This document shows positions 1 through 64,000 of a DNA stretch of 64,000 bases, in pieces. The stretch is taken from positions 434,001 through 498,000 of the forward strand of contig NZ_JAFMZK010000002.1 of assembly GCF_029105185.1 (NCBI RefSeq). The letters are read 5' to 3'. Within the stretch, counting starts at the first letter, position 1; each line of letters starts with the position of its first letter. This stretch comes from Aliiroseovarius sp. Z3. Lineage in GTDB: Bacteria > Pseudomonadota > Alphaproteobacteria > Rhodobacterales > Rhodobacteraceae. Under the pieces are notes generated by a model. That model was given only the letters and a program-made list of their open reading frames with translations. It ran no database searches and had not been told where the DNA came from. Position numbers and translations under genes: made by a program.

Positions 1-1
1 A

Positions 2-1582
2 TTGCTGAGGGATGGGCGCGCGGTGACGAAGACGCGGGCCCTGACAGAAACGACCTTGCTGATCCTGCCCGTTGATGCCTTCCGGGATCTGATGAAGGCG
101 CATGAGCCTGTGCGCCGGTTCTTCGACCGGTCCCGGGCGGACAGACAGGGAAAACAAGCGCAGCAAAGCCTTGCGACAACGCAGGTTGATACGTTCATGG
201 CACGCAACCCGATCACCTGCTCGCCTGACACGACGGTTCGTGACGCCGCCATCCTGATGCGTGACTACGGGGTGTCTTCCCTGTGCATGACCGAGGCCGA
301 CACGTTGACCGGTATTCTGACCACACGCGATATGTCCGGCAAAGTGGTTGCTGAAGCCTTGCCCAACGACACTCCGGTGTCCGCAGTTATGACGCCCAAT
401 CCCATCACGCTGGCACCGTCGGCCATCGGGTCGGACGTTCTGCATGTGATGATGGAGAAGCGTATCGGGCATTTGCCCATCGTCGAGGGTGACAAGCTGG
501 TCGGGATCGTCAGCCAGACCGATCTGACCCGGTTCCAGGCCGTCAGCTCGGCCGAACTGGTGCGTGAACTGGCGCAAGCCGCTGATGCGCAAGAAATGCA
601 GGCCGTGACGAAACGCATTCCGCAATTGCTGGTGCAACTGGTCGCGGGCGGCAGTCCCCATCAGGTCGTGACCCGCCTGATCACTGACATCGCGGACACA
701 GCCACCCGCCGCCTTGTCGCGCTGGCCGAAGAAAAACTTGGCCCGGCGCCTGCGCCTTACCTGTGGCTTGCTTGTGGCAGTCAGGGACGGCAGGAACAAA
801 CCGGCGTGTCCGATCAGGACAATTGCCTGATCTTGTCCGATGACGTGAGCGACGCGGATCGCGATGGCTATTTCGCGGAACTTGCGACGTTTGTCTGCGA
901 TGGGCTGGATACCTGCGGCTACGTCTATTGTCCCGGTGACATGATGGCCACCAATCCACGCTGGCGACAGCCCTTGTCGGTCTGGCGTGGTTATTTCGAC
1001 GGATGGGTCGCCAAGCCAAGCCCCGAGGCGCAAATGCTGGCCTCTGTCATGTTCGATCTGCGGCCCATTGCGGGCGACGCCCGGTTGTTTGGGTCGTTGC
1101 AAACGGACACGCTGGCAATGGCCGCAAAGAATTCGATCTTCGTGGCACATATGGTGTCTAACAGCCTGAAGCACACGCCGCCTCTGGGGTTGCTGCGCGG
1201 CTTTGCCACCATTCGGTCGGGTGAACACAAGAACCATCTGGATATGAAACATAACGGCGTGGTGCCGATCGTCGATCTGGGGCGCGTTTACGCGTTGCAA
1301 GGACAATTGACCGAAGCAAACACGCGCGCACGCTTTGTCGCTGCGATCAATGCGGGCGGGCTGAGCCAATCGGGCGGGCAGGACTTGCTGGATGCCTATG
1401 ACCTGATCGCAGAAACACGGCTTGAGCATCAGGCCGAACAGGTAAAGGCCGGACAGGCACCAGATAACTATCTGGCGCCGTCGGCGTTGTCAGAATTTGA
1501 CCGCAGCCATCTGCGCGATGCTTTCGTGGTCGTGAAATCAATGCAAAGTGCCATCGGGCACGGGCGCGGCATGCTCGGCTGA
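2..1582 (+). CDS. CBS-domain / DUF294 nucleotidyltransferase-like signalling protein (5' partial)
   Basis: The reading frame is already open at the window edge, so the true start and most of an expected N-terminal cyclic-nucleotide-binding domain lie upstream; residues 1-45 look like the tail of such a domain. Two CBS repeats follow (about residues 63-180), then a DUF294 nucleotidyltransferase-like domain with GSQGRQE (259-265) and SDQDN (270-274), the GSxGRxE and DxD pattern of GlnE/GlnD-like enzymes, then a DUF294 C-terminal domain to residue 526. The family is thought to be a cytoplasmic regulator, often encoded beside sodium:solute symporters, but its substrate is unknown. The gene lies 30 bp before a small membrane-protein gene. 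Confidence 0.88.
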   Translation: MLRDGRAVTKTRALTETTLLILPVDAFRDLMKAHEPVRRFFDRSRADRQGKQAQQSLATTQVDTFMARNPITCSPDTTVRDAAILMRDYGVSSLCMTEADTLTGILTTRDMSGKVVAEALPNDTPVSAVMTPNPITLAPSAIGSDVLHVMMEKRIGHLPIVEGDKLVGIVSQTDLTRFQAVSSAELVRELAQAADAQEMQAVTKRIPQLLVQLVAGGSPHQVVTRLITDIADTATRRLVALAEEKLGPAPAPYLWLACGSQGRQEQTGVSDQDNCLILSDDVSDADRDGYFAELATFVCDGLDTCGYVYCPGDMMATNPRWRQPLSVWRGYFDGWVAKPSPEAQMLASVMFDLRPIAGDARLFGSLQTDTLAMAAKNSIFVAHMVSNSLKHTPPLGLLRGFATIRSGEHKNHLDMKHNGVVPIVDLGRVYALQGQLTEANTRARFVAAINAGGLSQSGGQDLLDAYDLIAETRLEHQAEQVKAGQAPDNYLAPSALSEFDRSHLRDAFVVVKSMQSAIGHGRGMLG

Positions 1583-1612
1583 CGCGTGCTGTGCGCAAGG
1601 GAAGGAAGCTGA

Positions 1613-2143
1613 ATGTTCTATGAAATCGTTGCCACGCTCGTGTCAGCCTTTGTCGGAGCCGGCCTTGTTCTGGCCCTGAACAAGCTGACGGGGGGGCGTC
1701 TGCCCAAATGGGCGATGCCGGTCGGGGCAGGGCTTGCGATGATCGTGACCACGGTCGCCAATGAATACGCTTGGTATGACCGCACCCGCGATCTTCTGCC
1801 AGAAGGCATGACCGTCGTGATGGAGGTCGAGAACAACTCGATCTACCGTCCGTGGACCTTTGTGGCGCCATTTGTCGAGCGTTTTGCCGCCATTGATGAA
1901 CAATCCCTGCGCACCCACCAAGCACAGCCTTATCTGCGGATGGTCGATTTTCTGTTCATGGGGCGCTGGTCCGCGCCCGAGAAAATGGTGGTGCTCGGAG
2001 ATTGCGAGGCCAGCAGGCGCGCCCCTTTGATCGATGCGGTCGAGTTTGATGCGTCGGGTCAGGTTACCGGCGTCGATTGGGTCGCCGTACCCGACGACGA
2101 CGTCATTCTTAACGCCATGTGCAATCTTGAGGTGACATCATGA
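1613..2143 (+). CDS. small membrane protein of unknown function
   Basis: A 176-residue protein. Residues 3-22 form a clear membrane helix and residues 35-48 (VGAGLAMIVTTVAN) a weaker hydrophobic stretch. The rest is a soluble domain with no motif I recognise. The gene sits between the DUF294 protein and the exonuclease and overlaps the latter by ATGA, so the three probably form one operon and the proteins may work together. Function unknown. Confidence 0.75.
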   Translation: MFYEIVATLVSAFVGAGLVLALNKLTGGRLPKWAMPVGAGLAMIVTTVANEYAWYDRTRDLLPEGMTVVMEVENNSIYRPWTFVAPFVERFAAIDEQSLRTHQAQPYLRMVDFLFMGRWSAPEKMVVLGDCEASRRAPLIDAVEFDASGQVTGVDWVAVPDDDVILNAMCNLEVTS

Positions 2144-3555
2144 AAATCCTGACCACCCTGTCGTTACGCCTGCGGATATTTCTGTTTTTCGCACTTTTGG
2201 CGATCTGCGGGGTGGGTCTGGTCATGGCCGCACTGGCCATCGGTTACGCACGTGCACAAGCGACCGGGCTGGCGTCGGGATTTGTCTTTGCGGGCGTGTT
2301 GTCAGGGTTTGGCTTGCTGGCATTGTCGGTGGGCATCTGGTTTCTGTTCGACGAGAATGTCGCGCGCCCGATTGAGCGACTGGCAACGGGGCTGAGGTCG
2401 CGTGCTCATGCGGGGGCGGGTGGTGTCGACACACATGCTGCGCGCTATTTGGGTGATCTGGCCCCGGCCGCCGAAGCGGTGTCGGAACAACTGATGAAGT
2501 CCACGATGGATCAGGCCAGTATCGTCGCCTCGGAAACCGCGCGTCTGTCGGCAGACAAGGCGCGCCTAACGGCGCTTTTGTCCGAAATCCCGGTGGCGAT
2601 GATCCTTGTAAATCCAGCTCACCAGATTGTGCTATACGACAAACAGGCGGCGGGCGTGCTGTCGCAGGTTTGCCCGCCCCGTCTGAACGCTTCGATCTTT
2701 GATTATTTCCAGAAAGGTCCGTTTCTGGCCGCTTACAAGAAGATGATTTCTTCCGGGTTGGAGCAGAGTTTTACTGATTTGGCCGCCGCCAATGGGTTGG
2801 AATTTGACGCGCGTCTGAAACCCCTTGGCCCCGGCGACGGGTATCTGGTCATCATTGATGATGCCCATACCAACATCGCGCCAGATCAAAGCCGCCCCGT
2901 TGTGTTCGATTTCGACCTGATGGAGGGGCAGGCCACCGACAACCTGATGGAAATGCACCTGAACGACCTGACTTATGTGGTGTTTGACACGGAAACCACA
3001 GGGCTGCTGCCACATAAGGACGAGGTGGTTCAGATCGGTGCTGTGCGGGTCGTTAAGGGCAAGATCGTGCCGGGCGAGACCATAAATCAACTGGTCGATC
3101 CGGGGATGAAAATTCCGGCGGCCTCGACCAAGGTCCACGGTGTGACGAATGCCATGGTGGCCGGACAGCCCGGTATTGATGTGGCGGGCAAGCATTTGCA
3201 TGACTTCGCGCGCGGGGCGGTTCTGGTGGCCCATAACGCGCCATTTGACATGGCGTTCCTGCGGCGCCACGCCGAAACCTGCGGCGTTGAATGGACCCAT
3301 CCGATCCTGGATACGGTGCTGTTGTCGGCAGTGCTTTATGGCACGACCGAGGTGCATACGCTGGACGCTCTGTGTGAGCGCCTCGGCGTGACCATCCCGC
3401 CCGAATTGCGCCACACGGCGTTAGGGGACGCCCACGCCACCGCCGAAGTTCTGTGCAAGATGTTGGCCATGCTGCATTCGCGCGGGGTCGAGACATTGGC
3501 AGGCGCCATTGCCGAGGCGAAGAAACACAAGCGGCTGTTGGACGATCTGAACTAG
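2140..3555 (+). CDS. membrane-anchored DEDDh 3'-5' exonuclease (DnaQ-like)
   Basis: A 471-residue protein. Two hydrophobic helices (about 12-35 and 47-70) are followed by a linker and a PAS-like segment (about 145-245). The C-terminal 280-455 is a DnaQ-family exonuclease domain with the metal ligands visible: D283 and E285 in FDTETTGL, D370 in HNAPFD, and H425 plus D430 in HTALGDAH. It should remove nucleotides 3'-5' from DNA or RNA, but unlike the replicative epsilon subunit it is tethered to the inner membrane with a sensor-like module. It starts inside the previous stop codon (ATGA). The gene ends 13 bp before the convergent ABC permease gene. Confidence 0.87.
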   Translation: MKILTTLSLRLRIFLFFALLAICGVGLVMAALAIGYARAQATGLASGFVFAGVLSGFGLLALSVGIWFLFDENVARPIERLATGLRSRAHAGAGGVDTHAARYLGDLAPAAEAVSEQLMKSTMDQASIVASETARLSADKARLTALLSEIPVAMILVNPAHQIVLYDKQAAGVLSQVCPPRLNASIFDYFQKGPFLAAYKKMISSGLEQSFTDLAAANGLEFDARLKPLGPGDGYLVIIDDAHTNIAPDQSRPVVFDFDLMEGQATDNLMEMHLNDLTYVVFDTETTGLLPHKDEVVQIGAVRVVKGKIVPGETINQLVDPGMKIPAASTKVHGVTNAMVAGQPGIDVAGKHLHDFARGAVLVAHNAPFDMAFLRRHAETCGVEWTHPILDTVLLSAVLYGTTEVHTLDALCERLGVTIPPELRHTALGDAHATAEVLCKMLAMLHSRGVETLAGAIAEAKKHKRLLDDLN

Positions 3556-3568
3556 CGCGCTGTATGGA

Positions 3569-4342
3569 TCAACGGCTTTCATCCGCATTCATCTTGCGCT
3601 CCAACCACCGCACACCCGCCGAGATGATCAGCACCAGCACCAGATATTCAAGGATCAGCAGGGTATAGATTTCCAGCGGTCTGTATTCGGTGACGACCAG
3701 TTCGTTGGCGCGGCGTGTCAGTTCCGCCATTCCGATCACCGACGCGAAAGCCGACATTTTCACGATATAGATGAATTGGTTGGCCAGTGGCGGCAGGATG
3801 CGACGCACTGCTTGCGGCAGAATGACATAGCGCATCGCCTGCGCACGTGTCAGGCCAATGGTCTGTGCGGCCTCGGCCTGCCCGCGTGGAACGGACTGAA
3901 TGCCCGAACGGAAAATCTCGGCGGTGAAGGCGCTGTCTGACAAGGCCAGTGTGATCACGGCCCCCCAGAAAGGATCTATGTTCAGGTCGATCCCCATCGA
4001 GCGCAGCACCACCGGCAGGCCGTAAAACACCCAAAACAGCATGGGCAGCAGGGGAATGGCGCGAATGAACTCGACATAAATGCGGTTGGGCAGGCGCAGC
4101 CAGCGACTGCGTGCAAAGGCGGGAAGGGCAACCAGCAAGCCGATGATGATTGATGCCACCGCCGCGATCACCGAGATCTGGATGGTCGCAGAAAACCCGC
4201 GCAGCAGGAATGTTATATTGGTCCAGCCCGCTGATGTGGTCGGATCAATGACATACCACCCCCATGTCCCCGGCGGGGCGGCGCAGGCCGTAAGGGTGAA
4301 GAGCGACAGAAGCGCAAGGGACAGGCGGAATTTGGTCATCAT
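3569..4342 (-). CDS. polar amino-acid ABC transporter permease
   Basis: A 257-residue HisM/GlnP-type inner-membrane permease. The EAA-type coupling loop is visible around GQAEAAQTIGLTRAQ, followed by ILPQAVRRILPPLANQF, both typical of polar amino-acid permeases. It should pair with the ATPase gene directly upstream (7 bp gap) and the divergent binding protein at 5219. Odd feature: residues 1-25 look like a lipoprotein signal, with an LTAC lipobox ahead of a periplasmic GWYV segment, so the first helix may be a cleaved or lipid-modified signal. The substrate cannot be read from the sequence. Confidence 0.9.
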   Translation of the reverse strand: MMTKFRLSLALLSLFTLTACAAPPGTWGWYVIDPTTSAGWTNITFLLRGFSATIQISVIAAVASIIIGLLVALPAFARSRWLRLPNRIYVEFIRAIPLLPMLFWVFYGLPVVLRSMGIDLNIDPFWGAVITLALSDSAFTAEIFRSGIQSVPRGQAEAAQTIGLTRAQAMRYVILPQAVRRILPPLANQFIYIVKMSAFASVIGMAELTRRANELVVTEYRPLEIYTLLILEYLVLVLIISAGVRWLERKMNADESR

Positions 4343-4349
4343 CGCCCCC

Positions 4350-5087
4350 TCAGTGCTTCAGTATCTTGTCAAGAAACTGCGCAAACCGCGCAGATTTCGG
4401 CGCTGAGAATGCGATCTCGGGTGGCTCGACCTCGACGATCTCGCCTGCGTCCATGAAGGCGATGCGGTCGGCCACACGGCGCGCAAATCCCATCTCATGG
4501 GTGACGCAGATCATTGTCATGCCGTCGCGGGCCAGATCCTCCATCACCTCCAGCACCTCGGCAATCATCTCGGGGTCCAGCGCCGAGGTCGGCTCGTCAA
4601 ACAACATCAACTTGGGGTCCATGCATAGCGACCGGGCGATGGCGACGCGTTGCTGTTGACCGCCTGATAGTTGACCGGGGCGTTTGTCGGCCTGTTCTGG
4701 GATGCGAACGCGTTCAAGATAAGCCATTGCGCGGTCGCGTGCTTCAGGTCTGGGCATGCCAAGGGCACGCATCGGGCCAAGCATCAGATTGTCTAGAACC
4801 GTCAAATGCGGAAACAGGTTAAACTGTTGAAACACCATACCAATATCGCCACGACCCTGGGAATCAACGGGCTGCCCATAAAGCGAGATGGTGCCTTTCT
4901 GATGCTGCTCCAACCCGGCCAGAAGCCGCACGACGGTGGACTTTCCGGAACCTGAGGGGCCGCAGATCACCAGCTTTTCGCCGTGGTCCACGTCCAGCGT
5001 GATGTCGCGCAGCACCTGAAAGTCATCATACCATTTGCTGACCTGCGCCATGGTGATCGCGTGCTTGCCTTGGTTAATGTTCGCCAC
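4350..5087 (-). CDS. polar amino-acid ABC transporter ATP-binding protein
   Basis: A GlnQ/HisP-type ATPase. It shows the Walker [10 protein letters not shown], a Q-loop (VFQQFNLFP), the signature LSGGQQQR, Walker [13 protein letters not shown] and the switch histidine in [10 protein letters not shown] chose the GTG at 5087 because the first ATG (5051) falls inside the first beta strand ([11 protein letters not shown]); an in-frame extension further upstream is unlikely to be coding. The gene powers the permease at 3569-4342 and is divergent from the binding-protein gene, so the importer is controlled from the 5088-5218 intergenic region. Confidence 0.88.
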
Positions 5088-5145
5088 TTGTTCTTTTGCC
5101 CGCGATCTGTTCAACTGATCGTGAGCAGTCCATCCGAGGGCTGCC

Positions 5146-5177
5146 TTGACCCGTATCATGTTTATTAAGGTATACGG
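5146..5177 (+). promoter_or_regulatory. candidate promoter with inverted repeat, amino-acid importer
   Basis: TTGACC (5146-5151) lies 19 bp before TATACG (5171-5176), a slightly long spacing. An inverted repeat CCGTAT (5151-5156) / ATACGG (5172-5177) overlaps both elements and could be an operator. It lies 41 bp upstream of the binding-protein start in the divergent importer promoter region. Promoter and operator roles are inferred from sequence alone. Confidence 0.35.
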
Positions 5178-5218
5178 ACAAGCAACGATTTTGATAACCA
5201 CCAAAAGGACACCGCGCG

Positions 5219-5992
5219 ATGAACTTTCTGCGAACTCTTGGGGCCGGGCTGCTGGCGATGACACTGCTGGCAGGCGGGGCGCAGGCCCAATCCGCCCTGA
5301 ATGACATTCTTTCCGGCGGCGTCCTGAAGGTGGGCACAACCGGCGACTGGAACCCGATGTCGATGAAGGATCCGGCCACGGACAGCTATCGTGGTTATGA
5401 CATCGACATCATGACCGAACTGGCCAAGGATCTTGAGGTCGAGCTGGAATTTGTGCCGGCCGATTGGAAAACCTTGGTGAACGGGATCGTCGCGGGCAAG
5501 TATCACATGACCGGCTCAGCCTCGATCTCGCCGTCGCGGATGAAAGTGGCCGGGTATTCCGAGCCCTATATCTCGGTGCAGATTCTGCCATTCACCACAT
5601 CGGACAAGGTGGGGAACTATGATGGCTGGGATGCAATCAACAAACCAGAGGTGAAGGTGGCGACCACGCTTGGCACCTCGTTCGAAGGGATGGTGCGCAG
5701 TTGGTTCCCGGATGCTGACATCAAGGTCGTCGAAGCGCCTGCGCGCGGGTATCAGGAAGTTCTGGCCGGTCGCGCCGATGTGTTTATCACGTCGAACATT
5801 GAAGGCGCCACATTGACCGAGAAGTTTCCGAATGTGACAGCGGTTCCGGTGGATGCGCCGCGCGCGCCAACACCGATTGCAATGCTGTTGCCACAGGGCG
5901 ATCAGGTTTGGATCAACTATGTGAACAGCTGGGTTAAGCTGAAGAAGGAACAGGGTTTCTTTACAGATACCGCTGCGAAATGGGGGCTGTAA
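5219..5992 (+). CDS. ABC transporter substrate-binding protein, family 3
   Basis: A 257-residue periplasmic protein with a cleavable signal peptide (about residues 1-24, ending AQA). The mature part begins with [14 protein letters not shown] and contains [14 protein letters not shown] and the [15 protein letters not shown] segment characteristic of family 3 amino-acid binding proteins. It is related to both polar amino-acid receptors and periplasmic cyclohexadienyl dehydratase-like proteins; the divergent ATPase/permease pair favours a transport role. The start is preceded by an AAAGGA-type ribosome site, and a strong terminator follows. Confidence 0.9.
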
Positions 5993-6011
5993 CTCAAGTC
6001 ACTTGAAGAAC

Positions 6012-6040
6012 AAAAGGCCGGGCATCGTTCCCGGCCTTTT
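6012..6040. terminator. intrinsic terminator, probably bidirectional
   Basis: An 11-bp perfect stem, AAAAGGCCGGG (6012-6022) and CCCGGCCTTTT (6030-6040) with a 7-nt loop, lies between two convergent genes. T-runs exist in both directions, so it can end the binding-protein transcript and the methyltransferase transcript. Confidence 0.9.
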
Positions 6041-6047
6041 CTTTGCA

Positions 6048-7169
6048 TCAGGGCAGTTGCGAGGTCTGATACAGCTTCACCTTGGTGCCGCCGTGATCGA
6101 CGGGTGGACCGGGGGGCAGGAACGGCAGACCTGTCGCCTTGGCCAGCCCGCCGTCGCTGGTGATGATCGCCACCCGCCAGCCTGCAAACCGCTCCATCAG
6201 CACCTTGCCCAAGGTGCCATACAGCGCGAACAGCAGTTTCTTGTTGCCGATCCGCCCACCATAGGGCGGGTTCACGATGACAAGGCCGGGTGGGGCATCG
6301 GGACGCTCAAGATCGCTGATCGCGGCTTCGGTGAAGTGGGTCAGGGGGGCGACCCCGGCGGCCTCGGCATTCTGTTGGCTGTTAGCAATCGCGCCGGCGT
6401 TGCGGTCCGACCCAAAGAACCGGGGGGGTGCCTCTGCGACCTGGACCCGGGTCGCGGTTTTCATCTTTGCAAAGGCTTCGGCATCGAAACTGGCCAGATG
6501 TTCGAAGGCAAAATGACGGGCGCGCCCGGGCAGCAATCCCACCGACATCTCGGCGGCTTCAATCAGAAACGTGCCGGATCCGCACATCGGGTCCAAGACC
6601 GGCTCTTGCCCATCGTAGCCAGCGGCGTTCAGGAACAAGGCGGCCAGAGTTTCGCGCATCGGGGCCTTGCCAGTCGCGGTCTTGTAGCCGCGCTTGTGCA
6701 GACTATCCCCCGACGTATCCAGACTGATCGTCACCAGATTGTCGTCGATCCGCACTTTCAGAACCAGAGCCGCATCTTTCGAGATCGTTGCACCCAGAGT
6801 TTCGCGGATCGCGGTTTCAACCCGTTGGGCGGCTGCCTTGTGGTGATAGATCTTCGACCGTTTGCACACCGCTTCGACCCGCACCGGTATATCGGCGCGC
6901 AACACATCGCCCCACGGAAATTTGCGCGCACGTTTGTCCAGCTGTGCCAGATGAAACGCCCGGAAGCTGCCCAGCCGCACAAGCACGCGCGTGGCCCCGC
7001 GCAGCGTCAGGTTGGCCCGCCAGACCTCGGCCCAGTCACCATGGATGGTCACGCCGCCGGGGCTGGCGGTGGGGGTGGCAAAGCCTGCGGCGCGTGCTTC
7101 GTCCGCCAGCACGGGTTCCAGACCCGGCGGGGCGACAAGGAAAATCTCATATGTATCGGTGTCAGTCAT
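6048..7169 (-). CDS. THUMP-domain class I RNA methyltransferase (RlmL-like)
   Basis: A 373-residue protein. The N-terminal ferredoxin-like/THUMP region (about 1-160) is followed by a UPF0020-type Rossmann methyltransferase. Motif I is LDPMCGSGTFLIEAA and motif IV is NPPYGGRIG, the NPPY form expected for base N-methylation. By family it should methylate the exocyclic amine of a guanine in rRNA using S-adenosylmethionine, as the N-terminal half of RlmKL does; the exact target is not shown. It is monocistronic or co-transcribed with the DUF1285 gene upstream (43 bp gap). Confidence 0.87.
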   Translation of the reverse strand: MTDTDTYEIFLVAPPGLEPVLADEARAAGFATPTASPGGVTIHGDWAEVWRANLTLRGATRVLVRLGSFRAFHLAQLDKRARKFPWGDVLRADIPVRVEAVCKRSKIYHHKAAAQRVETAIRETLGATISKDAALVLKVRIDDNLVTISLDTSGDSLHKRGYKTATGKAPMRETLAALFLNAAGYDGQEPVLDPMCGSGTFLIEAAEMSVGLLPGRARHFAFEHLASFDAEAFAKMKTATRVQVAEAPPRFFGSDRNAGAIANSQQNAEAAGVAPLTHFTEAAISDLERPDAPPGLVIVNPPYGGRIGNKKLLFALYGTLGKVLMERFAGWRVAIITSDGGLAKATGLPFLPPGPPVDHGGTKVKLYQTSQLP

Positions 7170-7212
7170 GCTGTCCCATAGCCCAAGGGCGCAGGCAGGG
7201 CGAGGGGGATTG

Positions 7213-7833
7213 TCACACCTTCAGGTCTTTCGACGGGATGATCGGAAAGAAAACACCGCTCGACCAAAGGCCGAACCAGCTTTCGCCGTCGTGATCCTCA
7301 TGCGCGCCCAGATCGACCAGCCGATAGAAGCTTTTGCGGTCGATCAGCGCCTCAAGATTGGTGCGCACCAGCACATAGGGCGATGGCTCGCCCGTTTCAG
7401 GGTCGCGTTCCACACGGATCGGGGTATCAGGGCCAGCCACGGTTTCGTCACCGACATTGGTGGTGAAGGTCAGAACCTGATCGCGGCCCTTGCCCGTGGC
7501 TTCAAAGTCGATGGCGACGAAGGGGGCATCGTCCACGGTGATGCCGACTTTTTCCACGGGCGTGACAAGGAAATAGTCGTCGCCATCCTTGCGGATGATG
7601 GATGAGAACAGTTTCACCAGTTCGTGCCGCCCGATGGGGGTGCCAAGGTAAAACCAGGTCCCGTCACGCGCGATCCGCATGTCCAGATCACCACAGAAAT
7701 CAGGGTTCCACAAATGCACGGGCGGCAGACCTTTCTTGCCCGCTTTTCGGGCCGCATCGGCCAGCGCTTCGGTCATGTTCTTGCTGGATGCAGCTTTTTC
7801 CGGCGATTTTCCGTCACTTGCCGTTTTTGTCAT
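7213..7833 (-). CDS. DUF1285 family protein
   Basis: A 206-residue soluble protein. The segment [28 protein letters not shown] and the following beta-rich stretch are the recognisable DUF1285 core. The N-terminal 35 residues are Lys/Ala-rich and probably disordered. The function of the family is unknown. The gene is divergent from moxR across only 59 bp, so both promoters must share that short region. Confidence 0.85.
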
Positions 7834-7892
7834 TTGTTCCCCCGACGCGTTTGGCCTTTAATGAAATGTAAAGCCCAAGCGGAGGAATTTCC

Positions 7893-8897
7893 ATGACCAA
7901 CGATGCCATTCTGGACGAGATCGAAGCCCTTGGTGACACGCTGGCGCGCGCGAAGGGTGTCATCTCGCGGCGAATTATCGGTCAGGAACAAGTGGTTGAC
8001 CTGACCCTGTCGGCTCTGCTGGCGGGTGGGCACGCGCTTTTGATCGGGCTGCCGGGGCTGGGCAAGACGCGACTGGTGGAAACGCTGTCCACGGTGATGG
8101 GCCTGCGCGAAGGGCGCATCCAGTTCACACCCGACCTGATGCCATCCGACATTCTTGGGGCCGAAGTGCTGGAAGAAAGCGCCGAGGGCACCCGCTCGTT
8201 CCGGTTCCTGAAAGGGCCGATCTTCTGTCAGCTTCTGTTGGCGGATGAAATCAACCGCGCCAGCCCCCGCACCCAGTCGGCACTGTTGCAGGCGATGCAG
8301 GAACATCAGGTTTCCGTTGCCGGGCAGACTTATGAACTGGCCGCCCCCTTTCATGTGTTGGCCACGCAGAACCCGCTGGAACAGGAAGGGACCTATCCCT
8401 TGCCCGAAGCGCAGTTGGACCGGTTCCTGTTGCAGGTGGATGTTGACTACCCTGATCGCGACGCCGAGCGCGATATTCTGATTGCCACCACCGGCACCGA
8501 GGACGCCAAGGCCGAGCCGGTCTTTTCCGCTGCCGACCTGATCGCCGCGCAAAAGCTTTTGCGCCGGATGCCGGTTGGCGAGAACGTGGTCGATGCGATT
8601 CTTGATCTTGTCCGGGCCTGTCGTCCGGCGGAAGCCACGGCCCCGCAAATCGTGCGTGACACGGTCAGTTGGGGGCCGGGGCCACGGGCAGCGCAAGCAT
8701 TGATGTTGCTGACAAGGGCGCGCGCCTTGATCGACGGGCGTCTGGCGCCGGGGATCGACGATGTGCAGGCGCTCGCGCGTCCGGTGCTCAGCCACCGTAT
8801 GGCGCTGAGCTATGGTGCACGGGCGGCGGGTCATGATCTGGCCAGTGTGATTGACACAGTGGTCGACCAGACCACGCGCGCCGTGGCGGCGGCGTGA
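7893..8897 (+). CDS. MoxR-family AAA+ ATPase
   Basis: A 334-residue ATPase with Walker A GLPGLGKT (52-59), Walker B LLLADEIN (about 114-121) and ATQNPLEQEGTYPLPEAQLDRF, the sensor-1 and Arg-rich stretch typical of MoxR proteins. MoxR proteins act as chaperones that mature partner proteins or complexes, usually encoded beside DUF58 and VWA/BatA-like proteins, which is what follows here. A GGAGGA ribosome site precedes the ATG. Its 3' end overlaps the next gene (GTGA). Confidence 0.93.
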   Translation: MTNDAILDEIEALGDTLARAKGVISRRIIGQEQVVDLTLSALLAGGHALLIGLPGLGKTRLVETLSTVMGLREGRIQFTPDLMPSDILGAEVLEESAEGTRSFRFLKGPIFCQLLLADEINRASPRTQSALLQAMQEHQVSVAGQTYELAAPFHVLATQNPLEQEGTYPLPEAQLDRFLLQVDVDYPDRDAERDILIATTGTEDAKAEPVFSAADLIAAQKLLRRMPVGENVVDAILDLVRACRPAEATAPQIVRDTVSWGPGPRAAQALMLLTRARALIDGRLAPGIDDVQALARPVLSHRMALSYGARAAGHDLASVIDTVVDQTTRAVAAA

Positions 8898-9751
8898 CCC
8901 CCAACCCCACATTGCGCAGCCGGGCCGAGGGTCTGGCTGAACGGTTGCCGCCGCTTATGGCCCATGCGCGCCATTTGGCAGTCAGTGTCGAACTGGGCGA
9001 GCATGGTCGCCGCAAACCGGGGCAGGGGGATGCGTTCTGGCAATTCCGCCCCGCCCAACCCGGTGATCCGGCACATAGGATCGACTGGCGCCGCTCGGCC
9101 CGGTCTGACCAGCATTATGTGCAGGAAAAGGAATGGCAGGCGGCGCAAAGCGTTTTGTTCTGGGTGGATCCGTCGCGATCAATGGATTTTGCATCCTCGT
9201 CCGATCTGGCACAGAAAGGTGACGTGGCACGGCTGATCACCATGGCATTGGCCGTGCTTTTAGTGCGCGGCGGTGAACGGGTCGGATTGGCCACCAGTGC
9301 AGCCCCGGCAGGCCGAGGCGAGCTTGCCTTATCGCGCATGGCGACCGCCCTTCTGTCCCCGCAGACGGCAGAGTTTGCAGACCTTCCAGCCCGGTCCCGC
9401 GCGGTGTTCCTGTCAGACTTTCTTGGCGATACGGGCAGTGTCACCCGTGCCGTCACCCGTGCCGCAGATCGCGGCGTGACCGGCGTGTTGTTTCAAATTC
9501 TCGATCCGGTAGAGGAGGCGTTCCCCTTCCATGGCCGGATGATCTTCGAGGATATGAGCGGCGTGTTGGAACATGACACGACTGAGGCGCACGATCTGCG
9601 TGACCGTTATCTGGACCGGCTGACTGCGCGCAAGGCCGAGCTGTCCGATCTGGCGCAACGCACCGGCTGGCAATTTCACACGCATCATAGCGGGGACGCC
9701 GACAGTGCCGCCCTGTTATGGCTTTATCATGCGATCGAGGGGGACAGATGA
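8894..9751 (+). CDS. DUF58 domain protein
   Basis: A 285-residue protein with the DUF58 hallmark FRPAQPGDPAHRIDWRRSAR (about 51-70) and a degenerate VWA-like fold after it (VLFWVDPSRSMDF, where DPSRS resembles a MIDAS DxSxS). It starts at GTG, overlapping the moxR stop, which implies translational coupling. DUF58 proteins are the usual partners of MoxR chaperones; the molecular role is not established. Confidence 0.9.
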   Translation: MTPNPTLRSRAEGLAERLPPLMAHARHLAVSVELGEHGRRKPGQGDAFWQFRPAQPGDPAHRIDWRRSARSDQHYVQEKEWQAAQSVLFWVDPSRSMDFASSSDLAQKGDVARLITMALAVLLVRGGERVGLATSAAPAGRGELALSRMATALLSPQTAEFADLPARSRAVFLSDFLGDTGSVTRAVTRAADRGVTGVLFQILDPVEEAFPFHGRMIFEDMSGVLEHDTTEAHDLRDRYLDRLTARKAELSDLAQRTGWQFHTHHSGDADSAALLWLYHAIEGDR

Positions 9752-12522
9752 TCTTTGGCTTGCCCATCGCCTTCACGACCCCTTGGCTGCTGGCAGGGTT
9801 GGTGGCCTTGCCGGTTCTGTGGTGGCTGTTGCGTGCCATTCCACCCGCGCCGCTGCGCCAGCGGTTTCCGGCTGTTACCTTGCTGTTGGGGTTGGAAGAT
9901 CGCGATGCGGAAAGCGATCGCACACCGTGGTGGCTTTTGTTGCTGCGCCTGTTGGCCGTTGCTGCGCTGATCCTTGGGTTTGCGGGCCCGGTGCTGAACC
10001 CCGAACAGCGTCAGGCCGGGCGCGGGCCTCTGTTGATCTTTGTCGATGCCGGGTGGGCGGCTGCGTCGGATTGGCCGCAGCGTATGGGCGCAATAAAAGA
10101 TCAGCTTGATATCGCAGCTCAGGCCGGGCGCCCTGTTGCAATTGCCCTGTCGCACGAGGTTTCAGACACCGATGCCGCCGCGCCGCAATGGCAAAGCGCC
10201 GGCGATTGGCGCGTTCGGCTTGCAGGACTGTCCCCTGTCGCGTGGGAGGCCCCATATGGCGCCGCCTCTGCTTGGGTTGCCGGGCTTCAGGATGCCGACA
10301 CGCTCTGGGTGTCGGACGGGGTGTCGCGAGCCGGGCGTCTTGACCTGCTGACGGCGTTCGAAGCGAAAGGCCGCGTTGACGTCGTGCAGCCAACCGCGCC
10401 GCGCTTTGGTCTGTTGCCAGCGCGGGCCGAGGATGGCGCGCTTGTGCTGGAAGCTCTGCGCACGGGTGTTGCAACCGGGACAGACGTTGTTGTGCAGGGC
10501 GTTGGGCCAGACCCGACCGGGGTCGAACGGGTGCTTGCCTCTTCCACACTCAGCTTCACCGCCGGGGCCGCCCGCGCCGAGGCACAGATGCCTCTGCCAC
10601 CGGAATTGCGCAACCGGATCACGCGGTTTCAACTGGAAGATCAGCGCGCCTCTGGCGCTGTGACGCTGGCCGATGACAGCTTGCGCCGCCGCCGCGTGGC
10701 GCTTCTGACCGGCACCCAGTCGCGTGAGGGACTGGAGCTGTTGTCGCCCCTGCATTACCTGCGCGAAGCCCTGGTTCCGTCCGCCGAGGTGATCGAAGAT
10801 GTCGCCATCGAAACGCTGATCGAAGCCGGGCCGGAAGTGTTGATCCTGCCCGATGTGCCCAGCCTTGCCGAACCTGACCAAAAGGCGCTGGCCGGATGGG
10901 TTGCCCAAGGTGGTCTGCTCTTGCGCTTTGCAGGGCCCCGGCTGGCAGCAGCCGATACCGGACGCGGGGTTGAGGATATCTTGCTGCCCGTTCGGCTGCG
11001 CTCGGGCGGGCGTGTGGTGGGCGGCGCGATGAGCTGGGGCGCTCCGCGCGCATTGGCACCTTTCCCCGAAACGTCGCCCTTCTTCGGGCTGCGGGTGCCA
11101 GATGATGTGTTGGTCCGCGCGCAAATTCTGGCCGAACCCAGCCCCGATCTTGCCGATCGCACATTGGCGTCGCTGGCAGATGGCACGCCGCTTGTGACCC
11201 GCAAGGCGTTGGGTCAGGGGCAGGTTGTGTTGTTCCACATTTCGGCCAATGCAGAATGGTCATCGCTGGCGCTGTCTGGACTGTTCGTCCAGATGCTTGA
11301 GCGGTTGGCGGTGTCGACCCGCCCCGGTCAGGTCGAGGCGCAGACATTGGAGGGCACGCAATGGGTCGCCGAACGCGTGCTTGACCCCTTTGGGCAACTT
11401 GGCCCAGCCGGGGCGCAGGCCGGGGTGCCGGGGCCTAGCCTTCTGGATGGCGCAGGCGCCGAGGTGCCGCCGGGGCTTTACGCCGACGGCGACCGCCGTT
11501 TGGCGGTGAACACGTTGGGTCCGGACGCGCAGATGTCGCCTGCCGACTGGCCTGCCCGCATAGTCCCCAGATGGAACGACCAAAGCGCCACGCGCAGCCT
11601 TGCGCCGTTTCTGTTGGCGACTGCGCTGTTCCTTGGGATGCTGGACATTCTGGCGAGCCTTTGGATTTCCGGACGGCTTCGCAGGCGGATGGTAGAAAGC
11701 GCGGCGCGTGTGGGTGTTCTTGTCGGCGCAGCGTTGTTCGTCCTGCCGGAATACGGCGCGGCGCAAGACGTTGAAACGCCCGAGGCGCTGATCAGCGCGG
11801 CCAGCACGGTAACGCTTGCGCATGTGTTGACCGGCGATCCGGCGACGGACGAGATCGCCAAGGCCGGGTTGATGGGTCTGTCCGATCAGATGTTTTCGCG
11901 CACGTCGGTCGAACCGGCACCACCGGTTGGACTGGACGTAGAGAATGATGAATTGTCGGCTTACCCGTTCCTTTATTGGCCGGTCAGCGAGACAACCCGC
12001 CAACCCAGCCCCGCTGCTTATGCACGTCTGAAAACCTATCTGGCGACTGGCGGGTTTATTCTGTTCGACACGCGTGATGCCGGGTTTGGCGGCGAAAGTG
12101 CTGCTGCTCGTCGGTTGCGCACCATTGCCCTGCCGCTGGGTCTGCCCCCTTTGGAACCCGTGCCGCACGATCATGTTCTGACCCGCGCGTTTTACCTGTT
12201 GGAAGAATTTCCCGGCCGCGCCCGCGGCCCAGCATGGGTCGAGGCCGCCCCGCCCAACGCAGAACGCGCCGAGGGGATGCCGTTTCGCAATCTGAATGAC
12301 GGCGTCAGCCCGGTGATCATCGGTGGCAACGATTGGGCCGGTGCCTGGGCCATCCGGTCTGACGGGGCGCCGATGTTTCCGGTGGGACGCGGTCAGGCAG
12401 GCGAACGTCAGCGTGAAATGGCGGTGCGCTTTGGTGTGAACCTTGTCATGCATGTACTGACCGGGAATTACAAATCCGATCAGGTTCATGTGCCGGCGTT
12501 GCTGGAAAGGCTGGGGGAATGA
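9748..12522 (+). CDS. BatA-type / DUF4159 membrane protein
   Basis: A 924-residue protein. The N-terminus matches the aerotolerance-regulator (BatA) membrane module (FTTPWLLAGLVALPVLWWLL) with a second helix near residues 70-90. A long periplasmic-like region follows, then another membrane pair around 615-680, and a C-terminal DUF4159 domain containing YPFLYWPVSE and GGFILFDTRD. The ATG overlaps the previous stop (ATGA). The protein is the probable membrane client of the MoxR/DUF58 pair. No catalytic residues were recognised. Confidence 0.85.
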   Translation: MIFGLPIAFTTPWLLAGLVALPVLWWLLRAIPPAPLRQRFPAVTLLLGLEDRDAESDRTPWWLLLLRLLAVAALILGFAGPVLNPEQRQAGRGPLLIFVDAGWAAASDWPQRMGAIKDQLDIAAQAGRPVAIALSHEVSDTDAAAPQWQSAGDWRVRLAGLSPVAWEAPYGAASAWVAGLQDADTLWVSDGVSRAGRLDLLTAFEAKGRVDVVQPTAPRFGLLPARAEDGALVLEALRTGVATGTDVVVQGVGPDPTGVERVLASSTLSFTAGAARAEAQMPLPPELRNRITRFQLEDQRASGAVTLADDSLRRRRVALLTGTQSREGLELLSPLHYLREALVPSAEVIEDVAIETLIEAGPEVLILPDVPSLAEPDQKALAGWVAQGGLLLRFAGPRLAAADTGRGVEDILLPVRLRSGGRVVGGAMSWGAPRALAPFPETSPFFGLRVPDDVLVRAQILAEPSPDLADRTLASLADGTPLVTRKALGQGQVVLFHISANAEWSSLALSGLFVQMLERLAVSTRPGQVEAQTLEGTQWVAERVLDPFGQLGPAGAQAGVPGPSLLDGAGAEVPPGLYADGDRRLAVNTLGPDAQMSPADWPARIVPRWNDQSATRSLAPFLLATALFLGMLDILASLWISGRLRRRMVESAARVGVLVGAALFVLPEYGAAQDVETPEALISAASTVTLAHVLTGDPATDEIAKAGLMGLSDQMFSRTSVEPAPPVGLDVENDELSAYPFLYWPVSETTRQPSPAAYARLKTYLATGGFILFDTRDAGFGGESAAARRLRTIALPLGLPPLEPVPHDHVLTRAFYLLEEFPGRARGPAWVEAAPPNAERAEGMPFRNLNDGVSPVIIGGNDWAGAWAIRSDGAPMFPVGRGQAGERQREMAVRFGVNLVMHVLTGNYKSDQVHVPALLERLGE

Positions 12523-14615
12523 ACGCCTCGGGCCTGATATTTTCACCCGGTTTGCCGTGGTTGGTGATTGGTGTCCTCGCCGTGCTGTCGCTGGTCGCGC
12601 TTGGGCTGGCGGTGTGGCGCGGTTTGTCGGGCTGGGCGCTCAGGGCCGTGGCTGCTCTTGCTGTGCTGACGGCGCTTGCCGGGCCATCCCTGCAGCAGGA
12701 AGATCGCGATCCGCTGGCGGATATTCTGTTGGCCGTTGTTGATGACAGCGCCTCGCAAGGCCTGTCTGACCGACCCGATCAGAACGCAGCGGCGCTGGCA
12801 TCGCTTGAGGCTCAGGTCGCCGGGCGTCCGGGGCTTGATTTGACCACGCGTCGCCTGTCTGAATTTGCCGATCCCGCCACGCCGGATGGCACCCATTTGA
12901 TGCGCGCGATCACCGCTGCAATGGCCGATTTGCCCCGTGACCGTGTGGCGGGCGTCGTGGCCATCACCGATGGCGTGGTTCATGATACCGAGTTTGCGCC
13001 AAACCTGCCCGCGCCGTTTCAGGCGCTTCTGACCGGGCGGGCGGACGATTGGGATCTGCGCCTGTCAGTCACCGACGCCCCGGCCTTTGCCATTCTGGGC
13101 GAGCAAACCGAAATTCGCCTGCGTGTCGATGCTTTGGGCGCGCCGTTGGTCCCCAAGGAACTGGTCGAGCTTTCGATATCCCGCGACGGGGCTGACCCCG
13201 AATCTTTGCTGGCGCAGGTCGGGGCCGAGATTGTGCTGCCGCTGACCTTGACTCATGCAGGCCGCAATCTGGTCCACGTGACTCTGCCCGCCGCCGAGGG
13301 CGAGTTGACTGACCGCAACAATGCTGCCGTGATCGAAATAAATGGTGTGCGTGACCGCCTTCGCGTGCTTTTGGTCTCGGGCACGCCGCATCCGGGCACG
13401 CGCACGTGGCGCAACCTGCTGAAATCCGACAGCGCCGTGGACCTTGTGCACTTCACCATCCTGCGTCCGCCAGAAAAACAGGATGGTGTGCCTGTTCATG
13501 AGCTCAGCCTGATCGCCTTCCCGACGCAGGAATTGTTCGTCGACAAAATCGATGAGTTTGATCTGATCATCTTCGACCGCTATCGGCTGCGCGGGATTTT
13601 GCCCGGTGGGTATCTGGACAGTGTCCGAGCCTATGTCGAACGGGGCGGTGCCGTGTTGATCGCGGCTGGTCCCGCCCTGGCCGGGGCCGAAAGCATCGCG
13701 CGGTCGGGGCTGGCGGGCATGTTGCCGGCTTTCCCCACAGGGCGTCTGGTGGAAGACGCATTCCGGCCTGAAATCAGCGACGCGGGTGCGCGCCATCCGA
13801 TTTCGCGCGATCTGGAAGATTTCGCGCCCGAGGGCGGTTGGGGTCCATGGCTGCGCCGGATCGAGCTTGAACCGACCGGGGGTCACACGATCTTGAACGG
13901 ACCTGATGATGCTGCGCTTTTGACCGTTGATCGCGTGGGCGATGGTCGCGTGGCCTTGCTGGGATCAGACCATGCGTGGCTGTGGGCGCGTGGGTACGAA
14001 GGTGGCGGGCCGCAGTTGGAGCTGTTGCGCAGACTGGCCCATTGGCTGATGCGCGAACCCGAGCTTGAGGAAGAGGCGCTGACCGCCACCGCCACTGAAA
14101 CCGGGCTGCGCATCGAACGCCGCACCATGCAGGACAGCACTCCTGAGGCGATCGTAACTTTCCCAGATGGAACCGAAGCGCCGGTTGAACTGACGGAACG
14201 CGCGCCCGGCGTGTTTGACGGCGAGATCGCGGTGACAGAACAGGGGCTGTATCGTGTCGCACAGGACGATCTGACAACGGTTGTGGTGCGTGGGCTGGCA
14301 GCGTTGCGTGAGTTTGAACAACCGATAGCCGATGCCGCCCCGCTTGCCCCATTGGGCCATGTGACGAATGGCACCGTCACCCGGATCGAGGATGGCCTGC
14401 CCGGCCTGCGTCCGGTGCGGATGGGCCAACTGGCGCATGGTCGGGGCTGGATCGGTTATACACCGCGCAACGCCTATGTGACACAAGCGATCCGGGTGAT
14501 TCCCCTTGCTCCGGCATGGCTGATGCTGGCCATTGCTGCGCTGTCGCTGATCGGGGCATGGCTGATCGAAGGGCGCGGTGGTGCGCGACGAACAGACCCG
14601 TCGTCTGCCCGCTGA
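12519..14615 (+). CDS. large membrane protein with glutamine-amidotransferase-like domain, MoxR cluster
   Basis: A 698-residue protein coupled to the DUF4159 gene by ATGA. Two helices near the N-terminus (about 10-55) are followed by a VWA-like stretch (VVDDSASQGL ... VAGVVAITDGVV), a large extracytoplasmic region with a class-I amidotransferase-like fold (LLVSGTPHPGTRTWRNLL ... FDLIIFDRYR ... GGAVLIAAGPALAG) and a last helix near the C-terminus. The amidotransferase fold has no evident catalytic Cys and is probably structural. It ends the four-gene MoxR operon, 3 bp from a convergent gene. Confidence 0.8.
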   Translation: MNASGLIFSPGLPWLVIGVLAVLSLVALGLAVWRGLSGWALRAVAALAVLTALAGPSLQQEDRDPLADILLAVVDDSASQGLSDRPDQNAAALASLEAQVAGRPGLDLTTRRLSEFADPATPDGTHLMRAITAAMADLPRDRVAGVVAITDGVVHDTEFAPNLPAPFQALLTGRADDWDLRLSVTDAPAFAILGEQTEIRLRVDALGAPLVPKELVELSISRDGADPESLLAQVGAEIVLPLTLTHAGRNLVHVTLPAAEGELTDRNNAAVIEINGVRDRLRVLLVSGTPHPGTRTWRNLLKSDSAVDLVHFTILRPPEKQDGVPVHELSLIAFPTQELFVDKIDEFDLIIFDRYRLRGILPGGYLDSVRAYVERGGAVLIAAGPALAGAESIARSGLAGMLPAFPTGRLVEDAFRPEISDAGARHPISRDLEDFAPEGGWGPWLRRIELEPTGGHTILNGPDDAALLTVDRVGDGRVALLGSDHAWLWARGYEGGGPQLELLRRLAHWLMREPELEEEALTATATETGLRIERRTMQDSTPEAIVTFPDGTEAPVELTERAPGVFDGEIAVTEQGLYRVAQDDLTTVVVRGLAALREFEQPIADAAPLAPLGHVTNGTVTRIEDGLPGLRPVRMGQLAHGRGWIGYTPRNAYVTQAIRVIPLAPAWLMLAIAALSLIGAWLIEGRGGARRTDPSSAR

Positions 14616-14618
14616 AAC

Positions 14619-15317
14619 CTAGCTGTCGGGCTGCATCAGGACAGATCGCGAATGCGATGCAAACTCGCGCCGATACAGGAGCATGACGGTGAGCACGGTC
14701 GCTACGATCAAACTGGCGGGGCCAAGCAGCCATGCCAATGCCCCCAACGCGAAATAGACCGAACGCAGGCCACGATTGAAACTGCGTGCCGCCGAGATGT
14801 TAATGTCGCCTGCCTTGCGGGCGCGGGGCAAGGCGGTCGGGTCCATCGGGTCATTGGGCACCGAGGCCATGACAACCGCACAATAGCCGAACAGGCGATG
14901 CGACCATACGAAACTCAGAAACGCGTTGGCGAGAAAAAGCACCACCAGCAGGATCTTGATTTCCCACACCAATTCCGGTGCGCTGTTTTGAATCAGATCC
15001 TGGGCGACGCCGCGCAACCGCTCGGTATTGCCCAACAGTGCCATGCCACCCCCGATCGCGATCATCGAGGCCGAGGCGAAGAAACTTGCCCCCTGGCGCA
15101 GCGTGGCCAGGATGGCGCTGTCGAAAATGCGCGGGTCGCGTTCGACAAATTGCACCATCCAATCGCGGCGGTATTGCGCCACAAGCCCCGATACCGAGGG
15201 TTTGGATGACGGGGCATGTTCAATTCGCCAACCAATTGCGGCCCAGGCCAGAATGATCAGGCAAACGGCGACACCGTCTAGCGGAGAAAACAGAGACAGA
15301 CGTTCGGTCAAGGACAT
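14619..15317 (-). CDS. DUF599 family membrane protein
   Basis: A 232-residue integral membrane protein. The start at 15317 gives MSLTERLSLFSPLDGVAV, the expected DUF599 N-terminus; the in-frame extension upstream is not credible because it runs through the glc promoter. Helices are visible near residues 12-30, 75-95, 115-135 and 190-215, and the NRGLRSVYFALGALAWLLGP segment is typical of the family. Function unknown. It is divergent from glcD. Confidence 0.85.
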   Translation of the reverse strand: MSLTERLSLFSPLDGVAVCLIILAWAAIGWRIEHAPSSKPSVSGLVAQYRRDWMVQFVERDPRIFDSAILATLRQGASFFASASMIAIGGGMALLGNTERLRGVAQDLIQNSAPELVWEIKILLVVLFLANAFLSFVWSHRLFGYCAVVMASVPNDPMDPTALPRARKAGDINISAARSFNRGLRSVYFALGALAWLLGPASLIVATVLTVMLLYRREFASHSRSVLMQPDS

Positions 15318-15345
15318 GCGCGCACGCTTAGCGCATTCCTTTCGG

Positions 15346-15384
15346 TTGCCAAACTGGAAAATTGGTAATATATTTTTACCAATT
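15346..15384 (+). promoter_or_regulatory. glcDEF promoter with overlapping operator
   Basis: TTGCCA (15346-15351) and TATATT (15369-15374) are separated by exactly 17 bp. The -10 sits in the middle of a perfect inverted repeat with 9-bp arms, AATTGGTAA (15360-15368) and TTACCAATT (15376-15384). The TTGGT/ACCAA half sites resemble those of FadR-subfamily GntR regulators (GlcC, PdhR, LldR), although their usual spacing is shorter. A repressor bound here would block RNA polymerase directly. Confidence 0.65.
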
Positions 15385-15405
15385 ACTGATGATGGAGGGA
15401 ATCCG

Positions 15406-16839
15406 ATGCAGATGCCGACCCCTGACGCCACCATTCTTGCGCGCAAGGATCAGATCGTGAAGCGTCTGCAGGATGTCTTGCCAGATGGCGCCGTTGTCCA
15501 TGATCCGTTTGAAACACGCGCTTATGAATGTGATGCGTTGACCGCCTACAAGTGTCCACCGCTATGTGCCGTGCTGCCCGCCTCGACCGCAGAGGTGTCG
15601 GCGGTCATGCGGGTGTGCCACGAGGAAGGCGTGCCGGTGGTGCCACGTGGCGCAGGCACGTCGCTGGCCGGTGGTGCTCTGCCCACGTCCGACAGTGTGA
15701 TCTTGGGGGTGGCCCGGCTGAATGACGTGCTTGAAACCGATTTCGCAAACCGGATCATCCGGGTGCAGTCGGGGCGCACCAACCTGTCCGTCACCGGTGC
15801 GGTCGAAGAAGAAGGCTTCTTCTATGCCCCCGATCCGTCAAGCCAACTGGCCTGTGCGATTGCGGGCAATATCGCGATGAATTCGGGCGGGGCGCATTGC
15901 CTGAAATATGGTGTCACCACCAACAACCTGATGGGCGTGACGATGGTCATGGCTGATGGCGAGGTGATCGAGATCGGAGGCGCGCATCTGGATGCGGGCG
16001 GGCTGGACCTGTTGGGGCTGATTTGCGGATCCGAGGGCCAATTGGGCATCGTGACCGAGGCGACCCTGCGCATCCTTGCCAAGCCAGAAGGCGCGCGCCC
16101 GGTGCTGGTCGGGTTCGACTCGAACGAAGTCGCGGGCCATTGCGTATCCGACATCATCAAATCTGGCATCCTGCCCGTCGCGATCGAGTTCATGGACCGC
16201 CCCTGCATCCGCGCCACCGAAGCCTTTGCCGGGGCAGGCTATCCCGATTGCGAGGCGTTGCTGATCATCGAGGTCGAAGGGTCGGACGCCGAGATTGACG
16301 ATCAACTGTCGCGCATCACGCAGATTGCCCGCGCCCATAACCCGGTGGAATTGCGCGAAAGCACGTCTGCCGAGGAAAGCGCGAAAATCTGGCTGGGCCG
16401 CAAGTCGGCCTTCGGGGCGATGGGGCAGATCAACGACTATATGTGTCTGGATGGCACGATCCCCGTGTCCGAACTTCCCTTGGTGCTACGCCGTATTGGT
16501 GAAATGTCGAAAGAGTATGGGCTGGACGTGGGCAACGTGTTCCACGCAGGCGATGGCAACATGCATCCGTTGATCCTGTTTGACGCCAACAAACCCGGCG
16601 ATCTTGAGAAATGCGAGGCGTTCGGGGCGGATATCCTGAAACTCTGTGTCGAGGTTGGCGGATGTCTGACCGGTGAACATGGGGTTGGAGTAGAAAAAAG
16701 AGACTTAATGGTTTCACAATACAACCAAACCGATCTTGAGATTCAGCTGGCCGTCAAAGACGTGTTCGATCCCAACTGGCTTTTGAACCCAGCCAAGGTG
16801 TTCCCCCTGTCGACAACGGAAACAAGGCGCGCCTCATGA
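15406..16839 (+). CDS. glcD: glycolate oxidase subunit GlcD (FAD-linked)
   Basis: A 477-residue flavoprotein. The FAD-binding PP-loop PRGAGTSLAGGALP and the C-terminal HAGDGNMHP and TGEHGVGVEKR signatures of GlcD-type oxidases are present. With GlcE and GlcF it should oxidise glycolate (or a similar 2-hydroxy acid) to glyoxylate and pass electrons to the membrane quinone pool. The start at 15406 follows a GGAGG site; the open frame further upstream runs through the promoter and was discarded. It overlaps glcE by ATGA. Confidence 0.95.
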   Translation: MQMPTPDATILARKDQIVKRLQDVLPDGAVVHDPFETRAYECDALTAYKCPPLCAVLPASTAEVSAVMRVCHEEGVPVVPRGAGTSLAGGALPTSDSVILGVARLNDVLETDFANRIIRVQSGRTNLSVTGAVEEEGFFYAPDPSSQLACAIAGNIAMNSGGAHCLKYGVTTNNLMGVTMVMADGEVIEIGGAHLDAGGLDLLGLICGSEGQLGIVTEATLRILAKPEGARPVLVGFDSNEVAGHCVSDIIKSGILPVAIEFMDRPCIRATEAFAGAGYPDCEALLIIEVEGSDAEIDDQLSRITQIARAHNPVELRESTSAEESAKIWLGRKSAFGAMGQINDYMCLDGTIPVSELPLVLRRIGEMSKEYGLDVGNVFHAGDGNMHPLILFDANKPGDLEKCEAFGADILKLCVEVGGCLTGEHGVGVEKRDLMVSQYNQTDLEIQLAVKDVFDPNWLLNPAKVFPLSTTETRRAS

Positions 16840-17960
16840 CCCTGAAAACAGAAGCAGAGCTGGCCGAGGCGATTGTCGCGGCCAATGGCCCCTTGCGTAT
16901 CCAGGGCGGTGGCACCCGCGACATCGGGGCGCCCGTCGATGGTGCCATCCTGTCGACCGCCGGTCTGTCGGGCATAACGCTATACGAACCCGGCGCGCTG
17001 ACACTGGTGGCGCGGGCTGGCACCCCCTTGGCCAAGGTCGAGGCGCTTTTGGCCAGCGAAGGTCAACGGCTGGCCTTTGAACCCGGCGACATGCGACCGC
17101 TTCTGGGCACCAAGGGCGCATCCACCATCGGTGGTGTGATCGCCACCAACGCGTCTGGTCCCCGTCGCATTCAGGTCGGGGCGGCGCGTGATTTCTGCCT
17201 TGGCGTCCGCTTTGTGGATGGGCAGGGGCAGGTTTTGAAAAACGGCGGGCGCGTGATGAAGAACGTGACCGGTTATGACCTCGTGAAGCTGATGACCGGA
17301 AGCTGGGGCACGCTGGGCGTGTTGACCGAGGTCAGCCTGAAGGTGCTGGCCATACCGGAAACCGAGGCGACGCTGATTTGTGATGACGCGAAGGCGAAAA
17401 CTGCCGTGGCGTCGATGGCGGCGGCGCTTGGTTCGCCGTTTGACGTGACGGGGGCGGCTTTGATGAATGGCCGGACGATGATCCGGGTCGAGGGCTTGGC
17501 GCAATCGGTGGAGTATCGCGCGAAGGCATTGCAAGCGGGTGTGCTCAAGGGGTTCGATATCATCAATGGCGATGCGTCCGCGGCACTGTGGACAGACCTG
17601 CGCGATGTGAAACCCTTTGCGAGTCAAGGCGGCGCGGTCTGGCGCATTTCGGTCAAACCGTCAGACGGGCCGACGCTTGTCCGCGAACTGAGTGGCTTCG
17701 CACACGACGCGATCTACGACTGGGGCGGCGGCCTGATTTGGTTGCGTGTGCCGGATGAAGGCGATGCTGGTGCCCAGATGATCCGTAAGGAACTGAGCCA
17801 TATCGGGGGCCATGCGACATTGGTGCGGGCCAGTGCCGGAACCCGGGCTGCCGTGCCGGTGTTCCATCCCGACCCGGCCCCTGTTGCAACTCTGACCCAA
17901 GGCTTGCGCGCCAAGTTCGATCCGCGCGGCATCCTGAACCACGGCCTGATGGGAGCCTGA
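16836..17960 (+). CDS. glcE: glycolate oxidase subunit GlcE (FAD-binding)
   Basis: A 374-residue FAD_binding_4 protein, shorter than GlcD as expected. Visible features are GGGTRDIGAPVDG near the N-terminus, KGASTIGGVIATNASGPRR and the KNVTGYDLVKLMTGSWGTLG stretch typical of GlcE. It is translated from an ATG overlapping the glcD stop and ends 1 bp before glcF, which keeps the three subunits in one translational unit. Confidence 0.95.
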   Translation: MTLKTEAELAEAIVAANGPLRIQGGGTRDIGAPVDGAILSTAGLSGITLYEPGALTLVARAGTPLAKVEALLASEGQRLAFEPGDMRPLLGTKGASTIGGVIATNASGPRRIQVGAARDFCLGVRFVDGQGQVLKNGGRVMKNVTGYDLVKLMTGSWGTLGVLTEVSLKVLAIPETEATLICDDAKAKTAVASMAAALGSPFDVTGAALMNGRTMIRVEGLAQSVEYRAKALQAGVLKGFDIINGDASAALWTDLRDVKPFASQGGAVWRISVKPSDGPTLVRELSGFAHDAIYDWGGGLIWLRVPDEGDAGAQMIRKELSHIGGHATLVRASAGTRAAVPVFHPDPAPVATLTQGLRAKFDPRGILNHGLMGA

Positions 17961-17961
17961 C

Positions 17962-19242
17962 ATGCAAACGCATTTCACGGAAGAGCAACTGAAAGACCCT
18001 GCGATAAAGCGCGCCAACGAGATTTTGCGCTCGTGCGTCCATTGCGGGTTCTGCACGGCGACCTGCCCCAGTTACCAGGTGTTGGGCGATGAACTCGACA
18101 GCCCTCGGGGCCGCATTTATCTGATCAAGGACATGCTTGAAGCCGGGCGTCCCGCCGACAAGAAAACGGTCGAGCATGTTGATAAATGCCTCTCCTGCCT
18201 TGCCTGCATGACGACTTGTCCATCTGGCGTGCATTACATGCACCTGATCGACCACGCGCGCGCGCATATCGAGAAGACCTATAAACGTCCACTATTTGAC
18301 CGGATGCTGCGCTGGACGCTGGCACAGATCATTCCATATCCGGGCCGGTTCCGGTTGGCGATGCAGGGCGCGCGATTGGCGCGGCCCCTGCGCAAGTTCA
18401 TGCCCGATCCCCGGCTGGAGGCAATGCTGGAAATGGCACCGCCCAAGCTGCCGCGCCCCAGCCCGAACGACAAACCGCAGACCTTCCCGGCCAAGGGCGC
18501 GCGCAAGATGCGCGTGGCGTTGTTGACGGGCTGCGCGCAGAAGGCGCTGGATACGGATATCAATGATGCCACCATTCGCCTGTTGACCCGGCTGGGGTGC
18601 GAGGTCGTCGTGGCCAAGGGGATGGGCTGCTGTGGGGCGCTGACCCATCACATGGGCAAAGAACATGAAAGCCACGCCCAGGCCAGCGCGAACATCGCCG
18701 CATGGATGCGCGAGAAAAACAGCGATGGGCTGGACGCCATCGTGATCAACACATCAGGTTGCGGCACCACGGTGAAGGACTACGGGCACATGTTTCGCAA
18801 TGACGCGCTGGCCGAAGATGCGGCAACCGTGTCGACGCTTGCCATGGATGTCAGTGAATTGCTGATGAAACTCGATCTGCCCGAGGCGCATATGAACAAG
18901 CGTGTGGCCTATCACTCGGCCTGCAGCCTGCAGCACGGCCAACAGGTGAAAACCCACCCGAAAACGCTGTTGAAACGGGCGGGGTTCGAGGTTGTGGAGC
19001 CCGTCGATGCCCATCTGTGCTGCGGCTCTGCCGGGACCTATAACCTGATGCAGCCGGAGATTTCGCAAGAACTGAAGCGCCGCAAAGTCACCAATCTGGA
19101 AGCCAAATCGCCCGAGATCATCGCGGCGGGCAATATTGGCTGCATGATGCAAATTGGATCGGGCACCGGCATTCCTGTCGTCCATACGGTCGAGCTGTTG
19201 GATTGGGCCACCGGGGGGCCACAGCCACGCAAATTGACCTGA
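17962..19242 (+). CDS. glcF: glycolate oxidase iron-sulfur subunit GlcF
   Basis: A 426-residue protein with two 4Fe-4S motifs, C25-C28-C31-C35 and C76-C79-C82-C86. Two cysteine-rich CCG-type domains follow, with MGCCGALTHH and HLCCGSAG. It carries electrons from the flavin subunits to the membrane. It is the last gene of glcDEF; no regulator gene such as glcC is adjacent. Confidence 0.95.
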   Translation: MQTHFTEEQLKDPAIKRANEILRSCVHCGFCTATCPSYQVLGDELDSPRGRIYLIKDMLEAGRPADKKTVEHVDKCLSCLACMTTCPSGVHYMHLIDHARAHIEKTYKRPLFDRMLRWTLAQIIPYPGRFRLAMQGARLARPLRKFMPDPRLEAMLEMAPPKLPRPSPNDKPQTFPAKGARKMRVALLTGCAQKALDTDINDATIRLLTRLGCEVVVAKGMGCCGALTHHMGKEHESHAQASANIAAWMREKNSDGLDAIVINTSGCGTTVKDYGHMFRNDALAEDAATVSTLAMDVSELLMKLDLPEAHMNKRVAYHSACSLQHGQQVKTHPKTLLKRAGFEVVEPVDAHLCCGSAGTYNLMQPEISQELKRRKVTNLEAKSPEIIAAGNIGCMMQIGSGTGIPVVHTVELLDWATGGPQPRKLT

Positions 19243-19331
19243 CCCGAACAGTTTTTTCTTTTTCCTGCCCCTATTTTCGCCCTAAACATATGGTCAGAGG
19301 GTGGATGAACCGCCCCGTTAGAGGCAGAGAA

Positions 19332-20159
19332 ATGAAGAAACTGATAGCTATGATGGCGGTGGGCCTGTGGCTCGCCAGCCCCTTGGTCGCATCCGACCCG
19401 TCACCCCTTCGCACCTTGATGACAGGGGATGACAGCCGGGGCTGGGAAGGCGTGGGACGGTTGAATATCGGCGCGGGTGGCTTGTGCACCGGGGCAATGA
19501 TCGGCGAAAATCTGGTGCTGACAGCAGCCCATTGTATGTTTGACAAGGTCTCTGGCGCGCGCGTCAGACCCGAGGAAATCCAATTTTTGGCGGGTTGGCG
19601 CAACGGGCGGGCCTCGGCCTATCGCGGGGTGCGGCGGGCGGTTGTTCATCCTGATTTCACCTTTACCACTGACGACCGGGCCGCGCGCGTAGTGAATGAC
19701 CTTGCGGTGCTGGAACTGGACCAGCCCATTCGCAAAAGCTCGGTCCAACCGTTTGCCATTCATTCCCGTCCGCGCAAAGGGGCCGAAGTCGGCGTCGTAT
19801 CCTATGCGCATAACCGTTCTGAAAGCCCGGCTTTGCAGGAAATGTGCAAGGTGCTGGCGCGTCAAAGCGGGGCGCTGGTGATGAGTTGCTCAGTTGATTT
19901 CGGATCCTCTGGCGCGCCCGTTTTTGTCGTGCAGGACGGAAAACCCGCGATCGTGTCGGTGATTTCGGCCAAGGCGATGGTTCGAGATATTCCCGTTTCG
20001 CTGGGCACCAGCCTTGAAAAGCCGTTGGCGGAACTGATGCAGATGCTTGCCAATGGGGATGGCGTGTTTACGCGCGTGCAATCAGTCTCGCGCCCGCCGG
20101 TCAGCACCTTTGGAACAGGCGCAGCCGGTCCAGGTGGCGCAAAATTCCTGCGCCCATGA
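19332..20159 (+). CDS. secreted trypsin-like serine protease (copy 1)
   Basis: A 275-residue S1-type protease with a signal peptide (about 1-20, ending VVA-type small residues before SDPSP). The catalytic triad is visible: H67 in LTAAHC, D123 in VNDLAVLEL and S193 in FGSSGAPV. The GSSGAP site replaces the classical GDSGGP, as in many bacterial V8/S1 relatives. The protein ends with AKFLRP. I chose the ATG at 19332 because the signal peptide begins there. It is coupled to its paralogue by ATGA. Confidence 0.88.
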   Translation: MKKLIAMMAVGLWLASPLVASDPSPLRTLMTGDDSRGWEGVGRLNIGAGGLCTGAMIGENLVLTAAHCMFDKVSGARVRPEEIQFLAGWRNGRASAYRGVRRAVVHPDFTFTTDDRAARVVNDLAVLELDQPIRKSSVQPFAIHSRPRKGAEVGVVSYAHNRSESPALQEMCKVLARQSGALVMSCSVDFGSSGAPVFVVQDGKPAIVSVISAKAMVRDIPVSLGTSLEKPLAELMQMLANGDGVFTRVQSVSRPPVSTFGTGAAGPGGAKFLRP

Positions 20160-20977
20160 TGCGAAGGCTAAACGGATTTATTCTTTTTATTGCTGCGTTT
20201 ATTATGATGATTCCCGCCGCGATGGCCGAGGAGCCCACGGGTTTGCACCGTTTGACACAGCGTGAAGATCTGTTCGGTTACGAGGCGGTCGGGCGTTTGG
20301 ATTTCGGTCAAGATGGCTATTGCACCGGTGTGTTGATTTCAACGGACCTTGTTCTGACCGCCGCGCATTGTCTGCGTGATATTGCCCGTGCGGGTCATGT
20401 GAAGGGGGTGCGGTTCAGGGCAGGATTGCGGGACGGGCGCGCGGTGGCGATCAGAAATGCCAAGCTGGCAATCATGCATCCAGATTATGACCCCAACCAA
20501 CACATGACCGCCAAGAATATTCGCAACGATGTTGGATTGGTGCAACTCGATACACCAATTGCGGCAGCGGTCGCGGCCCCGTTTGCCGTGACGCAATTGC
20601 CGCGATCCAAACGTAAAGTGTCTGTCGTCAGTTACGGGAAAGGCCGAGATGCAGCCCTGTCGCGCCAAGCGGTCTGTGAGGTGTTGGGACGCGGTGGGGG
20701 TTTGCTGGCGTTTAACTGCGATGTGACCTTCGGGTCCAGCGGGGCGCCGGTGTTTGATGACAGTGCACATCGGATACGCATCGTATCCCTGGTGTCGGCC
20801 GGAACGCGTGGGCAACGTGACAAGATTGCCTATGGAACGGAACTTTTCGAACGTGTGACAGAAGCCAAACGGGCGCTGCGGGCCGGAACAGGTGTGATCG
20901 GCGAAACCGGCTTCAAGCCACGCCGCTTGGGCGTTGGGCAGGCAAACGATGCGGGTGCGAAATTTCTGCGCCCCTGA
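20156..20977 (+). CDS. secreted trypsin-like serine protease (copy 2)
   Basis: A 273-residue paralogue of the upstream protease. It has a hydrophobic signal (about 8-24, AMA), the triad H71 (LTAAHC), D125 (RNDVGLVQL) and S195 (TFGSSGAPVF), and the same C-terminal AKFLRP ending. The shared architecture and ATGA coupling indicate a tandem duplication with both enzymes made together. They are probably exported to the periplasm or medium; substrate unknown. Confidence 0.88.
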   Translation: MMRRLNGFILFIAAFIMMIPAAMAEEPTGLHRLTQREDLFGYEAVGRLDFGQDGYCTGVLISTDLVLTAAHCLRDIARAGHVKGVRFRAGLRDGRAVAIRNAKLAIMHPDYDPNQHMTAKNIRNDVGLVQLDTPIAAAVAAPFAVTQLPRSKRKVSVVSYGKGRDAALSRQAVCEVLGRGGGLLAFNCDVTFGSSGAPVFDDSAHRIRIVSLVSAGTRGQRDKIAYGTELFERVTEAKRALRAGTGVIGETGFKPRRLGVGQANDAGAKFLRP

Positions 20978-20980
20978 CCT

Positions 20981-21008
20981 CTTGAAGGGTGAAAAATCCT
21001 CCATAAAT
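20981..21008 (+). promoter_or_regulatory. heat-shock (RpoH-type) promoter of hsp20
   Basis: CTTGAA (20981-20986) is followed, 12 bp later, by CTCCATAA (20999-21006), resembling the sigma-32 pattern CTTGAA ... CCCCAT, slightly shorter in spacing than the E. coli norm. It starts 3 bp after the protease stop, about 90 bp before the hsp20 ATG. Identity of the downstream gene supports the call. Confidence 0.6.
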
Positions 21009-21098
21009 TTGTGACACGGGTGCCGAACAACTGGGCCCGAAATCTTGCCTGTCCCAAGGATGGGAAGGCGCAAACCCTGTCGCTTTTAGGAGGACACC

Positions 21099-21551
21099 AT
21101 GCGTAACTTTGACCTTTCGCCCCTTTACCGTGCCACCGTCGGCTTTGATCAGATTGCTGACCTGATGGACCGGGTGCTGACCAACGACGTGAGCCGCGAA
21201 AGCTATCCACCCTACAACATTGAAAAAATCGCCGACGATGGTTGGCGCATTTCAGTTGCCGTGGCTGGCTTTACCGAAGACGAGTTGTCGGTGGAAGTCC
21301 GCGAAAACGCCCTGATCATCTCGGCCAAGAAAGCCGATGAAGACGAACGGACGTATCTGCACCGTGGTATCGCGACGCGCGCGTTCGAGCGTCGTTTCCA
21401 TTTGGCCGACCATGTGCGCGTAACGGGTGCAGCCCACGAACATGGCATGTTGCATATCGACCTTGTGCGCGAGGTGCCTGAGGCGCTGAAGCCCCGCCGG
21501 ATCGAGATTGCGAAATCCAAGGATTTTGAGCACCAAACGATCGAAGCCTGA
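21099..21551 (+). CDS. small heat shock protein, Hsp20/IbpA family
   Basis: A 150-residue alpha-crystallin-type chaperone. It begins MRNFDLSPLYRATVGFDQI, typical of IbpA-class proteins, and the alpha-crystallin domain spans about 35-125 with GIATRAFERRF. A C-terminal IxI-like tail (RRIEIAK) is present. It holds unfolding proteins for refolding by other chaperones. AGGAGG lies just upstream of the ATG. A heat-shock-type promoter precedes it and a strong terminator follows. Confidence 0.95.
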   Translation: MRNFDLSPLYRATVGFDQIADLMDRVLTNDVSRESYPPYNIEKIADDGWRISVAVAGFTEDELSVEVRENALIISAKKADEDERTYLHRGIATRAFERRFHLADHVRVTGAAHEHGMLHIDLVREVPEALKPRRIEIAKSKDFEHQTIEA

Positions 21552-21579
21552 TTTTGGGCCTGATCACCTGAAAAGATGG

Positions 21580-21610
21580 GCGCGGAGGGCAACCTCCGCG
21601 CTTTTGTTTT
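21580..21610 (+). terminator. intrinsic terminator after hsp20
   Basis: Nine-bp stem GCGCGGAGG (21580-21588) / CCTCCGCGC (21593-21601) with a 4-nt loop, followed by TTTTGTTTT (21602-21610). Confidence 0.92.
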
Positions 21611-22487
21611 AAATTGTCTGACGACGTTCCTGTTCCAGCAGGTAAAAGCTGGCAACAAGAATGATCGCGGTACCAAGCCACATCGACCCGGTTGGCAAAA
21701 AGCCGAACACCGCAAAGCCCAAGAGCACGTTGAACACGAGTTTCAGGTGGTCGAATGGTTGCAGAAATGCAGCGTCTGCCAGCGAATAGGCACGCACCAA
21801 CACATGTTGTGCCAAGGCGGTAAGCAACCCGGCCCCCACGACCAGCCAGATGGCACCTGTTGGCAAAGCAAAACCGGACCCTAGCGCCAAGGCTGCATTC
21901 AGTGGGCTCAGCAGCACCAGCAGATAGATTGTCACGGTTTCCGGCCCGTCGGCACGGGTCAGGAATTTGGTCACGACGGAACTGGCAGCCCACAAAGCTG
22001 CGGCCCCCACGGGAAGCAGGGCGACCAGTTCGAACCGATCGGACCACGGCTCGAGTATGATTGCGCCGCCGATGATGCCCAATATGACCGCGCCCCAGCG
22101 ATGGATTGACACGGTTTCGCGCAGGACCAGCCCCGCGCCGAGTGTCACAAAGAAGGGCGACAGCAGGATCAGCGCAATTGCCTGCCAGATCGGCACATGG
22201 GCCAGCCCCAGCGTCCACAGTTGCACACCGCCCGCTGCAAGCGCGACGCGCAGGATGTGCAGCCAGACCTGCCCGGTTTTCATCACCGCTGCGCGGTGGC
22301 GAAACACCCATGGCAGGTAAAATCCCAATGCGATCAGATACTGCCAGAAGGTGACCGAGGGCGCCGACGCCCCCATTTTCATCGTGGCCCCTTGCAGGGC
22401 GGTGTTTACGACGGCGAAGCTTGCGCCTGCCAGAACCATCAGACCCGCCGCCTTGACGGGTGTGGTCAGTGTCAATTGATGAGCCAT
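21609..22487 (-). CDS. ribN: EamA-family transporter, probable riboflavin importer RibN
   Basis: A 292-residue drug/metabolite-superfamily protein with about ten membrane helices in two EamA repeats (first from LMVLAGASFAVVNTAL, second from LLPVGAAALWAASSVV). The start at 22487 follows an AAAGGA site; the upstream in-frame extension lies within the riboswitch leader and is not coding. The leader contains an FMN riboswitch, which in alphaproteobacteria marks EamA riboflavin importers of the RibN family. The transport role is inferred from that control element plus family. Confidence 0.85.
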   Translation of the reverse strand: MAHQLTLTTPVKAAGLMVLAGASFAVVNTALQGATMKMGASAPSVTFWQYLIALGFYLPWVFRHRAAVMKTGQVWLHILRVALAAGGVQLWTLGLAHVPIWQAIALILLSPFFVTLGAGLVLRETVSIHRWGAVILGIIGGAIILEPWSDRFELVALLPVGAAALWAASSVVTKFLTRADGPETVTIYLLVLLSPLNAALALGSGFALPTGAIWLVVGAGLLTALAQHVLVRAYSLADAAFLQPFDHLKLVFNVLLGFAVFGFLPTGSMWLGTAIILVASFYLLEQERRQTI

Positions 22488-22535
22488 TGCGCAATGTCCT
22501 TTCTTCCTTACGCGTTGACCCAAGGCAGAAGGACA

Positions 22536-22558
22536 AGGTGCACGTTCCCCGTGCACCT
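22536..22558 (-). promoter_or_regulatory. expression-platform hairpin of the FMN riboswitch
   Basis: Eight-bp stem AGGTGCAC / GTGCACCT with a 7-nt loop lies just downstream of the aptamer on the minus strand, 49 bp before the ribN start. There is no T-run after it, so control by Rho or by access to the ribosome site is more likely than by an intrinsic terminator. Confidence 0.5.
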
Positions 22559-22560
22559 CA

Positions 22561-22689
22561 GACCATCCTCTTCCATCCGGACTTTGACCGTCGGCCCCGG
22601 AATTTCGCCGGGTCTGCTGACACCCCTTGTGAAAAGGGGCCGCTCGTGGGCTGTAACCACCGGTGGGGAATTTCACCCCGCCCTGAGAA
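22561..22689 (-). ncRNA. FMN riboswitch (RFN element)
   Basis: Read on the minus strand the element shows conserved blocks in order: AGGGCGGGGTGAAATTCC, ACCGGTGGTTACAGCCCACG, a variable hairpin GGCCCC...GGGGT, GGCGAAATTCCGGGGCCGAC, GGTCAAAGTCCGGATG and a closing GAAGAGGA. These are the paired and unpaired core segments of the FMN aptamer. FMN binding should lower expression of the transporter downstream. Confidence 0.96.
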
Positions 22690-22780
22690 TGTTACCACCC
22701 CGGCAGGGGCAGCGCAGGGCAAGATAGGGGGCATATACGGAAAGTCAAGAATGTCTGCTTGGCCGTATTTGCAAACGAAA

Positions 22781-22802
22781 CGAGGGGGCCGAAGCCCCCT
22801 CG
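22781..22802 (-). terminator. intrinsic terminator after the phytase-like gene
   Basis: Nine-bp stem CGAGGGGGC / GCCCCCTCG closed by a TTCG tetraloop on the minus strand, followed by TTTCGTTT. It lies 22 bp beyond the stop of the minus-strand gene. Confidence 0.88.
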
Positions 22803-22824
22803 TGATAGTCGACAGTTGATCGGG

Positions 22825-25011
22825 TCAGTTGATGTTGAGTTCGCTGACCTTGCCGATCGAGAAGAACATGGTCTCGCCCGAGTGGTCGTCCACACCGTCA
22901 TTGTCGGTCGACACCCACGCGGTACCGTCAGCCGCGATCGCCAGACCTTCGACCTTGTCCAGAACATAGCCTCCGGTGGCGGTCAGGTCGGGCAGCAGAT
23001 CGCGCACTTCTTCTTTTGAGACAACTGGCAGGTCGCCGCCCAGCGGTGCAGGCACCATCTCGGCGGCCGGGATGCGATAGATCTTCTTGGTCACGGCGCG
23101 GTGGTCATGCTGGTTGTCGCGCTCGACCACATAGAAATAATCGCCATGCGCCACGATTTCCGACAGGCCAACCCAACCGGTGGCAGGCTCGGCTTTCGGA
23201 TAGTGGACGGCGCCCCATTCCTTGGTCTCAAGGTTATAGGCGATCAATTTCACATGGTTCTTGGGGTCATCGTTCCATTCGCGCTGCACGGCCATCCACA
23301 ATGTGTCGCCCACCTTGGTGATGCCCTCAAAGCCAAAGCGTTTCTCGACGGCGGCCAGTTCCGGCGGGATACCGATCTCGCCCTTCAGGTTCGCAATCGA
23401 ACCGTCGGCCTGCACGTGATAGATCGCGTGCGGGATCAGGCGTTCAGTGCGGCCTTCCGAGGCGACATAGAAGCCACCCTTGCCGTCCAGCGTGATGCCT
23501 TCAAGGTCCAGCTTCTGCGCAGGGGCGCCGTTGCGGGTGATGCGGATCACGTCGGTGATGCGGGCAGGCGTGGCGTTCGTGTCGATCTTGAAAATCGAGG
23601 GCTGGAAGCCATAGAAGCTGTCAGATACCGCCCAGACGATGCCGCCTTCATCGGCAACCATGCCCGAAATAGCCCCCCAACCAATCAGCTCGTCCGCGCC
23701 TTCCGAGGTCAGCATGGGATAGCTGGCGGGGGCGTCCTGCAGTTCATAGATCATGACATGCGCACGCGCGCCGCCATCTTCGATCAGGTCTTTTTCGTTG
23801 GCGGAGACCAGCAGGTTGCGACCCGGGATGGTCACGTAACCTTCCGGCCCCACGCCCGAGGGCAGAAGTTGTTTCAGTACCGGATTGGCCAGATCCGCGA
23901 CGTCATAGACACCGACGATCGAGCCGCGTTCCGACCCGATAAAGGCCAGCTCCATGTCGCCATAGGTGGCAGCGGTCACGCTTTCCGGTTCGACGCCCTT
24001 GGCGTCCGACCGTTTGTCGGGATAGTGGCCGATCTGCACGATGGCGTGCTCGAACGATGGGCCGCTTTCATAGACGACCGTGCCGTCCTGATGGAAGATG
24101 GTCCAGCCGCGCGAACCGCCTTCGTAGTCACCTTCGTTGGCGGTGGCGAAGTGGTCATTGTCCAGCCATTTCACAGCATCAGGCTCGCGTTTGCGACCCT
24201 GTTGGCTTTCGGTGAAGATCAGCGCGCCGCGCTCGTCGGTGGCGTCGATGCCCTCCAGATCCACGGCTCCGGCCGAGAAGTGGCTCAGCAGTTTACCGTC
24301 CTTCGACACAACCGCGATGTGGTTGTTTTCCTGCATCGTGACGACAATCTCGCCCTCGGCATTGATGTCGACATATTCAGGCTCGGGGTCCGAGGGAGCG
24401 ATTTCGGCCAATCCGGTCAGGTCGACGCGGGTGATGCCGCCACAGTCTAGCATCCCGTCTTTCAAAGTAGCCAGAACCAGATCGCCAGCGGGGCCTTGCG
24501 GGATCACGCCGTCATTCAAGTCTTCGTCACGCTCGTTCTCGATGGCAACGGCGATGAAGCTTGCGTCCTGTGCTTTCGCGACGCTGTCAGGCTGACCGCC
24601 CAGATCGCAGGATGCCAGTTCTTCGCCCGATACCACGTTGATGGCTTTCAACATGCCCGACGGCGCGGTGTAGCTTTCCGAGGTGTTCACGCCCACAAAC
24701 GCGGTCCCACCGATCACGGCGACCGAGGTCGGCTCGCCCGGAAGCGCGATATTGCCCAGCGGTTTGGGGGCGTGGGGATCGGTGATGTCGATACGCCCCA
24801 GAACGCCCAGCGGGCTGTCGGTATAGACCAGCGTCATGCCGTCCGCGGTGACGTCAATGATCTCGGGGCTTGTTTCGCGGGTCGTATCCTCGCCCTCGGC
24901 CATATTCATGACAACGGGGAAAGAGGCGATACGGTTAAAGTTCATCTCGGCCTGTGCTGCGCCCGCGCAAAGTGCAAGGGCAGAGGTCAGGCAAAGGGTG
25001 CGATGCAGCAT
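22825..25011 (-). CDS. exported esterase-like phytase-family protein
   Basis: A 728-residue protein with a signal peptide (1-22, ending AQA). The N-terminal two thirds is a beta-propeller-like repeat region of the choice-of-anchor type (VIDVTADGMTLVYTD, VDINAEGEIVVTM, GTAFVGVNTSES). The C-terminal third matches the esterase-like activity of phytase domain (DLEGITLDGKGGFYVASEGR, GFEGITKVGDTLWMAVQREW). It probably acts in the periplasm or outside the cell on phosphorylated compounds. A possible Pho box upstream supports a phosphate-scavenging role. Catalytic residues were not pinned down. Confidence 0.85.
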   Translation of the reverse strand: MLHRTLCLTSALALCAGAAQAEMNFNRIASFPVVMNMAEGEDTTRETSPEIIDVTADGMTLVYTDSPLGVLGRIDITDPHAPKPLGNIALPGEPTSVAVIGGTAFVGVNTSESYTAPSGMLKAINVVSGEELASCDLGGQPDSVAKAQDASFIAVAIENERDEDLNDGVIPQGPAGDLVLATLKDGMLDCGGITRVDLTGLAEIAPSDPEPEYVDINAEGEIVVTMQENNHIAVVSKDGKLLSHFSAGAVDLEGIDATDERGALIFTESQQGRKREPDAVKWLDNDHFATANEGDYEGGSRGWTIFHQDGTVVYESGPSFEHAIVQIGHYPDKRSDAKGVEPESVTAATYGDMELAFIGSERGSIVGVYDVADLANPVLKQLLPSGVGPEGYVTIPGRNLLVSANEKDLIEDGGARAHVMIYELQDAPASYPMLTSEGADELIGWGAISGMVADEGGIVWAVSDSFYGFQPSIFKIDTNATPARITDVIRITRNGAPAQKLDLEGITLDGKGGFYVASEGRTERLIPHAIYHVQADGSIANLKGEIGIPPELAAVEKRFGFEGITKVGDTLWMAVQREWNDDPKNHVKLIAYNLETKEWGAVHYPKAEPATGWVGLSEIVAHGDYFYVVERDNQHDHRAVTKKIYRIPAAEMVPAPLGGDLPVVSKEEVRDLLPDLTATGGYVLDKVEGLAIAADGTAWVSTDNDGVDDHSGETMFFSIGKVSELNIN

Positions 25012-25066
25012 GGGACACTCCTGTAAGTTTGGTCCCGGACATCATCGCGGTGGACGTAATGTGAAT

Positions 25067-25095
25067 TTGACAGATTTGTTAAAGAAACATGACAA
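25067..25095 (-). promoter_or_regulatory. candidate Pho box upstream of the phytase-like gene
   Basis: On the minus strand three 7-mers at an 11-bp period can be read: TTGTCAT, CTTTAAC and CTGTCAA, separated by GTTT and AAAT. The alphaproteobacterial PhoB site is two CTGTCAT-like repeats 11 bp apart; the outer repeats fit well and the middle one is degenerate. The site ends about 56 bp before the start codon. Confidence 0.45.
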
Positions 25096-25105
25096 TTGAA
25101 ACGCA

Positions 25106-25131
25106 AAAAGGAGGGGCAGGCCCCTCCTTTT
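25106..25131 (-). terminator. intrinsic terminator after gabD
   Basis: Eleven-bp perfect stem AAAAGGAGGGG / CCCCTCCTTTT with a 4-nt loop, 20 bp beyond the gabD stop; T-run follows on the minus strand. Confidence 0.9.
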
Positions 25132-25150
25132 CCAATATATGCAGCGGTAA

Positions 25151-26629
25151 TCAGACCGACATGCAGATGTATTTCATTTCAAGGAAATCCTCGATCCCGT
25201 GGCGCGAACCTTCACGGCCAAGGCCCGACTGTTTCACGCCGCCGAACGGCGCGGTCTCGGTCGAAATGATGCCGGTGTTCACGCCGACGATGCCGTATTC
25301 CAGCGCCTCGGCCACTTTGTAAACGCGGCTCAGGTTGTTGGCATAGAAATAGGACGCCAGCCCGAAGATCGTGTCATTGGCCTGTTGGATCACGTCATCT
25401 TCGTCCTTGAACTTGAACAGAGGCGCCATCGGGCCGAAGGTCTCGTCCGTGGCGACATCCATGTCGCGCGTGGCGTTCTTGATGATGGTGGGCTCGAAGA
25501 ATAGGCCGCCCATCTCGTGGTCTTTCCCGCCAAGGATCACTTCGCCCCCCTTGGCGGTTGCGTCGGCCACGTGCTCGCGCACTTTTTCCACCGCGCTTTC
25601 GGAAATCAACGGCCCAAGGGCGATGCCTTCGTTCAGACCGTCGCCGACGGGCAGGGCGGACACGGCCTTGGCGAAGCGCTTGGCGAATTCGTCATAGACA
25701 CCTTCCTGCACGTAGATCCGGTTGGCACAGACGCAGGTCTGGCCGTTGTTGCGGAATTTACAAGCGATGGCGCCTTCCACGGCGGCATCCAGATCGGCGT
25801 CGTCAAACACGATGAACGGTGCGTTGCCGCCCAGCTCCATCGAGCATTTCAGCACCTGATCGGCGGCCTGACGCAGAAGAATGCGGCCCACATTGGTCGA
25901 CCCCGTGAAGGTCAGCTTGCGCACCAGCGGGTTTTCACAGAATTCCTTGCCGATGTCCGAGCTGCGCGAGCTGGGCACGATGTTGAACACGCCTGCCGGG
26001 ATGCCCGCGCGGTCGGCCAGCACGGCCAGCGCGGTGGCCGACAGGGGTGTTTCCGCCGCTGGACGTCCCACGAAGCCACAACCTGCGGCCACAGCCGGGC
26101 CGCATTTGCGGGTGATCATCGCATTGGGGAAGTTCCACGGCGTGATCGAGGCGACGACACCGATCGGCTGGCGGATCACCATCAGGCGTTTGTCGGGTTG
26201 GTGGCCGGGAATGGTTTCGCCATAGATCCGCTTGGCCTCTTCCCCGAACCATTCGATGAAGCTGGCACCATAGGCAATCTCGCCCGTCGCTTCGGTCAGC
26301 GGCTTTCCCATCTCAGCGGTCAGGATCGTGGCCAGATCGCCCTGATTTTCCATCATCAGGTTGAACCACTTGCGCATGATGTTGGCGCGGTCCTTGGCGG
26401 TGCGCTTGGCCCATTCCCGGCCCGCCTTGTCGGCGACCTCGATGGCGCGGGCCACTTCGGTGCGCGACAGGTCGGCCACTTTGGCGATCACATCGCCACG
26501 GGCCGGGTTCGTCACATCGAACGTCGCGCCGTCATCGGCGTCGATCCATTCGCCGTTCACATAGGCGCGGGTTTCGACCAAGGACGGGTCTTTCAGCAAG
26601 CTCTTCAGCTCGGTTGCATTGGCGGCCAT
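25151..26629 (-). CDS. gabD: NAD(P)-dependent succinate-semialdehyde dehydrogenase
   Basis: A 492-residue aldehyde dehydrogenase. The catalytic Cys299 (NNGQTCVCANRIY) and general-base Glu266 (ELGG) are present, and ITPWNFPNAMITRK with a FTGSTNVGR loop is typical of the GabD subgroup. It oxidises succinic semialdehyde to succinate in GABA degradation. The start at 26629 gives MAANATELKSLL; the open frame further upstream runs into the divergent hydrolase gene. A closely related dehydrogenase (glutarate semialdehyde) cannot be excluded. Confidence 0.88.
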   Translation of the reverse strand: MAANATELKSLLKDPSLVETRAYVNGEWIDADDGATFDVTNPARGDVIAKVADLSRTEVARAIEVADKAGREWAKRTAKDRANIMRKWFNLMMENQGDLATILTAEMGKPLTEATGEIAYGASFIEWFGEEAKRIYGETIPGHQPDKRLMVIRQPIGVVASITPWNFPNAMITRKCGPAVAAGCGFVGRPAAETPLSATALAVLADRAGIPAGVFNIVPSSRSSDIGKEFCENPLVRKLTFTGSTNVGRILLRQAADQVLKCSMELGGNAPFIVFDDADLDAAVEGAIACKFRNNGQTCVCANRIYVQEGVYDEFAKRFAKAVSALPVGDGLNEGIALGPLISESAVEKVREHVADATAKGGEVILGGKDHEMGGLFFEPTIIKNATRDMDVATDETFGPMAPLFKFKDEDDVIQQANDTIFGLASYFYANNLSRVYKVAEALEYGIVGVNTGIISTETAPFGGVKQSGLGREGSRHGIEDFLEMKYICMSV

Positions 26630-26692
26630 TTTCCTCTCCCATAGCTCTTGTGCCGTTCGGGGCAGGCCCGACGCAATCACAGGATATCTCTC

Positions 26693-27475
26693 ATGGATTT
26701 CGACATAGCCTATGCGAATGCGGATTTCATCCCGAATGGGCACGATTTCCCGGAAAAATGGGAGAAAATGGCGAACAGTTTTCGCACCTCGCACAAGAAT
26801 CTTCGGCTGGACCTGCCTTGCGGAGAAGATGCTTCGAATGCCTTCGATCTGGTGCTGCCAGAGGCATCGCCGAAAGGGTTGGTGGTCTTCGTGCACGGCG
26901 GCTATTGGATGGCGTTCGGGCGCCGCGACTGGACCCATCTGGCGGCGGGGTCCGTGGCGCAGGGTTACGCCGTGGCGCTGCCGTCATACCCGTTGGCACC
27001 AAATGTGCGGATTGCCCAGATCACGCGCGCTGTTGCGCAGGCCATCGACGCCGCGGCGGACCATGTGGAGGGGCCGATCCGGCTTGCCGGTCATTCCGCG
27101 GGTGGACATCTGGTGGCACGAATGAATTGCTGTGATGTATCGTTGGCCTGTCGCGACCGGATCGCGCGCATCATGCCAATCTCGCCGCTCGGGGATCTTC
27201 GCCCTCTGATGCAGACGGCGATGAATGAAACGCTTCACTTTGATGACGCTGAGGCGCAGGCCGAAAGTCCCGCGCTGATCAGGGATCGCGCAGGCATACC
27301 CACGACGGTTTGGGTAGGAGCGGACGAACGCCCCGCCTTTCTGGATCAGGCCCGTGACCTTGCACTGACCTGGCCCGAAGCTGATCTGGTCATCGCGCCG
27401 GACCGCCACCATTTCGACGTGATCGAGCCGCTGGCGGACCCGGACAGCGACATGGTGGCCGCGCTGCTGGGCTGA
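26693..27475 (+). CDS. alpha/beta hydrolase (arylformamidase-like)
   Basis: A 260-residue cytoplasmic hydrolase. The oxyanion HGGYW motif is at 68-72 and the nucleophile is S135 in GHSAGGHL; an Asp in WVGADERPAF and a His in DRHHFDVIE complete a plausible triad. HGGYW with GHSAGG is the pattern of bacterial kynurenine formamidase-like esterases, but no tryptophan-catabolism gene is nearby, so the substrate is open. The gene is divergent from gabD across 63 bp and ends 3 bp from a convergent gene. Confidence 0.85.
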   Translation: MDFDIAYANADFIPNGHDFPEKWEKMANSFRTSHKNLRLDLPCGEDASNAFDLVLPEASPKGLVVFVHGGYWMAFGRRDWTHLAAGSVAQGYAVALPSYPLAPNVRIAQITRAVAQAIDAAADHVEGPIRLAGHSAGGHLVARMNCCDVSLACRDRIARIMPISPLGDLRPLMQTAMNETLHFDDAEAQAESPALIRDRAGIPTTVWVGADERPAFLDQARDLALTWPEADLVIAPDRHHFDVIEPLADPDSDMVAALLG

Positions 27476-27478
27476 GCC

Positions 27479-28036
27479 TTAGCGCCCGAAATCTTCCAGC
27501 GCGCGGGCGTCTATGGTTTCCAAAACCGGGATCATCACGTCGACATCTGCGCCGTCGGCCTGGATCAGGATGCGCCCGTCGACAATGCCCGACAGTTCGC
27601 CATCCTGATTAAGGTATTTCATCCGCCCGACCCGTTCCAGCTTCATGCCCATCAGGGCAGCGTTTGACAGCATCCCGGACAGCGCGCCAACCATCGGGTT
27701 GTTCGCCATGATCGTGATGGTGAACTCGTCGGACCCGTTGGTATATGTCGCCTCGGCCCCTGCGCCGCCGCCCAGCATCGCAAGGCCTGCATTCATCTCG
27801 GTCGATACCTCGCGGGTCCAGCCATCGGGCGCATCGGGCAGAAACTTGGCAAGATCCGCCGTTTTCATCGCCTGCAGCAACTGCTTGGCATATTCCAACT
27901 CTTCCAGCGTGTAAGTGATGTCACCTTCTTCATACGCTTTCAGCGCGCTTTGAAGTGTGTCGGTTACCTCGTCGGCCTGGGCCAGTGTTGGTGCCATCAG
28001 TGCTGCCAAAACGGCGATCTTGAACATGCGGGTCAT
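27479..28036 (-). CDS. exported hypothetical protein
   Basis: A 185-residue protein with a signal peptide (about 1-21, ending AQA). The mature N-terminus is helical and acidic (TLQSALKAYEEGDITYTLEELEYAKQ), followed by a domain with a Gly/Ala-rich segment (AMLGGGAGAEATYTNG). No family is recognised with confidence. It ends a minus-strand run starting with the peptide importer and is 10 bp downstream of the P1 peptidase gene. Confidence 0.75.
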   Translation of the reverse strand: MTRMFKIAVLAALMAPTLAQADEVTDTLQSALKAYEEGDITYTLEELEYAKQLLQAMKTADLAKFLPDAPDGWTREVSTEMNAGLAMLGGGAGAEATYTNGSDEFTITIMANNPMVGALSGMLSNAALMGMKLERVGRMKYLNQDGELSGIVDGRILIQADGADVDVMIPVLETIDARALEDFGR

Positions 28037-28046
28037 CTAACTCTCC

Positions 28047-29033
28047 TTATAAAAATCTCTCGGCCCATGTGGGCAATGTATCATGTTTGGCAGGTGTCGC
28101 AGCATAGACGCCACGTGCGATCGCCCGGGCCAGGCAGGTGGCTGCGGCATGCCCCAATCGCAACGCATCGAAGCCCTCGTCAGGCAGAGCCTGCACGCCA
28201 GTCGCGGCAGCAAAGACCAGATCACCATCAAAGGGCGTGTGACTCGGATGGATGGCACGGGCCATCCCATCATGGGCCGCCGTTGCCAGCCGCGTGGCCT
28301 GCGCCTGCGTCAGGTCGGCATCTGTTGCGACAATTGCGATGGTGGTGTTTTCGCCCATCTGCGCCTCGGGGCGGGGTTCCAGTGTCGGATCGTGGGTGCC
28401 CATGCCACGCCCGCCGAACTCTCCCTTCATTTCCCAGGGAGCTGCCCAAAAGGACGGACCGTCGCCCATTGTCACGGCCCCAAGAGCGTTCACGGCCACC
28501 AGCGCACCAACGGTGATACCGCTCTCCAGAACCAGCGAGGCCGACCCAAGCCCCCCCTTCAAACCCTCAACGGTTGCCCCGGTGCCGGCTCCGGTCGTGC
28601 CCAGCCCGAACTCCTCACCTGCGGCCTCCAGGGCAACCCGTCCCAGCGCCTTATAGGGATTTTCCGCCCAGCCCTTGTCACCCCCATTCAGAAGGTCAAA
28701 CAGGATGGCCCCCGGCACAATCGGCACCCGCTGATCGCCCACCTGAAACCCGCGCCCCTGCGCGCGCAAACCATCGACGACGCCAGACGCTGCATCCAAC
28801 CCGAAGGCCGATCCTCCCGACAACACCAGCGCATCGACCTGTTGCACCAGCTTGTCGGGGGACAGAAGCGCGGTTTCCCGTGTGCCCGGCGCCCCGCCCA
28901 TAATATGAACACCCGCCGTGAACGGCGCATCTCCCACCAACACGGTTGCACCCGTCTTGATCACATGGTCCTCGGCATTGCCGACGCGAAGGCCCGCGAC
29001 ATCGGTGATCAGGTTTCTGGGGCCGGGTTTCAT
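28047..29033 (-). CDS. P1 family peptidase (DmpA/S58-type)
   Basis: A 328-residue N-terminal-nucleophile hydrolase. The LSGGSAFGLDAASGVV segment (71-86) and the self-cleavage site Gly163-Ser164 in GGLGSAS are characteristic; Ser164 would become the nucleophile after autoproteolysis into alpha and beta chains. Family members are aminopeptidases that can also act on beta-peptides and D-amino-acid esters. AGAGGA precedes the ATG at 29033. The position beside a peptide-type ABC importer suggests a role in processing imported peptides. Confidence 0.88.
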   Translation of the reverse strand: MKPGPRNLITDVAGLRVGNAEDHVIKTGATVLVGDAPFTAGVHIMGGAPGTRETALLSPDKLVQQVDALVLSGGSAFGLDAASGVVDGLRAQGRGFQVGDQRVPIVPGAILFDLLNGGDKGWAENPYKALGRVALEAAGEEFGLGTTGAGTGATVEGLKGGLGSASLVLESGITVGALVAVNALGAVTMGDGPSFWAAPWEMKGEFGGRGMGTHDPTLEPRPEAQMGENTTIAIVATDADLTQAQATRLATAAHDGMARAIHPSHTPFDGDLVFAAATGVQALPDEGFDALRLGHAAATCLARAIARGVYAATPAKHDTLPTWAERFL

Positions 29034-29106
29034 GACGTCCTCTTTTTCTTGTTCCAAATATCCCACGGGGGTCCGGGGGTGTGAAACCCCCGGCGCTTAC
29101 ATGTCC

Positions 29107-29847
29107 TCAGATACAACGCCCGCCATCAACTTCCATCGCCACGCCCGTCACCATTGACGCCTCGTCCGAGCACAGAAAACAGGCTGCATTTCCCATATCC
29201 TCTGGAGTCGAGAACCGGCCGAGCGGGATGGTTGACAGGAACTTCGCGCGGATTTCGGGCGTGTCCTCTCCCATGAAGCTGGACAACAAAGGCGTTTCCC
29301 CCGCGACCGGACAGATCGCGTTGACGCGTACCCCGTGCGGGGCAAGCTCGACCGCCATCGCTTTGGTGGCGGTGATCATCCAACCTTTCGAGGCGTTGTA
29401 CCAGTTCAGGTTCGGGCGCGGGCTGAGACCGGCTGTTGACGCCACATTCAGGATCGCGCCTTTGCCCGCCGCTTTCATGGACGGCACGAAATACCGCGCC
29501 ATCAGATAAACCGATTTGGCGTTCACGGCAAAGACGCGGTCGAACTCGCCCTCGTCCACGTCCTCCATCGGTTTGGGCAGGTGGGTGATGCCCGCATTGT
29601 TCACGATGATATCGACATGGCCCCAAAGCTCATGCGCGGCGCGTGCCATCTGGGCCACGCTGTCCCCGCTGGAGACATCCACATGATGCGCCACGCCGTT
29701 CACCTTTGCGGCAACCGTGCGGGCCAGTTCATCATTAAGGTCGGCGACCATCACGCGTGCGCCTTCTGCTGCAAATTTGTGAACGATACCAGCGCCGAAG
29801 CCAGAGGCGCCGCCGGTCACGATAGCTGTTTTTCCTTGAAGCCGCAT
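29107..29847 (-). CDS. SDR-family oxidoreductase
   Basis: A 246-residue classical short-chain dehydrogenase. The nucleotide motif TGGASGFG is at 11-18 and the acidic D36 suggests NAD(H) preference. NNAG is at 83-86 and the catalytic residues are S137, Y150 and K154 (YNASK). It ends with DGGRCI. The substrate is unknown; 3-hydroxyacyl or sugar alcohol substrates are both possible. It belongs to a run of same-strand catabolic genes. Confidence 0.9.
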   Translation of the reverse strand: MRLQGKTAIVTGGASGFGAGIVHKFAAEGARVMVADLNDELARTVAAKVNGVAHHVDVSSGDSVAQMARAAHELWGHVDIIVNNAGITHLPKPMEDVDEGEFDRVFAVNAKSVYLMARYFVPSMKAAGKGAILNVASTAGLSPRPNLNWYNASKGWMITATKAMAVELAPHGVRVNAICPVAGETPLLSSFMGEDTPEIRAKFLSTIPLGRFSTPEDMGNAACFLCSDEASMVTGVAMEVDGGRCI

Positions 29848-29902
29848 CCGATCCCCCTTCGTGGCTGGGCGGAGCTTGCGCCGATTTCTACGTCGGCGCA
29901 AG

Positions 29903-31060
29903 TCAACCGCGCGATGTTTGCCAAAGCACCTGATTCAGCCCCGCAAATCGTGCGAAGCGCTGAAGCTCTGCGTCCAGTTTGTCGTGCCGCGCTGGTCCCC
30001 ATCTCACACCCGGCTCGCGCCAGAAGCCAGTCACGCTTAACGTTCCCGCCTTCCGGTCGGCCTTCAACTCGATCCGCCCGACGAACCTGTCGCTTTCAAG
30101 CAAGGGATAAACGTAATACCCCCAGCGTCGCTTGGGCTTGGGGACAAACATCTCGTTGCGATACTCAAAGCCGAACAGGCGCTCCAACCGCGCGCGGTCA
30201 CGGATGGCCGGGTCGAACGGGTTCAAAATGCGCAACCGCGTGGTGGGTGTCGGCAGGGCGGTGAGCCGTGCCTCGATCTCGGGATGGGCCAGAGCAGCGA
30301 TGGTGCCGCCATCTGCGGTTTCAACATCGACCGACACCAGATCGGCGGTGTCGCACCAGCGTTTGGCCTCGCGCGGGGTCATCGCGTCCCAGAAACGACC
30401 CACTTCGCCGGTCGTGCCGAAACTCAGCCGGTCCATCGCGGCAGAGCACAGCCAGTCGATGGCATGGGCATCCTCGACGGGGTCATGGGCCGGAAACACC
30501 CGTTCGCCAAGATCATAAAATTTCACGAAGTTGTCGCGGTGACACGTGGCCAGCTCGCCCGCATACCACATCTGGTCCAGCGCTTTTTTGTGCGGCGGGC
30601 GGGCCCACATTTCGCGGCTTTCCGCCTTGGTGTCGAAGGCGTGGGTGGACAGGGCGCCTTCGTCCCTGATGCGTTGCCGGATTTCGGCGATCTGGGCCTG
30701 ACCCAACCCGGATTGATACCAGGCGTGCCGACCGGCCTGTGCGCCCAGACGATCAAACTGCCGCCGCCAATAGGGCAGAACACGTTTGTCGATCAGGCTG
30801 GCGTCATGGGTGAAATGTTCGAACACCTCGCGCCGGGCCAGTCGGTCCCAGATCATCCCTTCGCGGACGTTCTGATTGCGGCTCCACAAAATGTGGTTAT
30901 GGGCGCGGGTCACGTTGCGGATTGTGTCGATCTGCACGAAGCCCAGCCGCCAGATGATCGCCTCAAGGTCCAGCGCCCCCGTCGGCGTGTCCGACAGCCC
31001 GTTGGTCCACAGCCACAAGTGCCGCGCTTGCCGGTTGGAAAGTCTCAGCCGCGCGCTCAT
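29903..31060 (-). CDS. YcaQ-family winged-helix DNA glycosylase (crosslink repair)
   Basis: A 385-residue winged helix-turn-helix protein of the AlkZ/YcaQ (HTH_42) family. The catalytic motif is QID at 43-45 (FVQIDTI), the Q-x-D form seen in YcaQ rather than the QxQ of AlkZ. It should excise alkylated bases and unhook DNA interstrand crosslinks. The gene begins 3 bp after the aldehyde dehydrogenase stop, an odd partner for a repair enzyme. Confidence 0.87.
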   Translation of the reverse strand: MSARLRLSNRQARHLWLWTNGLSDTPTGALDLEAIIWRLGFVQIDTIRNVTRAHNHILWSRNQNVREGMIWDRLARREVFEHFTHDASLIDKRVLPYWRRQFDRLGAQAGRHAWYQSGLGQAQIAEIRQRIRDEGALSTHAFDTKAESREMWARPPHKKALDQMWYAGELATCHRDNFVKFYDLGERVFPAHDPVEDAHAIDWLCSAAMDRLSFGTTGEVGRFWDAMTPREAKRWCDTADLVSVDVETADGGTIAALAHPEIEARLTALPTPTTRLRILNPFDPAIRDRARLERLFGFEYRNEMFVPKPKRRWGYYVYPLLESDRFVGRIELKADRKAGTLSVTGFWREPGVRWGPARHDKLDAELQRFARFAGLNQVLWQTSRG

Positions 31061-31063
31061 GCT

Positions 31064-32503
31064 TTACCCGTGTTTCGCCGCAACGGTCTTGAGTTGCGAG
31101 AAGCCATAAAGCGCCTCGAACCCTTTTTCGCGCCCGTGACCGGATTTACCGATCCCGCCGAAGGGTAGTTCGACCCCACCGCCCGCGCCGTAATTGTTGA
31201 TAAACACCTGCCCCGCGCGCAGACGTTTTGCCAGCCGCATCTGGCGTGCGCCGTTAGCCGTCCAGATACTGGCGACCAGCCCGTAGTCGGTAGCGTTCGC
31301 GATCTGGACGGCTTCTTCTTCCGTGTCGAAGGGGATGACGACCTGCACCGGGCCGAACACCTCGTCCCGCGCCAGCGGGTGATCGGGCGGCACATCGGCA
31401 AACAGTGTCGGCGTCACATAATGCCCGCCGTCGGGCACATCGGTAAGCTGCCCGCGCCCGGCAACGCGCAGATCGCTGCCCCGCGCCAGAAACTCTTCGA
31501 CGATCTCTTTCTGGCGTGCCGAGATCAGGGGGCCGACATTCAGATCGACCCCCGCAGGACCAACCCGCAGCGCGTCATAGGCGGCGCCCATCCGGGCCAC
31601 CACCTCGTCATACACCCCACGCTGGACCAGAACACGCGAACTGGCCGAACAGGTTTGCCCCGCGTTCTGGATGCAAGCGCCCACGAGAAAGGGCAGGGCG
31701 GCGTCCAGATCGGCATCGTCGAACACCAGTTGGGGCGACTTGCCGCCCAACTCAAGCGTCACGGGCACCACGTTTTGCGCAGCAGCGGCTTGCACTAACC
31801 CACCCACGGGAACCGAGCCGGTGAAGCTGATATGATTGACATCGGGATGGACAGACAATGCGGCACCGGCGTCTTCGCCCAGCCCCGTGACCACGTTCAG
31901 TGCGCCTTTCGGTAGCCCGGCCTCTTCGGCCAATCGGGCGAAGGCAAGGGCGGTCAGACAGGCTTCTTCGGCTGGCTTCAACACACAGGCATTGCCCATT
32001 GCCAAGGCCGCTCCGACCGAGCGTCCGATGATCTGCATCGGGTAATTCCATGGCACGATATGCCCCGTGACTCCGTGCGGTTCGCGCAAGGTGTAGACGG
32101 TGTAGCCGTCCAGATACGGGATCGTTTCGCCCATCACTTTATCGGCGGCCCCCCCATAGAATTCCATGTATCGCGCCAGCGCTACGGCGTCGTTTCGCGC
32201 TTGGGTCAACGGTTTGCCTACATCGCGCGATTCAAGCAGTGCCAGATCGTCCACACGGGTTTCGACCAACTGCCCGATCCGGGTCAGGATGCGCCCGCGC
32301 TCGGTCGCGGTCATCCGGCCCCAGTCGCCCTCCAGCGCGGATTGCGCGGCGGTCGCGGCGGCGTTGATTTCGGGTGCGGATCCGCGAGCGATCTGGGCGA
32401 ATACTTCGCCGGTCGAGGGGTCTTCGACGGGCAGTGTGCGTTCGGTCTTGCGCCACGCACCTCCGATCAAAATCTCGGCGGGGTCGAACCAAAGTTCTTT
32501 CAT
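31064..32503 (-). CDS. aldehyde dehydrogenase family protein
   Basis: A 479-residue NAD(P)-dependent dehydrogenase. Catalytic Cys285 (NAGQTCSASSR) and Glu251 (ELGG) are present, with PWNYPMQ at 151-157 and FTGS at 227-230. The best guess is a betaine-aldehyde or gamma-glutamyl-type enzyme, but the subgroup cannot be fixed by eye. It lies 1 bp from the dipeptide-transporter ATPase gene and is probably co-transcribed, so it may act on an imported amine or peptide-derived aldehyde. Confidence 0.87.
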   Translation of the reverse strand: MKELWFDPAEILIGGAWRKTERTLPVEDPSTGEVFAQIARGSAPEINAAATAAQSALEGDWGRMTATERGRILTRIGQLVETRVDDLALLESRDVGKPLTQARNDAVALARYMEFYGGAADKVMGETIPYLDGYTVYTLREPHGVTGHIVPWNYPMQIIGRSVGAALAMGNACVLKPAEEACLTALAFARLAEEAGLPKGALNVVTGLGEDAGAALSVHPDVNHISFTGSVPVGGLVQAAAAQNVVPVTLELGGKSPQLVFDDADLDAALPFLVGACIQNAGQTCSASSRVLVQRGVYDEVVARMGAAYDALRVGPAGVDLNVGPLISARQKEIVEEFLARGSDLRVAGRGQLTDVPDGGHYVTPTLFADVPPDHPLARDEVFGPVQVVIPFDTEEEAVQIANATDYGLVASIWTANGARQMRLAKRLRAGQVFINNYGAGGGVELPFGGIGKSGHGREKGFEALYGFSQLKTVAAKHG

Positions 32504-32504
32504 C

Positions 32505-34082
32505 TTATGCCTCCTTCCACGCGGGCGGGATGACCGGTGCTGCGTTGATCAGGGATTGGGTATAGGTGTGGCGCGGCGCGGCAAAGACCGCATCGGTTGC
32601 GCCTTCTTCAACGATCTTGCCTGCCTTCATTACCAGCACCCGGTCGGTGATTGATCGCACGACGCCAAGGTCGTGGCTGATGAACAGATAGGCCAGCCCG
32701 TGTTGCGCCTGAAGCTCTGCCAAAAGGTCAAGGATTTCGGCCCGGATCGAAACATCCAGCGCCGACACCGCTTCGTCGAGGATGATGAGTTCGGGGCGCA
32801 AAATCAGGGCGCGGGCGATGGCGATGCGCTGGCGCTGACCACCCGAGAACTCGTGCGGATAGCGGGTCATCGCACCGGCATCCAACCCGACTTCTGCCAA
32901 GGCCTCGCGCACGCGGTCGCGCCAGTCGGTGGGGCGCACGCCCAGCAGGTGAAAGGGTTCGGCGACCAGTCGTTCGACCGTCCAGCGAGGATTGAAGCTG
33001 CCATATGGGTCTTGAAAAACCACCTGCAGACCGGCGCGGCGGGCGGGTGGCATGTCAGGGGCAATCGGCGTGCCGTTCAGCAGAATGTCACCGCCCTGCA
33101 ATGGCTCCAACCCCAAGATGGCGCGGCTGAGCGTGGATTTCCCGCATCCGCTTTCGCCCACCAGCCCAAGGCTTTCCCCCTTGTTCAGCGTGAAGCTGAC
33201 CCCGTCCACCGCGCGAAACTGTGGGGTCGGTCCGAAGAGGTTTACGCGGGGCAGGGCATAGTCCCTCACTGCGTCGCGCACTTCAAGCAATGGTGCGTCT
33301 TGCGGGGTGGCTTGGCTCTCAGGCACATGGCCCGAGGCCGCCAGCAACTGCCGCGTATAGGGGTGCGACATGGTGCGAAACAGGGTTTCGGTGTCACCCT
33401 GTTCAACGATCTCGCCCTTGCGCATGAGGGCGACATGATCGGCCATGCCCGCCACAACAGCCAGGTCGTGGGTGATCAGCAGAAGGCCCATCCCTTCCTC
33501 TGCGACCAGCTCTTTCAACAGATCCAGAATTTGCGCCTGCGTGGTCACGTCCAGCGCGGTGGTCGGTTCGTCCGCGATCAATAGGTCTGGATGCAGGGCA
33601 ATGGCCATGGCGATGCAAACCCGCTGTCGTTGCCCGCCTGACAGTTCGTGCGGATAACGATCCAGTGGGAAGCGGTCTTGGGGCAGGCCGACGCGCGCCA
33701 GCTTTTCGGCCGCGATGCGGCGGGCATCGTCACGGTCGGCGCGGCCGTGGATCAGCAGGGTTTCCGCGACCTGATCGCCAATGGTCTTGACCGGGTTCAG
33801 GGCCGTCATCGGTTCCTGAAAGATCATCGAGATGCGGCGCCCGCGAATGTCGCACATCGCCGCCTCGTCCAGTGTTGCAAGGTCCGAGCCGTCCAGCCAG
33901 ACCCTGCCGGTCACATCCGACCCGCGCGGCAAAAGCCCCATCAGGGCCAGTGCGGTCATCGACTTGCCCGACCCGCTTTCGCCCACCAGCCCGACCACCT
34001 GACCGGGCGCGATGGACAGGTCCACGTCCCGCAGGATTGGGGTGCCATGGATCGACAGGGCAAGATCTTCGATCCGGATCAT
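32505..34082 (-). CDS. oligopeptide-type ABC transporter, fused dual ATP-binding protein
   Basis: A 525-residue protein with two ATPase domains in one chain, equivalent to DppD plus DppF. Domain 1 has Walker A GESGSGKS (34-41), LSGGQRQRV and [12 protein letters not shown]; domain 2 has [17 protein letters not shown] and [12 protein letters not shown]. The second Walker B (LDEA) carries Ala after the Glu where Pro is usual, as in many DppF-like domains. The start at 34082 overlaps the permease gene by ATGA. Confidence 0.93.
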
Positions 34083-34903
34083 AGGCGTGCCCTTCTGATC
34101 CGGGGATCCAAAAGGTCTCGCAATCCGTCGCCCATCAGGTTCAGGCCCAGCACCATGGCGACGATCGCCAACCCCGGCGTGATGGCAAGGCGCGGATGGG
34201 AATAGATCATCGTCTGCGCATCCGCCAGCATCCGTCCCCAACTGGCGGTCGGGGGCTGCGCGCCAAGACCCACATAGCTCAGCCCCGCTTCGGCCAGAAT
34301 GCCCAGTGAAAACTGGATGGTGCCCTGCACAATCAGAAGGTTCGCGATATTGGGCAGGATGTGCTCGATACTGATCCGGGCCTTGCCCTTGCCCGCCACC
34401 CGCGCGGCCATGATGAATTCCTGCGTCCAGATCGTCAGCGCGCCGCCACGGGCTACACGGGCGAAAACCGGGATGTTGAAGATGCCGATGGCGATGATCG
34501 CGTTGGTGGCGGATGGGCCGAAGGTTGCGGTGATCAGGATGGCGATGACCAGCGAGGGGAAGGCGAAGATAAGGTCATTGCCGCGCATGATGACCTCGTC
34601 CAGCCAGCCGCCCCGATTGGCGGCGGCCATCAGCCCCATGGGAACGCCGATCACCATCCCAATCCCCACGGCCAGAACGGCAACGGCGATGGAAATCCGC
34701 CCGCCCTCCATCAGCATGGACAGAAGGTCTCGGCCAAAGTGGTCGGTGCCAAGCAGATAGTCGGCGGAGGGGGCCTTCAGCTTGTCCGCGATGTTCAGCG
34801 CGGTGACGTCATAAGGCGTCCACAGGAACGAGATTAGCGCGGCGGCGAGCAGCACGGCGCTGAGCACGGCACCGATCCAAAGCTGGGCGGGCAGGCGGGT
34901 CAT
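34079..34903 (-). CDS. oligopeptide-type ABC transporter permease (DppC-like)
   Basis: A 274-residue inner-membrane permease. The N-terminal helix (10-28), LLGTDHFGRDLLSMLMEGGRIS and the C-terminal ASWGRMLADAQTMI with a final ARL are typical of DppC/OppC. It pairs with the DppB-like gene it overlaps by 4 bp. No solute-binding gene is present nearby, so the receptor must be encoded elsewhere or outside the window. Confidence 0.92.
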   Translation of the reverse strand: MTRLPAQLWIGAVLSAVLLAAALISFLWTPYDVTALNIADKLKAPSADYLLGTDHFGRDLLSMLMEGGRISIAVAVLAVGIGMVIGVPMGLMAAANRGGWLDEVIMRGNDLIFAFPSLVIAILITATFGPSATNAIIAIGIFNIPVFARVARGGALTIWTQEFIMAARVAGKGKARISIEHILPNIANLLIVQGTIQFSLGILAEAGLSYVGLGAQPPTASWGRMLADAQTMIYSHPRLAITPGLAIVAMVLGLNLMGDGLRDLLDPRIRRARL

Positions 34904-35847
34904 GCGCTCCTCCGCAATCTTGGATCGACGACGGCATAAGCGACGTCCACAAGGAAGGTCACAAGGATGACGGCGAAGACCAGCAACATGACCACGCTTT
35001 CGACAACGATAAGGTCACGCTGCGTGATGGCCTGAAAGATCAGCCGCCCAAGGCCGGGCAGGAAGAAGACGTTTTCGATGATGATCGCGCCCGCCAACAG
35101 AAAACTGAACTGCAGCCCGATGATGGTCAGAACCGGGATCAGCGCGTTGCGCAGGGCGTGGCGACGGGTGGCTTGTGACATGGTCAGCCCCTTGGCGCGG
35201 GCGGTGCGCATATAGTCCTGATGCAGCACATCCAAAAGCGATGACCGCATGACGCGGGCCAGGATCGAGGCTTGCGGCAAGGCCAATGCGACAGACGGAA
35301 GGGTCAGCGCCTTGACTGCGGGCCAGAACCCTTCGTCCCAACCCGGAAAACCGCCTGCGGAAAACCAGCGAAGCTGCACTGCGAAGACCAGGACCAGCAA
35401 CATGGCGAACCAGAAGTTGGGCACCGCGATACCCAACTGCGTGGCCCCCATAATGGCAAAATCTGTGGGTTCGCCGCGACGGGTGGCGGCAAACAGGCCG
35501 ACTGGAATGGCGATCAGGGTGGACAGACACAAAGCGAATAATGCGAGCGGCAGCGAGACCTTAAGCCGTTCCAACACCAGTTCGGACACGGGCACGCGAT
35601 AGGTATAGGACAGTCCGAAATCCCCCGTCATCAACCCACCGATCCAACCCAGATAGCGCGAGGGTAACGAGCCATCCAGACCCAGTTCAGCCCGCAGTGC
35701 GGCGACCGTTTCCGGTTCAGCATTCAGGCCCAGCATGAAAGACGCCGGGTCGCCGGGTATGACCTCGATCATCGCGAAGATCACCAGCGAGGCAACCACG
35801 AGGCTCAAGCCAAGCGACAAGGCGCGGGTCAGGACAAAACGCAACAT
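34900..35847 (-). CDS. oligopeptide-type ABC transporter permease (DppB-like)
   Basis: A 315-residue permease (323 if the GTG at 35871 is used). MLRFVLTRALSLGL, then VIPGDPASFMLG and the C-terminal coupling segment GLTMSQATRRHALRNALIPV are typical of DppB/OppB. I chose the ATG at 35847 because family members begin with this helix, although the GTG has the better ribosome site (GAAGGG). It is the first gene of the importer and aldehyde dehydrogenase run. Confidence 0.9.
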   Translation of the reverse strand: MLRFVLTRALSLGLSLVVASLVIFAMIEVIPGDPASFMLGLNAEPETVAALRAELGLDGSLPSRYLGWIGGLMTGDFGLSYTYRVPVSELVLERLKVSLPLALFALCLSTLIAIPVGLFAATRRGEPTDFAIMGATQLGIAVPNFWFAMLLVLVFAVQLRWFSAGGFPGWDEGFWPAVKALTLPSVALALPQASILARVMRSSLLDVLHQDYMRTARAKGLTMSQATRRHALRNALIPVLTIIGLQFSFLLAGAIIIENVFFLPGLGRLIFQAITQRDLIVVESVVMLLVFAVILVTFLVDVAYAVVDPRLRRSA

Positions 35848-35906
35848 GATCGCGAGGGTAGTCGGGGCCACGCCCTTCGGAAAGAGGGAAAACGCGGCCG
35901 GGTCGG

Positions 35907-36719
35907 CTAGATTTTGACCTCGACACCGGGCAGGTTCAGCCCCTTCATCAGCTCGCGCAATTCCTGGCGGGCCGCGACATTCGAGATGTTCATCTGCCCA
36001 ACCACACCGATATCGCGAAGATCAAGAAGGGTCAGGCCACGCGGGAACAGCTCGCGGAAGATGACACGCTCGTTAAAGCCGGGGGCGACGCGAAAGCCGA
36101 TCCGCGTGGACAGGTCCGCGACAGCGTCCCCCATTTTTTTCTTGTTGTGCATCATCTGCGCGCCCAGACGGTTGCGCACGACGACCCAGTCAATCGGTTT
36201 CAGTCCCGCTTTGGCGCGCAACTGCCGCGCGTTCCAGACCATCTCGGAATACACCGAGGGGCCTTTTACCTTGTTGGTTTCCGGGTCGACATGGGCCAGC
36301 AGGTCGAAATCCACAAAGCTGTCATTCAGGGGGGTGATCAGCGTATCGGCCAGTGAATGCGCCACTTGGCTTAGCCGGGTGTGTGATCCCGGACAGTCGA
36401 TGATGATGAAATCGCGATCCGCCTCCAACGCAGCCACGGCCATGGACAGGCGGCGGTCATAGGGGTTTTCGCCGGGCTTCAGCGTGGCGGGATCGACCTC
36501 GGGCAGGTCATGATATTCAGGCGTTGCCAGATCGACGCCGGCGCGTGCCATGGTGGCCTTGCGGTTTTCGACAAAGCGGCCAAATGTCTTTTGGCGCAGG
36601 TCCAGATCCAGAACCCCGACCTTATGCCCCATCCGCGCAAGCGCGGTTGCCACATGCATGGACACGGTGGATTTGCCCGCCCCGCCCTTTTCGTTTCCGA
36701 CCACGATAATATGCGCCAC
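35907..36719 (-). CDS. mipZ: MipZ division-plane positioning ATPase
   Basis: A 270-residue ParA/MinD-type P-loop ATPase. The deviant Walker A GNEKGGAGKST (8-18), LDLDLRQKTFGRFVENR and the SFVDFDLLAHVDP / RNRLGAQMMHNKKK segments match Caulobacter MipZ closely. MipZ forms a gradient from ParB at the poles and inhibits FtsZ assembly, so division occurs at midcell. It is transcribed alone after a 59-bp gap from the importer. Confidence 0.92.
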   Translation of the reverse strand: MAHIIVVGNEKGGAGKSTVSMHVATALARMGHKVGVLDLDLRQKTFGRFVENRKATMARAGVDLATPEYHDLPEVDPATLKPGENPYDRRLSMAVAALEADRDFIIIDCPGSHTRLSQVAHSLADTLITPLNDSFVDFDLLAHVDPETNKVKGPSVYSEMVWNARQLRAKAGLKPIDWVVVRNRLGAQMMHNKKKMGDAVADLSTRIGFRVAPGFNERVIFRELFPRGLTLLDLRDIGVVGQMNISNVAARQELRELMKGLNLPGVEVKI

Positions 36720-36866
36720 GCCTGTATCCCCGACTGTTGTGCAGCTTCTTATGTGCGGCGACTATAGATATGAAGCCCAGCGGGGGGAAGATGCTGCGCG
36801 CATTGAAATCAGGGTTGAGTCTTCAGTGCCATAGCGTGGTTTTCGGTCGTTTGTGTGCCCGGCAGA

Positions 36867-37577
36867 TCATTTCGAACCCGGAACCCATGAAAATGCCCGG
36901 TCAAGGAACGCTGACGCATCTTGTGTAATGGGCGTTCCGTGCGCCATCACCACCGCCCGCGGGTTCCAGGATTTCACCTTGCGTACAGATTGGCGGAGAG
37001 CTGTTTTGTCGCGAAAGGCGATGCGAAATTTTCTTGGGACTGTGGGTTCTGCTTCGGTCATCAGGTCAAGCCGGGCCACCATGGCGCGCCAACCTGAGAA
37101 CCAATCTTTCGGCAGTTGCTGCAAAAGATCGGTGAACAGCACCGTGCCGCTTGGGCGATGGTAAAAGACAACCTCGGTCGTGATTGCGTTTCCGGTCAGT
37201 ATGACGTGATCTATATCGTCGGCCCAAGCAGGATCTGGCGTCTCGGTCAGTTCGCCTGCGAAAGAGATATCGGTGCGTTTGGACGGCAAACCGGGCGCGG
37301 CAAATGGTGCAGCATCTGGGAAGGCTGCGATCCAGTCCTGCAAGAACATATGATGGAGCGTGTTGGGCGCGATCAGGTATTTGACGGTCCCAAGTGCATC
37401 AATGCCTCGACGCAGCGCGTTCGTTAACGGGATGGGTGACCAGATGAACAGATCACGACCACGCAGTCGGATCACCGCCATGCGCGTCGGATAGTGAAAA
37501 CCGGCAGCGGCTTTGATCGAGGGCCCGTCCGCCAGCCAAAGTTCGGGCCCGAACTGCGAAATCATTTCATGCCTCAT
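36867..37577 (-). CDS. DUF4336 family protein
   Basis: A 236-residue cytoplasmic protein. It begins MRHEMISQFGPELWLADGP and has the metallo-beta-lactamase-like fold of DUF4336, but only vestigial metal positions: LIAPNTLHHMFLQDW (HH kept) and VMAHGTPI. No enzymatic activity is established. The in-frame extension beyond 37577 runs into the L31 terminator and is not coding. A start 4 codons later (37565) is also possible. Confidence 0.82.
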   Translation of the reverse strand: MRHEMISQFGPELWLADGPSIKAAAGFHYPTRMAVIRLRGRDLFIWSPIPLTNALRRGIDALGTVKYLIAPNTLHHMFLQDWIAAFPDAAPFAAPGLPSKRTDISFAGELTETPDPAWADDIDHVILTGNAITTEVVFYHRPSGTVLFTDLLQQLPKDWFSGWRAMVARLDLMTEAEPTVPRKFRIAFRDKTALRQSVRKVKSWNPRAVVMAHGTPITQDASAFLDRAFSWVPGSK

Positions 37578-37629
37578 ACCGGTGGTTCTGACAGCAAGGC
37601 TAGGGATGCACATCGCCACCCGCAACGAA

Positions 37630-37657
37630 AAACGCCGCCCCGATTGGGACGGCGTTT
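37630..37657 (-). terminator. intrinsic terminator of the rplS-rpmE operon
   Basis: Twelve-pair stem (one G-U on the minus RNA) from AAACGCCG to CGGCGTTT with a 4-nt loop; TTTTT follows on the minus strand. It lies 25 bp beyond the rpmE stop. Confidence 0.93.
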
Positions 37658-37681
37658 CTGTCTTCTCGAAGGGGCAGGTTT

Positions 37682-37903
37682 TTAGAACCCGAAGCCTTCG
37701 TATTTCGATTTGAACTTCGACACGCGGCCGCCGGTGTCCAACAAGCGGGTGCCGCCACCGGTCCATGCGGGGTGTGCCGACGGGTCAATGTCCAGCGACA
37801 GCGTGTCGCCTTCCTTGCCCCAGGTCGAGCGCATTTGAACGATCGTTCCGTCGGTCATTTTGACGTCGATCATGTGGTAGTCGGGATGGATATCCTTTTT
37901 CAT
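37682..37903 (-). CDS. rpmE: 50S ribosomal protein L31
   Basis: A 73-residue L31 starting [19 protein letters not shown]. It lacks the CxxC pairs of zinc-binding L31, so it is the zinc-free type. It binds the large subunit and bridges it to the small subunit. It follows rplS by 11 bp and is followed by a strong terminator. Confidence 0.96.
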
Positions 37904-37914
37904 AACGACGCTCC

Positions 37915-38289
37915 TTAAGCTTTCTTGGCTTTGTAGTTGGTATCTTCCGCGATACGAGCCGACTTGCCACGGCGGGTCCGCAGGTAGTACATTTTCGCAC
38001 GACGCACGCGCCCACGGCGAACCACGGTGATGCTGTCGATATTTGTCGAATGCAGCGGGAATACACGCTCCACGCCTTCACCGAACGAAATTTTGCGCAC
38101 GGTGAACGACCCGGCAATGCCTGCGCCGTTCTTGCGGCTGATGCACACGCCTTCATAGTTCTGCACACGGGTGCGCGACCCTTCGGTCACCTTAAAGCCG
38201 ACGCGGATGGTGTCACCGGCTTTGAAATCGGGAATGTCTTTTCCCAGGGCGGCAACTTGTTCCGCCTCAAGTTCTGCGATCAGGTTCAT
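37915..38289 (-). CDS. rplS: 50S ribosomal protein L19
   Basis: A 124-residue L19 with the characteristic [20 protein letters not shown] and [25 protein letters not shown] site precedes the ATG. It sits downstream of trmD as in most bacteria, but is separated from it here by 830 bp containing its own promoter. Confidence 0.97.
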
Positions 38290-38456
38290 CTGACCATCTC
38301 CTATCTATGCTTGCGGTTGGTCCGCAAAGTTAGCTGCCGTCCAAGAGCTCCTTGTCTTCACCGGGTCCGCTTTGCGCCCGCAGGAGGTCGTCCGTCGTTT
38401 CTTTTTCTGTTTTTCAGCCGGGTCGTGGGGCGCAGAAGAAAGCGCCACCCCAAATG

Positions 38457-38495
38457 AAAAACGCCCGCGCGACTCAGACGAGTGGCAGACGGGCG
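38457..38495 (-). terminator. hairpin plus T-run upstream of rplS (terminator or attenuator)
   Basis: On the minus strand CGCCCG pairs with CGGGCG around an inner ACTC/GAGT stem and TTTTT follows. It overlaps the expected transcription start of the 38497-38525 promoter, so it most likely ends transcripts coming from the upstream small gene rather than those started here. Confidence 0.55.
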
Positions 38496-38496
38496 G

Positions 38497-38525
38497 TGTA
38501 TAGGGGGAATGTGCCTCCAGATCAA
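38497..38525 (-). promoter_or_regulatory. sigma-70-type promoter of rplS-rpmE
   Basis: TTGATC (38520-38525) and TATACA (38497-38502) on the minus strand with an exact 17-bp spacer, about 200 bp before rplS. It explains how rplS-rpmE is expressed apart from trmD. Confidence 0.65.
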
Positions 38526-38624
38526 GGGTGTTGGCACGGTGTGAAAGCGTGCGCTGAGAAGGCAGAAGCCGCACCGGAAAATCGGCGCGGCTTCCTTCGT
38601 TTCGGCGTCCGTGAGTGGTGTCCG

Positions 38625-38792
38625 TTAGGCAAGGACGAGGGGTGCCGAAAGTGCGTTGCGTGCTGTGCGGAACATCGGGATACGACGCTTGAGCTCAGCC
38701 GAAGGGCGCGGGGTGCACGCCGCACGCTTCTTTTTCGCAAGGGCGCTCAGTGCGTTGATGCGGTTTTGTTTTGCAGTGATCAAAAGTTCCAT
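38625..38792 (-). CDS. possible 55-residue basic small protein
   Basis: An open frame of 55 codons begins with MELLITAKQNRINALSALAK and continues with a Lys/Arg-rich middle (KKKRAAC, AELKRR) and a hydrophobic end (SAPLVLA). AAAGGTG lies 6-7 nt before the ATG. It sits in the gap between trmD and rplS, is preceded by a repeat-bearing promoter candidate and followed by a GC-rich hairpin, which together suggest a real gene. I recognise no family. Confidence 0.42.
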   Translation of the reverse strand: MELLITAKQNRINALSALAKKKRAACTPRPSAELKRRIPMFRTARNALSAPLVLA

Positions 38793-39003
38793 GTCGTTCA
38801 CCTTTCTTTGCCGTCATCCGGTCGTTCAGAGTTCGAAGTTCACAAACTGTTTTCAATCGAAAAGAGACTAAGAAAGATGGTCGCGTTAGGTTGCGGTATG
38901 TTTTGAAATGGCGGGTTCGGTCTATCGTTGACTAAACGTCGCACGCCCAACAAATGACACAAATTCACCTTTCTTGGTTCCCCATATCTGGCGAGTGCAA
39001 AGG

Positions 39004-39079
39004 TGTATAAGCTGCGCGTTTTTCGGGATTTTCGAAACAGTTAAAGGCGAATTTTCGGACAGTTACACTTTTCGAAACA
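39004..39079 (-). promoter_or_regulatory. candidate activator-dependent promoter with direct repeats
   Basis: On the minus strand the motif TAACTGTTTCGAAAA (39043-39029) recurs as TAACTGTCCGAAAA (39065-39052) and TGTTTCGAAAA (39079-39069), with a last CCGAAAA at 39026-39020. A TATACA -10 box (39009-39004) follows without a good -35. The whole 38793-39119 stretch (327 bp) is otherwise AT-richer and without genes. It would drive the small frame at 38792 or a small RNA. Confidence 0.4.
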
Positions 39080-39119
39080 AAGCCACAAAAAAGCCTTGAT
39101 TGAAATTGGGCAAAACCTG

Positions 39120-39986
39120 TCAATCAGCCCCGTCTTCGTCTCGTTTTCGCCGTAATGATTCCCACAGATCCGGCCTGCGTTCGCGCGTGAGTTGTTCGCT
39201 CATGTCGCGGCGCCATGTGGCGATCCGCCCGTGATGCCCCGATGTCAGAACATCGGGAATGCTGCGACCCCGCCAGTTGGCCGGGCGGGTGTATTGCGGA
39301 TGCTCCAGCAGTCCGGCCGAGAAGCTTTCCTCTTCGGTCGAGGCTTCGTTGCCCAGAACGCCGGGCAATAGCCGCACGGTGGTATCAAGCAAGGCTTGCG
39401 CTGCGATTTCGCCCCCGGTCAGGACGAAATCGCCCAGGCTGACCTCTTCAATCTCGTATTCGTCCAGAACCCGTTCATCGACGCCTTCAAAACGCCCGCA
39501 CAGGATGGTCAGCCCGTCGCAGGCCGCAAAGCGGCGCGCCATGGCTTGATCAAGCGGTTTGCCACGCGGTGACATGTAAAGGATCGGCCAGTTTGCGCGG
39601 TCGCTGGACACGCCAGATTGTGCTGTGTCTATCGCCTTGCCCAGGACATCGGCGCGCAGCACCATGCCCGCGCCACCACCGGCAGGCGTGTCATCCACAT
39701 TGCGATGCTTGCCTTCGCCAAACGGGCGCAGGTCGATCGGCTCCAAGGCCCACAACCCGTCTTTCAACGCCCGTCCCGTCAGGCTTTCGCCCAGCACGCC
39801 GGGAAAGGCGGTGGGGAACAGGGTGATGATTTTGGCGGTCCAGACCCCGGCATAGCGTGGCGTGTCGGTCATCAGTTCGCGCGGTTTGAACGAGGCTGAG
39901 ACCGCGATTTTGCCGTGCGATTTCATGGCGCGCGCCTTGGGGCTTGCGCCTGTATCGCTTGCAGAGGGCTTTTGTTTGTCCGTCAT
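39120..39986 (-). CDS. trmD: tRNA (guanine-N1-)-methyltransferase TrmD
   Basis: A 288-residue SPOUT methyltransferase that makes m1G37 in tRNAs and prevents frameshifting. Visible are [37 protein letters not shown] and the knot segment [17 protein letters not shown], then [14 protein letters not shown]. The first 40 or so residues are a Lys/Ser-rich extension absent from E. coli TrmD. The ATG at 39986 is chosen for its GGGAAG site; an internal start at 39872 would give a protein of normal length. Confidence 0.95.
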
Positions 39987-40023
39987 GGCGCTTCCCATAC
40001 CGGGTTTCGATGAGGGTGGAAAG

Positions 40024-40842
40024 TCAGGGCGTGCGACGATGGGGGGTCAACAGGCGTTCTTTCTGCGCCTTTAACTCCTGTTTTGACAGGCGCTGGCGGT
40101 TCAGCGCCAGAAACGCCGCGCGCAGCTTTTCCCGCTGACCGCGGTTGGTATGCGGGGCGGGCGCGAGGTCTGCCCGCACAGAGGCAGGCACATCCGCAAG
40201 ATCCAACAGGGCCGTGGCCAATCCGTTCGGATCGTCCGAGTGATCTTCCAGCGCAGCAGTCACGACCGGGATGGGCGACAATGCCTCGGCCATACCCCGC
40301 GCTTGTTCAACCGGCGCGACGTCCATCGGAAACCGTCCGCGAAAGGTGTCGTAATCATCGGTCAGACGGATTGAGCGCAGAAGATGCCCGTGTACCGACC
40401 GAAGCCAATCCTCGCGTTCGCGGGTTGTGTAAAAGAATGTGATTGCGACGCCGGGTCCAAAACGAAGGCGCAGTTCTTTCACGATGGTCCGGGCAAGTTT
40501 CTGGGCGGCGGGAAGATAGGATGTGATCAACCGCCCACCCAGCATCCGGTGCCCCGGCATCCCGCCCGAAAAGCTTTCGCGCGACAGGATGATAACCTCG
40601 TGATCGGGGATTGAGGCCAGGAACGTGCGAAGAGCCTTGCGAAACAGATACAGGCGATGTGGAAAAGGTCGCTGTGCATACAGCCGCGCGGCAGCGCCCG
40701 CGTTCAGAAAATCGCGCTGGCCGTAATAGTCGAAATAGGGCGCAAGGGCGGCGCGGTTCTGGCTCAGGAAATCCTGAAGGCTTGTCGTGCCGGTCTTATG
40801 AAAGCCGGCATGGACAATGACATGGGGCTTTCCGGGGGTCAT
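40024..40842 (-). CDS. sulfotransferase-like P-loop protein
   Basis: A 272-residue protein. [16 protein letters not shown] (residues 8-23) is a PAPS-type P-loop, and [20 protein letters not shown] resembles the 3'-phosphate-binding region of sulfotransferases. It would transfer sulfate from PAPS to a sugar, lipid or peptide, or may have lost activity. It overlaps rimM by 4 bp and sits between rimM and trmD, where no carbohydrate gene is expected. Confidence 0.78.
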
Positions 40843-41351
40843 TCCGGAAAGACGCCCTTGGGCGGGTCCGCAATGATCCGGCCGGCGGCCAGATCGACGG
40901 TCGGCACAGCCTCGAGTGTGAAGGGAAGCAGCGCGCCGGTTTTCAGGCCGGGCCCCTGCACCTCTAACACATCGCTGGCGCCGTGATTGTGCACGGCCGA
41001 GACGCGGCCAAGTTCGCGGCCGCCCGTGTCCAGAACGGTCAGCCCGATCAGGTCGGCGTGGTAATATTCATCGTCGGGCAGGGTGGGCAGCGCATCGCGA
41101 TCGGCCAACAGTCTTGTGCCCTTCAAAGCGTCGGCTTCTTCCCTGGTGCGCACGCCGTCCAGCCGGGCGGCGAACCCGTTCTTGATGGGGCGATCCAATA
41201 CCAAGGCAAACTGTCTTTTGCCGTCTTCCGACCAAAGCGGGCTGTAGTCCCCGATGGCTTCGGGATCGGCACAGAAACTTTTCACGCGCACTTCGCCTTT
41301 GACGCCATAGGCCCCTGCAATCGCGCCCACGCAAATCCGATCGTCGCTCAT
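40839..41351 (-). CDS. rimM: 16S rRNA processing protein RimM
   Basis: A 170-residue protein needed for 30S maturation near ribosomal protein S19. The N-terminal [26 protein letters not shown] and the PRC-barrel part ([20 protein letters not shown] ... [18 protein letters not shown]) are typical. Its ATG overlaps the stop of the 49-residue membrane protein upstream (ATGA), which fixes the start at 41351. Confidence 0.95.
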
Positions 41352-41497
41352 TTCACACCTACACAAATGCCCCGATCCACGGAACCGCCCCGGTCAAGGC
41401 AACGGTCCGTCATCGCGTTTCGTTCAAACAGCAATCCGGCCAAGAAACCGGCTCCGACAATCAGGATCAACCGAAAGGGACGAAATAGCAAACCCAT
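41348..41497 (-). CDS. 49-residue single-pass membrane micro-protein
   Basis: The frame begins [20 protein letters not shown] and continues with a short basic/polar tail containing three cysteine-region residues (RCLDRGG, GICVGVK). Residues 9-24 form one membrane helix with positive charges before it. AGGAG lies 8 nt upstream of the ATG, and the stop overlaps rimM (ATGA), so translation of the two is linked. This is strong evidence for a real gene. Function unknown. Confidence 0.75.
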
Positions 41498-41518
41498 GAT
41501 ACAGCTCCTGCTTGGATG

Positions 41519-42148
41519 TCAGCGCGTTTCGATGGGCAGGGCACCGCGCCGCGCCTCCCAGCCCGCATGTTCAAGTTCCGGGCTATCGTCAACCGTTTCG
41601 GGCCAGCCCAGACAGAAATAACCGACCAACTGCCAGTTCGGCGGCACATCAAGGTCGCGACACAGCCGGTCGGGGTCAAGGATCGACACCCATCCCAGTC
41701 CAAGTCCACGGGCGCGCACCGCCAGCCAAAACAGCATGATGGCCGACACCACCGAATAACGACGCATTTCGGGCATGGTGCCCGCCCCAAGCCCTGCACC
41801 CTTTTCGGTGGCTTCATCGCTGAAGATGGCCAACTGGATGGGCGCGTTTTGCATCCCCGACAGTTTCAGCCCGGCATACAGCTTTGCCTTGTCACCGGAA
41901 TAGCCGTGCAGCGCATCATCATTGGCGGCGGTGAAATTATCCAGAGCGGCCTTGCGGGCGGCATCGCTTTCCACGCGGATCACCCGCCATGGTTCTGACA
42001 GCCCAACAGATGGGGCCAGCAGAAATGCGTCGAGGCACTCTTGCAAGAGTGCCTCGCCCACAGGATCGGTGCGAAAGCGGCGCACATCGCGCCGCCAACG
42101 CATCAGATCTTCAAGATCCGACTGGAACGCCTTGGGAAAGGTGTGCAT
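41519..42148 (-). CDS. bluB: 5,6-dimethylbenzimidazole synthase BluB
   Basis: A 209-residue nitroreductase-fold enzyme that cleaves FMNH2 with oxygen to give the lower ligand of vitamin B12. The BluB pattern is clear: RWRRDVRRFRTDPV, APSVGLSEPWRVIRV, MPEMRRYSVVSAIMLFWLAVRARGLGLGWVSI and GYFCLGWPE. Start at 42148. It lies between rpsP and the micro-protein/rimM pair, away from other cobalamin genes and with no B12 riboswitch visible. Confidence 0.9.
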   Translation of the reverse strand: MHTFPKAFQSDLEDLMRWRRDVRRFRTDPVGEALLQECLDAFLLAPSVGLSEPWRVIRVESDAARKAALDNFTAANDDALHGYSGDKAKLYAGLKLSGMQNAPIQLAIFSDEATEKGAGLGAGTMPEMRRYSVVSAIMLFWLAVRARGLGLGWVSILDPDRLCRDLDVPPNWQLVGYFCLGWPETVDDSPELEHAGWEARRGALPIETR

Positions 42149-42167
42149 GTCAGACCCTATTGGAAGA

Positions 42168-42569
42168 TTATTCTTCCGAAGCTGCTTCTTCTGCAGGCTC
42201 TTCGGCAGGTGCGGCGGCAGCTTCAGCCGCGGCGGCAGCCTTGTCGGCTTTTTCCTGCACGCGCTCCTGAGCTTTCTTGCCCGGCTCACCTTTCTTCAGG
42301 TTGGCACGCTCTTTTTTCTCAAGCACGCCAGCCGCTTCCAGGAAGCGCGACACGCGATCGGACGGCTGGGCGCCCTGGCCCAGCCAGTATTGAACGCGTT
42401 CCATGTCCAGTTTCACACGCTCTTCCGAATCTTTCGGCAGAAGCGGGTTATAGGTGCCCAGCTTTTCGATGAAGCGGCCATCGCGCGGCATGCGCGAGTC
42501 GGTGGCAACAACGCGATAGAAGGGACGTTTTTTCGAGCCGCCACGGGCGAGACGAATTTTCATAGCCAT
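42168..42569 (-). CDS. rpsP: 30S ribosomal protein S16
   Basis: A 133-residue S16. The conserved core ([44 protein letters not shown]) covers about 80 residues and a 50-residue tail rich in Ala, Glu and Lys follows. Such tails are common in alphaproteobacteria. AAGGA precedes the ATG; the second Met (residue 3) is an alternative start. Confidence 0.97.
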
Positions 42570-42620
42570 GAGAGTTTTCCTTTTTTTCTAGCTATTTGCG
42601 GGGAAGGCCCCGGCATTTGG

Positions 42621-42923
42621 TTATTCTTGGTGTTTCTTGTGATGCCTGATGACCTCATCAATGATGAAGTTCAGGAATTTCTTGGCGAATTCGGGGTCCA
42701 GATTGGCGCGGGTGGCCAAGTCTTCCAGACGTTCGATCTGGCGCGCTTCGCGCGCCGGATCCGAGGGTGGCAGATCATGTTCCGCCTTCAACTTGCCCAC
42801 GGCCTGCGTGTGCTTGAAGCGTTCGCCCAGCGTATAGACAAGGATCGCGTCCAGCCGATCAATCGACTCGCGATGTTCTTTCAGAAGGTCCGCAGCGCGG
42901 CTGGATACGTCGGTCACAAGCAA
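42621..42923 (-). CDS. chorismate mutase, AroQ type
   Basis: A 100-residue all-helical protein of the CM_2 family that converts chorismate to prephenate for Phe and Tyr synthesis. LKEHRESIDRLDAILVYTLGERFKHTQAVGKLKAEH carries the expected Arg, Lys and Asp positions of helix 1, and ARQIERLEDLATRANLDPEFAKKFLNFIIDEVIRHH is helix 2-3. It overlaps the upstream acetyltransferase by 10 bp and is 51 bp from rpsP. Confidence 0.92.
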   Translation of the reverse strand: MLVTDVSSRAADLLKEHRESIDRLDAILVYTLGERFKHTQAVGKLKAEHDLPPSDPAREARQIERLEDLATRANLDPEFAKKFLNFIIDEVIRHHKKHQE

Positions 42924-43435
42924 TCCTCCGGTGCAGGGTGGCGATAAACCGTCAGGTCGGGATGGGCATTCCAGCCTGGCGCAATGCCATCCGGGCGGGC
43001 GTTCATTCGGGTGGCCACGGCGGTAGAGGCAACATTGGCGGGGTCGATGTACGACACAAGAGTGGGTAATCCCAACACCTGATACCCCCAGTGACGCACG
43101 GCGATTGCAGCTTCGGTTGCATAACCGTGCCCTTCATATTCGTCGGCATAGAGCGAATAGGCCACTTCCGGTTCCGGACGGTGGTTTGATTTGCGCAGCC
43201 CAACGCGCCCCAGCGCAGCACCATCTGTGCGGCGTTCGACATGTAAATAGCCAAAACCGTGTTCGTCCCAATGGCTCAGGTTCTCGGCAAAGCCTTCTTT
43301 GGCGTCCTCTCGGGTTGATGGGCCCCCAACCCATTTCGAGCGGTCCCGTGCAACGAAATCGGCGAAAGCATCAAAATCATGCGGTTCAGGTTTGCGCAAA
43401 ATCAGACGGTCAGTGGTCAGGGTCAAACTGCTCAT
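42914..43435 (-). CDS. GNAT acetyltransferase (RimJ/RimL-like), copy 1
   Basis: A 173-residue Acetyltransf_3 protein. The N-terminal LTTDRLILRKPEPHDF, the acetyl-CoA region EVAYSLYADEYEGHGYATEA and the C-terminal PTLVSYIDPANVASTAVATRM are standard. It transfers acetyl from acetyl-CoA to an unknown amine, possibly a protein N-terminus. One of three tandem paralogues. Overlaps both neighbours. Confidence 0.87.
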   Translation of the reverse strand: MSSLTLTTDRLILRKPEPHDFDAFADFVARDRSKWVGGPSTREDAKEGFAENLSHWDEHGFGYLHVERRTDGAALGRVGLRKSNHRPEPEVAYSLYADEYEGHGYATEAAIAVRHWGYQVLGLPTLVSYIDPANVASTAVATRMNARPDGIAPGWNAHPDLTVYRHPAPEDCL

Positions 43436-43977
43436 GCGTAAGCCTCCGCTCCGCCATCGGCATCGGCTGCGGGGTGACGCCAGATCTCTACTTTGCCAAA
43501 GCCGGGATGATCGAAGTGCTTTTCAAAATGCGCACCAAGGCGTTTGGCAACGGCCTTGCTTCCTTCGTTCTCTAGATCGATAAGCGATATGGCAGTGGAC
43601 CAGCCCAACACCTCATAGGCGTGCAGACGGGCAGCCAAGGCAGCTTCGGTCGCATAGCCCTTGCCGGTCGCACTGTTCATCAGGGTCCAACCGATTTCCG
43701 GCTCTGGCCAGCCCAACGGGCACCACAAGCCGACATGGCCGACATAGGCGCCGGTTTCCTTTTCCTCGACACCCCAGAAGCCATAACCGCGCATTGCCCA
43801 ATGCCCGAGCAACATGGCAACCATGCGCCAAGTCTCATCCTCGCGCAGGGGGCCACCGACGAACCGTGAGGCATCCGTTGCGAAAAATGCCGCTTCGGAC
43901 GCCACATCTGCTTCGCAAGGCGCGCGCAAGATCAGACGATCAGTTTCCAGACGGGGGATATTGTGCGCCAGGGTCAT
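43432..43977 (-). CDS. GNAT acetyltransferase (RimJ/RimL-like), copy 2
   Basis: A 181-residue paralogue with LETDRLILRAPCEADV, PEIGWTLMNSATGKGYATEA and TAISLIDLENEGSKAVAKRLGA. The start at 43977 is fixed by the 4-bp ATGA overlap with copy 3 and the conserved N-terminus. Coupled to copy 1 by another 4-bp overlap. Substrate unknown. Confidence 0.87.
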   Translation of the reverse strand: MTLAHNIPRLETDRLILRAPCEADVASEAAFFATDASRFVGGPLREDETWRMVAMLLGHWAMRGYGFWGVEEKETGAYVGHVGLWCPLGWPEPEIGWTLMNSATGKGYATEAALAARLHAYEVLGWSTAISLIDLENEGSKAVAKRLGAHFEKHFDHPGFGKVEIWRHPAADADGGAEAYA

Positions 43978-44519
43978 ATCTGAACCTCTGGCGAATAGCT
44001 GAAGACAAGCGCCCCTTCGAGCGTTCCTGTTTGCACTCCCCCAAGCTTGGCCACCAGCGCCTGGCTGGCGGTGTTGGCCGGATCGACGTAGCTTACGATG
44101 GCCTCTGGCGCGAGGCTCCTCAGATGCCCAAGGGCCGCTTTGGCCGCTTCGAACGCGAAGCCCTGCCGCTGTGCCTCGGGTGCAATGAAAAAGCCAAGCT
44201 CGATGGCTTGATCGCCCGGTTCGACACCCGCAAAGACGAAGCCGACAACCGTGTCGCCATGGCAGACGGTGAACATGCCATCGCCGCGCAGGACCCATCC
44301 GGCGGAATAGTTAGTGAACTGTGCCCAGATATCCTCGTCACCCGGTGTCTGTCCCATGTATTTCGCTGAGGGCAGCGAGAACAGCCGTTGGAACACCGCG
44401 AAATCTTCCAGCACCGGCGCGCGTAGCACCAGCCGTTCTGTGCGCAGAACGGGCAGTGCCTTGCGGGCAGCTTCGGCGATATGGGCGCCGGGGCAGGGAA
44501 GGGTTACGGGCGAGATCAT
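43974..44519 (-). CDS. GNAT acetyltransferase (RimJ/RimL-like), copy 3
   Basis: A 181-residue paralogue with LRTERLVLRAPVLEDF, AIELGFFIAPEAQRQGFAFEA and AIVSYVDPANTASQALVAKLGG. The start at 44519 lies 1 bp from the ffh stop, so it is read from the ffh transcript. It is the first of the three acetyltransferases after ffh. Confidence 0.87.
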   Translation of the reverse strand: MISPVTLPCPGAHIAEAARKALPVLRTERLVLRAPVLEDFAVFQRLFSLPSAKYMGQTPGDEDIWAQFTNYSAGWVLRGDGMFTVCHGDTVVGFVFAGVEPGDQAIELGFFIAPEAQRQGFAFEAAKAALGHLRSLAPEAIVSYVDPANTASQALVAKLGGVQTGTLEGALVFSYSPEVQI

Positions 44520-44520
44520 G

Positions 44521-46032
44521 TTACTTTTTCTTCCCAAAACCAGATAGGCCGGGGGGCAATCCACCGCCACCCAGACCGGGCAGGCCGCCGGGCAGTTTGC
44601 CGCCCATGGCTTTCGCCGCTTGTTCCAGCGCTTTGGGGTCCATCGACGACGGGTCCATACCACCCATATCGGGCATTCCACCCTTGCCGAACATGCCCTT
44701 CATGGCTTGTTTCAGCATCTTGCCTTTGCCCATTTTGCCCATCTTCTTCATCATGTCGCCCATCTGGCGCTGCATTTTCAGAAGCTTGTTCAGTTCGGAC
44801 ACTTCCATCCCGGCCCCTTTGGCGATCCGCTTCTTGCGGCTGGCTTGCAGGATCTGCGGGTTGGCGCGTTCGCGTTTGGTCATCGACTGGATCAGGGCGA
44901 TCTGTTGTTTCAGCACCTTGTCGTCCATACCGGCAGCTTCGGCCTGTTTGGCCATCTTGTTCATGCCCGGCATCATGCCCATGACGCCCTGCATGCCACC
45001 CATCTTGATCATCTGTTCCAGCTGCATCTTCAGGTCGTTCATGTTGAACTGACCCTTCTGGAAGCGCTTCATCATGCGCTCGGCCTGTTCGGCCTCAATG
45101 GTCTCTTGGGCTTTTTCGACCAGGGCAACGATGTCGCCCATGCCAAGGATGCGGCCCGCGATCCGGTCGGGCTCGAAGGTTTCCAGCGCGTCCATCTTTT
45201 CGCCAAGACCGACGAATTTGATCGGCTTGCCGGTAACTGCGCGCATCGACAGCGCCGCACCACCGCGTCCGTCACCATCCATGCGGGTCAGAACCACGCC
45301 CGAGATGCCGACCTTGTCGTCAAACTCCTGCGCGACCTCGACGGCGACCTGACCGGTCAGACCGTCAACGACCAGAAGCGTTTCACGCGGGGTAACGACT
45401 TTCGAGACTTGCTCGACCTCGTCCATCAGCACTTCGTCGATATGCAGCCGGCCCGCGGTGTCCAGCATATAGACGTCATAGCCGCCCATCGTCGCCTGCT
45501 GCTTGGCGCGTTTGGCGATGTCGACGGGTTTCTGACCGGGAACGATCGGCAGGGTGTCCACGCCGATCTGTGTGCCCAGAACAGCCAGCTGATCCATCGC
45601 AGCAGGGCGATAAATATCGAGCGAGGCCATCAGAACCCGCTTGCCCTCTTTTTCGGTCAGGCGCTTGGCCAGCTTGGCGGTCGTCGTGGTCTTACCACCC
45701 CCTTGCAGACCGACCATCAGGATCGGGGCGGGGGGGCTGTCGACCTTTAGCGCACCGGGTTCACCTTCGCCGGTCAGAACCTCGACCAGCGCGTCATGCA
45801 CGATCTTGACAACTTGCTGGCCGGGCGTGACCGATTTCGTCACCGCCTGACCGGTCGCCTGTTCCTGCACCTTCTTCACGAAATCGCGGGCCACGGGCAG
45901 CGAGACGTCAGCCTCAAGCAAGGCCACACGCACCTCGCGCAGGGCGGTTTTTACATCATCTTCAGACAGCGCACCCTGTTTCGTCAGACGGTCAAAGACG
46001 CCAGACAGGCGATCTGAGAGGCTTTCGAACAT
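44521..46032 (-). CDS. ffh: signal recognition particle protein Ffh
   Basis: A 503-residue SRP54 GTPase that binds signal sequences and delivers ribosomes to FtsY at the membrane. The N domain (1-90), G domain with GLQGGGKTTTTAKLAKRL, DTAGRLHID and LTRMDGDGRGG, and a methionine-rich M domain (about 305-440) are visible. The C-terminus is an unusual Gly/Met/Pro-rich tail (GGMPDMGGMDPSS, PGGLPGLGGGG). It is the first gene of the long translation block. Confidence 0.98.
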   Translation of the reverse strand: MFESLSDRLSGVFDRLTKQGALSEDDVKTALREVRVALLEADVSLPVARDFVKKVQEQATGQAVTKSVTPGQQVVKIVHDALVEVLTGEGEPGALKVDSPPAPILMVGLQGGGKTTTTAKLAKRLTEKEGKRVLMASLDIYRPAAMDQLAVLGTQIGVDTLPIVPGQKPVDIAKRAKQQATMGGYDVYMLDTAGRLHIDEVLMDEVEQVSKVVTPRETLLVVDGLTGQVAVEVAQEFDDKVGISGVVLTRMDGDGRGGAALSMRAVTGKPIKFVGLGEKMDALETFEPDRIAGRILGMGDIVALVEKAQETIEAEQAERMMKRFQKGQFNMNDLKMQLEQMIKMGGMQGVMGMMPGMNKMAKQAEAAGMDDKVLKQQIALIQSMTKRERANPQILQASRKKRIAKGAGMEVSELNKLLKMQRQMGDMMKKMGKMGKGKMLKQAMKGMFGKGGMPDMGGMDPSSMDPKALEQAAKAMGGKLPGGLPGLGGGGLPPGLSGFGKKK

Positions 46033-46063
46033 ATCTCGGCTCCTTTGCCGTTTCGTTTGTCCC

Positions 46064-46091
46064 TAGATAAGGGCGGGCTGCGCAATTCCAA
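46064..46091 (-). promoter_or_regulatory. candidate promoter of ffh
   Basis: TTGGAA (46086-46091) and TATCTA (46064-46069) on the minus strand, 16-bp spacer, about 32 bp before the ffh ATG. It occupies one side of the 305-bp gap between ffh and the usp gene. Confidence 0.5.
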
Positions 46092-46257
46092 ACCTCAAAC
46101 CAGTAACGCCCCTGTGGGCGCGACGCGCTGACAGGGGGCGATCCCGGCATAAGCCATGGGACCGGAAGCATAACGACTCCCGGAGTTGGGGCGGAAATAG
46201 ACCGCTTGCCCCTTGCTGTCAAGGAATGCTGCACTTTGGGCGGCAGTGCGGCACCAA

Positions 46258-46299
46258 TTGACCTGTGTCATGGTTGCAGGTCGAAGGGTAACGTATCCA
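46258..46299 (+). promoter_or_regulatory. Fnr/Crp-type site and promoter of the universal stress protein
   Basis: TTGAC-CTGT-GTCAT (46258-46271) fits the TTGAY-N4-RTCAA pattern of Fnr/Dnr sites in 9 of 10 positions. A TATCCA -10 box lies at 46294-46299. The site centre is then about 41.5 bp upstream of the expected start (near 46306), the class II activator position. The gene starts at 46338. Confidence 0.6.
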
Positions 46300-46337
46300 G
46301 AAAGAGAAATGGAACTCTCAAACACAGGAGCACCGAG

Positions 46338-46745
46338 ATGTATAAGAATGTCCTCGTGCCGATCGCTCTGGATCATGAGCGCGATACCAAGGAAGCGCTG
46401 AGTATTGCGAAAGCCATCGCCGAGAAAGGGGCAAAGATCACCGCCCTGCACGTGATGGAAGAAGTACCAGCCTATGTCGCCCAATACCTGCCAGAAGGTC
46501 AGTTGGAAGAAAACGTGCATGAGCTTGAAGCGCGTATGACCGAGGAACTGGCGGGTGAAACCGGTATCGCCATCAAGGTCGTGTCGGGGCACGCGGGCCA
46601 CGCCATTGTGGATTTTGCAAAGCACCATGGGGTGGATTGCATCGTGGTGGCCTCGCACCGACCGGGTCTGACGGACTTTTTCCTTGGCTCGACCGCGGCC
46701 CGCGTTGTGCGCCATGCGCCATGTGCGGTGCATGTGTCGCGATAA
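46338..46745 (+). CDS. universal stress protein, UspA family
   Basis: A 135-residue Usp domain protein. It starts MYKNVLVPIALDHERDTKEAL and ends with the nucleotide-binding VVASHRPGLTDFFLGSTAARVVRHAPC, the G-2x-G-9x-G(S/T) ATP motif present as GLTDFFLGSTAARVV. It probably dimerises and binds ATP. The upstream Fnr-type site suggests control by oxygen or nitric oxide. The ATG at 46338 matches family starts. Confidence 0.93.
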   Translation: MYKNVLVPIALDHERDTKEALSIAKAIAEKGAKITALHVMEEVPAYVAQYLPEGQLEENVHELEARMTEELAGETGIAIKVVSGHAGHAIVDFAKHHGVDCIVVASHRPGLTDFFLGSTAARVVRHAPCAVHVSR

Positions 46746-46769
46746 CTTGCCGATCTTGAAACTGGCAGA

Positions 46770-46796
46770 AAAGCGGGCACTTGTGGCCCGCTTTTT
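46770..46796 (+). terminator. intrinsic terminator after usp
   Basis: Nine-bp stem AAAGCGGGC (46770-46778) / GCCCGCTTT (46786-46794) and a T-run. Confidence 0.92.
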
Positions 46797-46838
46797 CATG
46801 CCTACATCATTGATCAGCAAGGCAGGAGGAGCCAGCAC

Positions 46839-47234
46839 ATGAAATGTCCGATTGACGGAACAGAGCTTTTGATGACGGAGCGCCACGGGGTCGAGATCGA
46901 CTATTGCCCCGAATGCCGGGGCGTTTGGTTGGATCGGGGTGAATTGGACAAAATCATCGAAAAGGCGACCCCTGCCGTTGTGCTGCCGGACCCGGAGCCC
47001 ATACCCGCCGCCGCGGACCCACAGAACCGGCCGGGCCCAGTCACCGCCGATACGCCTCGTTCCGCCCACCGGGATGATCGCGAGGATCGTCGGTATAAGA
47101 AGCGGTCGCGTCAGGCGCGGTATCGTGAATACGATGATGACGACGACTATGATGACGACGAGTATCGTCATGCGAAACGGTACAAGCGCAAGCGCCGCAA
47201 GTCGATCCTGTCCGAGATTTTCGACTTCGACTGA
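46839..47234 (+). CDS. zf-TFIIB domain protein
   Basis: A 131-residue protein. Residues 1-45 are a TFIIB-type zinc finger: MKCPIDGTEL with Cys3, and YCPECRGVWLDRGEL with Cys27 and Cys30. The rest is low-complexity: a Pro-rich linker, then long Asp/Tyr and Arg/Lys clusters (DDDDDYDDDEYRH, KRYKRKRRK) before EIFDFD. Function unknown; the charged tail could bind nucleic acid. AGGAGGA precedes the ATG. Confidence 0.87.
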   Translation: MKCPIDGTELLMTERHGVEIDYCPECRGVWLDRGELDKIIEKATPAVVLPDPEPIPAAADPQNRPGPVTADTPRSAHRDDREDRRYKKRSRQARYREYDDDDDYDDDEYRHAKRYKRKRRKSILSEIFDFD

Positions 47235-47342
47235 CCTGCGGTTGATCCGGGTCGGGGGTGAGCCATTTCCGCCCACCCCCAAATCCGATGTTCATCTGGC
47301 GCGCGAAAGGCATTAGGCTTTCCTTATCAACAGGAGGAAGCC

Positions 47343-47663
47343 ATGCCCAAGATCAGCAAAGCCCCCGATTATCAGACCGTTATCACCACGTTCGAAATGA
47401 CGCCCGGCACCTGTCAGGATTTGCTGGATGCGCTGACCGATGCCTATGAAAAATTCATTTCAAAGCAGCCGGGTTTCGTGGCCGCCGGTCTGCATGTCAA
47501 CGACGCACAGACGCGGATTGCCAACTACTCGCAATGGAAACGGCGCGAGGATTTTCAGGCGATGTTGCGGACCGATGAGATGCGTGAACGGAACCGCGTG
47601 ATCGCGACCCTGTGCAAGAGCTTCGAGCCGGTCATGTATGACGTGTTCGAAACGTTTGACTGA
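47343..47663 (+). CDS. antibiotic biosynthesis monooxygenase (ABM) domain protein
   Basis: A 106-residue ferredoxin-like alpha/beta protein of the ABM family. VITTFEMTPGTCQDLLDALTDAYEKFISKQPGFVAAGLHVN and NYSQWKRREDFQAML are typical. Members oxidise small aromatic molecules or degrade haem, or act as scaffolds; the specific role is not evident. AGGAGG precedes the ATG. It is followed 21 bp later by a rhodanese-like gene. Confidence 0.85.
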   Translation: MPKISKAPDYQTVITTFEMTPGTCQDLLDALTDAYEKFISKQPGFVAAGLHVNDAQTRIANYSQWKRREDFQAMLRTDEMRERNRVIATLCKSFEPVMYDVFETFD

Positions 47664-47684
47664 GATTTGCAGAAAGGCAAACAG

Positions 47685-48272
47685 ATGAAACTCAAGATCG
47701 TTTTTCTTGCGGCCGCGCTGTTGGCGACTCCCGGTTTGGCAGATGGCGTGAATATCCGTCCCGATGTTGCTTCGGTAACGGTCGAGACCGAGTCAGGTCC
47801 GGTCGAAATCCTGCGCAATCCAGATCAGGACAACACGATCACAGGCGAGTGGGCGCGGACGTCGCGCGCTTGCCCCAACTTTTGTGTGCAACCGATGGTG
47901 CCCGCCCCCGGTGTGACGCCGATTGGCGAGCTTGAGTTGCTGGAGATGCTTCAAGACCCCGAAGTGATCGTGGTCGACAGTCGCGTGCCGGCGGATCACG
48001 CAGGTGGCACCATCCCCGGTGCGATTTCGATTCCGTATAACGAGGCGCCAGACCGTCTTGATGAATTGGGGTGTGAGATTGATTTTGACGGGTTCGATTG
48101 CGAAGGTGCCAAGCCCGTGGCCTTGTTTTGCAACGGCAATTGGTGTGGACAGTCGCCCACCGCCGCGCGGCGGATGATCGAAGCAGGCTTTCCCGCCGAA
48201 AAGATCCACTACTATCGCGGTGGTATGCAGGCATGGCGGCTTTTGGGTCTGACGGTATCGGACCCTCAGTGA
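47685..48272 (+). CDS. exported rhodanese-like protein
   Basis: A 195-residue protein with a signal peptide (1-19, GLA). The rhodanese fold starts near residue 84 with VIVVDSRVPADHAGGTIPGAISIPY. The active-site loop is CNGNWCGQSPTAA with Cys149, and Cys63/Cys67 (CPNFC) precede the domain. It resembles the exported rhodaneses found with PQQ-dependent alcohol oxidation, but no such genes are nearby. Confidence 0.82.
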   Translation: MKLKIVFLAAALLATPGLADGVNIRPDVASVTVETESGPVEILRNPDQDNTITGEWARTSRACPNFCVQPMVPAPGVTPIGELELLEMLQDPEVIVVDSRVPADHAGGTIPGAISIPYNEAPDRLDELGCEIDFDGFDCEGAKPVALFCNGNWCGQSPTAARRMIEAGFPAEKIHYYRGGMQAWRLLGLTVSDPQ

Positions 48273-48414
48273 TCGAACATTCCGGCGCGGCAGGACACTG
48301 GCGCGCCGTGCTTGCCGCGTTGCATAATTGGGGCAGAGTTGCCCGCATCTGAACCCAGCCATTGACCCTTCGCATCGACATCCCCAAGTTGGGCGCATGG
48401 AAAAGGGAAACGAT

Positions 48415-48837
48415 ATGTCGCAAACGATCCGAAAACGACAGTTTGGTTTGCCGGCTGCCGTGATGGCGGTCGGGTTGGCTCTGGCGTCGTTGAGTGGCAC
48501 CACCGCCAAAGCGCAAGAGCTGATCGGCTCCTACGTGGCCTATATCGGTCAGCCTGATCTCTATAATTCCAACGGCGCACGGCTGAACCAGCCCTGGCAG
48601 ATTCTGCGTCAGGATCGCGCCAATTTTCATCGCTTTGGGATCAGCCAACCCGGCGACGAGTTCGACCCGTTCTTCGGGTCAATCAACAATCGCAAGATCA
48701 TGGAACGCATGGTGATGAACGGCTCCATTGATCCGCAGGCGGCAAAGCGCTTGGTGCAGGGTGGGGCGACCGTGTTCGTGCGCATCTATGGCAGTGGCAA
48801 TACCGGAACGTCTCTTACTGTGACTGTCGCAAAATGA
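48415..48837 (+). CDS. exported hypothetical protein
   Basis: A 140-residue protein with a Lys/Arg-started signal peptide (MSQTIRKRQFGLPAAV ... TAKAQE, cleavage about 34). The mature part includes LIGSYVAYIGQPDLYNSNG and RQDRANFHRFG; no cysteines and no known domain were recognised. Its 3' end overlaps the convergent YdcF-like gene by 23 bp. An upstream ATG at 48397 would add 6 residues. Confidence 0.72.
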   Translation: MSQTIRKRQFGLPAAVMAVGLALASLSGTTAKAQELIGSYVAYIGQPDLYNSNGARLNQPWQILRQDRANFHRFGISQPGDEFDPFFGSINNRKIMERMVMNGSIDPQAAKRLVQGGATVFVRIYGSGNTGTSLTVTVAK

Positions 48838-49309
48838 ACCGCCGCGCGCGGCGCATGAGATAGAGCGAGACGGCCGCGACTTCCCTGAGATACCCCCGGA
48901 TGATCCGGTCAAAGCTGGTTGGACGCAATGCTGGCGAGATGCTGTCGGGGGACAATCCGAACTCGCGGGCCGTCATCCGCGCGCGAAACGCGTGATAGCG
49001 ATCTGTGACCAGCACGACCTGCGCGGCGGGTGGTAGAAAATCCTTTGAGTTTCTGATGTTTTCCAGCGTGTTACTTGACGCATCTTCGATTGCAATGGCG
49101 GCTGTCGGAACCCCGGCCTGCTCGCAAATCTCCGAAATCACCTGCGCCTCGCTGCGTCCTGCGCGGGGTACGCCGCCCGATGCAATGATCAGATCGACCT
49201 GCCCGTCCAGATACAGACCAGCCGCCGTTGTCGCGCGCCGCAGAAGTGCGGGCGAGGGCGATCCGTCCGGTCGCACCGCCGCCCCCAGAACGATCGCGAC
49301 CCGGGTCAT
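48815..49309 (-). CDS. YdcF/DUF218 family protein
   Basis: A 164-residue ElyC/SanA/YdcF-like protein. AIVLGAAVRPDGSPSPALLRRATTA, IIASGGVPRAGRSEAQVI, EDASSNTLENIRNS and LVTDRYHAFRARMTA are the family motifs. Members bind nucleotides or act in envelope homeostasis; the role is uncertain. A basic C-terminus (RRARRFILRQ) follows. It overlaps the lipoprotein gene upstream by ATGA. Confidence 0.87.
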   Translation of the reverse strand: MTRVAIVLGAAVRPDGSPSPALLRRATTAAGLYLDGQVDLIIASGGVPRAGRSEAQVISEICEQAGVPTAAIAIEDASSNTLENIRNSKDFLPPAAQVVLVTDRYHAFRARMTAREFGLSPDSISPALRPTSFDRIIRGYLREVAAVSLYLMRRARRFILRQSQ

Positions 49310-49698
49310 TCAGGATAGGTTTGGCGGCAGGCTTTGGTGCCGGCAACGGCTTTGCGCTGCGCTGTAGCGAGCATTTTTTTCAAGCGAGCCAACTTGGCCT
49401 TTTCGTTGCCAATATCAATGGATACCGGCGTTTCAATCTGGCGAAATGCCGTGCGATGGCAGGTATATGGTTTCTTTTTGCTGTCATAGCACACGCGCGT
49501 GTTGGTGATGGGAATGGACTGCCGATGCAGCGCATAGCCGCGTGCAATGTTGGCCTCGGCCGTTTTGATCTGGGCCTGCAGCGTGCGATAGTCGGCAGTC
49601 GCCCCGGCGATGCACCGTTGTTGCGGTGTCGCACATGCGGTCAGGGCCAGTATAAGTGCAAGGCCAGCCACTGCCGGGATGCGGTTGAAGAGTAACAT
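49306..49698 (-). CDS. lipoprotein, hypothetical
   Basis: A 130-residue protein with a lipoprotein signal ending LTAC (Cys about 21), so it is probably attached to the outer membrane. The mature part has a helical stretch (RTLQAQIKTAEANIARGYAL) and four cysteines in CYDSKKKPYTCHR and surroundings that may form disulfides. The start at 49698 is chosen for the signal. Coupled to the YdcF-like gene. Confidence 0.78.
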   Translation of the reverse strand: MLLFNRIPAVAGLALILALTACATPQQRCIAGATADYRTLQAQIKTAEANIARGYALHRQSIPITNTRVCYDSKKKPYTCHRTAFRQIETPVSIDIGNEKAKLARLKKMLATAQRKAVAGTKACRQTYPE

Positions 49699-49888
49699 GA
49701 AGCGCGATCCTTTGTCGGTCCACTGGACCCGCCGATCATAGCATTCAGCAGCGGGCATTTAAAAGGTCGGCCCTTTGCAAATTTCGTTGATTGGTAACGG
49801 CTCTGCTGATTTGCGACAATCGGGAACCGCAGTTCGGCTTGTGTGCCGCGCCTTGCCCGGCTATCTCTGCCCGAAAGGAGCGGGTCAT

Positions 49889-51685
49889 ATGGCAAGACAG
49901 GCAGGTGCGTCCAGCGTCGAAATGGACGAACGCGAGAAATCCAAACGTATCGGTGCGCTGTCCGGGTTGTGGCCGTTCATGCAACCCTATCGGTTGTGGA
50001 TCCTGGCAGCGTTCTGCGCGCTGGTGTTCACTGCCGGCATCTCGCTGATCCTGCCCATTGCGGTGCGCCGTGTTGTGGATGGGTTCGGGGAAGCCACGGC
50101 CCAACTGCTCGACAAGTATTTTTTGGCCGCACTTGTGGTCGCCAGTTTGCTCGCCCTTGGCACGGGGTTGCGCTACTACCTTGTGACGCGGTTGGGCGAG
50201 CGGGTCGTGGCCGACATCCGCAAAGCGGTTTTTGACCGCGTCGTCGGGATGAGCCCGGCCTTCTATGAAAACATCATGACCGGCGAGGTGCTGAGCCGGA
50301 TCACGACCGACACAACGTTGATCCTGTCGGTCATCGGCTCGTCCGTGTCTGTCGCCCTGCGCAACGTGTTCATCTTCCTTGGTGGGCTGGTCCTGATGCT
50401 GCTGACCTCGGCCAAGCTGACGGGTCTGGTGCTGCTGATCGTGCCGATTGTGATCGTGCCGATCATCGTTCTGGGCCGTCGTTTGCGGGTGCTGGGTCGC
50501 GAAAATCAGGAATGGATCGCCAAAAGCTCAGGCAATGCGTCCGAGGCCTTGTTGTCGGTCCAGACCGTGCAGGCCTTCACCCACGAAGACCTGAGCCGGG
50601 ATGAGTTCTCGGGGCTGACCGAAGAGAGTTTCGCCTCGGCCAAGCGCCGCATTGGCACCCGCGCCGTGATGACGGTGATCGTGATCTCGCTGATCTTCTC
50701 GGGCGTCGTGGGCGTCTTGTGGATCGGGATGCGTGACGTGACGGGCGGCACGATCTCGATCGGGGCGCTGGTTCAGTTCGTGATCTATTCAGTGATGGTG
50801 GCGGGCGCGGTCGGTGCCCTGTCTGAAATCTGGAGCGAGTTGCAACGCGCAGCGGGTGCCACAGAGCGTCTGGTCGAACTGCTGAATGCCGAGGATGCGG
50901 TGAAGGATCCCACCAACCCGATCGCCATTACCGCGCGCCCGAAAGGCGAGATTGCATTCGAAGATGTCACCTTCCACTATCCCGCAAGGCCCAATCAGGC
51001 GGCACTGGAGGGGATTTCGCTGAGCGTGGCACCGGGTGAAACCGTGGCTCTGGTCGGTCCATCCGGGGCAGGTAAATCAACGATCATTCAATTGATCCAG
51101 CGGTTCTATGACCCGGAAAGCGGCGCGGTGAAGCTGGACGGCATCGACCTGCGCCAGATGCGTCGCGACGATTTCCGCAAATACGTGGCACTGGTGCCGC
51201 AGGACGCGGTGATTTTCGCAGCCTCTGCGCGCGAAAACATCCGCTTCGGTCGCCCTGACGCCTCGGATGCCGAGGTTGCCGCTGCCGCACGCGCCGCAGC
51301 TGCCGATGAATTCTTGGAAAAGCTGCCCGAAGGTTATGACACCTATGTGGGCGAACGCGGCGTGATGCTGTCGGGCGGTCAGAAACAGCGCATCGCCATC
51401 GCCCGCGCGATCCTGCGGGATGCGCCGATCCTTCTGCTGGACGAGGCGACATCGGCGCTGGACGCCGAAAGCGAACGTCTGGTTCAGCAGGCGGTGGACG
51501 AGCTTGCGCAGGGGCGCACCACGCTGATCGTTGCGCACCGGCTCGCCACCGTGAAGAAGGCGGATCGCATCGTGGTCTTTGACGAAGGTCGCATCGTGGC
51601 ACAAGGCACCCATGACGAACTGGTAGCGCAGGATGGGCTTTATGCCCGGCTGGCACGTTTGCAATTCACCGAAGGCATGGCCTGA
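49889..51685 (+). CDS. ABC exporter, fused permease/ATPase (MsbA-like)
   Basis: A 598-residue half-transporter. Six helices fill the first 320 residues (from LWILAAFCALVFTAGISLIL). The ATPase domain has GPSGAGKST, a Q-loop (LVPQDAVIF), LSGGQKQR, ILLLDEATSALD and IVAHRLATVKKAD. It acts as a homodimer to export lipids or drugs; the substrate is not evident. The N-terminal 20 residues are charged. The start at 49889 follows AAAGGAG. Confidence 0.93.
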   Translation: MARQAGASSVEMDEREKSKRIGALSGLWPFMQPYRLWILAAFCALVFTAGISLILPIAVRRVVDGFGEATAQLLDKYFLAALVVASLLALGTGLRYYLVTRLGERVVADIRKAVFDRVVGMSPAFYENIMTGEVLSRITTDTTLILSVIGSSVSVALRNVFIFLGGLVLMLLTSAKLTGLVLLIVPIVIVPIIVLGRRLRVLGRENQEWIAKSSGNASEALLSVQTVQAFTHEDLSRDEFSGLTEESFASAKRRIGTRAVMTVIVISLIFSGVVGVLWIGMRDVTGGTISIGALVQFVIYSVMVAGAVGALSEIWSELQRAAGATERLVELLNAEDAVKDPTNPIAITARPKGEIAFEDVTFHYPARPNQAALEGISLSVAPGETVALVGPSGAGKSTIIQLIQRFYDPESGAVKLDGIDLRQMRRDDFRKYVALVPQDAVIFAASARENIRFGRPDASDAEVAAAARAAAADEFLEKLPEGYDTYVGERGVMLSGGQKQRIAIARAILRDAPILLLDEATSALDAESERLVQQAVDELAQGRTTLIVAHRLATVKKADRIVVFDEGRIVAQGTHDELVAQDGLYARLARLQFTEGMA

Positions 51686-51820
51686 CATTTCTCGGCTGGC
51701 TAACCTCCCCTTGCGTCACCCAAAGTTGCCACGTCACGTCACACTTGCGGGGTAGGTGTTTTGACCGCATTCTTGTGATCAAACGACCGCCCGGTGTGCG
51801 GGTGCAGGGGAGGAATAAGA

Positions 51821-53713
51821 ATGTATGATTTTGGCTCGATGAAAGATCGTAATGCGGTCGAAGCCGAGATGAGTTGGGATGCGCGCGACAAGCCCGTCAC
51901 ATTGTACCAAATGTTGGAACGGACGGCGAAGAAATTCCCTGAGCGACCGGCAGCGTCGTATCAGCTGACGTCCGGGCCAACGGACGCCAAGGAAACCGTG
52001 ACATGGCAGCAAGTGCTGGAACGGTCCTGTCAGGCGGCGAACCTGTTCCGGTCGCTGGGGATTGGTGAAAAGGACGTGGTGGCCTTCCTGCTGCCCAATT
52101 GCAACGAGACAATATATACCCTGATGGGCGCTGGCATTGCTGGGATCGTCAACCCGATCAACCCGCTGCTGGACGCCGAGCAGGTGTCAGGCATCTTGCG
52201 GGAAACCGGGGCCAAGGTGCTGGTCACGCTGAAATCCTTCCCGAAATCCGAAGTTGCACAGCTTGCCGCGAAATCGGTGGCGATGGCGCCGAATGTGGAA
52301 ACGGTGCTTGAGATTGATCTGAACCGCTACCTCAGCCCACCGAAAAGCTGGCTGGTGCCGCTCTTGCGCCCCAAGAACCCGGTGACACACAAGGCCCGCG
52401 TGCTGGATTTCGTGGCGGAGATGTCGCGTCAGAACAAAACACTCGATTTCACTGATACGCCCGAGGACCGCGTGGCGGCCTATTTCCACACCGGCGGCAC
52501 AACGGGCACGCCGAAAGTGGCGCAACACAAGTATTCCGGCATGGTCTATAACGGCTGGCTTGGGTCGAGCCTTTTGTTCGATGAAAACGATGTGATCATC
52601 TGCCCCTTGCCACTGTTCCACGTCTTTGCGGTGCATGTGATCTGGATGTCAGTCCTGATGGCAGGAAGCCATTTCGTCCACCCCACGCCCGCGGGCTATC
52701 GTGGCGAAGGCGTGTTCGACAATTTCTGGAAGCTGATCGAACGCTACAAGGTCAGTTTCATGATCACGGTGCCGACGGCGATTTCGGCCCTGATGCAACG
52801 CCCTGTCGATGCGGATGTCTCGTCGCTGAAGACCGCGTTCTCAGGCTCCGCGCCGCTGCCGATCGAGCTTTACAACCGCTTCGTTGCGGCAACAGGTGTG
52901 ACGATCGTTGAAGGTTACGGCCTGACGGAGGCCACGTGCCTTGTGTCTTGCAACCCTCCGACGGGCGATAAGAAAGTCGGGTCGGTTGGTGTGCCATTCC
53001 CCTATACCGATGTTAAAATCCTGTCCTGTGACGAAAGCGGCAATGTTCTGAAAGAGCATGATGTGGACGAAGTGGGCGAGATTTGCCTGTCCAATCCCGG
53101 TGTATTTGCAGGCAACACCTATACGGAAGAGGCAAAGAACACAGGTCTCTTTGCCCAAGGCACCTATCTGCGCACAGGTGATCTGGGGCGGTTGGATGAA
53201 GACGGGTATCTGTGGATCACCGGCCGTGCCAAGGACTTGATCATCCGGGGCGGCCACAATATCGACCCCGCCGAGATCGAAGAGGTGCTGGCCGGTCACG
53301 ATGCGGTGGCGTTTGTCGGTGCGATCGGGCAGCCGGACAGCTATTCGGGCGAACTACCCTGTGCTTATGTCGAACTGGTTGGTGATGCGACGGTCACGAC
53401 CGACGAATTGATGGATTATGCCAAGAAGCATATCCACGAAAAAGCTGCCCTGCCGAAGCACGTCGAAATCTTGGATGAACTGCCAAAGACTGCCGTCGGC
53501 AAGGTTTTCAAGCCTGACCTGCGCAAATCGGCAATCACGCGCGTTTACGACAAGGCGCTGCAAGATGCTGGCCATTCGGCACATGTGGTCGAGGTGATCG
53601 ATGACAAGAAGCGCGGGTTGGTGGCACGGCTGCGTGCAACGGGCGACGTGGATCACGAAGCGGTCGCGCACTGTCTGGGCGAGTTTACGCGCCCGTTCGA
53701 GTGGATGGACTGA
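51821..53713 (+). CDS. acyl-CoA synthetase (AMP-forming)
   Basis: A 630-residue ANL-superfamily ligase that activates a carboxylic acid with ATP and CoA. The P-loop is YFHTGGTTGTPKVAQH (224-232 core), with GYGLTEATCLVSCNPP, TGDLGRLDEDGYLWITGRAKDLI and the catalytic Lys in KTAVGKVFKPDLR. A fatty or aromatic acid is likely; the substrate class cannot be resolved by eye. AGGAATAAG precedes the ATG. It is single-gene with a strong bidirectional terminator after it. Confidence 0.92.
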   Translation: MYDFGSMKDRNAVEAEMSWDARDKPVTLYQMLERTAKKFPERPAASYQLTSGPTDAKETVTWQQVLERSCQAANLFRSLGIGEKDVVAFLLPNCNETIYTLMGAGIAGIVNPINPLLDAEQVSGILRETGAKVLVTLKSFPKSEVAQLAAKSVAMAPNVETVLEIDLNRYLSPPKSWLVPLLRPKNPVTHKARVLDFVAEMSRQNKTLDFTDTPEDRVAAYFHTGGTTGTPKVAQHKYSGMVYNGWLGSSLLFDENDVIICPLPLFHVFAVHVIWMSVLMAGSHFVHPTPAGYRGEGVFDNFWKLIERYKVSFMITVPTAISALMQRPVDADVSSLKTAFSGSAPLPIELYNRFVAATGVTIVEGYGLTEATCLVSCNPPTGDKKVGSVGVPFPYTDVKILSCDESGNVLKEHDVDEVGEICLSNPGVFAGNTYTEEAKNTGLFAQGTYLRTGDLGRLDEDGYLWITGRAKDLIIRGGHNIDPAEIEEVLAGHDAVAFVGAIGQPDSYSGELPCAYVELVGDATVTTDELMDYAKKHIHEKAALPKHVEILDELPKTAVGKVFKPDLRKSAITRVYDKALQDAGHSAHVVEVIDDKKRGLVARLRATGDVDHEAVAHCLGEFTRPFEWMD

Positions 53714-53758
53714 ACCCGCCGAATGAGCGTCGCGGATCAACCCGATGCGTTGGAATGA

Positions 53759-53789
53759 AAAATGGCGCGCCCAATGGGTGCGCCATTTT
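53759..53789. terminator. intrinsic terminator, bidirectional
   Basis: Long stem AAAATGGCGC (53759-53768) / GCGCCATTTT (53780-53789), extended inward by CCC/GGG around AAT, between the convergent acyl-CoA synthetase and outer-membrane protein genes. Confidence 0.94.
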
Positions 53790-53811
53790 ATTGTCATGGG
53801 TGCACCAAAGT

Positions 53812-54396
53812 TCAGAAGCGGAACGTACCGCGCAGCTGAATCGTGGTTGCGTCAACGTCAATGCCGCTTCCATTGAAATCCGCGAACTCGTGATACAGAA
53901 CTTCGGCACCAACGTTGAACGAGCTGGTCACGCGCTGTTCATAACCTGCACCGACGAAGTAGCCATCGCTGTCACCCAGCGTGTCCGTGTAAGCATTGGC
54001 ATAACCAGCGGTCGCATAAAGCAGCCCATCGCCCATCTTGTAACCACCACGCGCTTTGACGCGCAGCACGTTTTCAAGCGTGGCAGCGCCCGCCAGATCC
54101 ACATCCGCCCAGTCATAGTCAATCCCGACACCGGCAACCCAGTTGCCCATGTCAAAGTCATAGCCGGCGGTCAAACCGCCAATCACACCGTCGCCTTCGA
54201 CCCCAGCGGCAGTGGTGCCAACATCGGCAAAGCCGATTTGAGCACCTACATAGCCACCTGTCCAATCAGGCGTGGCAGAGGGGGCCGGGGCATAGGCGAT
54301 CGTCGGCTCTGGCGCAGGTTCCGCCATGCTGCCGGCAAGTGCCGCAGAGGCAGACAGCGCAACGATTGCGGTTGTATAACGTAGTGTCTTCAACAT
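53812..54396 (-). CDS. outer-membrane beta-barrel protein
   Basis: A 194-residue protein with a signal peptide (about 1-21, ALA). The mature N-terminus is Pro/Ala/Glu-rich (EPAPEPTIAYAPAPS) followed by DWTGGYVGAQIGFAD, the start of an OmpA-like eight-stranded barrel (Omp25/RopB type). It ends GTFRF with a terminal Phe, the usual outer-membrane assembly signal. The start at 54396 is the one with GAGAGGA at good spacing. Confidence 0.9.
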   Translation of the reverse strand: MLKTLRYTTAIVALSASAALAGSMAEPAPEPTIAYAPAPSATPDWTGGYVGAQIGFADVGTTAAGVEGDGVIGGLTAGYDFDMGNWVAGVGIDYDWADVDLAGAATLENVLRVKARGGYKMGDGLLYATAGYANAYTDTLGDSDGYFVGAGYEQRVTSSFNVGAEVLYHEFADFNGSGIDVDATTIQLRGTFRF

Positions 54397-54565
54397 GTGT
54401 TCCATCCTCTCGTTTAACATAGCCCTGATACGAGGCTTACGGGCCTCTGGATCATATTTAGGTGCAAACGGTTGGGGTTGAAGAGGGTGAGGCAGGGGGT
54501 CGCGCCGCGGTGGCGAGGAATTGCCAAGCGACCTGAATGATCGGTTGATCCTTGCCAGTTTGGCG

Positions 54566-54589
54566 AAAAGGGCGCGATTGCCGCGCCCT
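54566..54589 (-). terminator. intrinsic terminator after luxI
   Basis: Eight-bp stem AGGGCGCG / CGCGCCCT with a 5-nt loop and TTTT on the minus strand (54566-54569); it ends the luxR-luxI transcript. Confidence 0.83.
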
Positions 54590-54632
54590 GATCACAGAAT
54601 TTTGTTTCGGGTGGTTCGGGGGATTGGCCCGA

Positions 54633-55220
54633 TCAGTGCAATTTGCCCGACAGGTCGATGGACACAACCTGATTGTCGATCCTGTCGATTTCCATCACCC
54701 GACCTGCGGCGCTGGTGTCCAACCCCAACCGCTTTGCCCAACGCGGCCAGCTGGCCGGGATCAGTCCCAGAACACGGGTCGCCCCAAGGTCGCGGGCTGA
54801 TTTCGTCATCTCGGAAATCAGGTGCGCGTGGACCAAGCGCCGCGTACGTTGTGGCGTGTCATGCGCCACGAAAACGCGGCTGCTTTCCCAGACATTTTCA
54901 GCGACAGGGGCTTCGTCATACAGCAGATCTGACGGGATGGATTCCAACAGTCCCAACTGCGCATCACGGATCATGTAGGTGTAGATACCGCACCGCGCCG
55001 TGGTCGGTGTCAGCCGAATGCCTGCCAGAACCCGGCCGAACTCGTGAACCGCGACCCAGCGACTGGCGGGCGTGTCGTACTGGTCAAACTCCATCCCCAG
55101 CGCTTCGGGAAGATCCCAGCGGTTTTGAATGATAAAACTTTGCCGTCTAGCGCGAAGTAGATTGGCAAATAACTCGCCATGGTTGTGTAGATTGGCGAAA
55201 GAAAGTGTGGTCGTCTGCAT
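54633..55220 (-). CDS. luxI: acyl-homoserine-lactone synthase, LuxI family
   Basis: A 195-residue autoinducer synthase using S-adenosylmethionine and acyl-ACP. The invariant LuxI residues are all visible: R25 and F29 (RARRQSF), W35, E44, D46 and D49 in EFDQYD, R69, E112 and R115 in WESSRVF. The acyl chain length cannot be read. The start at 55220 gives MQTTTLSFANLHNHGELF with GGAGG upstream. It follows luxR by 55 bp on the same strand. Confidence 0.94.
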   Translation of the reverse strand: MQTTTLSFANLHNHGELFANLLRARRQSFIIQNRWDLPEALGMEFDQYDTPASRWVAVHEFGRVLAGIRLTPTTARCGIYTYMIRDAQLGLLESIPSDLLYDEAPVAENVWESSRVFVAHDTPQRTRRLVHAHLISEMTKSARDLGATRVLGLIPASWPRWAKRLGLDTSAAGRVMEIDRIDNQVVSIDLSGKLH

Positions 55221-55275
55221 GACATCCTCCAGTTTGGTTGAAAAAACGGGAAGCACGCCCTGGCGACAGCCGGGT

Positions 55276-55887
55276 CTAGATCAGTCGATAGTCCTTAGCT
55301 CTCTGGATGGCCTCGGCCGAGGTGCGTGCGAATAACTTCTTGCGGGCAGAGGACAGACGCGCCTTCAGCGCGCTTTCCGATATGCCCAGCACAACCGCGC
55401 CAGCCGCATAACGTTCGCCGGATGCCAGCACGTGCAGTGCTTCGATCTCGGCTTTCGTCAAAGTATCGGGGGGTTGTGAAACATGGTGAAGCCGAAGCAC
55501 GACACCGCTGATCGCGGCGATCTCTTCATCGGTGAATTCCCGGTCAGCCCGGGCCAAACCAGCCACTGTCCGCGACGAAATTTCGCCGCAGGACACGCAG
55601 ACGCCACAGACCAACCCGTGACGCGCCGCATCTTTCATGATGCCGAACGGGTCGGGCAGGTCGATATCGCTCCAGCGTGTGGCGCCGGTGCGCGATATGC
55701 CCCAGGCGATCATCGGGTCGCGCAGGGCGTAAGCATTGCGCGTATAGTGATCGGACCAGGCTTGCGAGTAGGTCTGGAAGGTCAAGAGAGGTGCGGCAAA
55801 ACGAATGTGCAGCCCGACGAAATATCCCGCCGGGGCCATAGGTCCCAATTCGTTCAGCAGCGAGTCGATCGCTTGATTCCGGCTCAT
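55276..55887 (-). CDS. luxR: LuxR-family quorum-sensing regulator
   Basis: A 203-residue transcription factor. Residues 20-110 form an autoinducer-binding domain with W44, Y48, D57, P58 and W72 matching conserved TraR positions, and residues 140-200 a LuxR helix-turn-helix (LTKAEIEALHVLASGE ... GISESALKARLSSARKKL). It is somewhat shorter than TraR (234) but complete. It should bind the luxI product and control target genes. Confidence 0.93.
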   Translation of the reverse strand: MSRNQAIDSLLNELGPMAPAGYFVGLHIRFAAPLLTFQTYSQAWSDHYTRNAYALRDPMIAWGISRTGATRWSDIDLPDPFGIMKDAARHGLVCGVCVSCGEISSRTVAGLARADREFTDEEIAAISGVVLRLHHVSQPPDTLTKAEIEALHVLASGERYAAGAVVLGISESALKARLSSARKKLFARTSAEAIQRAKDYRLI

Positions 55888-56333
55888 GGTTAATTTTTGG
55901 CTACACCGAAGAGAAACACAACCTAAAATTGCATGGAAACTATCGAAACATCCATGAGATGTGTCGCAAGATGCCAGCGGGCCAAGCTCTCATTGAACAA
56001 AATAAGATGCAAGCCTAAACCTAAGCCAAGCGATGAGATGCAATCTAGGGTAGTCATGTGTATTCCAGAAGGCGACAGTGGGCGGTTAATTGAGAATTGT
56101 CGTCGTATAGGAAAAGAACAGACCAACACTCGAAATGTTCGCTGTCAGATTTAGGGGGAGTTTGGTTGAGAGATGGAGGCGCTGCAGCAAGAAAGGACCG
56201 AACACAGGTACACACGGTTTAACGTTCAAGGCTTACCGTAGCATTTGGTGCTAATGTCATTCCGGCGCAGATTAAGGGTGTCGCTGTATTAACCCAGGAA
56301 CCTCGCGGCAAAGTGACGACGGACTATAACCGT
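55888..56333 (-). other. non-coding gap upstream of luxR
   Basis: 446 bp without a supported gene and visibly poorer in GC than its neighbours. A 25-bp imperfect palindrome with 6-bp arms CATGGA / TCCATG (55932-55956) lies about 45 bp upstream of luxR and could be an operator; it does not match the classical lux box. The rest holds nothing I recognise; open frames here lack ribosome sites. Confidence 0.5.
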
Positions 56334-58640
56334 TTACCTTCCACGCATGGATTTCGGCAGCCGCCGCACCGCTCTCAATGGCGAAGTAATTCGCCAGCTC
56401 AATGTATTGCGAATATCTTGAATTGAAGCACGCAGATCCGCATTCTGTTTCTTAAGCCTCTCGATCTGGACGGAATCAACCGCCGGTGTTTCGGCGGCTG
56501 CTTCTAAAACCGAATACTCAACAAGGTTTTCGATCCGAGGGGCGCTTGGCTTTTTCATCTGTGTGTCAAACCAGGCTTGCCCCTGCAACGTCTCGTCAGA
56601 CTCATCGGAAAACAGTTCGTATGGTGATTTGCGTAATCCTTGGTTTTTCAGGATGTGCGCAAGCAGCCTGTCCTTTTCCGCGCTATCGATTCTTAGAGTC
56701 TTGGCCAGCATAACCGCCAATGCCTGGGCATCTGACATTGCTGTATTTACATCCCGGCGTTCTGCGGGTGTTGCGATATCATTTGGCAACCCCAAGGCAT
56801 CCGAAAACCAGCGATCGGCTCCAACCTTCCGAAGATCCGAATAGTCGCCGAAATGTGTCGCAGTCACATTGGGGGCCTTTGAGATTTCATCTTGAAGATA
56901 GCCATAATCCAACAGCCTCAAACCCTCGACTTTTGTGTAAAACTCGCGGGGCGAAGTGAACATCTTGTTGTGCATCGAAGAAATCACTTCCTTGTACAGC
57001 GAGCGCAACCAGCTCTGCTGTTCACGGAACACAGCAACCACTTCGATGTTCTTGAAGCCAAGGGAGGAGGTAATTTTCGAGATCCGTCCAGATATCGTTC
57101 CGCCAAAAGCGTATTCTGTAAACAAATGAGAAAGGATGCTTTCGGAAGACAGGATGATCGTATGAGGCTTGCCCGGCTGGTTTTCGATCTCATATGCGAG
57201 GTGGGTTTTGAAGGTTTCCAGAAGGTCTGGTTGTTCTGCCGAGTTCAGTATTGAACGCATCAAAGCAGCGTGCCCGGCTGAACGCATATACCGCTCTCCG
57301 TGATCGCGATTCACGCCAGTGACGGGATACATGACACCCCTCAGCGCCAAATCGTAACGGTTTTCCTCAAGATAATCTTGAATCGCCGATGAACCGGTTT
57401 TCGGTTGCCCGATATGAAGAATAACTCGATCGACGCTGGCAAACACGTCTTCAACCGGTTTGTTAAGTTCCAGGTCAGAATAAAACCCATTGCGGTTGAA
57501 ACGTAGATAGTGACACAACGCGTCTTTCGCCCATGGATATTTCGACACTCCAATCAGATCATAAGCATCATGCGGCTTGATCCGTTGGCGTAGGAGCAAC
57601 TGGCGCAGCAAGTCAAACCGGCCGACTTCAAGGCAAATGCGAGCAGCATCAATCGTTGCTTCTTTTTGCAAGATAACTTGATTTGAAACCACCCGATCAT
57701 GCCGGTTCGAATAGAGTGCTGGGAGTTGATTGGTGAGATTATCAAGAGCCGTAAGAAATCTTTGCACAAACTCGGGCAGATCGTCAAAAACGGTTCTGGG
57801 TGTGGCTGGCTCAAGCTCCTCGATAATTACATTCTTCCACAGAGCGAAAGTGTTCATCCAATATATGCATCCGTTCACGTGCATATAGTTCGATAGTTTG
57901 TATCCATCTTTTTCAGCACTATCAAAATTCGCTTTCACGATTTCCATGTGAACAGAAAAAAGTTCGAACTGGTCTCGCGTGACGCGCGTCATGGTGCTTG
58001 TGGGATGCTTTCGATAGACAAAAGCGTTAACATTGGTAACGGAAACACGATCAGCTCGGATCATCGCCGACGAAGAAAACACGCGATCCTCTCGTTGACG
58101 AAGCTTCGTTGAGAACCGGATGTCATGTTTGTCAAGAAATTCTCGGCAATACATGATTTGACACCCAAGACGTACATTTGCGAGTTCGGGGTTTTGGGAA
58201 GCGTTCCCATTCCCATCCAGCACGGCATCCAGCCCGTCGAGCTCGTGCTGGCGAAATGTTCCGTCCTCGCGCAATACGATGTAGTTGGCCACACAGATTT
58301 CGCTGGAATGCCTGTCCGCATGATCGATCCAATCCCGAACCGATGTCGTCGAGGCAAAGTAGTCATCGGAATCCAAGAAAATTATGTATCGTCCTTCCGC
58401 GATGTCCAAACCGCGGTTGCGAGATCTGGCTTGGCCAATGTTCTTCGGGTTGCTCAGAACGATTAGATCGGGGTGCTGCGATGCAATATCAGTAGCCAGC
58501 GACAGCGACCCGTCCGTGCTGCAATCATCGATGAATATGATTTGGAGGCGGACATCCTCTTGCGACAAAGCAGATGTCAAACACTGTTGGAGGTATTTTT
58601 CCGTGTTGAAGCAGGGGATAATGATCGTTGCGTCGTACAT
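56334..58640 (-). CDS. glycosyltransferase 2 / sulfotransferase fusion protein
   Basis: A 768-residue protein. Residues 1-230 are a family 2 glycosyltransferase: ATIIIPCFNTEKYLQQCL, FIDDCSTDGS (D38, D39) and FLDSDDYF (D90-D92). The middle (250-400) is unassigned. From about 405 a second catalytic module begins with VILHIGQPKTGSSAIQDYL, a PAPS-type sulfotransferase P-loop. The C-terminus (about 718-768) has a coiled coil and a basic end (RAVRRLPKSMRGR). One chain could add a sugar and sulfate it. Codon use and base composition look foreign. Confidence 0.85.
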   Translation of the reverse strand: MYDATIIIPCFNTEKYLQQCLTSALSQEDVRLQIIFIDDCSTDGSLSLATDIASQHPDLIVLSNPKNIGQARSRNRGLDIAEGRYIIFLDSDDYFASTTSVRDWIDHADRHSSEICVANYIVLREDGTFRQHELDGLDAVLDGNGNASQNPELANVRLGCQIMYCREFLDKHDIRFSTKLRQREDRVFSSSAMIRADRVSVTNVNAFVYRKHPTSTMTRVTRDQFELFSVHMEIVKANFDSAEKDGYKLSNYMHVNGCIYWMNTFALWKNVIIEELEPATPRTVFDDLPEFVQRFLTALDNLTNQLPALYSNRHDRVVSNQVILQKEATIDAARICLEVGRFDLLRQLLLRQRIKPHDAYDLIGVSKYPWAKDALCHYLRFNRNGFYSDLELNKPVEDVFASVDRVILHIGQPKTGSSAIQDYLEENRYDLALRGVMYPVTGVNRDHGERYMRSAGHAALMRSILNSAEQPDLLETFKTHLAYEIENQPGKPHTIILSSESILSHLFTEYAFGGTISGRISKITSSLGFKNIEVVAVFREQQSWLRSLYKEVISSMHNKMFTSPREFYTKVEGLRLLDYGYLQDEISKAPNVTATHFGDYSDLRKVGADRWFSDALGLPNDIATPAERRDVNTAMSDAQALAVMLAKTLRIDSAEKDRLLAHILKNQGLRKSPYELFSDESDETLQGQAWFDTQMKKPSAPRIENLVEYSVLEAAAETPAVDSVQIERLKKQNADLRASIQDIRNTLSWRITSPLRAVRRLPKSMRGR

Positions 58641-59233
58641 GGTATTCCTGAAGGTGAGTATGGACGGGGACACGATTTCGTTGAGACGGCTAGGTTTACA
58701 ACCCTGCAAAGTCAAGTCTGCGATAGGCGTCCGCAATACCTCATGCCGGTTGTCTCGAATTCTGAGCCTGATTTATCCCCACACATGATTAGCGTTTCAA
58801 CAGGCCATTTGGAATTGTAAACATGCCGTGCGGCATCAGGTTGCTTCACGATGGTATGCCAGACGCGTCGATGTGATACCCACACGCTGAAACGGTCTGC
58901 CCCTTCAGTTCGGCTAAATGGTTCCGTCGTTGGAATGGTTTGGCAGTGGTTCCCATGTGTCCCTCCCACATCATCGCCTGTCCACATACCATCGAGACAT
59001 TACGCACCTCCGCAACGGTCAGGTCACAGATGTGCAGGGAAAGGCTTACGCGGGTATTGTCAGGCTATCCGCGCAGACTTGCGGGAACGATCTGCCTAGA
59101 GGTGTATTTGGCTATTTCTTGCGATTTAACAGAAACCGAGCTGACAGAACCACCATGTGACACATCAACGAAGCACACGCGGCATCTAGACCTCATTTGA
59201 GGCTGCATCTTGGCGATCTGAGTAAGGAAAAAG
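58641..59233. other. gene-poor stretch beside tRNA-Thr
   Basis: 593 bp between the fusion protein and the tRNA, with mixed composition and many stops. No frame here has both a ribosome site and recognisable protein features. No integrase, transposase or clear direct repeat of the tRNA 3' end was seen, so island boundaries are not proven. Confidence 0.5.
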
Positions 59234-59308
<75 letters not shown>

Positions 59309-59325
59309 ATTCTGTTGTGGGCGGC

Positions 59326-59354
59326 TGAGTAGCCCTAATCTGCCCGCGACGCAA
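59326..59354 (-). promoter_or_regulatory. candidate promoter of tRNA-Thr
   Basis: TTGCGT (59349-59354) and TACTCA (59326-59331) with a 17-bp spacer on the minus strand, 17 bp before the mature tRNA 5' end. The -10 is weak. Confidence 0.35.
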
Positions 59355-59398
59355 GCGCATTCTGGACCCTTTTTTGAACCTGCGTTACAGAAGGGGAT

Positions 59399-59560
59399 AT
59401 GGAGCGTAAGAAGACACCCCAAAAACCCCAAAAAAAAGGGGCGGATCGTGACGAGCGGCTGAAAGCTGCGCTGAAGGCCAATATGGCGCGGCGCAAATCT
59501 CAGGCGCGGGCACGGGCGGACAGCGGGGCCAATCGGTCGCTAACAGAAAAAGACCAATAG
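59399..59560 (+). CDS. 53-residue basic small protein upstream of murA
   Basis: The frame begins [20 protein letters not shown], continues with [21 protein letters not shown] and ends EKDQ. It is strongly basic and likely disordered or helical. AAGGGG lies just before the ATG, and the stop is 13 bp before murA, so the two are probably co-transcribed. Similar short Lys/Arg-rich frames are annotated before murA in Rhodobacterales, as far as I recall. Function unknown. Confidence 0.72.
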
Positions 59561-59573
59561 CAAAGGCGGGCAG

Positions 59574-60839
59574 ATGGATTCGATAGTTGTGACCGGCGGC
59601 GGCGAGCTGCATGGCGAAATTCCCATTGCAGGGGCAAAGAACGCGTGCTTGACCTTGATGCCCGCGACGCTGCTGTCGGAAGAGCCGTTGACGCTGACCA
59701 ACGCGCCGCGCCTGTCAGACATCAAGACGATGACCGAATTGCTGGCGTCCCTAGGCGCCGAGGCGACGTCGATGCAGGACGGGCAGGTGCTGGCGATGTC
59801 GTCGCATGACATCAACAACCACGTCGCGGATTACGACATCGTGCGCAAGATGCGCGCCTCGAACCTGGTGCTGGGGCCGATGCTGGCGCGGCTGGGCCAT
59901 GCGGTCGTGTCGCTGCCTGGCGGCTGTGCGATTGGCGCGCGACCGATGGACCTGCACATTTTCGGGCTGGAGAAGCTGGGTGCCGAGATTGAGCTGAAAG
60001 ACGGTTATCTGCACGCCAAGGCACCACGTGGCCTGAAAGGGGCTGAGATCGAACTGGCCTTCGCCTCGGTCGGGGCCACGGAAAACATCCTGATGGCGGC
60101 CACCCTGGCCAAGGGTACGACCGTCATTCGCAACGCGGCGCGTGAGCCGGAGATCGTGGATTTGGCCGACTGCCTGCGCAAGATGGGGGCGCAGATCGAG
60201 GGTGACGGCACGTCCGAGATTGTGGTTCAGGGCGTGGACCGCCTGCATGGCGCGACCCATCCGGTCGTTACTGATCGGATTGAGCTGGGCACTTACATGC
60301 TGGCCCCGGCCATTGCAGGTGGCGAAGTCGAATGCCTTGGCGGTCGAATAGATTTGGTGAAAAGTTTTGTCGAAAAGCTGGATGCGGCGGGCATTCAGGT
60401 GGAGGAGACCGAGCGTGGCCTGAAAGTCGCGCGCAAGAACGGACGTGTGTCGGCGGTCGATGTGACGACCGAGCCCTTTCCCGGCTTCCCGACCGACCTG
60501 CAAGCCCAGATGATGGCGATGCTCTGCACCGCGAATGGCACATCGGTGCTGCATGAAACCATTTTCGAAAACCGCTTCATGCACGCCCCCGAACTGACGC
60601 GCATGGGCGCGAATATCGAAGTTCACGGCGGCACGGCCACTGTGCATGGGGTCGACAAGTTGAAAGGTGCGCCCGTCATGGCGACCGATCTGCGCGCCTC
60701 GGTATCACTGATCCTTGCGGGGATGGCGGCAGAAGGCGAAACCGTGGTCAGCCGTGTCTACCACCTTGATCGCGGATACGAGAAGGTTGTGCGCAAGCTG
60801 TCCTCGATCGGGGCCAAAATTGAACGGATCAAGGAATGA
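59574..60839 (+). CDS. murA: UDP-N-acetylglucosamine 1-carboxyvinyltransferase MurA
   Basis: A 421-residue enzyme for the first committed step of peptidoglycan synthesis, adding enolpyruvate to UDP-GlcNAc. K22 (AGAKNA) and the catalytic C118 in [10 protein letters not shown], the fosfomycin target, are present, as is the [11 protein letters not shown] segment. Normal length. It overlaps the DUF2948 gene by ATGA. Confidence 0.98.
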
Positions 60840-61324
60840 GCAATTCAGACCAGGACGCGCGGTTCGAGGATGGGGCAGAGGCCCCGCTTCGCCTGATCGC
60901 GATGGACGCGGACGACCTGCAGGTGATCAGCACGCTGGTGCAGGATGCGGTGTTCCCAGCGTCGGAGATTTCGTGGGATGCGCGTCACCGGCGGTTTGCG
61001 CTTCTGCTGAACCGCTTTCGGTGGGAAGACGCGCCAGCGGCCAAACGAAGAGATCGCCCGGTCGAGCGTGTTCAATCCGTGCTTGTCGTATCGGATGTTC
61101 TGAAAGTGCAAAGTCAGGGCGTAGAGCGAGGAGATAAGGATCTTATTTTGTCGCTTTTGTCTCTGTCGTTTGTCGCGGGTGAAGACGGGATGGGACGGTT
61201 GGAATTGGTTCTGGCAGGCGACGGAGCGATTGCGCTGGAGGTTGAAACGCTGGATGTCACCCTTCAGGACGTCACGCGTCCCTATGTTGCACCTTCACGA
61301 CACACACCCGAGCACCCGGAATAA
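60836..61324 (+). CDS. DUF2948 family protein
   Basis: A 162-residue protein with [44 protein letters not shown] and [16 protein letters not shown], the DUF2948 signature. It is always near murA and hisD in this order of bacteria, suggesting a housekeeping role, but the function is unknown. Confidence 0.9.
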
Positions 61325-61327
61325 CCT

Positions 61328-62629
61328 ATGCCGCAGTTTCTGAACTCCAAAGACGCTGATTTCGAAGCGCGATTTGTCGAACTTCTGTCGATGAAGCGCG
61401 AAGACAGCCCCGAGGTTGACGATATCGTCGCGGGCATCATCGCAGATGTGCGCGACCGCGGCGATGCGGCGGTGATCGAGCTGACGTCGAGATTCGACCG
61501 TCTGGACCTGACCGCAGATACGCTGCGTTTCTCAACGGACGAAATTGACGCTGAATGTGCCAAAGTGTCGGATGCGGATCGGGCCGCGCTGGAACTGGCC
61601 GCCGAACGTATCCGTGCTTACCATGCGCGGCAGATGCCAAGTGATGACCGCTGGACGGATGAAGCCGGGGCAGAACTTGGCTGGCGGTGGTCCGCGGTGT
61701 CTGCCGCAGGGCTTTATGTGCCCGGAGGTTTGGCAAGCTATCCGTCCTCGGTCCTGATGAACGCCATTCCGGCCAAGGTGGCGGGGGTGGGGCGTCTTGC
61801 CATCACCGTTCCGACGCCCGACGGCGTGATCAATCCGCTTGTGCTTCTGGCCGCGCGGATTGCGGGCGTGGACGAGATCTATCGCATCGGCGGTGCGCAG
61901 GCGGTGGCGGCTTTGGCCTATGGCACAGAAGCGATCGCCCCGGTTGACAAGATCACCGGGCCGGGCAACGCCTTTGTCGCTGCTGCCAAGCGCCGGGTTT
62001 TCGGCAAGGTGGGCATCGACATGATTGCCGGCCCGTCCGAGATTTTGGTGATCGCTGATGCAGACAACGACCCGGACTGGCTGGCGCTGGATCTGCTGAG
62101 CCAGGCTGAACATGATGAAAATGCTCAATCGCTGTTGATCACGACTGACGAAGCCTTCGGTCGTGAAGTGTCCAAGGCAGTTGAAAAACGCCTGGAAACA
62201 CTGGAACGGCGCGCGATTGCCGGGGCAAGCTGGCGCGATTTCGGGGCCGTAATCACGGTGGCTGATTTGGATGAAGCCGCTGCACTGTCCAATCGCATCG
62301 CACCTGAGCATCTGGAGCTGTGCGTTGCTGACCCTGACGCTTTGTCCAACAAGTGCACGCATGCCGGCGCTATCTTCTTGGGCCAGTGGACACCCGAAGC
62401 CATTGGTGACTATGTCGGCGGCCCGAACCACGTTCTGCCCACGGCGCGATCTGCACGGTTCAGTTCAGGCCTGTCGGTGATGGATTTTCTGAAACGAACG
62501 ACACTGGCGCGGATGACGCCATCGGCCCTGTCCTCAATCGGCCCTGCTGCCGAAACGCTCGCTATATCCGAAAGCCTTGAAGCGCATGGTTTGTCTGTGC
62601 GCGCCCGGCTTGACGCCCTTAACGATTGA
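61328..62629 (+). CDS. hisD: histidinol dehydrogenase
   Basis: A 433-residue zinc enzyme for the last two steps of histidine synthesis. Clear motifs are PGGLASYPSSVLMNAIPAKVAGV, GPGNAFVAAAKR, DMIAGPSEILV and APEHLEL (catalytic Glu-His pair), and SGLSVMDFLKRTT. Not linked to other his genes here. It begins 3 bp after the DUF2948 stop. Confidence 0.97.
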   Translation: MPQFLNSKDADFEARFVELLSMKREDSPEVDDIVAGIIADVRDRGDAAVIELTSRFDRLDLTADTLRFSTDEIDAECAKVSDADRAALELAAERIRAYHARQMPSDDRWTDEAGAELGWRWSAVSAAGLYVPGGLASYPSSVLMNAIPAKVAGVGRLAITVPTPDGVINPLVLLAARIAGVDEIYRIGGAQAVAALAYGTEAIAPVDKITGPGNAFVAAAKRRVFGKVGIDMIAGPSEILVIADADNDPDWLALDLLSQAEHDENAQSLLITTDEAFGREVSKAVEKRLETLERRAIAGASWRDFGAVITVADLDEAAALSNRIAPEHLELCVADPDALSNKCTHAGAIFLGQWTPEAIGDYVGGPNHVLPTARSARFSSGLSVMDFLKRTTLARMTPSALSSIGPAAETLAISESLEAHGLSVRARLDALND

Positions 62630-62646
62630 CCTACAGAGTGCCCAAT

Positions 62647-63129
62647 ATGACCTCAAACCGTATCAACGACATCCAGATTGACGACAGTGGACTTGCCGCA
62701 CCCACACCTGCCATTGAGCAGGAGCGCAAGGTCGCCATTTTCGATCTGCTGGAAGATAACAGCTTTGAGTTGACCGGCCGGGATGATCAATCCCCGCCTG
62801 AAGGTCCATATGATCTGGGTCTGTCCATACGCGAGAAACGCTTGGTTGTGGAAGCCAAGACAGAGAACGGCAACCCTGCGGCCGAGTTTCACCTGTCCCT
62901 TGGCCCGTTTCGTCAGGTCGTAAAGGACTATTTTGCAATCTGCGAAAGCTATTTCGACGCGGTGAAGAAGCTGCCTCCAAGTCAGATTGAAGCCATCGAT
63001 ATGGCCCGACGAGGTATCCATAACGAAGGTGCGCGGGTGTTGCAGGAACGGCTGGAAGGCAAGGCAAACGTAGATATCGACACGGCGCGTCGCCTGTTCA
63101 CCCTGATCTGCGTCCTACACTGGGGCTGA
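62647..63129 (+). CDS. UPF0262 family protein
   Basis: A 160-residue protein with IEQERKVAIFDLLEDNSFEL, GPYDLGLSIREKRLVVEAKTE and LGPFRQVVKDYFAICESYFDAVK, the UPF0262 core. I chose the ATG at 62647; a TTG at 62626 overlapping the hisD stop would add 7 residues. Function unknown; conserved position after hisD. Confidence 0.9.
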   Translation: MTSNRINDIQIDDSGLAAPTPAIEQERKVAIFDLLEDNSFELTGRDDQSPPEGPYDLGLSIREKRLVVEAKTENGNPAAEFHLSLGPFRQVVKDYFAICESYFDAVKKLPPSQIEAIDMARRGIHNEGARVLQERLEGKANVDIDTARRLFTLICVLHWG

Positions 63130-63131
63130 GC

Positions 63132-63608
63132 ATGGCCGCGGATCTTCCCCAATCTGTGCTGTTTTGCTGCGACCACAATGCGGTGCGTTCGCCAATGGCC
63201 GAGGGGATGATGAAAGCCTATTACGGGCACGATATATACGTGCAATCTGCCGGTGTTCACAGCGACATGGATGTCGACGGTTTTTCTGTTTCCGTCTGCC
63301 AGGAGTTGGGGATTGCCTTGTCCAATCACCGGGTGCGCAGCTTCGACCAGATGGAAGAATGGGGGGATGATCTTTCCAGCTTCGATCTGGTCGTGGCGCT
63401 GTCACCGGCCAGTCAACGGCGCGCGCTGGAACTGACCCGGCTGTTTCATTTGGACGTGGAATACTGGCCGATTCTCGACCCGACAGGGCTTGGCACCCGC
63501 CGCGACGAGAAGTTGGCAGCTTATCGTCAGACCCGCGACCAGATTCGCGGCCATATCCTTGATCGTTTCGGCCCGCCAACCCCGCAAGATGATGAAACCA
63601 CAGTCTAA
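63132..63608 (+). CDS. low-molecular-weight tyrosine-phosphatase-like protein
   Basis: A 158-residue protein. VLFCCDHNAVRSPMAEG carries the CX5R catalytic loop (C13-R19, CDHNAVR), and the acid Asp near the end is in WPILDPTGLG. It may be a protein phosphatase or arsenate-reductase-like enzyme. The start lies 2 bp after the UPF0262 stop. Confidence 0.88.
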   Translation: MAADLPQSVLFCCDHNAVRSPMAEGMMKAYYGHDIYVQSAGVHSDMDVDGFSVSVCQELGIALSNHRVRSFDQMEEWGDDLSSFDLVVALSPASQRRALELTRLFHLDVEYWPILDPTGLGTRRDEKLAAYRQTRDQIRGHILDRFGPPTPQDDETTV

Positions 63609-63630
63609 ACTGCCAGCAGGCCGGATTTCC

Positions 63631-63659
63631 CTTGAAAATCTGAAAGTTTGGCCCCATTT
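63631..63659 (+). promoter_or_regulatory. heat-shock (RpoH-type) promoter of infA
   Basis: CCCTTGAA (-35 core CTTGAA at 63631-63636) and CCCCATTTA (63652-63660) are separated by 15 bp, an almost perfect match to the E. coli sigma-32 consensus CCCTTGAA-N13-17-CCCCATNTA. It lies 42 bp before the infA ATG. Confidence 0.65.
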
Positions 63660-63701
63660 AAAGGGCGCTCACAATGGGTGGGTGAAAATACAGGAGTGAA
63701 C

Positions 63702-63920
63702 ATGGCCAAGGAAGAACTGCTCGAATTCCCCGGTGTCGTGAAGGAACTCCTGCCGAATGCGACATTCCTGGTCGAGCTGGAAAACGGCCATACGATTATC
63801 GCTCATACGGCAGGAAAGATGCGCAAGAACCGCATCCGCGTTCTGGCTGGCGACAAGGTGCAGGTCGAAATGACCCCCTATGATCTGACCAAGGGTCGGA
63901 TCAACTATCGCTTCAAATAA
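63702..63920 (+). CDS. infA: translation initiation factor IF-1
   Basis: A 72-residue S1-fold protein beginning [20 protein letters not shown] and ending RINYRFK, as in nearly all bacteria. It binds the 30S A site during initiation. AGGAG precedes the ATG. It is followed 12 bp later by maf. Confidence 0.98.
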
Positions 63921-63932
63921 GCGCTGTCGCGC

Positions 63933-64000
63933 ATGACGCGTCCAAAACTGATTCTGGGCTCTGGCAGCCCAAGACGGGCCGAGTTGCTGGGGCAGCTCGG
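63933..64000 (+). CDS. maf: Maf-family nucleoside triphosphate pyrophosphatase (3' partial)
   Basis: Only the first 22 codons are in the window: MTRPKLILGSGSPRRAELLG, the SxSPRRxELL motif that starts Maf proteins. Members hydrolyse non-canonical or specific nucleoside triphosphates. The rest lies beyond the window. Confidence 0.92.
   Translation, partial: MTRPKLILGSGSPRRAELLGQL

Follow-up and report, generated by a model that had tools for sequence, protein, structure and literature searches.

A glycosyltransferase family 2 domain and a sulfotransferase-like half in one polypeptide of Aliiroseovarius sp. Z3, encoded by a single-gene insert at a tRNA-Thr

The union of a sugar-polymer enzyme and a sulfotransferase in a single polypeptide is exemplified by the heparan sulfate N-deacetylase/N-sulfotransferase (NDST), an animal enzyme that resembles in this respect the protein described here and differs from it in carrying a deacetylase instead of a glycosyltransferase. 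Sulfated bacterial polysaccharides have been ascribed, in the portions of the literature examined, to glycosyltransferase genes plus sulfotransferase genes and not to fusions. For instance, glycosyltransferase and sulfotransferase genes are assigned to one pathway for the sulfated capsules of Cobetia marina KMM 1449 and Vibrio sp. KMM 8419 (PMC11766843, PMC11641403); the sections consulted in these reports describe separate genes and mention no fusion, in contrast to the arrangement found here. Literature on glycosyltransferases or polysaccharides together with sulfotransferases, and on Roseobacter genera, contained no description of such a fusion in the text available (including PMC13390465, PMC11625862 and PMC4483657), and subscription papers may hold one; an exact-phrase search for a glycosyltransferase-sulfotransferase fusion returned 0 papers.

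In this work, we analyzed a stretch of 64,000 nucleotides from Aliiroseovarius sp. Z3 (the window; contig NZ_JAFMZK010000002.1, positions 434,001 to 498,000), in which an original prediction made from the letters had placed a protein that could both extend and sulfate a surface glycan. With the integration of profile comparisons, conservation across relatives and comparative genomics of the locus, we consider it likely that this gene encodes a bifunctional glycosyltransferase/sulfotransferase, with two working sites in one cytoplasmic polypeptide that would decorate a surface glycan, and that it behaves as one inherited unit carried here as a single-gene insert at a tRNA-Thr. Counted against the bifunctional reading were the silence of Pfam and NCBIfam on the sulfotransferase half, a weaker match to solved structures when fusion proteins alone were used, and the loss of the serine equivalent to S547 in 8 of 22 fusions.

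Two enzyme-type halves in one frame

The gene occupies positions 56334..58640 on the minus strand, a strand that the original prediction had left unnamed, and its frame is real: 768 codons run from an ATG at 58640 to a single terminal stop, while frame 1 of the plus strand over 56334-58640 is interrupted by many stops. An alternative TTG start would yield an 800-aa frame; the ATG is the likelier start, since AGGA stands five bases upstream of it.

By its sequence, the first half is a GT2 domain, as had been proposed. Residues 5-170 (58131..58628, minus strand) match PF00535 with an E-value of 6.5e-31 and 108 bits against a curated cut-off of 23.3, and further glycosyltransferase matches were obtained in the PDB and in NCBIfam, those in the latter all below their own cut-offs. 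The DD at residues 38-39 and the DSD at 90-92 lie where the original prediction had put them, with D39 and D90-S-D92-D93 inside the Pfam match and E184-D185-R186 (58083-58094, minus strand) just past its end. These GT-A motifs (DD, DxD and the downstream E-D/E-E pair) are present in the window protein and in its fused relatives. Thus, the N-terminal half is alike to the PF00535 family in score and in its DD, DxD and ED motifs, and would be expected to transfer sugar from a nucleotide sugar, whereas the whole protein departs from that family by adding a second catalytic-type domain downstream.

A linker of residues about 236-399 (57444..57935, minus strand), helical in a low-confidence model and conserved in the closest relative (82.7 bits to L009/L058), leads to the second half, which profile comparisons place at residues about 400-650 (56691..57443, minus strand). 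Three stretches stand out in it. The P-loop HIGQPKTGSSAIQ, at residues 409-421 as originally claimed (57378..57416, minus strand) and recognized by its conservation in fusions, likely binds the 5'-phosphosulfate. An S-x-E motif, SSES, follows at residues 498-501 (57138..57149, minus strand), with S498 and E500 present in 22/22 fusions; E500 is a candidate catalytic residue. Finally, FREQQSWLRSLYKE at residues 538-551 (56988..57029, minus strand) holds R539 and S547, separated by a spacing of 8, which likely bind the 3'-phosphate. Among 20000 shuffles of the fusion protein, none contained the pattern H.G..KTG[ST][ST]..Q.

The protein ends in a helical tail, residues 721-768 (56337..56480, minus strand), terminating in SWRITSPLRAVRRLPKSMRGR and delimited by a low-confidence model and a tail motif scan; where the original prediction had seen a C-terminal coiled coil, the single-sequence model of the whole protein has a helix at 723-759 (low confidence, mean pLDDT 39). 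The tail motif SW[RK][IV][TS]xPLR is common only to the window protein and two remote fusions (L065 and L085), being found in 3 of the 1791 ORFs scanned. Single-sequence AlphaFold2 models of the whole protein, and of the sulfotransferase half together with one paralogue, had a mean pLDDT of 39, too poor for fold comparison, and the structure prediction suggested along with the original claim was therefore uninformative.

The identity of the second half was addressed by profiles, and a domain search gave a divided outcome: Pfam recognized the GT2 half, whereas the sulfotransferase half was invisible to plain Pfam and emerged only from profile and hhalign comparisons. Neither the window protein nor its second half had a Pfam or NCBIfam sulfotransferase match at E-values up to 1, and the protein therefore does not belong to Sulfotransfer_1/3/4 as Pfam defines them. 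An alignment of 21 such halves was built, comprising 13 from GT2 fusions and 8 from elsewhere; among these rows Sulfotransfer_3 touched 4, Sulfotransfer_4 touched 4 and Sulfotransfer_1 touched 3, with a best E-value of 0.0016, and NCBIfam touched 0/21. Against the PDB, the 21-row profile retrieved solved sulfotransferases as its top matches (SULT4A1, 1zd1, 7.7e-6; 3rnl, 4.8e-5), a match carried mainly by the R...S part, with the P-loop aligned in order and contributing little score; the profile of the 13 fusion halves alone gave a weaker match (SULT4A1, 2.6e-4). In a direct hhalign comparison, the 13 fusion halves matched 16 Pfam Sulfotransfer_3 domains from genomes of the genus with a probability of 97.1% (E 5.9e-11), P-loop lying on P-loop and Arg...Ser on Arg...Ser, with K-T-G-[ST]-[ST] in register. 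As a control, the GT2 halves were compared with the same sulfotransferases (0.6%).

The fact that Pfam sulfotransferase models do not reach this half leaves room for another P-loop nucleotide enzyme, kinase- or ATPase-like, but we regard this as extremely unlikely: the fusion halves matched four ABC ATPase domains, the sole other P-loop kind compared, with a probability of 0.3% against the 97.1% reached with sulfotransferases, and both K-T-G-[ST]-[ST] and R...S are in register with the latter. The second half is thus sulfotransferase-like at the superfamily level, but no member of a Pfam sulfotransferase family by Pfam's cut-offs, as indicated by the profile and hhalign matches together with the lack of Pfam hits. 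The K414-T415-G416 P-loop and the R539 and S547 typical of PAPS sulfotransferases are present in the window protein, and PAPS-dependent sulfate transfer is the activity predicted for this half. Compared with Sulfotransfer_3 domains, 1zd1 and 3rnl, it shares the P-loop and the register of the 3'-phosphate Arg/Ser, and differs in a signature of its own, H-x-G-x-x-K-T-G-[ST]-[ST]-x-x-Q ... S-x-E. The genome encodes an APS kinase, for PAPS supply. A second, stand-alone sulfotransferase of the same type (272 aa; Pfam below cut-off) lies in the window at 40024-40842 on the minus strand.

Fused relatives and the conservation of both sites

A search for proteins with the same domain order returned 21 further fusions, which led us to reject a one-off or frameshift artefact as the origin of the window frame. 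The resulting 22 proteins, from 19 genomes or plasmid records, always have the GT2 half first and the sulfotransferase half second, separated by 124-165 residues in all 22. The closest one belongs to the same genus (genome G004; 43% identity over residues 3-717), and named carriers include Leisingera sp. S132, Leisingera caerulea, Qingshengfaniella alkalisoli and Cereibacter azotoformans; in the plasmid records consulted these proteins are annotated only as 'glycosyltransferase' or 'glycosyltransferase family 2 protein'. Such annotations, and the lack of a Pfam or NCBIfam model on the window protein's second half, mean that the sulfation capacity of these bacteria may be under-counted. For L140 (genome G319), whose match contains one in-frame TGA, the open piece alone was used. 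A further protein, L225, in which residues 403-638 of its 771 aa give a sulfotransferase match, probably represents one more fusion, the 23rd, and stays outside the count of 22.

In a sample of the order, scanned with a fusion profile and at most seven candidates scored per genome, both halves were covered by a match in 8 of 149 genomes, a figure that counts the genome of the window itself. Among 385 genomes of the class and 398 of the phylum, with at most two candidates scored per genome, no match to both halves was found outside the window's family; given these numbers of candidates scored, fusions may be missed at all three levels. Genome contigs searched with the window protein alone yielded only two relatives, both GT-only. 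Viral contigs gave 5 pattern matches, none of them a relative, and phage records had no match to the sulfotransferase half. A 731-aa GT2 protein of the same genome (C1) was considered as a second fusion and discarded, as it does not match the sulfotransferase half and no such P-loop is seen in its sequence.

Both sites are intact in this set. On the glycosyltransferase side, D39, D90, D92, D93, E184 and R186 are kept in 22/22 proteins, position 185 being D in 17 and E in 5; on the sulfotransferase side, H409, G411, K414, T415, G416, Q421, S498, E500 and R539 are equally kept in 22/22, and position 428 is R in 21/22. The conservation of K-T-G in all 22 fusions upholds the P-loop assignment of the original prediction, which its absence would have undermined, as the PDB profile and hhalign matches and their failed controls uphold the sulfotransferase nature of the second half. 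Position 547, that of the 3'-phosphate serine, varies (S in 14, A in 6 and R in 2).

These data bear on a reading in which the second half is a pseudo-enzyme, that is, a sulfotransferase-fold scaffold or a carbohydrate-binding part assisting the glycosyltransferase. The absence of the serine from the 8 fusions mentioned above speaks for it, and there is a precedent in a family of the L075 type, where a sulfotransferase-like domain precedes a GT92 domain (L075:6261-8714) and the P-loop lysine, judged by eye, is gone in 14/14 proteins (13 fetched plus L075). We nevertheless find this reading quite improbable, as K, T, G, S-x-E and R are retained in 22/22 GT2 fusions despite identities to the window's sulfotransferase half that fall to 22%. 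The L075-type proteins themselves are likely pseudo-sulfotransferases, judging from this loss. Thus, the P-loop can decay in a fused module, and the preservation of both sites in the GT2 fusions gains weight from this contrast.

The L075-type set derives from 16 candidates fetched, three of which (L224, L225 and L226) represent different types of protein. Pfam was used to identify the GT92 part in L075 only; the rest of the set matches L075 along almost the entire fetched sequence, except L227, whose frame matches it over 375 of 485 residues. In the 13 fetched loci (L212-L223 and L227), a second frame of 347-420 aa matching L075 adjoins in 13/13. L226 carries an 800-aa frame (L226:874-3273) in which residues 483-721 match sulfotransferases and a P-loop-like stretch, QKTGTTS, lies near the N-terminus; it perhaps holds two sulfotransferases in one protein.

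The two halves have been inherited together. Pairwise identities of the glycosyltransferase and sulfotransferase halves correlate with r 0.90 (a value reached by none of 9999 permutations; 0.86 when two near-copies are removed), a co-variation also expected from common descent alone. Furthermore, trees of each half, obtained from quick searches with SH-aLRT support and including the best 29 of 96 glycosyltransferase rows and the best 26 of 47 sulfotransferase rows lacking the other half, recover the same three clades: A (the window protein, L058, L059, L083 and L145), B (L067 twice, L072, L086 and L146) and C (12 rows). The glycosyltransferase tree omits L087, which is part of the window gene itself. 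A long extension at the N-terminus distinguishes the five clade B fusions, and a Capsule_synth domain precedes GT2 in both clade B proteins scanned with Pfam. Two GT-less proteins stand beside clade C in the sulfotransferase tree; several fusion events, or loss, are therefore possible.

Proposed activity and other joinings of the domains

In the mechanism that we favor, the N-terminal GT-A/GT2 domain would move a sugar from a nucleotide sugar onto a surface polysaccharide or lipid-linked glycan under assembly, and the C-terminal PAPS-dependent domain would next sulfate that sugar, or the one adjacent to it, prior to export. The protein would be an accessory decorator, with the remaining enzymes of the glycan encoded elsewhere in the genome. 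If both sites work in this manner, sulfate would go to a fixed position within the repeat, and a fused enzyme with its sites intact could constitute a compact tool for obtaining defined sulfated glycans. The existence of fused relatives with both sites intact suggests that bacteria hard-wire sulfation to sugar-chain building.

Both domains might also be active on different substrates or steps, with the acceptor being sulfated before sugar transfer, for example, or an unrelated residue being sulfated, so that fusion would only set dosage or co-place the activities at an assembly site. Related sulfotransferase domains are indeed joined to other glycosyltransferase families and in either order: besides L075, a GT92/GT2_4 domain precedes the sulfotransferase in L196:697-3534, and a sulfotransferase-like domain precedes a GT4-type domain, just above its cut-off, in L194:1507-3696, both from other families of the class. 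In L194, R replaces K in the P-loop and the frame runs off the locus. Such varied joinings look as if proximity, and not one reaction pair, had been selected. The constant order and spacing of the GT2 fusions and their co-varying halves fit a shared substrate, though common descent would suffice for them, and we judge the separate-substrates reading unlikely.

The insert at tRNA-Thr and the surroundings of related genes

The fusion gene is the cargo of a 3.2-kb insert (56022..59233) with a GC content of 0.497 (0.599 over the entire window); 2307-base stretches taken every 50 bases clear of the insert were never below 0.555. The insert is bordered on one side by the 3' end of a tRNA-Thr (ggt; 59234..59308, minus strand), and flanked on the other by a luxR-type regulator gene with an autoinducer-binding domain (55276..55887, minus strand), followed by a luxI-type autoinducer synthase gene (54633..55256, minus strand). 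Near the tRNA, a fragment at 58957..59106 (minus strand) has 52% identity to residues 17-66 of a DUF6538 protein encoded at the same tRNA in genome G008 (E 5.9e-10), and the tRNA-side 272 bases of the insert (58962-59233) are common to both genomes. DUF6538 is, presumably, a domain found at the start of phage-type integrases, and the fragment is likely an integrase remnant.

From 19 other genomes of the genus with a murA match, 16 loci at the murA/tRNA-Thr place were drawn. The luxR/luxI side was also matched in 10 of these, which constitute the comparable loci; it was unmatched in the remaining 6, one of which (L103) is a short contig end. The fusion protein had no match at this place in 16/16 loci and is thus absent from 10/10 comparable ones, six of which display a near-empty site, with 143-191 bases between the flanks. 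We dropped the idea that the fusion gene is part of the luxR/luxI locus, as ten loci of the genus keep luxR/luxI without it. Other cargo is found at the site: a single gene for an FkbM-methyltransferase and GT61 fusion in G012 and G020, an HGSNAT_cat gene in G015, and the gene of the DUF6538 protein in G008, which completes the ten comparable loci. Direct repeats in the region comprised only two-copy families of 15-18 bases, with no clear attachment site, promoter and terminator counts were close to those of shuffles, and the insert DNA had no match among plasmids.

The gene would have arrived as a single-gene insert at the tRNA-Thr site, possibly from another lineage. The variable cargo and the DUF6538 fragment suggest a site at which glycan-modifying genes are exchanged with the help of an integrase. 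A broader reading, which we put forward tentatively as a possibility, is that Rhodobacterales hard-wire sulfation to the building of the chain via GT2-sulfotransferase enzymes that are self-contained, and that the DUF6538-served tRNA-Thr/luxR-luxI site swaps single-gene glycan decorators (GT2-sulfotransferase, FkbM-GT61 and HGSNAT-type) among close relatives. If so, the exchange of a single gene would be enough for a strain to switch the chemistry of its surface glycan.

Elsewhere, fusion genes occupy diverse surroundings. Two Leisingera fusions sit in clusters that also contain genes for polysaccharide export, glf and additional sulfotransferases. Four clade C fusions from four genera (L061, L063, L064 and L066) adjoin tgt, with another open frame between fusion and tgt in L066, and three of them also adjoin lon; in L061, lon and tgt were confirmed with Pfam, whose assignment was extended to L063, L064 and L066 through sequence identity. 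As the window gene lies outside a polysaccharide cluster and these four relatives lie near tgt, the substrate is not readable from the neighbours. The tgt/lon neighbourhood represents a conserved place outside polysaccharide clusters for clade C fusions, and the clade A gene of genome G019 comes after rpoB-rpoC.
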